Shown piece after piece: positions 1-38,465 of a stretch of 38,465 nucleotides of DNA (its first letter is position 1; each line of letters begins with the position of its first letter). The translations under genes were made by a program, and so were the position numbers. The stretch comes from Nitrospiria bacterium (GTDB lineage Bacteria > Nitrospirota > Nitrospiria > DASWJH01), in contig DASWJH010000050.1 in the NCBI GenBank assembly GCA_036397255.1, forward strand, positions 1-38,465. The letters run 5' to 3'. Below the pieces are notes generated by a model. That model made no database searches, was not told the origin of the DNA, and saw only the letters and a program-made list of their open reading frames with translations.

Positions 1-123
1 ACAATTCTACAAATTTTGAGTGTGTCGCTGTTCGAAAAAACCCCAATATTACAAGCGCTTTCTTCGATTGATTACGAAGATGAAACCATTGATGACGATA
101 ACCAATTGAATTTATTTGTATAA
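1..123 (+). CDS. IS4-family transposase, C-terminal fragment (runs off left edge)
   Basis: An open frame enters from the left edge and ends at TAA 121-123, giving 40 residues. It contains the stretch LFEKTPILQAL and ends in NQLNLFV. From memory this is the usual tail of IS4-type DDE transposases (a leucine-rich LSLxLFEKTP motif and a short acidic NQLxLF end). The catalytic DDE residues would lie outside the window, so activity cannot be judged. The sequence just after the stop (about 124-141) may hold the right inverted repeat of the element, but its partner is outside the window. The element lies directly downstream of the hemF 3' end, which is shorter than usual. Confidence 0.6.
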   Translation, partial: TILQILSVSLFEKTPILQALSSIDYEDETIDDDNQLNLFV

Positions 124-230
124 CGTTGGGACAGTAGTGAAATTAATATTTAATCCAATTGAACCGATCTTCCCTTTGGGGCCTTCCTAAAAAGGAAAGT
201 TTTAAAGCCATTTTTTTAAAGAGAATGTGC

Positions 231-1025
231 TTATTTCCACTTTACGGTGGGAGGTAGGGACATAAAAATAGCTTCGACATTTCCCCCCGTTTTTAACCCA
301 AACTGGGTTCCCCGGTCATAAATCAAATTGAATTCAACATAGCGGCCCCGCCGGTATAATTGGTGCTCTTTTTGTTCGGGGGTAAAGGACAAGTCCTTGC
401 GCCGTTTAATAATTTGTGGGTATACCTTTAAAAAAGCTTCTCCTACGGTTTTGACGAACTGGAAATCCTTTTGAACATCATTTTGTAGATAATCAAAGAA
501 AATCCCTCCCACGCCTCTTGGCTCTTTTCGATGGGGCAGATAAAAATATTCGTCACACCATTTTTTAAACTTTGGGTAGTATTCGGGGTTGTTTTGATCA
601 CATGCGCTTTTTAGCTCACGGTGAAAAGATTGGGTGTCTTCTTCAAAAGGAAAGAATGGCGTTAAATCTGCCCCACCCCCGAACCACCATTGGTCTGTCT
701 CAAGATAACGAAGGTTCATATGGGAGGTGGGGCCCATGGGGTTATAGGGGTGAGCGACAAATGAAATTCCCGTTGCAAAAAATTCTGTCGTATTTCCAGG
801 AAGTTGGGAAGAAAAAGCAGGATCAAGTTTTCCAAAAACCGTGGAACAATTTACCCCCACCTTTTCAAAGGTCTTTCCTTCCATCAGGGACATAACCCCC
901 CCTCCTCCTTCCTCCCGTTTCCAGTGGGTTTGGTGAAACTTACCTTCATCTAATTCTTCCAGAGAGGTTAGGATTCGGTCTCTCAAATTATGGAAAAACG
1001 ATTCGACTTCTTTACGCTGGTCCAT
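231..1025 (-). CDS. hemF: oxygen-dependent coproporphyrinogen III oxidase HemF
   Basis: Aerobic coproporphyrinogen III oxidase converts coproporphyrinogen III to protoporphyrinogen IX with O2 in haem synthesis. Visible family blocks are WKREEGGGGVMSLMEG near the N-terminus, the HPYNPMGPTSHMNLRY region, WWFGGGADLTPFFPFEED, RGVGGIFFDYL and YVEFNLIYDRGTQFGLKTGG. All the core blocks expected for the dimeric, cofactor-free enzyme are present. At 264 residues it is about 35 shorter than the E. coli enzyme: the frame stops right after MSLPPTVKWK, where most homologues continue. No remnant of a longer tail is visible in the same frame downstream, and an IS4 transposase end lies about 100 bp away, so erosion by the insertion is possible. 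Start is ATG 1025. It is the last gene of a minus-strand group with citrate synthase. Confidence 0.93.
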   Translation of the reverse strand: MDQRKEVESFFHNLRDRILTSLEELDEGKFHQTHWKREEGGGGVMSLMEGKTFEKVGVNCSTVFGKLDPAFSSQLPGNTTEFFATGISFVAHPYNPMGPTSHMNLRYLETDQWWFGGGADLTPFFPFEEDTQSFHRELKSACDQNNPEYYPKFKKWCDEYFYLPHRKEPRGVGGIFFDYLQNDVQKDFQFVKTVGEAFLKVYPQIIKRRKDLSFTPEQKEHQLYRRGRYVEFNLIYDRGTQFGLKTGGNVEAIFMSLPPTVKWK

Positions 1026-1090
1026 TTCATTGCCTTGGCCGATTAAATTTGAACGGAATCGGTTTTGTCTTTTAATTTCCGCGGTTTTTT

Positions 1091-1675
1091 TTAGGTCCCG
1101 CTGGGAAGCCGGTAGATTGTGTCATGTTCCCGCGCATGATCAACCACCTTAAGGCCGAAGGTCTGTCCGGTCTGTGCCCACTGGACTGATTGAAAATCAA
1201 TCTCCATAGATCCGACGGTCTGCTCAAAATCGGTGGTTTGACCTTTTATTTGGATCCGATCTCCCACTTGAAGACCCCCTTTGTCCAGCAGGATGACGGC
1301 GACCCCCAAATGGTTGTAATAATGGGTAACCTTACCCACGGGTTCGGGAGGAATGGTTTCGGGTTGGGGGATGGTAACGGCAACCGGAGTCATCGGTTTG
1401 GGGTTTGCTGGCTGCCTTTCCCTGGGTTTAGAAACTGATTTTATTCTAATTTTTTTTTCCGGTCGTTGGCTCGTTTTTTTTGCCAATTTTTTGGTGACTT
1501 TTTTTACTTTTTTTCGCGTAGTTTTTGATTTTTCCCCCACCTTTTTGACTGTTTTTCGAACTGCTTTATTGGCCTTTTTTGGTTTTCGGCTAATTTTTTT
1601 CTTGGTGGCGGGTTTTTTTGTTTTTTTACCTTTTGTGCTCTTAACCTTTTTCTTTGTTTTTGCCCCTTTCTTCAC
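1091..1675 (-). CDS. Lys-rich tail fused to EF-Tu domain-2-like β-barrel protein
   Basis: This 194-residue protein has two parts. Residues 1 to about 85 are almost all Lys, Arg, Ala, Thr and Pro, like histone-H1-type nucleic-acid-binding tails. Residues about 110-190 form a small β-barrel of the sort found in translation-factor domain 2: GKVTHYYNHLGVAVILL, then GDRIQIKGQTTDFEQTV, then GLKVVDHAREHD. That C-terminal block is known as a stand-alone 'translation elongation factor-like' protein of 80-90 residues in many bacteria, function unknown. The basic tail here is an addition and suggests RNA, ribosome or DNA binding (inference). Start is GTG 1675, preceded by GGAGG at a good distance. It sits 65 bp upstream of hemF and 105 bp downstream of the citrate synthase gene on the same strand. 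Confidence 0.8.
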   Translation of the reverse strand: MKKGAKTKKKVKSTKGKKTKKPATKKKISRKPKKANKAVRKTVKKVGEKSKTTRKKVKKVTKKLAKKTSQRPEKKIRIKSVSKPRERQPANPKPMTPVAVTIPQPETIPPEPVGKVTHYYNHLGVAVILLDKGGLQVGDRIQIKGQTTDFEQTVGSMEIDFQSVQWAQTGQTFGLKVVDHAREHDTIYRLPSGT

Positions 1676-1780
1676 ACCTAGCCTCCTTTCATACGGGATG
1701 ACTTCCCTCAGTCAATTAAAGTTTGAGAGCCTGTTCCGTTTTTAAAAAAGCCCTGTAATCACAAAAGAACCGGAAAGGAA

Positions 1781-2914
1781 TTATCCCCGTTCCCCGATCG
1801 AAATATAGGATCGGTCATGATCTCCTTCGTAAATTTCCGTGGGTCGAAAGATATGGTTGTCCTTGATCTGTTCCAGCCAATGGGCCAACCAGCCTACGAC
1901 CCGTGCCATTGCAAACATCGGGGTGAAAAAATCAGTTTCAATCCCCATTTTGAGATATATGATTCCCGAATAGAAATCCACATTCGGGTAAACGCCTTTG
2001 TGACTTAATAGCTCCTCTCCCACCCTTTCCACTTCCAGCGCGATTTCATAAAGAGGAGATGAGCCGTACCGGTCAAAGACCTGCCGGGCCAACTGCTGAA
2101 GAATGATTGCCCTTGGGTCTTTTACCTTGTATTCTCGATGGCCTAGACCCATTATTTTTTGTTTGGCCATGATTCTTTTCTCGATAAAGGGCCGGACCTT
2201 TTCCACGCTTCCAATTTCGTAAAACATCTGAACAACTTCTTCCGTAGCACCTCCATGCAAAGGGCCCCTAAGGGTTCCGATGGCAGAAGAGACCACGGTG
2301 TAAGGGTCCGCTAAGGTGGATGCGGTGACCATCCCGCTAAAGGTAGAGGCATTCATGGTATGTTCTGCATGCAGGATGAGGCACGTGTCTAAGACTCTTG
2401 CAAAAAGCGGATCCGGATCTTTTCGTGTCAGCATGTAGAAAAAATTAGACGTATGATCCAGATCATCCCGGGGAATGACTTGTTCATCCCCTCTGCGGAG
2501 TCTGGCGTAAGAGGCAATGATCGTTGGCAGTTTAGCAATTAAGCGAACGGCAGAGAGGTAACGGGATTGGCCATTCTCAATTTTTTTGTCGGGGTAGAAC
2601 ATACCCAGGGCGGCCACGGCTGCCTGCAAAGCATCCATCGGATGGCCATGCTCGGGAAGGCATTTGACCAGATCGATAATTCGATATTTTATTCTGCGGT
2701 GTTGAATCAGGTCTGTAACGAACTGCTCATATTGTGTTTTGGTGGGCAGGTTGCCAAAAAGGAGAAGATATGCGGTTTCAAGAAAGGAACTTTTTTCGGC
2801 AAGGTCCTGTACCCGGAAACCGCGATATTCCAGAACCCCCCTTTGGCCGTCTAAGTAACTGATTTTTGATCGGGCCGCAGGCACACCTGCCAATCCAGGA
2901 TTGTACTCAACCAT
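1781..2914 (-). CDS. gltA: citrate synthase
   Basis: Type II-like citrate synthase condenses oxaloacetate and acetyl-CoA at the entry of the TCA cycle. Landmarks are GLAGVPAARSKISYLDG near the N-terminus, LPEHGHPMDAL, HAEHTMNASTFSG, GTLRGPLHGGATEEV with the active-site His, MGLGHREYKVKDPRA and the catalytic Asp region NVDFYSG. The frame can start at ATG 2971, but no ribosome binding site precedes that codon and the first 19 residues are not family-like. ATG 2914 follows a G-rich Shine-Dalgarno-like run, so I prefer it (377 residues, a normal length). A promoter-like TTGACA-17-TAATGT lies at 3067-3095. The EF-like gene and hemF follow on the same strand and may be co-transcribed. Confidence 0.95.
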   Translation of the reverse strand: MVEYNPGLAGVPAARSKISYLDGQRGVLEYRGFRVQDLAEKSSFLETAYLLLFGNLPTKTQYEQFVTDLIQHRRIKYRIIDLVKCLPEHGHPMDALQAAVAALGMFYPDKKIENGQSRYLSAVRLIAKLPTIIASYARLRRGDEQVIPRDDLDHTSNFFYMLTRKDPDPLFARVLDTCLILHAEHTMNASTFSGMVTASTLADPYTVVSSAIGTLRGPLHGGATEEVVQMFYEIGSVEKVRPFIEKRIMAKQKIMGLGHREYKVKDPRAIILQQLARQVFDRYGSSPLYEIALEVERVGEELLSHKGVYPNVDFYSGIIYLKMGIETDFFTPMFAMARVVGWLAHWLEQIKDNHIFRPTEIYEGDHDRSYISIGERG

Positions 2915-3066
2915 AATTTCCCCCCCACACGATGTTTCTAAAACTGGTTGTTTTTCCTGTGATTGTACCATGAATGCGCCAGATTGTCCTGAGGGCCTCT
3001 GGGTGCCAACGGGTTGCCTGATTTCACCTGTGGGGATGGTTTATGAATTCCCGTTTACGGGTTTGG

Positions 3067-3095
3067 ACATTACTCCTTTTTGAAATTGTTGTCAA
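3067..3095 (-). promoter_or_regulatory. σ70-type promoter for the citrate synthase gene
   Basis: Read on the minus strand: TTGACA (3090-3095), a 17-bp spacer, then TAATGT (3067-3072). It sits about 150 bp upstream of the preferred start codon and diverges from the polA promoter. A consensus match only. Confidence 0.5.
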
Positions 3096-3182
3096 CCAAA
3101 TGGGGGGGGGCGAGGGATACCGGGAGGTTAAGATGGAAATAAAAAAAATCTAATTGAATGATTTCGATTGGATTTTTTCCCT

Positions 3183-3212
3183 TTGACATTATTACCAAGG
3201 GATGGCTAAGAT
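3183..3212 (+). promoter_or_regulatory. σ70-type promoter for polA
   Basis: A perfect TTGACA (3183-3188) is followed after 18 bp by TAAGAT (3207-3212). The start codon of polA lies 38 bp downstream, giving a short leader of about 30 nt that holds the ribosome binding site. Confidence 0.6.
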
Positions 3213-3250
3213 ACCACTCCTTCCACTAACTTTTGAGGAGTGAGGATTCA

Positions 3251-5872
3251 TTGTCCCAAAAACCTACCCTTTATTTAATTGATGGACATTCCTATATCTA
3301 CCGAGCCTTTCATGCCATTCGCAACTTATCCACTTCCAAGGGATTTCCCACCAATGCGATTTATGGTTTTACCCAAATGCTCCTTAAAATCGTCAGGGAC
3401 AACCACCCGGAATATTTGGCGGTTGTATTTGATGCAAAAGGTCCGACATTGCGGCACAAGGAGTTTGAGGATTACAAGGCAAACCGTCCCGAGATGCCTG
3501 ATCGTTTGGTCCCTCAAATCCCCTTCATTCAACGGTTGGTAGAAGGCTTTCGAATTCCTGTTTTGATGCAGGAGGGGTATGAGGCCGATGATTTGATCGG
3601 AACTCTTTCGCAACGGGCGGAGGGGCTTGGGTTTCAAGTAACCATCGTAACCGGTGATAAGGATATGCTTCAGCTGTTAACCCCAAACATAAAAATTTAT
3701 GACACCTTAAAGGATAAAAGGTTTGGGGAGGAAAATGTGAAGGAACGTTTTGGTGTGGGTCCCGAAGGTGTGGTGGAAATTATGGGGCTTATGGGAGATT
3801 CCGTGGATAACATTCCCGGGGTTCCGGGTGTGGGGGAGAAAACGGCTGTTCAACTCATCACACAATTTGGAACCATCGAAAATGTTTTGTCTCATCTCGA
3901 CCAGGTCAAAAAACCAAAATTAAAAGAGGCCCTAGAAAAAAATAGTGAACTGGCTCGGTTAAGTCGGCGTCTTGCGATTATTCAAACTGACTGTCCGGTT
4001 GATTTTCACCCGGAAATTTTTAAGGTTTCCGAGCCCGATCATGATTCTCTTTCGGCTCTTTTCCAAGAGTTGGAATTTACAACCCTCCTTAAGGCTTTTT
4101 CACCGAAAAATAAGACCACACCAATCCCGCTTGAATTTAAAAATTTAAAGGATGCCGAACAGCTAAAAAGTTTTTTGGAAACCCTTCAAAAGACCAAAAG
4201 CTTTATTTTAACCCTCGAAACGGATGAAAAGCTTCTGCCCATGGAGGCCGGGCTGGATGGTTTGGGCCTCCTTCCTCCTAGTGGGGAGGGGGGGTATCTT
4301 TCTTTCAACCAAAGTCCCAAGGAACGGGAGAAATTCATTCATCTACTTCAACCGGTTTTTAAAGACCCGTCCATTACTAAGATGGGCCATCACCTCAAAC
4401 GGGGCGTGATTATTTTGAAGCGGTTTGGAATCGACCTTTGCCCCTTAGGGTTTGATACGATGATTGCGGCTTATCTTCTTAACCCCGGACGATCGGAATA
4501 TTCCCTGGAAACTCTCTCCTTGGAACTTTTGGGAGAGGAGTTGGAAAAAGGGAGGTCTGAGAAAAGTCTTCCGGGTGAAGACATTTTTTGTGAAATGGTT
4601 CAGACACAGAGGCTGGTAAGGGATTTGGAGGGGCAGCTGAAGGGAAAAGGGGAAGAAGCCCTTTTCCATGAAATGGAGATGCCCCTAATCCCTGTACTTG
4701 CCCGAATGGAAATGAATGGTTTTAAGTTGGATGTTTCTTTTTTGGAGGAAATGTCAAAGGAGTTGGAAAGGCAACTGCAGGGTTTAATGGGCCGGATATA
4801 CCAACTCGCTGGCCAAGAATTTAATATTAATTCACCAAAACAGCTTCAGGAAGTCCTGTTTCAAAAACTGAATTTGATGCCTATTAAAAAAACCAAAACA
4901 GGGTTTTCTACCGATGAAGGGGTTTTGACCCAATTGTCTATTCAGCATGAACTTCCCGCGGAGATTTTAAATTACCGTCAATTGACCAAATTAAAGTCCA
5001 CCTACGTGGATGCTCTTCCCCGTTTGGTCAATTCAAAGACCCAAAGACTGCACACTTCTTTAAATCAAACGGTTGCGGCAACCGGACGCCTTTCCAGCAG
5101 CGATCCCAATCTTCAAAATATTCCGATTCGGACGGAAATCGGAAGGAGAATCCGGGAGGCTTTTATTGTAGAAGAAGGGAACTGGCTTCTCTCTGCGGAC
5201 TACAATCAGATTGAATTGAGAATTTTGGCTCACCTTTCGGAAGATGAGCAGTTTATGGAGGCATTTCAAAGCGGAGAAGATATCCATCTGCGAACCGCTA
5301 TGGAGATCTTTGGGCTTTCCGCCAAGGAAATTACCTCAGAAATGAGGCGGGCGGCCAAAACGGTGAATTTCGGCATAATTTACGGGTTAAGCCCTTATGG
5401 ATTAGCAGTGCAACTGGGGGTTTCTCAGCCCGAAGCCAAAAAATACATCGACAATTATTTTAGCCATTACAGCGGGGTTAAGGCTTTTATCGATCGAACC
5501 ATTGAAGAAGCGCGAAAAAACGGGTTTGTTACCACCTTGTTTCAGCGAAAGCGGTCAGTCTCAGATATTCATTCGGAAAACAATGCGACCCGGGGATTTG
5601 GGGAGAGGATTGCCACCAATACTCCCATTCAAGGCTCCGCTGCGGATCTGATCAAGTTGGCAATGATTCGAATTGACCAGTGGCTCATGGAAAAATCCCT
5701 TTCAACCCGAATGATCCTTCAAATTCATGATGAGCTTCTTTTCGAAGTGCCTGAATCTGAGCTAGACCAAGTCCAGAAAATGGTTCAGGCGGAAATGGAA
5801 GGGGTTTTCCCTATGAAGGTCCCATTAAAGGTGGATTTAGGAACTGGAAAAAATTGGGCGGAAGCCCATTGA
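3251..5872 (+). CDS. polA: DNA polymerase I without proofreading residues
   Basis: Family A DNA polymerase for Okazaki-fragment processing and gap repair. The N-terminal 5' nuclease (about 1-290) is intact, with LIDGHSYIYRAF, VVFDAKGPTLRH, YEADDLIGTL, VTGDKDMLQLL and GDSVDNIPGVPGVGEKTA. The middle 3'-5' exonuclease-like domain (about 300-480) looks dead: the usual DTETD appears as TLETD, the usual LKYDR as LKRGV, and the last carboxylate motif is not recognisable. The polymerase domain has motif A DYNQIELRILAHL, motif B RRAAKTVNFGIIYGLS and motif C QIHDELLFEV. The layout therefore matches Taq- and Bst-type enzymes. The start is a TTG (3251): the frame opens at 3233, but GAGGAGTGAGGA at 3235-3246 is the ribosome binding site for 3251. 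Length is 873 residues. Confidence 0.96.
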   Translation: MSQKPTLYLIDGHSYIYRAFHAIRNLSTSKGFPTNAIYGFTQMLLKIVRDNHPEYLAVVFDAKGPTLRHKEFEDYKANRPEMPDRLVPQIPFIQRLVEGFRIPVLMQEGYEADDLIGTLSQRAEGLGFQVTIVTGDKDMLQLLTPNIKIYDTLKDKRFGEENVKERFGVGPEGVVEIMGLMGDSVDNIPGVPGVGEKTAVQLITQFGTIENVLSHLDQVKKPKLKEALEKNSELARLSRRLAIIQTDCPVDFHPEIFKVSEPDHDSLSALFQELEFTTLLKAFSPKNKTTPIPLEFKNLKDAEQLKSFLETLQKTKSFILTLETDEKLLPMEAGLDGLGLLPPSGEGGYLSFNQSPKEREKFIHLLQPVFKDPSITKMGHHLKRGVIILKRFGIDLCPLGFDTMIAAYLLNPGRSEYSLETLSLELLGEELEKGRSEKSLPGEDIFCEMVQTQRLVRDLEGQLKGKGEEALFHEMEMPLIPVLARMEMNGFKLDVSFLEEMSKELERQLQGLMGRIYQLAGQEFNINSPKQLQEVLFQKLNLMPIKKTKTGFSTDEGVLTQLSIQHELPAEILNYRQLTKLKSTYVDALPRLVNSKTQRLHTSLNQTVAATGRLSSSDPNLQNIPIRTEIGRRIREAFIVEEGNWLLSADYNQIELRILAHLSEDEQFMEAFQSGEDIHLRTAMEIFGLSAKEITSEMRRAAKTVNFGIIYGLSPYGLAVQLGVSQPEAKKYIDNYFSHYSGVKAFIDRTIEEARKNGFVTTLFQRKRSVSDIHSENNATRGFGERIATNTPIQGSAADLIKLAMIRIDQWLMEKSLSTRMILQIHDELLFEVPESELDQVQKMVQAEMEGVFPMKVPLKVDLGTGKNWAEAH

Positions 5873-5966
5873 AATGAGCTGTTTCTTTTGATTGGTAAAA
5901 TAGCCATCCAAGAGTTTTTTGATTTTTGGTTCACTTTTTACCCCCATCTGGATGGGTTGAAAAAAT

Positions 5967-6842
5967 ATGACAATTACCGTTTCAGTGGCTTCGGGAAAGG
6001 GAGGTGTGGGAAAAAGTGTTGTTGCCAGCAAACTGGGTTTACTTTTTGCCCAGAGGGGAAAGACCGTAAATTTGGTGGATTTAGATGTAGGGGGAGCGAA
6101 TCTTCATATCCTCTTTGGCATGATACATCCTAAAAGGACTCTTTCTGATTTTATTTATCACCGCGTTTCATCTATGGAAGAGGTTTCTGAAACCTTTAAC
6201 GGGTGCTCAAACCTTCGAATTATTGCCGGAACCGGGGAAACCCTTTCCACGGCGAATATGCCCTATTCCCGGAAGAAGCGGATCATCAAGCATCTCAAAC
6301 ACCTTCCAGCAGACATTGTTCTGGTGGATGTGGGGCCTGGAACCAACTTCCATTCACTTGATTTTTTCCTGATGGGTGATCATCACATTACGGTGGCAAC
6401 CCCGGACCCTACATCGGTTTTGGATCTTTACCGTTTTATAAAGTTGGCGGCCATTCGCCGGGTTCTGTCTCTTTTTATCGCACGGGGAACGGTTTCGGAA
6501 GCTTTGGTGGGCCGGGATTTTTCCAGCGTGGCAGAAGTTTTTGAAACGGTGGGTCAGGTGGATGAAATTTCACAGGAAATGGCAAAGAAGGCTTTAGCCG
6601 AATTTAAACCCTGTTTAATATTAAACCGGGTCTCTGGGTCTCAACAGTTTAATACCGGAAAACGGAGAATGCTGCTGAAAGAATATGTGGGCGGGGATTT
6701 GGAAAACCTGGGTGAATTACCGGAAGATAGCAATGTTGGACGCTCGGTTCGCTCTTTTCTTCCTGTGGTTGATTTTGCACCGGCCTCCGCTGCGAGTGAA
6801 GCCTTCAACCGGATTGCGGATCTGTTTCTCAAAAGGGTTTAA
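5967..6842 (+). CDS. MinD/FlhG-like ParA-family ATPase
   Basis: P-loop ATPase of the MinD/ParA superfamily, 291 residues. The deviant Walker A is SGKGGVGKS at residues 9-17. The switch region reads VDLDVGGANLHILFG, and a VLVDVGPGT segment near residue 115 stands in the place of the usual DxxAG. The region from about 145 onward (TPDPTSVLDLYRFIK) resembles FlhG/FleN, which sets flagellar number and place, and related MinD-like proteins. No flagellar genes or MinC/MinE lie nearby, so the client process is unknown. No clear amphipathic C-terminal helix for membrane binding is seen; the end is FNRIADLFLKRV. The DUF1499 gene begins 8 bp downstream, so the two are probably one operon. Confidence 0.85.
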   Translation: MTITVSVASGKGGVGKSVVASKLGLLFAQRGKTVNLVDLDVGGANLHILFGMIHPKRTLSDFIYHRVSSMEEVSETFNGCSNLRIIAGTGETLSTANMPYSRKKRIIKHLKHLPADIVLVDVGPGTNFHSLDFFLMGDHHITVATPDPTSVLDLYRFIKLAAIRRVLSLFIARGTVSEALVGRDFSSVAEVFETVGQVDEISQEMAKKALAEFKPCLILNRVSGSQQFNTGKRRMLLKEYVGGDLENLGELPEDSNVGRSVRSFLPVVDFAPASAASEAFNRIADLFLKRV

Positions 6843-6849
6843 TATAAAA

Positions 6850-7599
6850 ATGAAAAAAAATGAAAGCCTACAAAAACAGGAAAGACCCTCACAGCTTCCC
6901 CTTTATGGTTTCGTGATCGCCATTTCTTTCCTATTCATAATTGTCCTTGCAGGGTTGGGGAGCCGATGGGAGTGGTGGGGATTTAGAACCGGTTTTTCCA
7001 TCCTGGAATATGGTGCCTACGGGGGGTTGGGGGCCGCTTTGGTATCGTTGATCGGTTTAGCCATGAATTCCAAACATTTCCACCGGCAACTATTTTTTAT
7101 GGGTATTTCCGGCCTATTATTAGGATTGTTAACCGTTGGAGTTCCATGGAGCTGGTGGAAATTTGCAAAGGGTGTTCCCCCCATTCATGACATTACTACC
7201 GATACCAGAAATCCCCCCGTGTTTGAATCGATCCTTCCTTTGAGGGGGGATGCGTCCAATCCCGTGGCATATGGAGGGCCTGAAATAGCCAAACTGCAAA
7301 AAAGTGCCTATCCCGATATTGTGCCTGCCATATTGCTTGTTTCCAAAGAAGAGGCGTTCCAGCGCGCCCTGGTTTTAGCCCAAGCAATGGGCTGGAAAAT
7401 TGTCGATGCGGATTTAAACCGAGGCAGAATAGAGGCAACCGATACCACGTTTTGGTTTGGTTTCAAGGATGATATTGTCATTCGAATCTCTCCTCACGAA
7501 GAGGGGACCCTTGTCAATTTACGTTCGGTGTCTCGGGTGGGCAGGAGTGACGTTGGAACCAATGCCATGCGTATCCGGAAGTTTTTGAACCAATTGTAA
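6850..7599 (+). CDS. DUF1499 membrane protein
   Basis: 249-residue protein of unknown function. Three hydrophobic segments lie in the N-terminal half: about residues 18-38 (YGFVIAISFLFIIVLAGLG), 50-72 and 82-100. The C-terminal half, from about residue 125, is a soluble DUF1499-type domain with the order YPDI, ALVLAQAMGWKIV, GRIEATDTTFWFGFKDDIVIRI and a final SRVGRSDVGTNAMRIRKFL. The last two blocks are the family signature (EATxxTxxxxFxDDxxxRI ... SRxGxSDxGxNxxRI). A longer reading frame extends upstream inside the ATPase gene, but ATG 6850 just after that gene's stop is the sensible start. Translational coupling to the ATPase gene is likely. Confidence 0.82.
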   Translation: MKKNESLQKQERPSQLPLYGFVIAISFLFIIVLAGLGSRWEWWGFRTGFSILEYGAYGGLGAALVSLIGLAMNSKHFHRQLFFMGISGLLLGLLTVGVPWSWWKFAKGVPPIHDITTDTRNPPVFESILPLRGDASNPVAYGGPEIAKLQKSAYPDIVPAILLVSKEEAFQRALVLAQAMGWKIVDADLNRGRIEATDTTFWFGFKDDIVIRISPHEEGTLVNLRSVSRVGRSDVGTNAMRIRKFLNQL

Positions 7600-7650
7600 A
7601 ATTGATTAAGTTTCTCATTGTTGTTCTAAAGAGCAATTATTGGTTTTATT

Positions 7651-8379
7651 ATGTACTTTTATGGTTATATATTTGGCCGCCAGTACCTTCGCCATTTATC
7701 GCGGGTATTAAATGGAAAGGTTCCCAGCCTTGATACCGCAAAGCTGACCAAGGAAATTAAGGAACAGGCGAAGGAGGTAATGGAAAAGGAAAGGTTTTCC
7801 ATTCCTGACCGCCAGGCTTATTTGATTCTGACCCTGTGTGCCTACGTGTTGGCATCCTTTCAACGGGTTAGGAAACGGTCTTCCTCTTCTGAGGAGACAT
7901 TTGAGTGCGTGCGAATCGCTTTTTGCAAAACCTTTCAAACCCCTTATCAGTTTCTAACACGAATTTATTTGATGGTGCACAAAGATCCATTTCACGCCCT
8001 TTCTAAATATTCCATGCCGGAAATCAACTATAAACTGTTTGGTTCTAGCATGTGTTTTGAAGAACGGAAAAATGACAATCAAATTGATTTGATCGTGACC
8101 CGTTGTGCGTTTCATTCTTTCTTTGAAAGGTATGGGGAGCCTCAATTAACCCGCCTTTTTTGTGAATGGGATCGAAATTGGATGGATGTGGCCAATGCCT
8201 CTTCCCGTCCCATTCGTGTGGATCGGCCTTCGGCTTTGTCCATGGGGGATGACCAGTGTATTTTTCAATTTGTTTATGATGAATCCACACAAAAAAATGA
8301 AAATGATGTTGTTTTTAACCTCTCAAAAAATCCCGAGGGTAAAGAAGGGGATACCTCTTCTATCAGTTCAAACCTTTAA
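7651..8379 (+). CDS. ATC hydrolase-family protein (L-2-amino-thiazoline-4-carboxylate hydrolase-like)
   Basis: 242-residue cytoplasmic protein without a signal peptide. The C-terminal half holds the family pattern: TRCAFHSFFERYGEPQLTRL, then FCEWDRNWMDV, then RPSALSMGDDQCIFQF. The characterised member hydrolyses L-2-amino-Δ2-thiazoline-4-carboxylic acid, but most members are uncharacterised and the substrate here is unknown. The Cys in the CAFH block and the Asp residues of WDRNWMD are the obvious candidates for catalysis. The last 30 residues are low-complexity and Ser/Asn-rich. It is a single gene 51 bp after the DUF1499 gene, with no strong promoter seen. Confidence 0.75.
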   Translation: MYFYGYIFGRQYLRHLSRVLNGKVPSLDTAKLTKEIKEQAKEVMEKERFSIPDRQAYLILTLCAYVLASFQRVRKRSSSSEETFECVRIAFCKTFQTPYQFLTRIYLMVHKDPFHALSKYSMPEINYKLFGSSMCFEERKNDNQIDLIVTRCAFHSFFERYGEPQLTRLFCEWDRNWMDVANASSRPIRVDRPSALSMGDDQCIFQFVYDESTQKNENDVVFNLSKNPEGKEGDTSSISSNL

Positions 8380-8498
8380 AAGAATACTTCTTGTTGCCTT
8401 TCCCTTTAAGACCTCTTTCCGAATAAAAATTTTTAACTAAATCCCCGATAAAGAAAAAGATTGGGCCGGGGGTTCTGAAATTCTGTTATGATGAACGA

Positions 8499-9671
8499 AT
8501 GATATCAGGAAATTTAGAAGGCAGATCACACCTTTATACTCCCACATTTCTTCTTTTGTTTATGGCCCACTTTTTTTTCGGGCTTTCCTTCTGGCCCTAT
8601 GTGTTGCTGCCTGTTTTCCTGCAGGATTTAGGGGCTGACCTTTTGATCATTGGGGTCATCATGGGTGCTTCTTCCTTGTCTGGCATTGCGGTTCGTCCTT
8701 GGGTGGGAACTGGTCTCGATCGAATCGGCAGAAGGAAGCTTCTAATTGCGGGTGGTATTATTTTTTTATTAACCCATTTCCTTTACCTTCGGGTGGGGAC
8801 AATTGATTGGATGGTTTATGCTATCCGCCTTCTTCACGGATTGGGAATGGGGATTTTGATGGCAACCTTTTTTACCCTTGCGGCTGATTATTCACCGGAA
8901 ACCCGAAGAACGGAGGGGATTTCCTTTTTTGGAATTGCGGGGCATCTTTCGGGTGCCATGGGAGTCCCCCTGGGGGAGGAATTGATACGGTTGGGCGGAT
9001 ACCCGACCCTTTTTTTGACCTGTGCCGGACTTTCTTTAATCTCAATTGGTTTGACATTTTGGATTCCGGAACCCCCAAATCGTTTATTTGGAGGGGAACC
9101 CAAAGGTTTCTTTAGGGTTTCTCTATCGCCAAATCTCCGCCTTCCTTTTATGGCAACCCTTGCTTTTGGGATTGGCCTGACTTCCTATATGGTTTTCCTA
9201 AAACCCTACGCCAATGCAATGGGCATTCAATCAGTGACCCCCTTCTTTATTGCTTACACTCTTACTGCCGTTGGGGTTCGGGTCATCGGTGGAAGCTGGC
9301 CTGACCGGTTCGGTTTAAAACCGGTCATGTATCCGGCAATGGCCTCCATGTCTTTGGGAATTTTTCTTTTTGTTCTTCAACCCACCCCGGGAGGCCTCAT
9401 TGCCAGCGGGATTTTTTGCGGTATCGGGCATGGGTATATCTTTCCTATTTTATCGGTTATGGTGGTTGGGATTGAGCCATCCTCCAACCGTGGAACCCTG
9501 ATGACGTTATATACCCTTTTGTTTGATCTTGGCCTTTTGATCGGAGCGCCTCTTTTGGGGTTCATTGCAAAGGGGGGAAACTACGGGACAATGTATATTG
9601 TGGCCGGGTTGGTTCAATTGGCCGCATTGGCGGTTTTTGTTTTCTCAGACCAAGCAAGGGAAAGAGAGTAA
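8499..9671 (+). CDS. MFS transporter
   Basis: 390-residue major facilitator superfamily permease with about 12 hydrophobic helices. The conserved loop between helices 2 and 3 is seen as RPWVGTGLDRIGRRKLL, and the matching loop after helix 8 as GSWPDRFGLKPV. This pattern is typical of the drug/H+ antiporter and YfcJ/YhhS-like branch. The substrate cannot be told; export of small toxic compounds is the common role in this branch. ATG 8499 is chosen as start. Two other ATG codons just upstream (8488-8493) are in another frame. The gene converges on msrA, with a shared stem-loop between them. Confidence 0.85.
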   Translation: MISGNLEGRSHLYTPTFLLLFMAHFFFGLSFWPYVLLPVFLQDLGADLLIIGVIMGASSLSGIAVRPWVGTGLDRIGRRKLLIAGGIIFLLTHFLYLRVGTIDWMVYAIRLLHGLGMGILMATFFTLAADYSPETRRTEGISFFGIAGHLSGAMGVPLGEELIRLGGYPTLFLTCAGLSLISIGLTFWIPEPPNRLFGGEPKGFFRVSLSPNLRLPFMATLAFGIGLTSYMVFLKPYANAMGIQSVTPFFIAYTLTAVGVRVIGGSWPDRFGLKPVMYPAMASMSLGIFLFVLQPTPGGLIASGIFCGIGHGYIFPILSVMVVGIEPSSNRGTLMTLYTLLFDLGLLIGAPLLGFIAKGGNYGTMYIVAGLVQLAALAVFVFSDQARERE

Positions 9672-9705
9672 GTAAAGGCGGAAGATTTATAATTTATTTT
9701 TACAT

Positions 9706-9722
9706 CCGCCTTCGAGAGGCGG
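9706..9722. terminator. stem-loop between convergent MFS and msrA genes
   Basis: CCGCCT-TCGAG-AGGCGG forms a 6-bp GC stem with a 5-nt loop. It is followed on the plus strand by GTAAAAATTTTTATT and on the minus strand by an AT-rich stretch. The T-run is not ideal in either direction. Its place between two convergent stop codons makes a bidirectional terminator the likeliest role. Confidence 0.5.
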
Positions 9723-9732
9723 GTAAAAATTT

Positions 9733-10371
9733 TTATTCCCACAGCTCTTTTAGACGCTGTTTACGTCCGCAGGTGTGTTTATAAAATTTATACCGGAGAG
9801 GGTTTTTTTGGTAGAAATTCTGATGGTATTCCTCGGCGGGGTAGAATTCCGAAACCGGAACGATTTCGGTGAAAATGGGGTCTTTAAAAGGGCTTGTTTT
9901 CTTAAGGTTTTCTTTAGATTCCTCCGCTAAGTTTTTCTGCTCTTGGTTGTGGTAAAAAATAGCAGGACGGTATTGGGTCCCCACATCGCAAAATTGCCGG
10001 TCGGGGGTGGTGGGATCGATGTTTCTCCAAAAATTTTCTAATAATCTCTCGTAGCTCATAATTTTTGGATCATAGCGAACCTGGACAACTTCCGCATGAC
10101 CCGTTCCACCGGCTGAAACTTCTTTGTAAGTGGGATTTTTTAAATGGCCTCCTGTATATCCCGATGTGGTGGATATCACCCCCTCTAATTCATCGAAGGC
10201 TTCTTCCATACACCAAAAACATCCTCCCGCAAATGTGGCGACCTCCAAGGGAGAAGCTTCTACTTTTGAATGTTCAGCCGAGGGTATTTGATCAGAATGG
10301 ACCATTTGGGTAAAAGAAAGCACCGTCAAAACCGCTCCAAACCAAATCCTTAAATCTTTAAACCTTTTCAT
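9733..10371 (-). CDS. msrA: exported peptide methionine sulfoxide reductase MsrA
   Basis: Reduces methionine-S-sulfoxide in proteins. The catalytic motif GGCFWCMEEAF is near residue 50. The family blocks GVISTTSGYTGG, HAEVVQVRYDP, DRQFCDVGTQYRPAIF and EYHQNFYQKNP follow in order. An N-terminal hydrophobic segment (WFGAVLTVLSFTQMVHS) ahead of the domain looks like a Sec signal peptide, so repair probably takes place in the periplasm. Length is 212 residues with the leader. The start ATG 10371 follows a run of eight G residues that serves as ribosome binding site. No msrB is present in the window. Confidence 0.94.
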   Translation of the reverse strand: MKRFKDLRIWFGAVLTVLSFTQMVHSDQIPSAEHSKVEASPLEVATFAGGCFWCMEEAFDELEGVISTTSGYTGGHLKNPTYKEVSAGGTGHAEVVQVRYDPKIMSYERLLENFWRNIDPTTPDRQFCDVGTQYRPAIFYHNQEQKNLAEESKENLKKTSPFKDPIFTEIVPVSEFYPAEEYHQNFYQKNPLRYKFYKHTCGRKQRLKELWE

Positions 10372-10521
10372 TTTTAATTCCCCCCCCTTCCGTGAACTTT
10401 CATTATAAAATAATACCCCTTTGTTGTCACGGGGTCCTCACATAAGGATCACATTTTGGTCACAAGCAATAACCCTTCTTTTTTTTGTTTTTATCCTTGG
10501 TTTCCCCTTTACCCACCCCCC

Positions 10522-10549
10522 TTGACCCTAAGAGGAATTGATGTATCCT
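10522..10549 (+). promoter_or_regulatory. possible promoter of the lipoprotein gene
   Basis: TTGACC (10522-10527), 16 bp, TATCCT (10544-10549), about 60 bp upstream of the lipoprotein start. Consensus match only. Confidence 0.35.
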
Positions 10550-10608
10550 AAACGATAGTGTCATTTTCTATTTGTATTTTTAACCTTTTATGATGGAAGG
10601 GGAGAGAA

Positions 10609-11268
10609 ATGATTAAATTTTCGAGTAAATTAAATTTTGGAATTTTTGTTTCCTTAATTTTTGTATTACCAATGGTTGGATGTGCTAAAAAAATTATTGT
10701 TGAAATTCCTCCAAGAATTAACCTTCAATCCTATCAAACGATTGGAATTGTAGAATTTTCATCAAATTCTACGGAACAACTCAATCAATTTGCCACCCAA
10801 AAAATGATGAACTATATTCAGGGGGCTCAAAACCAGGTTCGGTTTTTGGAAATAGGGTCACAGGAACAATTATTAAAAAAGCTGGGACATGAAAATCTAG
10901 ATTTGGAAGCCATTAAAGCCATCGGGCAAAAATACCATGTGAGTTCTGTTTTTACGGGAAGTTATGATATTTCCGAAATGAAGCCTAAGGTGAGCCTCAG
11001 TGAAGATTTTTCTTCTATTACTGCTTCCGCAAACGTTCATATTACGATGGCTTCAAAACATTGGGATACCCAAACGGGAGCGACCATATGGACTCATTCA
11101 CGGTATGGCGAATGGCCGGTGGGAAAAGTCAGTATGAATAAGAAAAACCCTTTATCAATCAGTATGAGTGACCCCGAAGGGAAATATGGCCACTTTCTTT
11201 CCAAGTTGGTGTATAGGGTAACCGATGATTTCAGACCTCATTATGAAAAAAGAAAGGCCTCTAAATAA
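10609..11268 (+). CDS. lipoprotein, possibly CsgG/TolB-N-like
   Basis: 219 residues with a lipoprotein signal: MIKFSSKLNFGIF..., then the lipobox PMVGC with Cys at residue 25, so it is probably anchored in the outer membrane. The mature part begins with an α/β pattern (YQTIGIVEFSS, QVRFLEIG, IKAIGQKYHVSSVFTGSY). This resembles the N-terminal domain shared by CsgG- and TolB-like periplasmic proteins, which builds small-molecule or peptide-binding folds; the likeness is inferred by eye. It is followed by a β-rich half (SANVHITMASKHWDTQTGATIW). The ribosome binding site GGAAGGGGAGAG precedes ATG 10609. It is a single gene, with a weak hairpin and T-run about 140 bp downstream. Confidence 0.7.
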   Translation: MIKFSSKLNFGIFVSLIFVLPMVGCAKKIIVEIPPRINLQSYQTIGIVEFSSNSTEQLNQFATQKMMNYIQGAQNQVRFLEIGSQEQLLKKLGHENLDLEAIKAIGQKYHVSSVFTGSYDISEMKPKVSLSEDFSSITASANVHITMASKHWDTQTGATIWTHSRYGEWPVGKVSMNKKNPLSISMSDPEGKYGHFLSKLVYRVTDDFRPHYEKRKASK

Positions 11269-11403
11269 CCCTCCTTTAAATGATTTTATAACGCGCCCCC
11301 AACCTCGTCCCTAGATCTTTTTCAGTTTTAGGATAGCCTACCAATCATTTTTCTTGTGGTATATCCATTATTTCAATATACTTTAAGCATAGAAGGTATT
11401 TAG

Positions 11404-11428
11404 AAACCCTGACACCTGATGGGTTTTT
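11404..11428 (+). terminator. weak intrinsic terminator after the lipoprotein gene
   Basis: AAACCC and GGGTTT (six pairs, 11-nt loop) are followed directly by a T-run on the plus strand. It lies 136 bp after the lipoprotein stop and just before the next small gene. Confidence 0.35.
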
Positions 11429-11478
11429 TTCCATCTGATTTTTTTCTATGAACTCCTTTCCAAGGGATATACGGGCAC

Positions 11479-11712
11479 ATGGATCAAGATAAAGAAAAAA
11501 GGAATGAGAAATTGGGGTGGTTCCGTGCTTTCTTTCGTGAACTATTGTCGATGCCCCTGCGACATATGATCGTTTTCCTGGTTTCAACCGTGTTGCTGAT
11601 TCTTTTGGAGGTGGAGCTAACCGAGGGCTGGCACCTCATCCATATTATCCAGATTCTCGGGGGGATGGTTTTTGTGTACCTCCTTTGGGCCGCATGGAAA
11701 TCCAAAAATTAA
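11479..11712 (+). CDS. small two-helix membrane protein
   Basis: 77 residues: a charged start (MDQDKEKRNEK), then a helix around residues 30-46 (MIVFLVSTVLLILLEVEL) and a second around 53-72 (IHIIQILGGMVFVYLLWAAW), ending in KSKN. No family is recognised. The clean pattern of a charged tail and two helices supports a real gene, but the ribosome binding site is poor (AAGGGATATACGGGCAC before ATG) and no partner gene is adjacent. Confidence 0.5.
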   Translation: MDQDKEKRNEKLGWFRAFFRELLSMPLRHMIVFLVSTVLLILLEVELTEGWHLIHIIQILGGMVFVYLLWAAWKSKN

Positions 11713-12023
11713 GAGTTCAAAACGTTTAAACTGGGTAAAAAGTATTTCAATTACCGCTTAAACCATTTAAGCATTTTAATCCAGTGTCAGCCTTGAAGGA
11801 ATTGTGGGTGGGCATGTTCCGTGTCGTTTTTATTTCATCCCTGGGTTTAATAATTGCTGATGAATTTTCCAAAACGACCTGTGGCGAAGAAACCGTGGGA
11901 AACGCAATCTCGGGAGGGTTGAACTTTTCTCCAAAGAAGGTGGTTAAGGGAGTTTGAGGCAGGAGGATGGAGACGGGGGAGCTTAAAGAAAGGGAAGAGG
12001 AAGGGGAAAAATAAACCATGGCG
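11713..12023. other. intergenic stretch without a supported gene
   Basis: About 310 bp between the small membrane protein and mtgA. A 119-codon minus-strand frame crosses it but runs into mtgA, is Ser/Pro-rich and has no family look. I see no RNA gene, repeat or clear terminator here. Confidence 0.5.
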
Positions 12024-12731
12024 CTATTTTTCCAACTGGCGCTCCACAAAACCGGAAATCCATTCTGCCCGTTTTCGGGCATAATTTGAGTTTCGATTTT
12101 TTTCAAAGCGCAGGGGAGAGGGAAGGATCGCCGCCAACCATGAAGCCTCCATGAGCGTCAGGTGTTCAGCGGACTTTCCAAAATAGTGTCTGGAGGCCGC
12201 TTCGGCCCCATAGATCCCACTACCCCATTCGATGACGTTTAAATAAATTTCAAGTAAACGATTTTTTGAAAGGGAATGTTCCAGTCGGATGGTGATGGCG
12301 AATTCTTTATATTTTCGCAGAATGGATTTAGAGGGTTCCAGATACAGATTTTTAGCAAGCTGTTGAGAAATGGTGCTTCCCCCCCGATAAAACCGGCGTT
12401 CTTTTAGATTTCTCTTTTGTGCATCCCAAATGGCCCTCCAATCTATGCCCTGGTGCTGGTAAAATTTAGCATCTTCCCCAACGATCACCGCATGTTTTAA
12501 TTCAGGGGCAATTCGTTTTAACGGAACCCAAATTGGTTTTCCTTGTATCCCGTTTTCCTTACGATATTTTATAAAGGCGGTTTCGGTGGGGTTTCCCTCT
12601 GCCAGAGTAGAAAACCCAGGAAGATCTGCAACCCACATGATAACAGCAGCCATGCTGCCCACCGAGAATAGAATAATCAATTGAAAAATAAATAAAAAGG
12701 GACGCCTTTTTTTCCTTATTCGGTTGTCCAT
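12024..12731 (-). CDS. mtgA: monofunctional peptidoglycan glycosyltransferase
   Basis: GT51 enzyme that polymerises lipid II into glycan strands at the outer face of the inner membrane. The N-terminus has a basic patch (NRIRKKRRPF) and one transmembrane helix (residues about 12-34). Catalytic motif 1 with the key Glu is seen as VIVGEDAKFYQHQGIDW, followed by RGGSTISQQLAKNL (motif 2), RKYKEFAITIRLEHSLSKNRLLEIYLN (motif 3) and EWGSGIYGAEAASRHYFGK (motif 4). There is no transpeptidase domain; the 235-residue length is normal for MtgA. AGGAAT stands just before ATG 12731. Confidence 0.95.
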   Translation of the reverse strand: MDNRIRKKRRPFLFIFQLIILFSVGSMAAVIMWVADLPGFSTLAEGNPTETAFIKYRKENGIQGKPIWVPLKRIAPELKHAVIVGEDAKFYQHQGIDWRAIWDAQKRNLKERRFYRGGSTISQQLAKNLYLEPSKSILRKYKEFAITIRLEHSLSKNRLLEIYLNVIEWGSGIYGAEAASRHYFGKSAEHLTLMEASWLAAILPSPLRFEKNRNSNYARKRAEWISGFVERQLEK

Positions 12732-12922
12732 ATTCCTAAATATACACCTTTTTCAAAAATTAAAAAGGTTGGGTTCTGGGGGGAATATTCAAAGAGGAGG
12801 CAAAAAAAAGGGTTGAAATAAAGGAGGAATTAGGGGAATAAATAGAGATCGGCAGTGAAGGATAGGTCGATAGCCGAGAGGTTTGAGGATAGATGAGAAG
12901 GGGGTAAAGAAGAGATTTGAAA

Positions 12923-13579
12923 ATGGAAAGGCTCAGTTCAGAAAATCTTGAAGCAGAGCAGGCCAAGACCCTAAACACGCCCCACCTGCGGTATGGGTTT
13001 TTATCCAGAATTTTATTTTTGGTGATGGACCTCTTTTACGGACGCCGAAGAAGTTTGAGCAAATTTAAGGTATTGGAGATTATTGCCCGTGTTCCCTATC
13101 AGGCCTGGGAGCATGTGGCCTACATTGCCATTACCCATACCTACAGTCAAGCGGACTTTGCCCGGAGGATTTTTAACCGCATCCAGGAAAGCCGTCAGCA
13201 GCAGGACAACGAGCAGTGGCACCTTTTAATTCTTGAAGAATATGTATACCGCAAACCGATTAAAGAGTCCTATGCACTCCATCGGGCTATTCCCCAGGTG
13301 TTGGCTTTTTTCTATTATCAGGTGAGCTGGTTTTTATATGTCATTAAGCCTGCCATGAGCTATCAACTTAATGCAGAATTTGAAGACCATGCGGAACATG
13401 AATATATGGCTTTTGTGCAAGAGCATCCTGAGCTTGAAGAAGAGGTTTTTGAGAGTATCTTTAAAAAAGATTTTGGGGATTTTAAAACAATGGCTGATGT
13501 GTTTCGCCAAATCGGGTACGATGAGCGTATGCATAAAGAGGAAAGCCTGAAAAGAATTGCAGAAGCGCGGTTTTCCTAA
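12923..13579 (+). CDS. alternative oxidase-like di-iron protein (AOX/PTOX family)
   Basis: About 218 residues resembling the quinol-oxidising alternative oxidase, a monotopic membrane di-iron enzyme that reduces O2 to water without proton pumping. The iron-binding pattern is present: NEQWHLLILEE (ExxH, about residue 98), FEDHAEHEYMAF (about 155-160) and DERMHKEES (ExxH-type, about 203). Two hydrophobic stretches lie between the first and second ligand groups (QVLAFFYYQVSWFLYVI). The first Glu is probably within RVPYQAWEHVAYI. Motif details differ from plant AOX (for example EHEYMAF for IHSYTEF), so a divergent or different-substrate member is possible. The first possible start is TTG 12917; ATG 12923 is preferred. 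Confidence 0.75.
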   Translation: MERLSSENLEAEQAKTLNTPHLRYGFLSRILFLVMDLFYGRRRSLSKFKVLEIIARVPYQAWEHVAYIAITHTYSQADFARRIFNRIQESRQQQDNEQWHLLILEEYVYRKPIKESYALHRAIPQVLAFFYYQVSWFLYVIKPAMSYQLNAEFEDHAEHEYMAFVQEHPELEEEVFESIFKKDFGDFKTMADVFRQIGYDERMHKEESLKRIAEARFS

Positions 13580-13607
13580 TAGGGTGAATTAAGGGGGGAG
13601 AATTCAG

Positions 13608-13943
13608 ATGAGAGAAAGAAAATTCAGTTCAGCAAAAAATAAAAAACCCAAAAAAGTGGAAAACCGCCAATCGGTTGATGAAATCGTGAGGGAATTAAAA
13701 AAACGGGGTTCATCTACAAGTGATTACCGCGAACGGTCCCTCCGGATACATGGTTTAATTTGTGCAAAATGTGGAAAAGGGTTTGATGAAAAAAATCGAA
13801 ATCTCCTTACCGTTCACCATAAAGATGGAAATCACCAAAATAACCCGTCCGATGGTTCTAATTGGGAGAATTTGTGTGTCTATTGCCATGAAGATGAGCA
13901 TAGCCGGGGTGGGCTAGGAAAATATTTAAGTGGCGATGAATAA
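13608..13943 (+). CDS. YajD-type HNH nuclease
   Basis: 111-residue HNH endonuclease-family protein. The N-terminal 40 residues are basic and probably disordered. The core has a zinc knuckle CAKCGKGF (about 52-59), then TVHHKDGNHQNNPSDGSNWENL with the HH and the catalytic Asn region, then YCHEDEHS, completing the HNH zinc site. E. coli YajD has the same layout; its role is not established. ATG 13608 follows GGGGGGAGAA. It starts 28 bp after the oxidase-like gene on the same strand, so the two may be co-transcribed, and ends 4 bp before the convergent acyltransferase stop. Confidence 0.88.
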   Translation: MRERKFSSAKNKKPKKVENRQSVDEIVRELKKRGSSTSDYRERSLRIHGLICAKCGKGFDEKNRNLLTVHHKDGNHQNNPSDGSNWENLCVYCHEDEHSRGGLGKYLSGDE

Positions 13944-13947
13944 CCCT

Positions 13948-14835
13948 TCATTCTCTCCAACCCCGGTGCAACCAGATCCATTGATCAGGATATTGTCCGA
14001 TATACCTTTCCAATATCTGGATGCAATGTTGGGTGTCCTTCAAAATGGAATCGTTTAATTTCAGGCCCTGTGAGAGCGTGAGAGCTGGTTCGATAACCAC
14101 CCTGTGTTTTCCCTGGGGTTCCCGGATCATAAACACGGGGACAATGGGAACCTTATACCTGCGGGCCAGCATTGCCAGGCTTTTAAAAGCAAAAAATTTC
14201 TGACCGAAAAATTTTACAGGGATTCCCAAAGCCTCATTGGCATGCTGGTCAAGGACAAATCCTACCATTTCGTTTTTTCGAAAAGCGCTGATCACCTTGT
14301 TTGTTCCTTCATTCTTCTCTATCGGGTTTACCCCCGCTCTACGGCGAATCCCATTTACAAACACATCCACGTGGTTGTTTTTTATCTTCCGGGCCAACAT
14401 ATTAAAGGGGACCCCCCGTAGGGCCAGCACCGCTGATAACATCTCCCAGTTACCAAAGTGCGCCGAGAGCAAAAACACCCCACGGCCTTTTTTGTGGGCT
14501 TCTTCGAGGTGTTCCAAACCCTCAAAGGTGACATAGTTGTATATCGTTTTTGGGGTTAGAAGAGGGAGGCGAAAAAATTCGATCAAGCCCCTGCCGAAGT
14601 TTTGATACATCTTCCGGGCAATGGTACGAATTTCACGATCTGATTTTTTTCCAGCCAAGGCCCGGTGGAGATTTTGAAGGGCAATTTTCGTTTTTGGGCG
14701 CCAAAGATAAAAGACAAGACATCCAAGAAAGGACCCAAAACGAAGGGCCATTGAAAGCGGAAGGCGTTGGAAACATCCCATAATCAGGTGAAAATACCAA
14801 GGACCGTTTCCCTGTTCAGAATGTTCTCTTTTCAT
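13948..14835 (-). CDS. LpxL/HtrB-family lipid A-type acyltransferase
   Basis: 295-residue inner-membrane acyltransferase that adds a secondary acyl chain to a lipid A precursor or a similar lipid. The catalytic HxxxxE is LLSAHFGNWEML near residue 138. Other landmarks are an N-terminal hydrophobic region (ALRFGSFLGCLVFYLW), KIALQNLHRAL, GVFLLSAH, NPIEKN, GFVLDQHANEALGIPVKFFGQ and the C-terminal QYPDQWIWLHRGWR, all standard in this family. It supports a lipid A-bearing Gram-negative outer membrane. GGAAAT precedes ATG 14835. Whether it corresponds to LpxL or LpxM cannot be decided. Confidence 0.92.
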   Translation of the reverse strand: MKREHSEQGNGPWYFHLIMGCFQRLPLSMALRFGSFLGCLVFYLWRPKTKIALQNLHRALAGKKSDREIRTIARKMYQNFGRGLIEFFRLPLLTPKTIYNYVTFEGLEHLEEAHKKGRGVFLLSAHFGNWEMLSAVLALRGVPFNMLARKIKNNHVDVFVNGIRRRAGVNPIEKNEGTNKVISAFRKNEMVGFVLDQHANEALGIPVKFFGQKFFAFKSLAMLARRYKVPIVPVFMIREPQGKHRVVIEPALTLSQGLKLNDSILKDTQHCIQILERYIGQYPDQWIWLHRGWRE

Positions 14836-15035
14836 ATTTCCAGCTACCCGGTATCCAGATTTTTAGAATAACCTGGTTTGGGTCGTTGGTCAAAAGATGG
14901 GGGATAACTCCCGAGCAAGAATTCGATTTTGAAAATTATAACCTCTTATTCCTAAACATACAAATTTTAAAAAAAAAGCAGTTATTTGTATTTAAAAGAA
15001 GAGGTTTATCCTTTGAAAAAAGTGTTCAAGGGAGT

Positions 15036-16283
15036 TTATGAGTTCCTGTAGCTGAACCTGTTTTCTCCTTTGAGTGGTCGGTTGTTTGTACTTCTTGGCT
15101 TCCAGGGTTTTCCTTTTGCTGGGATGCTTCTCGGTTTTGGTGTGGAATTGGAATTTAGGTGGGTTTGGAGTTGAGGAATTCCCCTGACCGGAATACGTTT
15201 TCCGATTAACTTTTCGATTGCCCAAATCAGCGGTTTTTCCTCCGGGGACATTAATGTCAGTGCATTCCCTCCCTTGCCCGCCCGTGCGGTCCGTCCAATT
15301 CGGTGGACATAGTCCTCGGGGGAATGAGGGACATCAAAGTTAACAACATGTGAAATCCCAACAACATCCAACCCTCTGGAAGCGACATCCGTTGCCACCA
15401 AAATATTAACCTTCCCCCTCCGAAAACTCTCCAACGCCTGGGTTCTTGCCCACTGGCTCTTGTTTCCATGAATTGTGGCTACGGGGTATCCACTTTGAAT
15501 TAAGAATTTAGAAAGCTTTTCCACCCCTCTTTTAGTTTTGGTAAATACAAGTGTTTGCAACATCTTTTCTTCTCTAATCAGATTTTGGAGAAAATTGCGC
15601 TTATTGGAAACAACCACTGGGCAGATTTCCTGGTGAATCCCCTCTGCTGATGAAGATTGCCGGGAAACTTCCACCCGAACTGGTGAATTCAGGAGTTCTT
15701 TAGCCAGTTGATGAATGGGTTCTGGCATCGTTGCGGAAAAAAGCATTGTCCTTCGTTTAGAAGGTAATTTGCGGGCAATCTTCCTCACGTCACCAATAAA
15801 TCCCATGTCCAGCATTCGGTCGGCTTCGTCCAAAACGAAAAATTCAAGGTTTTTAAAATTTACGTTGCCACGTTCCATAAGGTCCAGCAAACGGCCAGGG
15901 GTAGCCACCAAAAGGTCAATCCCTTGGCGAAGTTTCTGCTGTTGGGGGACCAGGCTCACACCCCCAAAAACCGCCGCGGATTTTAGGTGAAGATAGCGCC
16001 CATAAGTGCGGACGCTCTCGTAAACCTGGGCCGCAAGCTCGCGAGTGGGTACGAGAATCAAAGCCCGAAGATGTTTAGGTTGTCCTAGGCGCAAGTGGTG
16101 AAGGATGGGAAGTACAAAAACAGCGGTTTTTCCGGTACCTGTTTGAGCACACCCCACCAGGTCACGACCTTCCAGAATTCTTGGAATGCCTTGGGTTTGT
16201 ATGGGTGTGGTGTTTTTATAACCTTTTTCTTGGATAGCCCGGAGAAGCTCTGGGGCAAGACCTAAATCAGAAAATTTTGTCAC
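15036..16283 (-). CDS. DEAD-box RNA helicase, RhlE-like
   Basis: 415-residue ATP-dependent RNA helicase of the kind used in ribosome assembly and mRNA turnover, often important in the cold. Motifs in order: TPIQTQGIP (Q), AQTGTGKTAVF (I), VPTRELAAQV (Ia), TPGRLLDL (Ib), VLDEADRMLDMGF (II), FSATMP (III), TLVFTKTKRGVE (IV), VATDVASRGLD (V) and HRIGRTARAGKGG (VI). A basic, disordered tail of about 50 residues follows, as in RhlE proteins. The start is GTG 16283 with GGAGAAATTTC ahead. A perfect 19-bp palindrome lies in its upstream region at 16334-16352, overlapping a candidate −10 box. Confidence 0.93.
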   Translation of the reverse strand: MTKFSDLGLAPELLRAIQEKGYKNTTPIQTQGIPRILEGRDLVGCAQTGTGKTAVFVLPILHHLRLGQPKHLRALILVPTRELAAQVYESVRTYGRYLHLKSAAVFGGVSLVPQQQKLRQGIDLLVATPGRLLDLMERGNVNFKNLEFFVLDEADRMLDMGFIGDVRKIARKLPSKRRTMLFSATMPEPIHQLAKELLNSPVRVEVSRQSSSAEGIHQEICPVVVSNKRNFLQNLIREEKMLQTLVFTKTKRGVEKLSKFLIQSGYPVATIHGNKSQWARTQALESFRRGKVNILVATDVASRGLDVVGISHVVNFDVPHSPEDYVHRIGRTARAGKGGNALTLMSPEEKPLIWAIEKLIGKRIPVRGIPQLQTHLNSNSTPKPRSIPAKGKPWKPRSTNNRPLKGENRFSYRNS

Positions 16284-16333
16284 GAAATTTCTCCTTTTCC
16301 CTCTCTGACGTTCTGAGGGATTTTTGAGATACT

Positions 16334-16352
16334 ATTGATGGAATCCATCAAT
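16334..16352. promoter_or_regulatory. perfect 19-bp palindrome upstream of the helicase gene
   Basis: ATTGATGGA-A-TCCATCAAT is a perfect inverted repeat with a single central base, about 50 bp before the helicase start codon. It overlaps the downstream part of the −10 box of a candidate promoter. It could be a repressor operator or an RNA hairpin in the leader. No second copy was noticed in the window. Confidence 0.45.
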
Positions 16353-16378
16353 GTACCAGTATGATTGAAAGGAACCAA
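16350..16378 (-). promoter_or_regulatory. candidate helicase promoter
   Basis: On the minus strand, TTGGTT (16373-16378), 17 bp, TACATT (16350-16355). A moderate match to σ70 consensus. The −10 box overlaps the palindrome at 16334-16352. Confidence 0.35.
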
Positions 16379-16543
16379 AATGAGAGACGGGAAAAAACAG
16401 ATTAAGGCCTGGAAGACCCCGCTCTTGAGCGGGTATACACCAAAAGGAAGGAAACCAGCTCACGGTTCATTTTATTTTTAGATTTTTTAAAATAACACAT
16501 GTAGAAAAATCGAAAAACCTTTTTTTTCTATATTTTAAAAAAA

Positions 16544-16569
16544 AGCCCCTCGTTTGAGTTGAAGGGGCT
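16544..16569 (-). terminator. intrinsic terminator of the first cspA-type gene
   Basis: AGCCCCT and AGGGGCT form a 7-bp stem with a 12-nt loop, followed on the minus strand by a run of eight T residues. It starts about 30 bp after the stop codon of the cold-shock gene. Confidence 0.85.
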
Positions 16570-16599
16570 CTTCATTGTAGTAGTATACGCTAAAAAAAA

Positions 16600-16800
16600 T
16601 TAACGCTTCACCACATTGGTGGCCTGCAAGCCTTTGGGGCCTTGAGTAACTTCAAATTCTACTTCTTGGCCTTCCTCAAGGGATTTAAAACCATTGTCTT
16701 GAATGGCTGAAAAGTGGACGAACACATCATCGCCCCCTTCCTGAGAAATAAAACCAAAGCCCTTATCGGCGTTAAACCACTTTACTTTACCTGTTGACAT
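16600..16800 (-). CDS. cold-shock domain protein (first copy)
   Basis: 66-residue CspA-type OB-fold RNA/DNA-binding protein. The RNP1 motif is KGFGFISQE and RNP2 is VFVHFSAI; the start is [13 protein letters not shown] and the end [13 protein letters not shown]. Such proteins melt RNA structure in the cold or in growth. AAAGGAG precedes ATG 16800. Its leader of about 130 nt carries a terminator-like hairpin and a promoter, closely matched by the second copy at 23089-23292. The proteins are about 75-80% alike by eye. Confidence 0.96.
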
Positions 16801-16848
16801 AACTCATTTTCTCCTTTTAATTTTTGTTGCTTTGCTCTACTTCACTAA

Positions 16849-16908
16849 GAGGTTTCATAAAAAAACCGCAGGGCCTTGTGTAAGAGCCTCTGCGGTTGAT
16901 CAAACCTC
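16849..16908 (-). promoter_or_regulatory. leader hairpin set of first cspA-type gene (putative attenuator)
   Basis: Between promoter and start codon on the minus strand, AACCGCAG and CTGCGGTT (16864-16897) close a hairpin whose 3' arm runs straight into a T-run, the form of an intrinsic terminator. GAGGTTT (16902-16908) upstream can pair with AAACCTC (16849-16855) downstream, enclosing it. The upstream GGTT can instead pair with the AACC of the terminator's 5' arm, an alternative fold. No minus-strand gene lies upstream whose end this could be. Confidence 0.65.
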
Positions 16909-16935
16909 CAAAACGCTTAAAGCAAAGTAAATAGC

Positions 16936-16964
16936 ATCTTAACAAATAAAATTAGCTAAATCAA
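16936..16964 (-). promoter_or_regulatory. promoter of first cspA-type gene
   Basis: Minus strand: TTGATT (16959-16964), 17 bp, TAAGAT (16936-16941). The same arrangement and spacing occur before the second copy, which supports the call. Confidence 0.6.
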
Positions 16965-17168
16965 GCAGAAAGTTCAAAAAATAAAGAAAAAGATCCATTG
17001 TTTTGGCTGTTGGGTAAAAATTGGGTACCGATTTGGGCTTTTTTAAGGAAAATCCTTTGATTGAAGAAAAATAATTTTTGGGTTGGTTTCGAGCCGTTTA
17101 ACCAGAATAAAATCAAAAGGGTTCAATCTTAAGGGTGTTTAATCGCTGATCTTCAAGGGAGGTAAAAA

Positions 17169-17977
17169 ATGGAAATAGTAATTTCAAAGGTTCAGGAGTT
17201 GGTGGCAACATTTGGCCTTAAAATCCTCGCGGCGGTTGCTATTTTAATCATGGGCCGTTGGGCTTCAAAATTCCTGACCAATATGGTTCGCAAAACAATG
17301 GCGAAAAGGGTATTGATCCGACACTGGTATCCTTTTCTTCCAACCTGATTTACGTGGGTCTGATGACCTTTGTCATCTTGGTAGCCCTTGGACAGCTCAA
17401 TATACAAACTACTTCGTTTATAGCGGTCCTTGGGGCGGCCGGTTAGCCATCGGCTTTGCATTACAGGGGAATCTGGCGAATTTTGCAGCCGGGTTCCTCA
17501 TGTTAATTTTCCGCCCGTTTAAAGTTGGAGATTAGGTAGAGGCTGGGGGGGGTTGCGGGGGTAGTGGAAGCCATCCATATTTTCACGACCCAGCTCAAGA
17601 GTCCTGATAATCGGACCATTATTGTTCCCAATTCAAAAATAACAGGGGATACCATCACAAATTATTCCAGCAAGGAAACACGTCGGGTGGATTTCGTTTT
17701 TGGGGTGGGATATACCAGTGACATTGACCAAATCAAACGGGTCATTGGAGACGTTTTATCGAAAGACGAACGGATTCTTAAAGATCCTGCCCCCACGGTA
17801 GGGCTCCTTGAGCTAGCGGATAGCAGTGTCAATTTTGCTGTTCGTCCTTGGGTCAAAACACCGGATTATTGGGGAGTCTATTTTGGCATTAACGAGAGTA
17901 TGAAAAAGCGGTTTGACGCAGAAGGGATAAGTATTCCATTTCCTCAAAGAGATGTCCACATGTATGAGTACAAATAG
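17169..17977 (+). pseudogene. mscS-type mechanosensitive channel, broken by several lesions
   Basis: Reading across frames gives a small MscS-like channel. The pieces are MEIVISKVQELVATFGLKIL with the first helices, LGQLNIQTTSFIAVLGAAG, then LAIGFALQGNLANFAAGF (the pore-lining TM3 pattern), IFRPFKVGD, VEAIHIFTTQLKSPDNRTIIVPNSKI (β-domain) and a C-terminal end at HMYEYK. Four lesions are visible: a missing base near 17305-17310 (AKRGIDP is split), a missing base near 17441-17447, an in-frame TAG at 17533-17535 where the channel expects a residue after KVGD, and one extra G in the 8-G run at 17545-17552. One lesion is a true nonsense codon, so reading errors alone do not explain the loss. No intact copy is in the window. 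Confidence 0.88.
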
Positions 17978-18036
17978 GTTTTGGGGAAAAAGGAATAAAT
18001 TTTCGCCGGGACAAAAAAGTGAGGAAAAAAAGGGGT

Positions 18037-18711
18037 CTAGGGGCTCAGCTTTTTTAGAAGGCCCAGACGATGTTCCATCTCATTTAGTTGAACCCGGATA
18101 TTTTCTTGTTTGGGGTTGATATCCAAAGATTGCTTTAAATTGGCTATGGCTTCGGTGAGGTTTCCTTTTCGATAAAGGTTTAAGGCGCGGGAATTGTAAG
18201 CGATGGCTAGACGATCCGCAAGGGCGTGCCCCGAAGAACCCATTTGGTAAGCCTTTTTGAAATGGGTGATCGCGTTGTCAAAATCTCCTTCCTGATAAAA
18301 GGAATTTCCTTTTTTAAAGCTGAGTTCAGCCAAAATATGGATTTCTTTGTTTAGGTTTTTATGTAATTTTTGAATTTCTTTGTTTTTGGGGTAAATTTTG
18401 AGGGCATGTTCTAGGGAATGACGGGCTTTCAATAATTCCCCTTGTTTTTCATACTGGATCGCGTTGGTTTCATAATAAACAACTCTGGATAACCGTTGGT
18501 TTGTTTTTTCAAGGTATTCCTTTGCTTTCTGAAATTCCGGATGGGAGGATGGGACATTTTTAAATTCCATTAAAGCAGATTGATAATACCCTTGGGTAAA
18601 ATAATTTTCCCCCCTGATGTAGGAATCGTTTGATTTAATAAAACCTTCCTCCTCCATTGAAGGAAAAAGGCTACATCCGCCCAGAAATCCAAGAAACCCT
18701 AACATCCCCAA
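18037..18711 (-). CDS. TPR-repeat lipoprotein
   Basis: 224 residues. The N-terminus is hydrophobic and reaches a lipobox FLGGC, so it is an exported lipoprotein. The rest is tetratricopeptide-like: RGENYFTQGYYQSALMEF, KQGELLKARHSLEHALKIYP, KKGNSFYQEGDFDNAITHFKKAY and LYRKGNLTEAIANLKQSLDINP. TPR proteins serve as scaffolds. The start is unclear: TTG 18711 and ATG 18705 are possible but have no ribosome binding site. The frame stays open and hydrophobic for nine more codons up to the TAA stop of the HD-GYP gene, which is in the same frame. The usual basic residues at the start of a signal peptide are missing, so the true start may be a rare codon upstream. It probably forms an operon with the HD-GYP gene. 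Confidence 0.75.
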   Translation of the reverse strand: MGMLGFLGFLGGCSLFPSMEEEGFIKSNDSYIRGENYFTQGYYQSALMEFKNVPSSHPEFQKAKEYLEKTNQRLSRVVYYETNAIQYEKQGELLKARHSLEHALKIYPKNKEIQKLHKNLNKEIHILAELSFKKGNSFYQEGDFDNAITHFKKAYQMGSSGHALADRLAIAYNSRALNLYRKGNLTEAIANLKQSLDINPKQENIRVQLNEMEHRLGLLKKLSP

Positions 18712-18738
18712 TAAAAAAAAAAGAGGGAGTATTGGAAT

Positions 18739-20184
18739 TTATTCGTTTTCCGAATATTGGTTTCTAATTTCATGAATAACTCCGCTCTCCCATAATTTTG
18801 TAAAATAATCTACTAAATCAGGGTCAAACTGACGTCCTTTTCCCTTAATTAACCTTTCTATTGCCTGTCCTTCCGGGAGAGCCTCACGGTATGGCCGGCT
18901 GGTAGACATGGCATCGAAGGAGTCCGCAATGGTGATAATTCGGCTAATTAAAGGAATCTTTTCCCCTTTGAGGCCTTGAGGGTAGCCTTTTCCGTCCAAA
19001 TGTTCATGGTGAAATAGGGTATATTCTGCAATTTTATGAAGGGGTTCGACTTTTTCCATGATTTGCCGCCCTATTTGGGGGTGAAGCTGCATGATTTGCA
19101 TTTCTTTTAAAGTAAGCCGCCCGGGTTTGGTTAAAATGTCATCTTTGACGCCGATTTTTCCTATATCGTGGAGAATGGAGGCCAACTCTAGTTCTTTTTT
19201 TTCATTTTGTGATAGGCCCATAAATTTTCCTAACCTAATGGAATATGCACTAACACGGCCACAATGCCCCCGAGTGTAAGGGTCTTTGGCCTCAACGGCA
19301 GCAGCTAAGGCAAGTGTTATGGCGATATTTCCACGTTCGACTTCTTCATAGGCAAATTTTAACTTTGAGGTCATGATATTAAAGGAGGAACCCAACCTCC
19401 CTATTTCATCCCGTGCCTTAATAGGGACAAAAACATCCAAATTTCCTTCCGCAATTTCTTGGGTGGCTTTGGCCAGGACCCTCACGGGTTTTAAAAAAAC
19501 TTTTGCTAATAGTAAAATGCCAGTCATTCCCAAGACCAACCCTAAACCCATTGTTTTATATAAATTAATTTTTGCGTCCTGAATTAAATCTTCAATTCCT
19601 TTTTTACTCAGTAAGAGATTAACTTCTCCAATCTTTTTCCCATCCATTTGGATGGGTTCAGTTATTTTAATGGTGATGTTTGGGTTTTTTTGGTTTTGCG
19701 CTTTTGATCTGACTTGGGTAATGGGGGAGTTTATTAAAGAAATTTTTTGGTGTGATGAAATTTTAGTTACATCGGAATGCATGATGACCACATTACGATG
19801 GTCTAAGATTGCAATATGTAATATATCCCCGTCTTTTTGAGTGGCTCCTACCAAAGCATTTAAGGTCAAAAGATCCTTTTCAAGAACGGCATCCCTCGCA
19901 CTCAAGGCTAAAAAAGCTGCGGTTATTTTCCCTCTTTTTTCGATTTCCTCGGAAAGGAGTTGTTTTTGCTGGGAAAGGGAAACAAAAAATACGATGAAAA
20001 TGACCATAAAAAATAAAAAGGTAAATAGGGCGATTAATTTTGATTTTAGGCTGTAAAAGCTAAAAATTAACGAGGTTTTACAGGTTTTCAATTTCTCCCG
20101 TTGAAGCCCATTACCTTTAGAGTAAAAAGGAAAGGATAGGCTTTTTATTTTTCTAAGAAAATGAATGGGTTGGAAAGTCACCAT
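18739..20184 (-). CDS. membrane HD-GYP domain protein with HAMP (putative c-di-GMP phosphodiesterase)
   Basis: 481 residues. A first transmembrane helix (LIALFTFLFFMVIFIVFFVSL, about 50-70) and a second (MGLGLVLGMTGILLLAKVF, about 212-230) flank a periplasmic sensor region of about 140 residues. A HAMP domain (KPVRVLAKATQEIAEGNL...) follows, then an intact HD-GYP domain with GHCGRVSAYS, LHDIGKIGVKDDIL, HPQIGRQIM, HHEHLDGKGYPQGLKG and ITIADSFDAMSTSRPYR. Members hydrolyse the second messenger c-di-GMP; all metal-binding residues seem present, so activity is likely. The ligand of the sensor region is unknown. The TPR lipoprotein follows 27 bp later and may act with it. Confidence 0.92.
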   Translation of the reverse strand: MVTFQPIHFLRKIKSLSFPFYSKGNGLQREKLKTCKTSLIFSFYSLKSKLIALFTFLFFMVIFIVFFVSLSQQKQLLSEEIEKRGKITAAFLALSARDAVLEKDLLTLNALVGATQKDGDILHIAILDHRNVVIMHSDVTKISSHQKISLINSPITQVRSKAQNQKNPNITIKITEPIQMDGKKIGEVNLLLSKKGIEDLIQDAKINLYKTMGLGLVLGMTGILLLAKVFLKPVRVLAKATQEIAEGNLDVFVPIKARDEIGRLGSSFNIMTSKLKFAYEEVERGNIAITLALAAAVEAKDPYTRGHCGRVSAYSIRLGKFMGLSQNEKKELELASILHDIGKIGVKDDILTKPGRLTLKEMQIMQLHPQIGRQIMEKVEPLHKIAEYTLFHHEHLDGKGYPQGLKGEKIPLISRIITIADSFDAMSTSRPYREALPEGQAIERLIKGKGRQFDPDLVDYFTKLWESGVIHEIRNQYSENE

Positions 20185-20449
20185 AGGTCAATTACCAATT
20201 ATAACAGGCATTTTTATTTGGGCAATTTTTCCCCTATGGTCTGATCTGAATGGGTTTTTGAAATTTTCTTCAAAGGTTTTGGCCGAAAACTTTAAATAAT
20301 GACTGAAAGGGTGGAGAAGATCCTTCCCAAAAGGATAGGGACTTTGGTTTTTAGGAAAGGGGAGAAGAAAAGGAGAGAAGAAGTTTTGTGAGACTCTTTA
20401 ACTAAAAATCTAAAGAAGGATGAGGAAAAGAGGTTTGGGTTTTTAAAAT

Positions 20450-22267
20450 TTATTTTTTGGCGACCCGTTTCCGTTCAATCTCATCCAAGACCCGCTTCCT
20501 GAGCCTAAGTGAGAGTGGGGTGACTTCAAGAAGTTCATCATCGGCAAGGAACTCGATGGCTTGTTCAAGGGTGAGAAGGCGTGGAGGAGTGAGTTGAATA
20601 TTTTCATCGCTTCCTGATGCCCGCATGTTCGTTAGTTTTTTGGTTTTGAGGGGATTTACAACAAGATCGTTTTCCCTTGAATGTTCCCCAATAATCATCC
20701 CTGCGTAGCATTTTATACCTGGTCCTACAAAGAGAGTTCCTCTCGGTTGGAGGTTAAAGAGTGCATAAGAAACGGTTTCCCCTGGTTCCATGGCAATTAA
20801 AACACCACGGGTTCGGGTTGGGATTTCCCCTTTGTATGAGTCATACCGGTCAAAAATATGATGCAAAATCCCGGTCCCCTTGGTTTCGGTCAAGAATTCA
20901 GATTGAAGACCGAGGAGCCCTCGGGCCGGGATTCGGTATTCAAAACGTGTTCTCCCATCGGTACCGTTTTGATGTTTGAGAATTTCCCCTTTTCGTTTCC
21001 CGAGCTTTTCAATTACGGCTCCTTGGAAACATTCCTCCACATCCACGGTCAATAACTCATAGGGTTCTAGGGTTTCCCCCTTCACTTTTTTGAGGATTAC
21101 CCTGGGCTTTGATACCGCCAGTTCAAAGCCTTCCCTTCGCATATTTTCAATTAAAATGGCCAGGTGCAATTCCCCTCGACCCGATACCCTGAACACATCT
21201 GCATTTTCTGTCTCTTCAATGCGTAGAGCCACATTGGTCCGAAGTTCCTGGAAAAGGCGTTCTCGAAGATGCCGGCTGGTGATATACTCCCCCTCGGTTC
21301 CGGCCAGAGGGGAATTATTAACCATAAATTCCATTGTCAAAGTAGGCTCCCCGACTTCAATGGGCGGAAGGGCAATAGAATTTTCCGTATCTGCAATGGT
21401 TTCTCCGATTTCAATTCCTTGCAAGCCTGCGATAGCCACCACTTCACCCGCCTGGGCAGATTCAAGATCAATACGTTCTAGTCCATTAAATCCAAACAAT
21501 TTTGTCACCCGGCCTTTTTCAACGTTCCCATCTCGTTTTACGCGAGCGATGGGATTACCGACCTTCAAAATTCCATTTTCAATCTTTCCAATGGCAATCC
21601 GGCCCACATAGTTGTCGTAATCCAAGGTGGTGACTAACATTTGAAGGGGAAGGTGTTCACTCCCAGATGGGGGAGGTACATGTGACAAAATTTTCTCAAA
21701 AAGAGGATTCAAGTCTTTGGGGGTATCCCCCAGGTTTTTGATGGCATAACCCTCTTTTGCAGATGCATAAATAATAGGGAATTCAAGCTGTTGATCATTG
21801 GCGCCAAGCTGAATGAAGAGATCAAAGGTGTGGTTGACCACCTCATCGGGTTGAGCCCCCGGGCGGTCGATTTTGTTAATTACCACGATTGGTTGAAGTC
21901 CCAGCGCTAAGGATTTGCCGAGAACAAATTTGGTTTGTGGCATTGGACCATCCACCGCATCCACCAAAAGGAGGACCCCATCGACCATTGTAAGAATCCG
22001 CTCTACCTCTCCGCTGAAATCAGCATGGCCCGGAGTGTCAACAATATTAATCCGATGCCCTTGATATCGGATTGCGGTGTTTTTCGCCAAGATGGTAATT
22101 CCCCGTTCTTTTTCCAAAACATTGGAATCCATTACCCGTTCCTGAATGGTTTGGTTGGCCCGGAAGGTTCCACTTTGACGGAGTAGCCCGTCTACCAGTG
22201 TTGTCTTACCGTGGTCAACGTGGGCGATGATGGCGATATTTCTAATTTTTTTCTGAATAGGGTTCAT
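20450..22267 (-). CDS. typA: translational GTPase TypA/BipA
   Basis: 605-residue ribosome-binding GTPase, linked in other bacteria to ribosome assembly and growth in the cold. G-domain motifs: [15 protein letters not shown] (G1), [13 protein letters not shown] (G2), [14 protein letters not shown] (G3), [10 protein letters not shown] (G4) and YASAKEGYA (G5). EF-G-like domains follow, with [21 protein letters not shown] and [21 protein letters not shown], and the TypA-specific C-terminal part [19 protein letters not shown] and [18 protein letters not shown]. Full length. Ribosome binding site GGGAAAATAGA precedes ATG 22267. A promoter and a hairpin with T-run stand directly upstream. Confidence 0.97.
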
Positions 22268-22291
22268 TCTATTTTCCCATGCTTTTTGACA

Positions 22292-22320
22292 AAAAAAATC
22301 GGGGCCCCGAAGGGTCCCGG
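22292..22320 (-). terminator. hairpin with T8 just before typA: terminator or leader attenuator
   Basis: On the minus strand, CCGGGACCC-TTCG-GGGCCCCG (one mismatch) is followed by a run of eight T. It ends only 24 bp before typA. It may simply end the zinc-ribbon gene transcript, whose stop is 80 bp upstream. A good promoter lies between that gene and this hairpin, however, so typA mRNA would carry it in its leader. Confidence 0.65.
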
Positions 22321-22330
22321 TGATAGTGGC

Positions 22331-22360
22331 ATTGTATCAGTATAAAGGGTCCGACGTCAA
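22331..22360 (-). promoter_or_regulatory. promoter of typA
   Basis: Minus strand: TTGACG (22355-22360), 18 bp, TACAAT (22331-22336). Transcription would start near 22324, only a few bases ahead of the hairpin at 22300-22320. Confidence 0.55.
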
Positions 22361-22399
22361 CCTAGGGAAGGGCGGAAATAAAAAAAGTTTACGGCACTC

Positions 22400-22801
22400 T
22401 TAGCGACCTGCGACCAAAAGTTTTTCCCCGTCTTTAAAGATGACCTGAATTTTTTCATCGGTAATCATGTTGGTTACAACTCCGAGGCCAAAGGTGGAAT
22501 GGTCGATTAGGTCATTGACCCTGAAATGACCCGAAAGAGCATAAGGGACCTTTTTATCGTTTCCAACCGTATTCATGATCTTTTCCCAGGCTTCTTGGGG
22601 AGAAATTTTTCCAGAACGTTTTCGGGGAGGTTTAATGGGGGCATTGGGATCGCGATATCGGTGAATCCCCCCGCAATCCCTGCATTGAACCTTTGCGATC
22701 CGGTCTTTTACCAAAGCGGTAATCACATGGACGGTAGGTTTCTTACATTTGGTGCAGATTGAGTCCGCTTCACCTCCAACACTGATTTTTTCTGTGGACA
22801 T
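22400..22801 (-). CDS. zinc-ribbon protein of unknown function
   Basis: 133 residues. A treble-type zinc ribbon is made by CTKCKKP (about 16-19) and CRDCGG (about 39-42). A basic linker (PIKPPRKRSG) and a C-terminal small β domain follow: GHFRVNDLIDHSTFGLGVVTNM, then KIQVIFKDGEKLLV. The end recalls the short Tudor-like or CarD-like modules in which 'H..FG.G.V' is followed by 'F..G.K.L', so contact with nucleic acid or RNA polymerase is possible. This is inference. AAAAAGGAG stands before ATG 22801. Confidence 0.75.
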   Translation of the reverse strand: MSTEKISVGGEADSICTKCKKPTVHVITALVKDRIAKVQCRDCGGIHRYRDPNAPIKPPRKRSGKISPQEAWEKIMNTVGNDKKVPYALSGHFRVNDLIDHSTFGLGVVTNMITDEKIQVIFKDGEKLLVAGR

Positions 22802-23050
22802 TTATTCTCCTTTTTGTAATTCATTGAAAAATCTAGTACTTATTATACCATGTTTGTGTTTAAGGTCACCTTTGTCTTGAACCACAGATTACCGGTCTTT
22901 TAAGGATTCAATTGCTTCTAGGTAATCTGAGATAACCTGGGGTATTGGGTGTAAGTAACCAGGTGATTTTCCTTTCACCCGGTTTTGGAAACCAGCCGTT
23001 CCGCAAAATTTTAATTTATTAAATTTTCCTCTTTTTTGAAGAAGAAAAAA

Positions 23051-23077
23051 AAAGCCTCCCGAATATATTCGGGAGGC
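23051..23077 (-). terminator. intrinsic terminator of the second cspA-type gene
   Basis: A perfect inverted repeat, AAGCCTCCCGAAT facing ATTCGGGAGGCTT, followed on the minus strand by a long T-run. It begins about 12 bp after the cold-shock gene stop codon. Confidence 0.92.
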
Positions 23078-23088
23078 TTATCCATAAG

Positions 23089-23292
23089 CTATGAAAGCTT
23101 AACGACGTTTGTTGCCTGAAGCCCTTTGGGTCCCTGGGTAATTTCAAATTCCACGGGTTGACCTTCATCCAAGGATTTAAAGCCATCCCCTTGGATTGCT
23201 GAGAAGTGAACAAAAAGATCCTCTCCGCTCTCCTGTGAAATAAAACCAAAGCCTTTACTGGCATTGAACCATTTTACATTACCTTTCGGCAT
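23089..23292 (-). CDS. cold-shock domain protein (second copy)
   Basis: 67-residue CspA-type protein with KGFGFISQE (RNP1) and LFVHFSAI (RNP2), beginning [14 protein letters not shown] and ending in NVVKLS. It is a close paralogue of the protein at 16600-16800. The promoter, leader hairpins and ribosome binding site (GAAAGGAGAAAA) are all arranged the same way, so the gene and its control region were duplicated together or kept under the same selection. Confidence 0.96.
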
Positions 23293-23340
23293 AACTACTT
23301 TTCTCCTTTCATACTTTGTTCTCTTTGTCTCAATGGGAAA

Positions 23341-23409
23341 GAAGGTGTTCTTTAAAAAAAAAAACCGCAGGGCTTTGATTAAAAGCCTCTACGGTTTATG
23401 CAAACCTTC
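23341..23409 (-). promoter_or_regulatory. leader hairpin set of second cspA-type gene (putative attenuator)
   Basis: On the minus strand, AAACCG and CGGTTT with inner GGCTTT and AAAGCC (23362-23397) form a hairpin followed by about 11 T. GAAGGT (23404-23409) can pair with ACCTTC (23341-23346) to enclose it. GGTTT just upstream can instead pair with the AAACC arm of the terminator (GGTTTGCATAAACC). The helix positions match the first copy although the bases differ, so pairing is conserved by compensating changes. Confidence 0.65.
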
Positions 23410-23435
23410 AAAACAATTGAAACAAAGCTAAGAGA

Positions 23436-23464
23436 AGAATAGCAAATAAACAGGAGAAAATCAA
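23436..23464 (-). promoter_or_regulatory. promoter of second cspA-type gene
   Basis: Minus strand: TTGATT (23459-23464), 17 bp, TATTCT (23436-23441). Same −35 box, spacing and distance to the gene as in the first copy. Confidence 0.6.
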
Positions 23465-23595
23465 GTAAAATTAAAGGAAAAAAGAATTTAGGGGCAATTT
23501 TGTTGAACCCCTTTTTCTCCAGAGAACCCCAAAGGGTTTACAAGCCGTAGGTAATTGTGAAAAAGGATCGTTTGTTTTGGCCTCCAGGCGGACCC

Positions 23596-23624
23596 TTGAC
23601 ATTAAAGGATTTTTAAAATAGTTT
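23596..23624 (+). promoter_or_regulatory. possible promoter of the small lipoprotein gene
   Basis: TTGACA (23596-23601), 17 bp, TAGTTT (23619-23624), about 48 bp before the start codon. Good −35, weak −10. Confidence 0.4.
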
Positions 23625-23671
23625 AGACCATTATAGGAATTCCATACCGGAAAAATCCTACGCGAGGGGGC

Positions 23672-24181
23672 ATGATAAAAAGAATTTTAAATAAGGAAGT
23701 CCAGAAGGTTTTTAAAAAGTTTTCAATGTTTTTATTATGTTCTGTTCTTGTATTTCAGCTTTTTTCATGTGGTACCATACTTTATCCTGAACGCCAGGGC
23801 CAAAAGCAGGGGGCGCTGGATATCGTTGTTGTTTTATTAGATGCAGCAGGGCTTCTCTTTTTTGTCATACCAGGAGTCATTGCTTTTGCCTTGGATTTTC
23901 ATACCGGGGCCATTTATCTTCCCCCAGACCATCCCAGAAGTAAAAATAAAAGACTGATCCAAACCGAACAAAAAGAGCTCTATGTGTTAAAAGTTGACCC
24001 TAAGCAGTTGAATGTGGAGGGCCTTTCTTCCATCTTGACTAAAGAAATGGGATTCCCTGTTCGTTTGGACGATTCTAATCTAATGGTTAAAAAACCGGAT
24101 GGTCCGGTGGATATTGCCAGTGAGTTAAAAAGGTTGTCCCAGTTCACTGCAAAAGCGGGTTTTTCCCCATCCCTCCCATAG
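23672..24181 (+). CDS. YceK-like small lipoprotein
   Basis: 169 residues. After a basic start, a signal peptide leads to the lipobox QLFSC (Cys at about residue 33), followed by GTILYPERQGQ. A hydrophobic stretch (LDIVVVLLDAAGLLFFVIPGVIAFALDF) precedes HTGAIYLPP. The order Cys-Gly-Thr/Ser-Ile, hydrophobic segment, Asp-Phe-x-x-Gly-Ala-Ile-Tyr resembles YceK/DUF1375-type lipoproteins of unknown function. That is a likeness by eye. The last 80 residues are soluble. It is a single gene. Confidence 0.65.
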   Translation: MIKRILNKEVQKVFKKFSMFLLCSVLVFQLFSCGTILYPERQGQKQGALDIVVVLLDAAGLLFFVIPGVIAFALDFHTGAIYLPPDHPRSKNKRLIQTEQKELYVLKVDPKQLNVEGLSSILTKEMGFPVRLDDSNLMVKKPDGPVDIASELKRLSQFTAKAGFSPSLP

Positions 24182-24423
24182 AGGGTGGAGGGAAATCTAA
24201 AACACACATTGGGTGATTTAAGTTTTTGCCCATTTTCAATTTGAATTCCCCCCTAAGAGAAACCATCTTCGATTTCTGAATTCAAAACTTCTTTTCAAAG
24301 GCCCAAAATTGTTTTAAAATGAACGGATCTATTTAAGAACGTGGAGCATGAAGTTCATCACAACCGAAAAGTTTTTCTGCCCGTTGGATAGTGAAAAGAA
24401 AAAAGATTTTTGATTGATAAGGT

Positions 24424-24981
24424 ATGATACATCTTGTTCGTATCGGCAATGTTCCCATCCATATTTTGAAAGAACTTGCCCATTCCTTATCTAAAACCTT
24501 CAAACTTCCCGTAAAAATGCACAAGCCGATCCATGTTCCGGATAAAGGTTATGACTCAGAGCATCACCAATATTCTTCAACTGAAATTTTAAAGACCCTT
24601 GTAAAATGGGATGAGCAAATTCGGTATCCAAGTAAGGTTTTAGGGATAACCAGTGTGGACCTTTACGCTGAGGGATTGCATTTCGTGTTTGGGGAGGCTG
24701 ATTTTGATAAAGGGGTGGCGATTATTTCATTGGCCCGTTTAGATCCAGAATTTTATGATCACACCTCGAATGATGCATTGTACCATAACCGGATATTAAA
24801 GGAGGCAATCCACGAGGTTGGGCATACCTATCGGCTTCTGCATTGTCCCGATGAGCTCTGCGTGATGCATTTTTCGAGTACCATTCGGGATACGGATCGA
24901 AAAGGGTGGAAATTTTGTATGAAATGCAAAGAGAAATTAGATCAAAAAGAGACCAGCGAAGTCACAGGAAGAATAATTTGA
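24424..24981 (+). CDS. archaemetzincin-like zinc metalloprotease
   Basis: 185-residue M54-type metalloprotease. The zinc site reads HEVGHTYRLLH (HExxHxxxxxH), directly followed by CPDELCVMHFSS and later CMKC, matching the archaemetzincin pattern in which four Cys bind a second zinc. The residue usually Gly in the metzincin site (HExxHxxGxxH) is Arg here, which may alter the active-site turn. The N-terminal half has the family outline (GITSVDLYAEGLHFVFGEAD, GVAIISLARLDPEFY). No signal peptide, so cytoplasmic. It is the first gene of a tightly coupled trio: its TGA stop overlaps the next ATG. Confidence 0.88.
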   Translation: MIHLVRIGNVPIHILKELAHSLSKTFKLPVKMHKPIHVPDKGYDSEHHQYSSTEILKTLVKWDEQIRYPSKVLGITSVDLYAEGLHFVFGEADFDKGVAIISLARLDPEFYDHTSNDALYHNRILKEAIHEVGHTYRLLHCPDELCVMHFSSTIRDTDRKGWKFCMKCKEKLDQKETSEVTGRII

Positions 24982-25079
24982 TGAACGCTCGATTAGCCTA
25001 TTGGATTTTGTTTAAATTGGCTTTGATCGGATTGATTGCCTTTTTACTGTACCGATATGGGATAATTTTTCAAGAATGA
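24981..25079 (+). CDS. 32-residue single-helix membrane microprotein
   Basis: ATG 24981 overlaps the archaemetzincin stop (TGATG), and its own TGA overlaps the start of the next gene (ATGA at 25076-25079). The product starts MNARLAYWILFKLAL, continues with a hydrophobic helix (IGLIAFLLY) and ends RYGIIFQE, so it is one transmembrane helix with a basic residue at each end. It is too short for routine ORF calling. Overlap on both sides argues strongly for translation by coupling. No family is recognised. Confidence 0.7.
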   Translation: MNARLAYWILFKLALIGLIAFLLYRYGIIFQE

Positions 25080-25324
25080 TTACCCTTCGGGTGGAATGCT
25101 ATGCGGGGTATAAGGGGGAGGAGACCCCTAGGGCTTTTTATATTGGGGAAACCCGTTTTGAGGTCAAGGAGGTCATGGACCGGTGGCTTGCTCCAGAGCA
25201 CCGTTATTTCAAGGTCATTTGCACGGAAGGGAGCCTCTATATTCTACGACATGATGTCCAATCCGGTACGTGGGAATTAACATTTTTTGAACTAAAAAAG
25301 AGAAATAAAATCGTATTGGAATAA
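25076..25324 (+). CDS. conserved hypothetical protein coupled to the archaemetzincin
   Basis: 82 residues, soluble and β-rich: VECYAGYKGEETPRAFYIG, then FEVKEVMDRWLAPEHRYFKV, then SLYILRHDVQSGTWELTFF. I recall similar small proteins with the ECYxGxKxxExPRxF and DRWLxPxHRYFKV motifs in Gram-negative soil bacteria, but no function. The start overlaps the microprotein stop (ATGA). Its place in a coupled trio with a protease and a membrane peptide suggests a shared task. Confidence 0.75.
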   Translation: MITLRVECYAGYKGEETPRAFYIGETRFEVKEVMDRWLAPEHRYFKVICTEGSLYILRHDVQSGTWELTFFELKKRNKIVLE

Positions 25325-25358
25325 AGTTGATCTTATATATTGAGATTGGAGGAGATCT

Positions 25359-25724
25359 ATGATTACACATATTCATACCGTTGCCGTCTTTGTGGAGGAT
25401 CAAAATAAAACCATTGATTTTTGGATGAAAAAGGTCGGATTCGTGATCCAAAAAAATATTCTCATGGGAGACCATGTCCATCTACTGGAAATGGGCCCCA
25501 AAGGGGGGCAAACCTGTTTAGTCCTTTATCCAAGATCGATTATGCCCAAATGGAATGAGTGTAAAGCGTCCATTGTTTTTCAATGCTCAAACGTTGAGGA
25601 GGAGGTTCAAAGACTCAAAGCCAATGGGGTAGAAATCGTTGGGGAGGTGAAAAAAAGTTCAGGAGGTTCCTTCGCAAAGTTTAAAGATATCGATGGAAAC
25701 GAGTTTTTATTGAAAAGTGATTAA
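25359..25724 (+). CDS. VOC/glyoxalase-superfamily protein
   Basis: 121 residues with the βαβββ metal-site fold of the vicinal oxygen chelate family: ITHIHTVAVFVEDQNKTIDFWMKKVGF (first His ligand early), VHLLEMGPKGGQTCLVLYP, IVFQCSNVEEEVQRLKANGVEIVGE, then FAKFKDIDGNEFLL with the last Glu ligand. The likely activity is metal-dependent isomerase, lyase or dioxygenase; the substrate is unknown. TTGGAGGAGATCT precedes ATG 25359. Its TAA stop (25722-25724) lies inside the last attC of the cassette array, so the array begins exactly where this gene ends. It is on the opposite strand to every cassette gene and has no attC on its left, so it looks chromosomal. Confidence 0.88.
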   Translation: MITHIHTVAVFVEDQNKTIDFWMKKVGFVIQKNILMGDHVHLLEMGPKGGQTCLVLYPRSIMPKWNECKASIVFQCSNVEEEVQRLKANGVEIVGEVKKSSGGSFAKFKDIDGNEFLLKSD

Positions 25725-25806
25725 CGATAAAGCTCACCTGCTGCCGAAAGCCGGAGCGAGGGACGAGCGGAGGCTGTAAGGCGTCGGCTGCAGCGGTTTG
25801 TTAGGT
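25719..25806 (-). other. attC site, last of the array
   Basis: Bounded by GATTAAC (left) and GTTAGGT (right), 88 bp, with facing GCTGCCGA / TCGGCTGCAGC arms. The right box holds the TAA stop of the Mrr-like gene; the left box holds the TAA stop of the VOC gene on the other strand. The left core is imperfect because it derives from the host site. Confidence 0.8.
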
Positions 25807-26772
25807 CGAGGAGAGACCCCGCTCGACGATGAGAGACGCCAGTTGCACCCCTTCGACAAGCTCAATCTTCGTTCCCTTCTCCTCGAAAAAGCTCTCTGCA
25901 AGCTGCGCCGCCTCCTTTGAAATGGTTCCAGATGTCACCACCATACCAAGGTCTGCCAATTCGGCTTCGATACCCTGGATGAGTTGTTGCACCGCCTCTG
26001 GTCCGACGGGGGGCTCCGGTCTATAGTGCTTCGCCTGAACCGCAACAAGCAGCCTGAAGGCTCCGGCAACGAGGAAGGTGGCAAGCAGATCGGCTCCCTT
26101 GTCTTGAGACCTCGGTATGATCCGGACTTCCTCAGCACCAAGTCCCTTCAGAACTTTCTGGATGAAAGATTCAAAGCCAAAAGACTCGAGACGCCCTGAA
26201 CGAATTTCGGCCAAGGTTTCACGCACTAACCGGTTGTGCAAATCCGACTCAAAAGTTGGCCGCTGTTTTTGACCAGCGACCTCAAGGCATTCCGTGATCT
26301 CCCCGAGCAGGTCTGTCGCGTATGCACAAGTGCCGTAAGCCTTCATGCGAGACTGCAAAGCGGCACGCGCTAGGGTACGGGGCATTGGGTGTTTGTCGTT
26401 AAGCCACTTCACATTGCGCCGGAACGCCGTGTCATCGTCGATCTTTGACGGGTCGTGGGTTGCAGCGGCAGCGATCTCGGCAACGCAGAACTCAGACCCG
26501 TGCGGCACGACCACAAGATCGCCCGGTTTCATCTCACGGATGAATCGCCACATGTGGCCAGCCGCATTGCCGGCACGGCGTAGATTGGGCTCGTCGGGGT
26601 AGTAGCACTTGCGCATCGCCTCGCGGAAGGTATGCCAGTCCAAGTTTGAGTCAAGCAGTTCCACGGCCTTTGACCACCCTATGATGATTTGATTTGAAGC
26701 AACTGCCTCATCCACGCGGTCCCCTCCGCTTGGGGCGATCCTTAACACGAAAGCTTGACACGTCTGGTCCAT
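25801..26772 (-). CDS. cassette: PUA-like/Mrr-type restriction endonuclease
   Basis: 323 residues from ATG 26772; the frame runs further up across an attC, which is not coding. The N-terminal part (about 1-150) resembles the PUA/EVE-like nucleobase-reading domain seen before Mrr domains: IIIGWSKAVELL, MWRFIREMKPGDLVVVP, CVAEI and RNVKWLNDKHPMPRTL. The C-terminal part is an Mrr-type PD-(D/E)xK nuclease: LESFGFESFIQKVLKGLGA, then DKGADLLATF, VAVQAKHY (the QxK motif) and LGMVVTSGTISKEAAQLAE. Together they suggest a nuclease that reads modified DNA, that is, phage defence (inference). The TAA stop lies in the attC downstream. Confidence 0.85.
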   Translation of the reverse strand: MDQTCQAFVLRIAPSGGDRVDEAVASNQIIIGWSKAVELLDSNLDWHTFREAMRKCYYPDEPNLRRAGNAAGHMWRFIREMKPGDLVVVPHGSEFCVAEIAAAATHDPSKIDDDTAFRRNVKWLNDKHPMPRTLARAALQSRMKAYGTCAYATDLLGEITECLEVAGQKQRPTFESDLHNRLVRETLAEIRSGRLESFGFESFIQKVLKGLGAEEVRIIPRSQDKGADLLATFLVAGAFRLLVAVQAKHYRPEPPVGPEAVQQLIQGIEAELADLGMVVTSGTISKEAAQLAESFFEEKGTKIELVEGVQLASLIVERGLSST

Positions 26773-26796
26773 AGCATTTGCCTTTCTCGTGGTGTG

Positions 26797-26854
26797 ACCT
26801 AACGTTTTGGGTGAGAGGCGCGTCTTCGCGTCCGTCTCAACCCAAGGGTTAGAC
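26797..26854 (-). other. attC site
   Basis: ACCTAAC ... GTTAGAC, 58 bp. Arms TTGGGTGAGA and TCTCAACCCAA pair with one extra A, the extrahelical base typical of attC hairpins; a small inner GCG/CGC stem follows. Confidence 0.9.
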
Positions 26855-26855
26855 C

Positions 26856-27488
26856 TCACACCCTCATTGGATCACTTGCTTTGCGGACCAACGCGCCCTC
26901 CTTGATCTCAAAGTCCTTGAACACGGACACTGTACCCTCGACAAGGACGTGAAGCAGCTTGATGGCTTCAAGGGCATCGCCTTGCGGTTTCTTACCTCGC
27001 GCGTGAGCGTACTTGTTGCGCAACTCGCCAAGGGCAGCAGCAGCCCTTGCGGCCTTGACATCCAGAAGTTCAGCCTTCTCCAAGAACCTGACGATTCCAT
27101 TCACCTCGACTCGCTCCAGTTGATCCAGCGCAACGTCCGGCGGTGGCTGCGGGCCACCCTCCTTCTGAACCAGAACAGAGACCCGCAAAACGTCCTTGAC
27201 CAGACGCTCACCAACGACGCCGCACATGGCAACGCAGGAATAGAAATGACCCATTAAGAACAGAGTGCGTGCTTCAAGAAGAAGCTCCATGTAGTCCTCA
27301 AAAGGCTCTTTCAGAATGATCGGGGGCAGTTCCCAGATGCGCTCGACGGCCTCTGGCAGACGTTCCTCAAAGCGCTGGCGGAGGAGCTGCCGAAAGCTTT
27401 CGCGTGTCTGATCGTCTCGCGGCTGATTGGGGAGCAGGTCGAGGAATACGTTCATAAGCTGTCGTTCGTCACTCATTTCACACCGCAT
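26856..27488 (-). CDS. cassette: HEPN-like protein (RN-x3-H motif)
   Basis: 210 residues, all helical in pattern. The segment LLEARTLFLMGHFYSCVAMCGVVGERLVKDVL, followed by RFLEKAELLD and LGELRNKYAHARGKK, is the layout of DUF4145/HEPN-type proteins. The RNKYAH motif corresponds to the Rx4-6H motif of HEPN nucleases. Many HEPN proteins cut RNA as toxins or defence effectors; others only have the fold. Starts ATG 27488 or 27476 are possible; neither has a strong ribosome binding site. The TGA stop is 2 bp from the downstream attC. Confidence 0.7.
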   Translation of the reverse strand: MRCEMSDERQLMNVFLDLLPNQPRDDQTRESFRQLLRQRFEERLPEAVERIWELPPIILKEPFEDYMELLLEARTLFLMGHFYSCVAMCGVVGERLVKDVLRVSVLVQKEGGPQPPPDVALDQLERVEVNGIVRFLEKAELLDVKAARAAAALGELRNKYAHARGKKPQGDALEAIKLLHVLVEGTVSVFKDFEIKEGALVRKASDPMRV

Positions 27489-27495
27489 CGGCGAG

Positions 27496-27559
27496 GTCTA
27501 ACACGAAGGCTGAGCTGACGGGTGTTTTTTCCCGGTCGCTCTCAAGCCGATAATTAGGC
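27496..27559 (-). other. attC site
   Basis: GTCTAAC ... ATTAGGC, 64 bp; the right core has A for the usual G. Arms GGCTGAGCTGACGGG and CCCGGTCGCTCTCAAGCC pair with bulges. Confidence 0.75.
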
Positions 27560-27620
27560 AAGCTTCTCCGATAATTGAGCTTGTCTCTTTTTCCGTTCTT
27601 TCTCGCTGTCATCTCTCTTC

Positions 27621-28091
27621 TTAATCCGTCTCCCGCTTGCTAAATACTTTGTCTAGTAGCTCCTGTGTCTCTCGCTTTTTGCGCCAGTAATCCCTTACCG
27701 CTTGATCAATAAAGCAGTAAGCGCAGAAGGCGCATAGAAGCAGCATGAAGCCCGATACGGCAATACCAGCGGCAAAGGCAAAGCCGTCCGCCTGAAGCGA
27801 CTTCCCCAATAAGTAAATCGCCACTATGAACCACGCAAGAAGCATCCACCAGGGAGATTTCTTCGGTACGTGCGGTGTCCGTTCGATGCCTAACTTCGAT
27901 TCGATAGCTTGAACCCGCTCCCCTATCTCAATTGACCACTTGTCGAGAACATGGAATGCAATCGCCCCGATAATTCCGATAACAACTATGCCAGATGGGA
28001 ATCCATGGGCCGTTAGCCAGTCGATAAGCGTGTCAGCGGTGTTCACGACGATGCCAACAAAGAGCCAAGCGTATAAAATAACCTGCTCCAT
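27621..28091 (-). CDS. cassette: multi-helix membrane protein
   Basis: 156 residues with about four hydrophobic helices: residues 3-18 (near VILYAWLFVGIVVNTA), 33-48 (GIVVIGIIGAIAFHVL), about 82-98 (WMLLAWFIVAIYLLG) and 105-128 (AFAAGIAVSGFMLLLCAFCAYC). A cytoplasmic, coiled-coil-like, charged tail follows (RDYWRKKRETQELLDKVF). No family is recognised. GGGGATATAGTAT precedes ATG 28091. About 60 bp separate its stop from the attC downstream, which is longer than in other cassettes. Confidence 0.65.
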   Translation of the reverse strand: MEQVILYAWLFVGIVVNTADTLIDWLTAHGFPSGIVVIGIIGAIAFHVLDKWSIEIGERVQAIESKLGIERTPHVPKKSPWWMLLAWFIVAIYLLGKSLQADGFAFAAGIAVSGFMLLLCAFCAYCFIDQAVRDYWRKKRETQELLDKVFSKRETD

Positions 28092-28251
28092 ATACTATAT
28101 CCCCAGGGTCCCTTCGGTTCGCTCTTTTAAATCATCATGGTCTCGGTCTTGAGGCTCTTTAATCGCTTTGGGTGGCGGTGTCAGACATCTGTGAATCATC
28201 ATATTCATAAGAAAGTCGAGATACAGAAATCAGATAAAATTTCGGCTCCAC

Positions 28252-28590
28252 TCACGATAACGCTGCCGACATAATCGTCCCAGCTAAGAGGAATAGGAGG
28301 CCTACATAAAAACGCACCAGATCGAACGCAGGAGGAGAGCCATATTTTGGGAACTCTTTCACCGCGTACTTTAGGCTATCCCGCCATCCACCATCGCCAT
28401 GCTTAGGAAAGTTGGGTTCAAAAGCGGACGCCAGAAGAACCGTTCCGACCAAGTTCAATAGCAACACGCTGAACCGAGGAAGTGAAAGCGGAACCAGCCA
28501 CTTTGCTGCGAAACTCAATACCAAAGCCAAAATGACGAGCAAGGGCGTAAGCCAGTTCAAGTTCAAATGAGGACCTTTACCAAACGCCAT
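28252..28590 (-). CDS. cassette: small membrane protein
   Basis: 112 residues with three hydrophobic helices: about 11-30 (WLTPLLVILALVLSFAAKW), 36-55 (FSVLLLNLVGTVLLASAFE) and 90-110 (FYVGLLFLLAGTIMSAAL). Between them lies a soluble loop (PKHGDGGWRDSLKYAVKEF). No family is recognised. No attC is seen between it and the next gene downstream (28092-28251), so it may share a cassette with that gene or its attC has decayed. Confidence 0.6.
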   Translation of the reverse strand: MAFGKGPHLNLNWLTPLLVILALVLSFAAKWLVPLSLPRFSVLLLNLVGTVLLASAFEPNFPKHGDGGWRDSLKYAVKEFPKYGSPPAFDLVRFYVGLLFLLAGTIMSAALS

Positions 28591-28600
28591 ATTGATTGAG

Positions 28601-28695
28601 GTCTAACGACGAGAACTAACCCGCCGGCCCCCGACGCCACGAGCGGAGCGAGTGAGCCCTGCTGGTGTCCGGTCGGGTTGAGTGACGGGTTAGGC
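28601..28695 (-). other. attC site
   Basis: GTCTAAC ... GTTAGGC, 95 bp, one of the two longest internal sites. Long GC-rich arms (ACTAACCCGCCGG facing CCGGTCGGGTTGAGT) with a variable terminal loop. Confidence 0.88.
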
Positions 28696-28701
28696 TGCAC
28701 G

Positions 28702-29052
28702 TCACTTGATCGCGCATGCGTCCTTAAGCGCACCGAAGAACACGGCGTTTGCTGACTCATGCCATCGAGCTGGGCGGTCCTGTAGGTACTTCGTCAGGAC
28801 CGCAGCAACTTGGGTGTCCGACATGCCCTCAACGCATTTCTCGAATGGGGCAATACGTGCCTTTGGAGCGCCGTACAGGGGAGAAAGGAAAAGGCCGTCA
28901 ACTAGCCCTATGGCATATCCCCGTTGTTGTGTTTCGGAAAGTTTCAAATACTGCTCGCCCTTAAGAAACCCGTCATGGATGTAGACCCCTTCTTCAGCAT
29001 AGGCTGCGCCAGACGCCGAAATGAGTAAGAGCAATAGCAGCATCTGTAGCAT
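28702..29052 (-). CDS. cassette: exported protein, Rap1a/Tai-like pattern
   Basis: 116 residues from ATG 29052, which has a G-rich ribosome binding site. A signal peptide (MLQMLLLLLLISASGAAYA) is followed by a mature domain: GEQYLKLSETQQRGYAIGLVDGLF, then EKCVEGMSDTQVAAVLTKYLQDRPARWHESANAVFF and a last Cys near the end. The two Cys could form a disulfide. The GYxxGxxDG and Cys-containing pattern recalls the Rap1a/Tai immunity-protein family, often seen in cassettes. I hold this loosely. Confidence 0.65.
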   Translation of the reverse strand: MLQMLLLLLLISASGAAYAEEGVYIHDGFLKGEQYLKLSETQQRGYAIGLVDGLFLSPLYGAPKARIAPFEKCVEGMSDTQVAAVLTKYLQDRPARWHESANAVFFGALKDACAIK

Positions 29053-29065
29053 GATTCCCCCCTCG

Positions 29066-29106
29066 GATGAACGAAGCAATCGACGCTCAGCAAGCGAACG
29101 TTTGGA
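29066..29106 (-). other. possible degenerate attC
   Basis: GATGAAC ... GTTTGGA, 41 bp, with AACG facing CGTT and only short inner pairing. It sits where an attC is expected between two cassette genes but is well off consensus. Confidence 0.3.
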
Positions 29107-29109
29107 TCT

Positions 29110-29310
29110 TCAACATAGACTCCCAATTAATTGGAACAAAAAGCCCACGGCGATAAAACCGTAGCCCGCATACGACCACCAACGAGAGGTCAGATAGTCT
29201 TGGTCCACTGGTGTAGTCGCTCCCACGGTTCTTGTTGCATAGATCAAGAGAATCACGGCACCGATAAAGTCCAGAATAAGCCCGATGGTGTTCAACATTT
29301 TCGTGTCCAT
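29110..29310 (-). CDS. cassette: two-helix membrane protein
   Basis: 66 residues, or 62 if ATG 29298 (after GGACACGAAA) is the start. Two helices, NTIGLILDFIGAVILLIYAT and YAGYGFIAVGFLFQLIGSL, are joined by a loop with WW. The LDFxGAxILL pattern is familiar from small membrane proteins of unknown function carried by cassettes in soil and sediment bacteria. No function can be given. Confidence 0.65.
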   Translation of the reverse strand: MDTKMLNTIGLILDFIGAVILLIYATRTVGATTPVDQDYLTSRWWSYAGYGFIAVGFLFQLIGSLC

Positions 29311-29320
29311 GTGTGGTGCG

Positions 29321-29383
29321 GCCTAACGATAAGCTAAGCGGGAGCCGGCTTTTTCGGCGATCCGCTTGAGCGCCTTGTTCGGC
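29321..29383 (-). other. attC site
   Basis: GCCTAAC ... GTTCGGC, 63 bp. GCTAAGCGG faces CCGCTTGAGC with one extrahelical base; the loop is GGCTTTTTCGGC-like. Same subgroup as the site at 35817-35877. Confidence 0.93.
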
Positions 29384-29386
29384 GCT

Positions 29387-29797
29387 CTATTTACATGTGC
29401 CAATGGCAGCATCGGAGTAAACCCCCGCAAGGGACCCAGCCGCTGCGCGTGAGAAATGCCCTTTCTTCATGTCAATCACGAACGTGTCTACACTGCCAGT
29501 CCCAGATGCAATAAGTTGAATTGTGAGTGTCGATTCAGACTCAAAGACCTTTTCCATTGGGGAAGTCGTCCCACTTTCATATTTTACTTTGGGCTGATCC
29601 GATAAAAGACCCATCAAAGTGATATTATTCCCAATCTCATTACGATTTGATCCGGCTACGATTTCGCACATAAGATTGTCTGCCATTAGGAATTGGGTGT
29701 TGACGGGCAGGCTACTTGAATCAAGCTTCTTGCTACAGGCAACCGATGAAATAGTAAATGTGAAAATCAATAGTGCGACGAACCACTTTATGAACAT
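29387..29797 (-). CDS. cassette: small lipoprotein
   Basis: 136 residues. A lipoprotein signal (MFIKWFVALLIFTFTISSVAC, Cys at 21) is followed by SKKL and a β-rich domain with NITLMGLLSDQPKVKY and STLTIQLIASG. Two further Cys (near residue 44 and the penultimate residue) may pair. No family is recognised. The GGGGG ribosome binding site precedes ATG 29797. Confidence 0.75.
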   Translation of the reverse strand: MFIKWFVALLIFTFTISSVACSKKLDSSSLPVNTQFLMADNLMCEIVAGSNRNEIGNNITLMGLLSDQPKVKYESGTTSPMEKVFESESTLTIQLIASGTGSVDTFVIDMKKGHFSRAAAGSLAGVYSDAAIGTCK

Positions 29798-29829
29798 AGT
29801 TGATAGCCCCCTTTCCTTTTTTTACTTCC

Positions 29830-29892
29830 ACCGAACGCGAAAGCTAACCGGCTCGCGTTTTTCGCGCGTCCGCGTTCAGCGAATTGTTAGGC
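29830..29892 (-). other. attC site
   Basis: ACCGAAC ... GTTAGGC, 63 bp. It shares the core CTAACCGGC...CGCGCGTCCG with the sites at 32187 and 32719, so these three cassettes probably have a common source. Confidence 0.92.
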
Positions 29893-29905
29893 GAGCCGAC
29901 TGAGT

Positions 29906-30244
29906 CTATTTGTTTTGCGCTTTCTTTGCGGTTGAACCGTTGTAGGGCCCGTTGTCGTTGTAAAGCACATCAGCTATGACGCCATCTTCAAAGATATAGG
30001 TAAAGGTTCGCACGCCAAGCCCCTCTCCGAGCTGGTAACCAAAGGCCTTCTTTCCTCCAAAATCAATTGTTCTGTCCGGAGGACCTGATTTAGAGATCAT
30101 CTCAGTTTCTGTTACAGAACCCAAAGGAAAGGATTCGAGGTAGCCAGGCGGTGAGGTTGCGATTGAGGGCTTTAGTCCACCTGCACCTGCACCCGCACAG
30201 GCTGACAATATGATGAGAGCGACCATTACCGTAAACCTGCTCAT
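29906..30244 (-). CDS. cassette: BamE/SmpA-like lipoprotein
   Basis: 112 residues from ATG 30244, preceded by GGAGACGGGTA. The lipobox is ILSAC (Cys 16). The mature part has FPLGSVTETEMISKSGPPDRTIDFGGKKAFGYQLG, then FTYIFEDGVIADVLY. This matches the BamE-like layout, where 'G.s..ev....G.P' is followed by strands with a 'F.dG.v' turn. BamE itself belongs to the outer-membrane protein assembly complex; small look-alikes like this one have unknown roles. A longer frame upstream would include attC sequence and is not preferred. Confidence 0.75.
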   Translation of the reverse strand: MSRFTVMVALIILSACAGAGAGGLKPSIATSPPGYLESFPLGSVTETEMISKSGPPDRTIDFGGKKAFGYQLGEGLGVRTFTYIFEDGVIADVLYNDNGPYNGSTAKKAQNK

Positions 30245-30269
30245 TACCCGTCTCCATGACGGAGTGTCC

Positions 30270-30306
30270 GCCAAACGCACTGTGAGCTGATGTCACTCGA
30301 TTAGGC
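30270..30306 (-). other. short, decayed attC
   Basis: GCCAAAC ... ATTAGGC, only 37 bp, with GTGA facing TCAC inside. Both cores have one mismatch. Its place between two cassette genes supports it; the loop seems to have been lost. Confidence 0.5.
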
Positions 30307-30309
30307 TGC

Positions 30310-30816
30310 TCACTCGAGAGTGCCCCACTGTATCAGGAGGCGCTCGGCCTCCCGATCAACGAACTCTTTCGACACGCCGGAATCGAGCGCATACCGCTCT
30401 ATGAGTTGACCAACCTCCTTTAAGAGAGATAGTGCCTCGGCACTGATTCTCTCAAGCTTCGCGATAAGAATTGCACACTGTTTGTCGGAATTTAAAACGC
30501 CCCGATTTTCCCGGCGAGACCGATGCACAAGCCAGTTTCTGTCATCGAGTGCAGCGTTGAGCCGCTTCGCGAGCTCAGAAGCAAGAATGCCTGATTTAGA
30601 GAGTTCGTTCAGCAGGGAGCCAAAGGTCCCCCTCCCAGCTGCTTCAAGAAGGGCGGCGCCCTTCTCCTGGCCGATACCCCGCTTCGCATGGAGACATAGG
30701 GTCAAGTAATGTGCTGTGGCCCACTCCAGCTCCTGAAGCTGCCAAATCGCAAAGCCGATCTTCTGCATTATGGCCGTGAATCTATCTGCTTTCACAAGAC
30801 TATCGTTGGTAAGCAT
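30310..30816 (-). CDS. cassette: HEPN-like protein with RN-x3-H motif
   Basis: 168 residues, helical. IGFAIWQLQELEWATAHYLTLCL at the start and LAKRLNAALDDRNWLVHRSRRENRG in the middle match a class of small HEPN-like proteins in which 'RNxLxHxFF' is the key motif. Arg-Asn and His of RNWLVH would be the catalytic residues if it is an RNase. It is unlike the other HEPN-like cassette in sequence. No adjacent nucleotidyltransferase partner is present; the only one in the array is at 34173-34654. Confidence 0.7.
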   Translation of the reverse strand: MLTNDSLVKADRFTAIMQKIGFAIWQLQELEWATAHYLTLCLHAKRGIGQEKGAALLEAAGRGTFGSLLNELSKSGILASELAKRLNAALDDRNWLVHRSRRENRGVLNSDKQCAILIAKLERISAEALSLLKEVGQLIERYALDSGVSKEFVDREAERLLIQWGTLE

Positions 30817-30825
30817 AGAAATGAT

Positions 30826-30885
30826 GCCTAACGACGCCCATCAGCCGCGCTGCTTTTCGGCGTCGGCTGGATGGGCTGGTTATGC
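30826..30885 (-). other. attC site
   Basis: GCCTAAC ... GTTATGC, 60 bp. CGCCCATCAGCCG faces CGGCTGGATGGGC with an extrahelical base. Close to the site at 34122-34178. Confidence 0.93.
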
Positions 30886-30914
30886 GTGTCATTCACAGCT
30901 GCTCCAGCTGGTTC

Positions 30915-31220
30915 TCACTCTGCATGTTCGTGACGCTGCTCTTCCTCGATGTCTTCTGCCTCCCTAATCTCACGATGTGATATGTAGGCAGACCAAATAA
31001 CCCACGTGTTCATAAAGAATGCGACGCCACGAAATATCAAGAGTCCTATCCCGAGGAGCATCAGTGGAAACGCCAGTAAGGCAAAATCAGCTTCTCGCCA
31101 AGCGTGGTATACGGCAATCCAGAATCCGATCCACACAGAAAAGTGAGCAGTATTGAGACACAGCTGATGCCACCAGAAGTGCTTCAGAGGAATGACGTCC
31201 AAAGAGGACTTCTCATTCAT
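30915..31220 (-). CDS. cassette: small membrane protein with 2TM-like pattern
   Basis: 101 residues from ATG 31220, which has GGAGAAGAAA ahead; an upstream ATG lies inside the attC core. Two helices (near residues 22-42 and 47-68: FSVWIGFWIAVYHAW, ALLAFPLMLLGIGLLIF) are followed by a third weak one and an acidic tail EDIEEEQRHEH. The FPLMLLGIG pattern recalls '2TM domain' proteins, function unknown. Confidence 0.65.
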   Translation of the reverse strand: MNEKSSLDVIPLKHFWWHQLCLNTAHFSVWIGFWIAVYHAWREADFALLAFPLMLLGIGLLIFRGVAFFMNTWVIWSAYISHREIREAEDIEEEQRHEHAE

Positions 31221-31240
31221 TTTCTTCTCCGATCTGAGAC

Positions 31241-31304
31241 GCATAACGAATCAAGCTCAGGGGCGCGCCGCTTTTTGCGAGTCCCCTGGAGCGCCGTGTT
31301 AGGC
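31241..31304 (-). other. attC site
   Basis: GCATAAC ... GTTAGGC, 64 bp. CAAGCTCAGGGG faces CCCCTGGAGCG, with an inner GCGCGCC...TTTTTGCGAG loop. Confidence 0.92.
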
Positions 31305-31322
31305 CAGGAATCGTTTTCCAGA

Positions 31323-32159
31323 TCACGGGAACTGAATCAGGCTGTGTGAGATGAACTCGCACGGCATCTCATATTCTGTGACATTTTTCCAACTCCAAAC
31401 AGTCTGGGCAGGTTGTTCTTCTGCACCTTCAGTGGGCACACGTGTTTCCGAGAGGGTCCATAGCGCACTGTCTCCGGTAAGTTCATAGACTTTCAACACC
31501 TTGCTAAGAAGGCCAGGTGTTTCTTGCCGGTATAACCATTGACCCTCTCTGGCCTTTTTGAACTCAAGCCTGAAGTGATCAACCCAAAGGCCGCAAGTTC
31601 GTCGTTCGAGATCCAACATCCGCTTAACGAAGACACTCGGGTCCTTGTCCGAGCATGCCGCAAGCCATTGCTGGTAATAGTTTTTTCTTTTAGGTCCCAT
31701 CTCTGGGTCACGCATTTTCGTCTCAATGGCAACCCTCTCTTTAGAAGAGGGGGAACAGAAACCTTGCTTAACCTTTTCTAGCCCCTTCCTCATTTCCTGC
31801 TCAAATTTCTTGGGGTTCTTCTTCACTTCCTGCGCTAACGTTGGATCTGCCTTAAGTGCCTCCTCTACCGACAGGGGAATTGCCGTCTTGTCTGGCCGTT
31901 CCTCCGGAAGATCGAAGCGTACGTGGATAAATTTACAGGTCACTTGATTTACAACAGTGCTAAGGTCAATCGGGGTGCAGCTTGCGGTCAGGCTTTCTCG
32001 CCCATCTTTGCTATAAACTTTAAAAAAGGTTGGGTAGTGATCGGCCTTGGTGCCCGACTCGCTTTGCTGACCGAACACAATAGGAGCAGTGAATGACGTA
32101 CCTGCTAGTGCCACCGCCACGGTAAGAACGAGTAGCAATCTAGTAAATCTGTTTTCCAT
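31323..32159 (-). CDS. cassette: exported protein of unknown function
   Basis: 278 residues. A signal peptide (RLLLVLTVAVALAGTSFTAP, cleavage near residue 30) starts a periplasmic or secreted protein. A β part with two Cys (SCTPIDL and VTCKFIHVRFDL) is followed by a helical, charged middle (PTLAQEVKKNPKKFEQEMRKGLEKVKQGF) and a C-terminal β part with WLYRQETPGLLSKVLKVYEL and TLSETRV. Seven Cys in all suggest disulfides. No family is recognised. GGGGAAA precedes ATG 32159. It is one of the longer single-gene cassettes. Confidence 0.75.
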   Translation of the reverse strand: MENRFTRLLLVLTVAVALAGTSFTAPIVFGQQSESGTKADHYPTFFKVYSKDGRESLTASCTPIDLSTVVNQVTCKFIHVRFDLPEERPDKTAIPLSVEEALKADPTLAQEVKKNPKKFEQEMRKGLEKVKQGFCSPSSKERVAIETKMRDPEMGPKRKNYYQQWLAACSDKDPSVFVKRMLDLERRTCGLWVDHFRLEFKKAREGQWLYRQETPGLLSKVLKVYELTGDSALWTLSETRVPTEGAEEQPAQTVWSWKNVTEYEMPCEFISHSLIQFP

Positions 32160-32186
32160 TTTCCCCTTTCACCCGCAAGGCATGCG

Positions 32187-32249
32187 GCCTAACGCCTACG
32201 CTAACCGGCGCGCGCTCTTTGCGCGTCCGTGTTCAGCGCCTTGTTGGGC
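32187..32249 (-). other. attC site (encodes the end of a protease gene)
   Basis: GCCTAAC ... GTTGGGC, 63 bp, CTAACCGGCGCGC / GCGCGTCCGTGTTCAGC arms. The TGA of the retropepsin-like gene (32233-32235) is inside it, so its last residues are read from attC. Confidence 0.93.
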
Positions 32250-32703
32250 GACGATATCGGCGTTTTTTGCTCCCGCTCAATGCCTCAAGCAGGCTTATGC
32301 CTGCGTAGAATGCCACCCCTGCACCAGCGAGAGTCTTAAATGCCTCCCACACCTCGTTTTGGACCGATAGGACGCCCGTCTTTGTGTTGATCGAGATACC
32401 CATTGGCTTAAGAACGTCCATGCCAATAATTGGTTCCTGGTCATTGTCAGTCATGGCGAATGGGACTCGACCGCCGATATTACCAAGAGATGGAACCCAA
32501 ATTCGACAAACGATTAGCTGTAGAGTCCGCGACTGATTATGGACGCCGACCACGGTGATCTGCCGTTTGGTTTTCCATGCTCCAATGCGTCTGGCAAGGT
32601 TCACCGGAAGGAGGGAAATCTCCGCACCCGTATCGACAAGGCTGCGAACGATTAATCTTGCCCTGGCACCTCCGATCTTCACATCGACGTAGATCGAACT
32701 CAT
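32233..32703 (-). CDS. cassette: retropepsin-like aspartic protease
   Basis: 156 residues from ATG 32703. The active-site block SLVDTGAEISLLP (about 25-37) has the DTGA triad of clan AA. The second signature is EPIIGMDVLKPMGISI (about 99-114), the hydrophobic-Gly-x-Asp block of single-domain, dimeric retropepsin-like enzymes. A C-terminal hydrophobic segment (LAGAGVAFYAGISLLEAL) may anchor it to the membrane, followed by a very basic end (KKRRYRRPTRR). That basic end is largely encoded by the attC. Bacterial clan AA proteases of this size are known but poorly understood. Confidence 0.85.
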   Translation of the reverse strand: MSSIYVDVKIGGARARLIVRSLVDTGAEISLLPVNLARRIGAWKTKRQITVVGVHNQSRTLQLIVCRIWVPSLGNIGGRVPFAMTDNDQEPIIGMDVLKPMGISINTKTGVLSVQNEVWEAFKTLAGAGVAFYAGISLLEALSGSKKRRYRRPTRR

Positions 32704-32718
32704 CACACACCCCGTACC

Positions 32719-32779
32719 GCCCAACCCCGAGCTAACCGGCGCGCGTCCTTTGCACGTCCGTGTTGAGCAAATTGTTAGC
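32719..32779 (-). other. attC site
   Basis: GCCCAAC ... GTTAGCT, 61 bp. Same subgroup as 32187 and 29830 (GCTAACCGGCGCGCG core). Confidence 0.92.
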
Positions 32780-33340
32780 TCATGGGTTCGGCACTTTATC
32801 TATTCTGACGAACCGCACGTCTTCGTTGACACCGATGGCCATGGGTATGAGGCTCACGACTAACCCAACAAAACCGCCTTGTTTGCTCAGCTTTCCATGC
32901 CCCTTCCTATCGAGACCGAGTTCATCTCGCTCGTAGGTGGGACCGACAATGAGATCTCCTGACCTGAAACCAGCAATCCTGAAGCTTTGTTTCAAACGAA
33001 TGCGTCCGGAATGAATCTCAAAGTCCTTCCCTTCAACAAACGTATCCTCTTTTTCGACACCATTGTTACTGCTTGCCCTGACTCCGAGAGTGTTGGGGTT
33101 CAGTAACCTGACCTCGATGGTTGTAATAGCGGCGTGATCTATTCCTACGGTTTTCGGCCAAATCACCTGTGACAGATAAATAGGATATGCTCCCTGTTCA
33201 CGTTCACCAAGATTTTGGTAGACACCTTCTAGTTCTCTGATGGTTTCAATCTTGCCAAAGTCGACATTATTAGTCGGTCCGGTAGTAATACACCCACCGA
33301 GTAACAAGACGAGGCTGAAGAGCAAAATTAATCTTCTCAT
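32780..33340 (-). CDS. cassette: lipoprotein
   Basis: 186 residues from ATG 33340. An in-frame ATG at 33352 is possible, but its ATG is followed by GGAGAATCCG, the ribosome binding site of 33340. The lipobox is LLGGC, followed by ITTGPTNNV. The mature protein is β-rich (YPIYLSQVIW, ITTIEVRLLNPNTLGVRAS, GRIRLKQSFRIAGFRSGDLIVG) and ends with a hydrophobic stretch FVGLVVSLIPMAIGV. No family is recognised. Confidence 0.75.
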   Translation of the reverse strand: MRRLILLFSLVLLLGGCITTGPTNNVDFGKIETIRELEGVYQNLGEREQGAYPIYLSQVIWPKTVGIDHAAITTIEVRLLNPNTLGVRASSNNGVEKEDTFVEGKDFEIHSGRIRLKQSFRIAGFRSGDLIVGPTYERDELGLDRKGHGKLSKQGGFVGLVVSLIPMAIGVNEDVRFVRIDKVPNP

Positions 33341-33353
33341 CGGATTCTCCATG

Positions 33354-33446
33354 AGCTAACGCATGCGTAACCCGCGGCGGGCGAGCGCGAACTCGCGCAC
33401 TGGCCCTGCCCTCCCGCCCGCCGTCGGGTTCACGCAGTAGTTGGGC
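33354..33446 (-). other. attC site
   Basis: AGCTAAC ... GTTGGGC, 93 bp, with long GC-rich arms: AACGCATGCGTAACCCG facing CGGGTTCACGCAG. Confidence 0.9.
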
Positions 33447-33471
33447 AGCGGACGGAGAGGCATGCCCAAAC

Positions 33472-34104
33472 TCAACTACGCTTAGTATCCGTCGCCGTGT
33501 TCCCAGCGCCCGGTGTGAGCCATCGTGCGAGGAGCAACGCGGGACGGACAACGAGTAACCTTGCTGTGTGCCGAGCCACTGGGCTTCGAGAAACGATGGA
33601 GGCAAGCCAAGGTGAAACGCGATCATAACCTCGGGTGAAGAGCAGTCCAGTTTGCGAGCGCTCCAGCTCTCTGCGGAAGCGTCGCAGGAGCGTAAGCTCA
33701 GAAGCGAGTGGATTCTCCAGAACTGCCGTGGCGATGAAGCAGATGGGATGGTAGAGCTCGCCCAGGGTGGAATCGTATGGGTTGCTGCACCTGAACCCCT
33801 TGCATTCCCACCGGGCCGCGGCAAGGCGGCACCGGCTACATGAGATCCCGGGGGATGAGGAGCCGGTGATCGAGATGCCAGTGAACTGCGTGTTGCCGCA
33901 GTTGCGGCAGGGCCGGATGGGAGATAGGCCCGAGCACTTGACGCATTTCTTGACCCATCGGCAGACCTTTCTGGCATCCTTGAAAGTCCTGGATTCCGAC
34001 ACGTCAAAACCGAGGTAGTGCCAGCCGTTGTCGTCCTCCCACGCAAGCCGCTGGACGGAGAAACGGCTCGTGATGTCCGCGTCGCCGAGGTGGGAGTCTT
34101 CCAT
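33472..34104 (-). CDS. cassette: CFI-box protein with zinc-binding Cys pairs
   Basis: 210 residues. The middle has paired Cys motifs (CVKCSG, CRNCG, CSRC and C-x-GFRC), most likely one or two zinc ribbons. The C-terminal module begins HPICFIATAVLENPLASELTLLRRFRRE and goes on to GYDRVSPWLASIV. This is the 'CFI-box' pattern (CFIATAxxxxPxxxExxxLRxFRD), a C-terminal domain of unknown function attached to many different proteins. GC-rich, and unlike the AT-rich hsd genes nearby. A competing 285-codon frame overlaps it and the attC but has no protein-like features. Confidence 0.78.
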   Translation of the reverse strand: MEDSHLGDADITSRFSVQRLAWEDDNGWHYLGFDVSESRTFKDARKVCRWVKKCVKCSGLSPIRPCRNCGNTQFTGISITGSSSPGISCSRCRLAAARWECKGFRCSNPYDSTLGELYHPICFIATAVLENPLASELTLLRRFRRELERSQTGLLFTRGYDRVSPWLASIVSRSPVARHTARLLVVRPALLLARWLTPGAGNTATDTKRS

Positions 34105-34121
34105 GTCGACATCCTCAGGCT

Positions 34122-34178
34122 GCCCAACGCCGGTATCAGCCGCGGCCGTAGGCCGTCGGCTGGATGCCGAAGTTATGC
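34122..34178 (-). other. attC site
   Basis: GCCCAAC ... GTTATGC, 57 bp. CCGGTATCAGCCG faces CGGCTGGATGCCG with one extra base. Confidence 0.93.
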
Positions 34179-34654
34179 GGTGCCCTGGGCTTCCAAGAAC
34201 GCAATGTCGCCCATCTCCTTGTTTCGACGCCCCAGATCTGCGTTGGCCGCAACCCGCTTAATGAACGCTAGATGTCTCCGCGACACGACAGGAATCACGA
34301 CGTGGCCCTGAGGGGCGTGTTCGCGTTCCCCGTAGGCGGCCTCGAACGCGAGGCCCTCCACTGATGTGAGGACGGACATCCGGTATCCGTCGCCCTGAAA
34401 CCTCACCTGTTTCTTCGCCTCGGCAAACATCTCGGCCGAGAAGCCGGGGACGTGGCCGAGCGCCCGCTCAAGCGCACGGACGAACCGCCGGGCGTTGTCG
34501 AGTGTGGAGCTTGCCAGAAGGTCCACATCGATCGTCTGTCGGGTGGCACCGTACCACCGCATCGCGTACCCGCCGATGAGGAGATATGCAACGTCGCCGC
34601 GGTTGAGCGCTTTGAGGATTTCAAGCTCCGCGTCCGGTATACCCAACCCCCTCA
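34173..34654 (-). CDS. cassette: nucleotidyltransferase-fold protein
   Basis: 160 residues from ATG 34654, after AAAGAGAGACC. The fold pattern is LKALNRGDVAYLLIGGYAMRWYGATRQTIDVDLLAS: a GG-Y/A-x helix start followed by the metal-binding DVD in place of the more common DxD/DIDL. AbiEii- and MNT-like nucleotidyltransferases share it and act as antitoxins or toxins that modify RNA or proteins. A C-terminal helical region (RRHLAFIKRVAANADLGRRNKEMGDIAFLE) matches the family. No clear partner gene is adjacent. The TAA stop lies in the attC. Confidence 0.8.
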
Positions 34655-34684
34655 TTGGTCTCTCTTTAGTCGAAGCGCCAATCC

Positions 34685-34756
34685 GTATAACGCCGCGCTT
34701 CGCAGCAAATTTGGAGCACAGCGGAAAATTTGTCCGACAACCGCGCCTTGTTATGC
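34685..34756 (-). other. attC site
   Basis: GTATAAC ... GTTATGC, 72 bp. GCAAATTTGG...GGAAAATTTGTCC in the loop region gives a longer, AT-containing inner stem. Confidence 0.85.
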
Positions 34757-34822
34757 ATTCCGAATTCATATACTAGGTGCGATACTTTCTGCCGCATAGG
34801 TCTCGGCACCCTTTCTAGCATC

Positions 34823-35410
34823 CTATTTATTGGCCTTCTCCCACCATTCTCTCGCCAATTCGTGCGCCTCAGCTATCTGCTGCGAAGTCATCCTAGCTGC
34901 CAGCGCCTCTCGGCGTTTAAAGGCTGACATGCGTGATAGCGAGTCCTTCCCGTTGGAACCGAATGTTGCCACCGCCACGTTGTACCACATGTGCGCCTTC
35001 ACGTAATCCTGCGGCACTCCGTGCCCATTCTCGTACAGCCGCCCCAGGTTGAATTGAGCCATAGCATTTTTCTGCTCTGCAGCCTTATGGAACCATTTCG
35101 CCGCTTTGACATAGTTTTGCGGTGGTCCGTCGCTACCGTCGCGATAGGCGATTCCAAGTGAAAGTTGTGCCTCTGCATCTCCCTGTTCGGCCCTGCATCG
35201 CGTTCTCTCCAACCATTTCGCTTCAAACTCCACCCGTGAGTGCTTATACAGAGCACGAGTCTGAGGATCCCCCTGAACATAGAGTTCAATGACATCCTCC
35301 CCGCAGTCTTGAGACGCACCTTGCGCCTGGGATAGAACAACCCAACTGGTTAGTAGGAAAACTGCGATGGTGGGAACGGCAAGTTTTCTCAACTCCTTCT
35401 CCTCATGCAT
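34823..35410 (-). CDS. cassette: exported Sel1-repeat protein
   Basis: 195 residues from ATG 35410, which lies inside the core of the preceding attC (GTTATGC). A TTG 18 bp later, following GAGGAGAAGGAG, is an alternative start that begins closer to the signal peptide (LAVPTIAVFLLTSWVVLSQAQG). Two or three Sel1 repeats follow: EQGDAEAQLSLGIAYRDG, NYVKAAKWFHKAAEQKNAMA and QFNLGRLYENGHGVPQDY. Such solenoids bind partner proteins. The last 45 residues are helical and charged. Confidence 0.82.
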   Translation of the reverse strand: MHEEKELRKLAVPTIAVFLLTSWVVLSQAQGASQDCGEDVIELYVQGDPQTRALYKHSRVEFEAKWLERTRCRAEQGDAEAQLSLGIAYRDGSDGPPQNYVKAAKWFHKAAEQKNAMAQFNLGRLYENGHGVPQDYVKAHMWYNVAVATFGSNGKDSLSRMSAFKRREALAARMTSQQIAEAHELAREWWEKANK

Positions 35411-35464
35411 AACGACCCGGCTCACGCGCCGGCGTAGCCGGTCGCGTGGAACCGGTTGTTATGT
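35407..35464 (-). other. attC site (supplies a start codon)
   Basis: GCATAAC ... GTTATGT, 58 bp. ACCCGGCTCACGCG faces CGCGTGGAACCGG. On the minus strand the core GTTATGC includes the ATG of the Sel1-repeat gene. Confidence 0.93.
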
Positions 35465-35466
35465 GT

Positions 35467-35805
35467 CTATTCATGGCTGTGCTTCATGGCTTTTACAAAA
35501 TATCCTTTCCATCTACTTGGCCTGCTTTTTTCTGGTAACTCAAAAAGTGCGTAGCCCTTTTTCACGTGGCCCTTTGAAAAATATTTCAAGGGTTTGGCTT
35601 TTCCACTGCTTATTAAACTAGCCACTTCTTTCTCAGGCAACTTAAAAGCCAAGCCTACAGGAGACCATGACGCACAAATGACTTTATTCACGTAAAGAGC
35701 GGCCCCTGTAAAGAGATGTTTTACCTCAATCCGATAATCGACTTCTTTCTCAATATCCAGCCGCAAGACTAGCTCGGACAACTTTTCCAGATATTCCTTC
35801 GCCAT
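35467..35805 (-). CDS. cassette: TfoX N-terminal-domain-like protein
   Basis: 112 residues. The segment VKHLFTGAALYVNKVICASWSPVGLAFKLPEKEVASL, followed by KPLKYFSKGHVKKGYALF, follows the TfoX/Sxy N-terminal domain layout ('f.G.alyv.gk.fa....lylKlpe.....l...G....f......k.y..l'). TfoX regulates natural competence in Proteobacteria; stand-alone N-domains are common and uncharacterised. There is no C-terminal TfoX domain here. The start ATG 35805 lacks a clear ribosome binding site. Confidence 0.72.
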   Translation of the reverse strand: MAKEYLEKLSELVLRLDIEKEVDYRIEVKHLFTGAALYVNKVICASWSPVGLAFKLPEKEVASLISSGKAKPLKYFSKGHVKKGYALFELPEKSRPSRWKGYFVKAMKHSHE

Positions 35806-35816
35806 TTATCTATGAC

Positions 35817-35877
35817 ACATAACGCTTAAGTTAAGCGGCGGCGGCTTTTTGCCGTCCGCTTGAACGATTTGTTAGCC
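35817..35877 (-). other. attC site at the end of the hsd cassette
   Basis: ACATAAC ... GTTAGCC, 61 bp. TTAAGTTAAGCGGCGGCGGC faces GCCGTCCGCTTGAACGA. The TAA stop of hsdS (35872-35874) is in its right core, so hsdS is the last gene of a cassette. Confidence 0.93.
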
Positions 35878-37380
35878 ATTTAAAAAGTCATATTTAGTGT
35901 CAATATCGTGGTCATTTACTATTTGGTCAATTATTTCGTCAATTCTTTCTTTTGTTTTCTTTAGTGATTTATCAATCTCGGTGATTCCTGCATTTTGATT
36001 AAAGACATTGTCATGTTGCACAAAATTATCAATTGTGAGCTTTAATGTGTCTATTGATGTTTGTGAGTTATGATAAAGTTTTGTAATTTCCTTTTGTTTA
36101 TTGTTTGGAAAATTAGGAAACGGAATAATGCTCCAGTATTTCATTGCTAAACTACCACCGTTACCACCGACTGCATACTTGTCAACCAATCCTATGTTAC
36201 GCAAATAGTCAAGGAAGCATTTTACAAAAATTGACAGTTGAATATTGCCTTGTCTATGATGCAATATAATTCCGTGAATGTTGGTGATTGTATTGTAGCA
36301 TTCATCAAAAATAACAATTGAACGACCCTTTTCAAATCCTTCAGCACCAAAAATCAAATCACCTTTTTTTAAAGTTATTAGTTTTCGTCTGTTGCCTAAA
36401 TATTCTGTTTCGTTTACAGTTCCGAACCGCGATAAATGTTTTGGCAACATTAATGTATAAAAGCCATCGTGATATTTATTACTGTAAATGCTATCGCCAA
36501 TGTTTGAGATTTGTAAATTCTGCCCTCTTGATGTCTCAAAATCTAACTCTTCTATGGACGAATAACCATTGGAGTAGTTTCGGATTTTATGTTCTTCGCT
36601 TTTAAAATATGGTGTAAAAACATTGGTATCAATTCGCCCTGCTTTTTTTAATTCTTCTAAGCTTGGGAATTCATACTGAAACTTCTTTGGCTTCTGATTA
36701 TTTTCAAGTTCTGACTTTATTAACTGATGAATCTTAAAATGTTTGCTTCGGAGTTCCTTTTCCTTGTTGATCGCTGCTTGTGTCAATCCTTCAAGATACT
36801 TTATTACATGTTCTTGGTTTTTACTCGGTAAAGGGATTTTGCAATCTAAAAATATTGTCTTTGCGTGCCTGATAGTTGCACTTTTAGGAACCATGAAATC
36901 TAATTGCTCACGAAAACAATCGTGCTTTATAAAAGCGAGTAAATAGTATTTCCTTCTTTTTATAGGAAGTTTAAATAATGCGCCTGAAAGCATCAAGTCA
37001 GGATAATCTTTATCAAGTATTATTATTTCACCAATGTTGCTGTCTTTTGAAATGATCAAATCCCCCTCTTTTAAGTTTTGATTTGAAAAAACTTTTGGAT
37101 TAACAGGGATTATGCTTTCAGCGTTTATGTCAGGAATAAAAGAATGTTGCTGCAATCCTTTTGTTCTGAAAAAATATTTTGGTGAAGCATCAATATAATT
37201 TATAGAGCCAACCTCTGAACCCAAATCGGAATAAGATAATTTGCGGCTTAAAAAATCACGAACATAAATACAATTTGGGTTTTTTATTACTACCCTCTTA
37301 TATTGAGCTGATGAAAGCGAAAATAAATTACTTGAAATTTCTGCTGACGATATTTCTCTTGGAACTGCTGTATATCTCAT
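35872..37380 (-). CDS. hsdS: type I restriction-modification specificity subunit HsdS
   Basis: 502 residues, AT-rich (about one third GC by eye). Two target-recognition halves are visible, each ending in a helical stretch. The first (about 1-230) has KVFSNQNLKEGDLIISKDSNIGEIIIL, then KIPLPSKNQEHVIKYLEGLTQAAINKEKELRS. The second (about 245-490) has RRKLITLKKGDLIFGAEG, then IIPFPNFPNNKQKEITKLYHN and a coiled coil to the end. This fits the bipartite S subunit that sets the DNA target. It follows hsdM by 2 bp. The stop codon lies inside an attC. No hsdR is in the window; it may lie to the right. Confidence 0.87.
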   Translation of the reverse strand: MRYTAVPREISSAEISSNLFSLSSAQYKRVVIKNPNCIYVRDFLSRKLSYSDLGSEVGSINYIDASPKYFFRTKGLQQHSFIPDINAESIIPVNPKVFSNQNLKEGDLIISKDSNIGEIIILDKDYPDLMLSGALFKLPIKRRKYYLLAFIKHDCFREQLDFMVPKSATIRHAKTIFLDCKIPLPSKNQEHVIKYLEGLTQAAINKEKELRSKHFKIHQLIKSELENNQKPKKFQYEFPSLEELKKAGRIDTNVFTPYFKSEEHKIRNYSNGYSSIEELDFETSRGQNLQISNIGDSIYSNKYHDGFYTLMLPKHLSRFGTVNETEYLGNRRKLITLKKGDLIFGAEGFEKGRSIVIFDECYNTITNIHGIILHHRQGNIQLSIFVKCFLDYLRNIGLVDKYAVGGNGGSLAMKYWSIIPFPNFPNNKQKEITKLYHNSQTSIDTLKLTIDNFVQHDNVFNQNAGITEIDKSLKKTKERIDEIIDQIVNDHDIDTKYDFLNG

Positions 37381-37382
37381 AG

Positions 37383-38465
37383 TTACTTCGCCTTAATAAA
37401 TAGGTCTTGCAATGTTTTTTCCTGTGATTTGCACCATTCTCTAAATTCGCAAATTGTAGATGAAAATTCTTCATTCAGAATTGGCTTGCCTTCTCGGTCA
37501 ATCTCTACATCAAAGTTTGTGTAATTAATTTTGTAAAGAGGTTCAAATTTCTTTACTCGTTTAGTAGTCCGTATTTCGTAACCTATTTTTTGAATGTCTT
37601 TAAAAAAGATTTTATAGCCGTTTATTTTTAGCTTCTGCAATTCTTTTGGTATTGGTTTATACCCAACAAGCAGGGTTATATTAACTCCTGTTTCAGCAAA
37701 CACATTTGCTGGCAAATCAAAAATTGCCACTATACGCATATTTTCCATAATCCATTCTCTTGCTTTTTGCCAACGGTCTATTGAGGCAATTGAATTTGAA
37801 AGGACAATCCCCAATCTCCCATTGTCTGCTAAAATGCGATAAGCATTTTCAAGAAATATCAAACCCTTATCCATCCAGTCGCCTGTACGTGCAATATTCC
37901 AGAGTTCATAACACTCTGCTAATTCTTTTTCAGACGGAGTTTTAGGACGCCAAGCTCTATCTTCACCAAAAGGCGGATTAGTTAAAACAACATCAAATTT
38001 TTTTAGTTTTAGATTGTCTTTGCGATTGTCCCAGTTACCATTTTTGTTGTGTTGCGGAACAAGTTCAAGTAAATCACCTTTATGGTCAAACTTGTGAAGA
38101 ATAGAGCCGTGACCTGGCTCGGATTTTAATTTTGCATTGCCATCACCGTTCAATAACATATTCAGTGTTGCCAACATTATCATTTGAGGGTCAATTTCCA
38201 TCCCGAAAATATTATTGTCGTCAAGTTTGCTATCTGAATTTACATACGAAACAGAAAGAAAGTCGGCAATGCCAACAGTCGGGTCAATAACAGTTTCACC
38301 ATTTCTTGGATTTACGATGCTAACCCAGTAGTGTCCCAACGTTGAATGGGTTGCCTGTTCTAACTTATAGAGAAATATTGGTTTTTCTTTTAAAGTGCAA
38401 TTTTTCGATTTGAAATATTTCTGTCCGATAGGCCACACTTCCGTATACCTGCAGAAGGAGATGGC
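37383..38465 (-). CDS. hsdM: type I DNA adenine methyltransferase HsdM, N-terminus beyond the edge
   Basis: An N6-adenine methyltransferase of the HsdM type. The frame is open to the right edge; GTG 38438 is the first start-like codon in the window, but the protein should begin further out. The catalytic motif IV is VVLTNPPFGEDRAW. Supporting blocks are NIFGMEIDPQMIMLATLNMLLNG, LKSEPGHGSI, GLIFLENAYRILADNGRLGIVLSN and IVAIFDLPANVFAETGVNITLLV. Motif I, normally DPxCGTGGFL, reads DPTVGIADFL, so the S-adenosylmethionine-binding loop is unusual and may be damaged. hsdS follows 2 bp later in the same operon. Confidence 0.85.
   Translation of the reverse strand, partial: AISFCRYTEVWPIGQKYFKSKNCTLKEKPIFLYKLEQATHSTLGHYWVSIVNPRNGETVIDPTVGIADFLSVSYVNSDSKLDDNNIFGMEIDPQMIMLATLNMLLNGDGNAKLKSEPGHGSILHKFDHKGDLLELVPQHNKNGNWDNRKDNLKLKKFDVVLTNPPFGEDRAWRPKTPSEKELAECYELWNIARTGDWMDKGLIFLENAYRILADNGRLGIVLSNSIASIDRWQKAREWIMENMRIVAIFDLPANVFAETGVNITLLVGYKPIPKELQKLKINGYKIFFKDIQKIGYEIRTTKRVKKFEPLYKINYTNFDVEIDREGKPILNEEFSSTICEFREWCKSQEKTLQDLFIKAK

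Follow-up and report, generated by a model that had tools for sequence, protein, structure and literature searches.

Control of the best-studied cold-shock genes is exerted through translation, mRNA stability or Rho termination. The locus compared with them here is a cold-shock protein (csp) gene and its leader in a Nitrospiria bacterium, located in a 38,465-nt stretch of DNA (contig DASWJH010000050.1) that is referred to as the window. In the case of E. coli cspA, a thermosensor controls mRNA stability and translation (PMC7858274). The Nitrospirota leader is likewise a long structured cold-shock leader with a possible temperature response, but it is unrelated to the E. coli element (RF01766) in sequence and structure. 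E. coli cspB and cspG undergo Rho-dependent premature termination (PMC7815308), and early termination in the 5'UTR or ORF, which limits csp expression, would be the shared feature; the terminator predicted here is instead intrinsic and conserved in sequence. The S. aureus cspA leader of 113 nt forms a hairpin that is cut by RNase III, after which stability and translation increase. A long 5' hairpin of ~110 nt before csp is common to both, whereas the S. aureus mechanism is cleavage and no nested terminator is described in the accessible part of that source (PMC3386247). The Listeria cspA leader (101 nt) is a thermosensor with two exclusive folds that acts on translation (PMC8079631); the present leader may be similar in having exclusive folds, although the Listeria switch concerns access to the ribosome site and not termination.

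Csp proteins themselves affect terminators. B. subtilis CspB and CspD change read-through at terminators (PMC8307031), and antitermination by the E. coli CspA family is reported there by citation (Bae 2000, cited in PMC8307031). As Csp proteins alter terminator read-through in these species, Csp autoregulation at the Nitrospirota leader is plausible, although the known effects occur at the terminators of other genes. Moreover, the B. subtilis cspB and cspC leaders carry 'cold shock boxes', unlike the Nitrospirota leader. Also close are terminator/antiterminator attenuators such as pyr, T-box and protein-gene leaders (Naville & Gautheret 2010, PMC2965389), in which promoter, leader, competing early fold and intrinsic terminator precede the gene in the order proposed here, and which often provide feedback on the gene's own product class. 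Unlike these, the Nitrospirota leader has no known ligand domain, and a third partner for its 5' strand lies 3' of the terminator. Csp is not mentioned in the main text of this survey of premature terminators (PMC2965389), and a search confined to the open literature found no account of intrinsic attenuation ahead of csp genes in Nitrospirota.

The two leaders in the window

The features of the first csp locus (copy 1), all on the minus strand, are as follows.

16936..16964, minus strand: promoter, TTGATT (16964-16959), 17 nt, TAAGAT (16941-16936), read from the sequence
16918..16927, minus strand: 5' strand of helix P1, CUUUGCUUUA (5' box), paired with 16839-16830 in the minimum-energy fold
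16902..16909, minus strand: 5' strand of helix P2, GGAGGUUU, from folding; its internal GGUU is able to pair with the terminator AACC
16859..16897, minus strand: terminator-like hairpin AACCGCAG-A-GGC..GCC-CTGCGGTT (16897-16864) and U tract (16865-16859), from fold energy and conservation
16848..16855, minus strand: 3' strand of P2, AAACCUCU, minimum-energy fold
16830..16839, minus strand: 3' strand of P1, UAGAGCAAAG, minimum-energy fold and alignment A3
16811..16816, minus strand: Shine-Dalgarno sequence AAGGAG, from sequence and fold, outside every leader helix
16600..16800, minus strand: csp gene, 66 aa, cold-shock domain (Pfam PF00313, E 5.3e-31)
16537..16571, minus strand: terminator 3' of csp copy 1, GAGCCCCTTC..GAGGGGCTTTTTTTT, from the sequence

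The 17-bp-spaced promoter of the preliminary description was present on direct reading. It agrees with the consensus at 8 of 12 positions and thus falls below the 9/12 threshold of a generic scan; in close relatives, TTGACT-type -35 boxes and matching -10 boxes lie at the same spacing from the leader. Transcription is predicted to start at about 16929, giving a minus-strand leader of about 129 nt (16929-16801) before the ATG at 16800, in agreement with the ~130 nt given earlier. The GC-rich stem said to run into seven T residues was borne out. Its 8 + 3 pairs are interrupted by a bulged A and lead into 7 T, two of which are paired, and the fold energy of the hairpin is -19.4 kcal/mol compared with -8.0 ± 2.5 in dinucleotide shuffles (z -4.54, 0/200). 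The hairpin and its U tract lie between the promoter and the gene on the sense strand, which is the arrangement of an intrinsic-terminator attenuator. As the preliminary description had held, no same-strand gene ends directly upstream of the leader; because the next gene, from 17169 (+), is divergent, the reading of the hairpin as the terminator of an upstream gene was rejected. By eye, this divergent gene (17169-17980, plus strand) is MscS-like and split into short ORFs by apparent single-base losses. It is either a pseudogene or a product of assembly errors, and in the latter case run lengths, for example of the U tract, would also be uncertain.

The pairing of GAGGTTT with AAACCTC around the hairpin was found as P2 (GGAGGUUU/AAACCUCU, 16909-16902 with 16855-16848). 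It had been counted among at least two exclusive folds, and this part of the claim did not hold, because the helix encloses the terminator hairpin and its 3' strand is transcribed only later than the U tract; it is compatible with the terminator. An outer helix absent from the preliminary description, P1 (CUUUGCUUUA/UAGAGCAAAG), closes the entire copy 1 leader, and its 5' strand begins a few nucleotides from the predicted 5' end of the RNA.

The genome has four single-domain csp genes, and three of them carry the hairpin, namely copy 1, copy 2 in the same window, and a third csp on another contig; the fourth is without it. The 3.3-Mb assembly contains exactly three instances of the pattern CCGYAG-N8-26-CTGCGGTTTT, each of them in a csp leader. 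The features of copy 2 are given below, and its leader matched covariance model R1 with E 3.5e-16, a value to be read with the copy 2 sequence itself being part of R1.

23436..23464, minus strand: copy 2 promoter, TTGATT-17-TATTCT, from the sequence
23323..23427, minus strand: copy 2 leader, with P1 CUUUGUUUCA (23427-23418) paired with UGAGACAAAG (23332-23323) and P2 GAAGGU/ACCUUC, from sequence, folding and alignment A3
23354..23397, minus strand: copy 2 terminator-like hairpin AAACCGTAG..CTGCGGTTT and U tract (11 T), from sequence and pattern searches
23089..23292, minus strand: csp gene copy 2, from the csp gene survey of the genome

The cspA thermoregulator model RF01766 matched both window loci (16538-16917 and 23049-23390), which would suit a translational thermosensor of that family, like those of E. 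coli or Listeria. However, the coding segment alone scored 86.8 bits at model positions 158-428, and the leader alone (16801-16990) gave no match. Membership in RF01766 was rejected, since the match rests on the coding region, and the ribosome site is free in the predicted folds; such a translational thermosensor is highly improbable here. In Rfam 15, no family exceeded its gathering score outside the coding region of the leader loci. The earlier view of a terminator-type leader with alternative folds, unlike the E. coli cspA thermosensor, is supported by the comparative evidence. As RF01766 spans the csp coding region, annotations may call unrelated csp genes cspA thermoregulators.

Distribution in Nitrospirota

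Within the class Nitrospiria (12 families), a terminator-like hairpin was found on the sense strand in 62 of 133 csp leaders and on the antisense strand in 5. The rate for other genes was 21/171, several of these belonging to a ~105-aa family without a Pfam match. The pattern CCGCAG-N8-26-CTGCGGTTTTT occurred 34 times in 147 class genomes, 26 of them in csp leaders. A generic class-wide terminator sequence was ruled out, as the hairpin pattern is specific to csp leaders. The covariance search suggested in the preliminary description pointed the same way, with all 16 matches of R1 in 270 class genomes being csp leaders. In the largest family of the class (f2; G001, G008 and others), the csp leader terminator is mostly missing while one or two csp genes are kept.

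R1 also weakly matched csp leaders of other Nitrospirota classes, and a second covariance model, R3, was built from those leaders. R3 found matches in 155 of 396 Nitrospirota genomes and 97 of 169 genera, with up to 7 per genome. Among 70 inspected matches, 69 precede csp (one truncated) and one precedes a family without a Pfam match. In 70 leaders, the four positions that follow the stem were occupied by U in 97, 100, 96 and 80%, with a fall to ~13-30% from the ninth position on, and the U tract was confined to the 3' side of the hairpin.

A similar arrangement was observed before genes of glycine-rich RRM proteins (PF00076) in Nitrospirota, where 22 of 30 leaders had a sense terminator hairpin and none an antisense one. 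These hairpins lie 26-73 nt before the start codon (loci L197, L270-L299). Several RRM-gene leaders contain GAGACUUUAAAAG, which is similar to the csp leader loop. In many Nitrospirota genomes, genes of the ~105-aa family (RTVNF..., CIDGGF..., GELVC) stand directly behind the leader or the leader-csp unit (L198, L268, L300-L329), and in places they adjoin an RRM gene. RRM genes and genes of this family were both found just behind leader-csp units in several genomes. The ~105-aa family is likely a functional partner of the cold-shock unit.

Comparative support for the helices

When RNAalifold was applied to alignment A1, only the hairpin was recovered and the outer helix was misaligned; the subsets A3, A2 and A4 were used instead. 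In A2 and A4, which were aligned with MAFFT independently of the covariance model, two-sided changes were found at 6 pairs (in P1, the terminator and an additional hairpin ahead of the ribosome site) and at 7 pairs (0/500 in shuffles), respectively. In A6, with 70 distinct R3-type leaders, 92.6% of the cells of 26 pairs were paired and 13 pairs changed on both sides, giving 70 two-sided cells against 33 ± 8 in shuffles (0/500), in an alignment that was fitted to the covariance model and is thus biased towards it. When the partner was slid along as a control, pairing in A6 fell to 30-62%. Both window copies are part of A3, where P1 was 97% paired and 9 of 11 pairs were variable, nearly all on one side. 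Because the covariation score of A3 was no better than that of shuffles, support in the window's own group is taken from the retention of pairing. The families f8 and f9 (L010, L013, L017, L034, L057 and relatives) have an extra covarying hairpin, UCAGC..GCUGA, between the outer helix and the Shine-Dalgarno sequence.

The outer helix was also examined by swapping partners among 30 leaders. The 5' strand preferred its own 3' segment far above those of other leaders (z -9.3), and the upstream control segment gave -1.5 vs -5.9 kcal. The preliminary description had named absence of helix conservation in related genomes as grounds for giving up the switch; the outer helix and the terminator are conserved there, by covariation or by retained pairing, and both are well supported as predicted structures of csp leaders.

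No other feature is as strongly supported as the outer helix, which buries the 5' end. This would agree with a long 5'-terminal hairpin that acts post-transcriptionally, either stabilising the mRNA or being cleaved by RNase III so that the ribosome site becomes free, with termination at the U tract being incidental. There is a precedent in S. aureus cspA, in which RNase III cleaves the hairpin of the 113-nt leader (PMC3386247). Such a role leaves the one-sided U tract (62 sense vs 5 antisense; U at 96-100% in the first three positions) and the same arrangement before RRM genes unexplained, and the Shine-Dalgarno sequence already lies outside the helices; as the main function it is unlikely. 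The conserved hairpin and U tract could still serve stability or processing. The csp leader is probably a cis-acting attenuator that controls transcription of an RNA-chaperone gene by an intrinsic terminator. From the sequences we infer that termination takes place in vivo and that its outcome is under regulation.

Early fold and proposed mechanism

Before the 3' arm of the terminator is made, another fold is predicted for copy 1.

16874..16927, minus strand: early (antiterminator-like) fold, CUUUG/CAAGG, UAAG/CUUA, GUUUU/GAGGC and GGUU/AACC, -12.8 kcal/mol

The GGTT/AACC pairing proposed earlier (16906-16903 with 16897-16894) is real and forms part of this larger fold. In stepwise folding, all five leaders (the two window copies and three leaders of other groups) passed from early fold to terminator to outer helix, and at the early stage their 5' strand was paired with the 5' arm and loop of the terminator. 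At equilibrium, the early fold is much weaker than the terminator.

When partners were swapped among 30 leaders for the full pre-terminator fold, z was -3.3 to -3.8 and p 0.0002-0.0007 with cuts of 7-9 nt and a 45-nt 5' segment, other settings being weaker, up to p 0.03. The upstream control segment gave z -0.8 and p 0.21, and 18 dereplicated leaders gave p 0.023. The signal came from copy 2, two f5 types, f8, f9 and R3; in R3 the fold has 11-12 pairs (AGAAGUUUUUG/CAAAGACUUUU), with both strands nearly invariant. It was missing in families f4, f6 and f12, window copy 1 showed zero excess (residual +0.4), and the early-fold pairs showed no covariation in A2. A simpler antiterminator, in which the 5' segment forms a plain duplex with the 5' arm and loop of the terminator, was rejected, as its pairing did not exceed that of shuffles (genus-mean z -0.20 ± 0.19). 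The candidate exclusive pair is the early fold and the terminator; in aggregate, competition between the two is moderately supported, and in some lineages only.

The conservation of the terminator in f4, f6 and f12 without a detectable early fold would suit a constitutive partial terminator with fixed read-through, or a short leader RNA acting in trans, and no switch; the leader sequence is also common to multiple csp copies per genome. However, the outer helix, which would form only after read-through, strongly covaries, and the early fold prefers its own partner while the control is clean. A terminator without a switch is accordingly regarded as quite improbable.

For the regulated attenuator, the following course is proposed. 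RNA polymerase would make the 5' strand first, and before the terminator 3' arm exists this strand would pair with the terminator 5' arm and loop. Where the early fold opens, the GC-rich hairpin would form on the U tract and transcription would stop, with a leader RNA of ~70 nt as the product. Where the polymerase reads through, the 5' strand would pair with the segment immediately before the ribosome site, and the resulting long 5'-terminal helix would enclose the terminator hairpin and bury the 5' end, with the Shine-Dalgarno sequence left free.

Cold or a Csp protein would be the trigger. In the warm, the weak early fold would refold easily and termination would win, while cold would trap the early fold and lead to read-through. 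Cold strengthens terminators too, so the energies do not fix the sign of a temperature effect. Binding of a Csp protein to the U-rich strand may tune the choice. CUUUG in the copy 1 5' box resembles the CspB consensus GTCTTTG/C (PMC7825780). Temperature-dependent refolding of the early fold, possibly tuned by Csp, is the most likely trigger, put forward tentatively as the least certain step.

More broadly, it is possible, though doubtful at present, that these leaders form a Nitrospirota-wide RNA family in which a transcriptional switch controls cold-shock-domain and RRM chaperones, senses cold or the level of free chaperone by the competition of early fold and terminator, and locks the read-through mRNA for use in a third fold. 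If true, the cold-shock response would be run by premature termination instead of translation. Attenuation predicts short leader RNAs whose share varies with temperature or chaperone level. Covariance models are now supplied for a leader RNA without an Rfam family, and they offer a route to a regulon linking RNA chaperones of two unrelated classes. If csp and RRM genes across much of Nitrospirota are indeed preceded by a conserved attenuator of the intrinsic type, this would be a distinct strategy of control.
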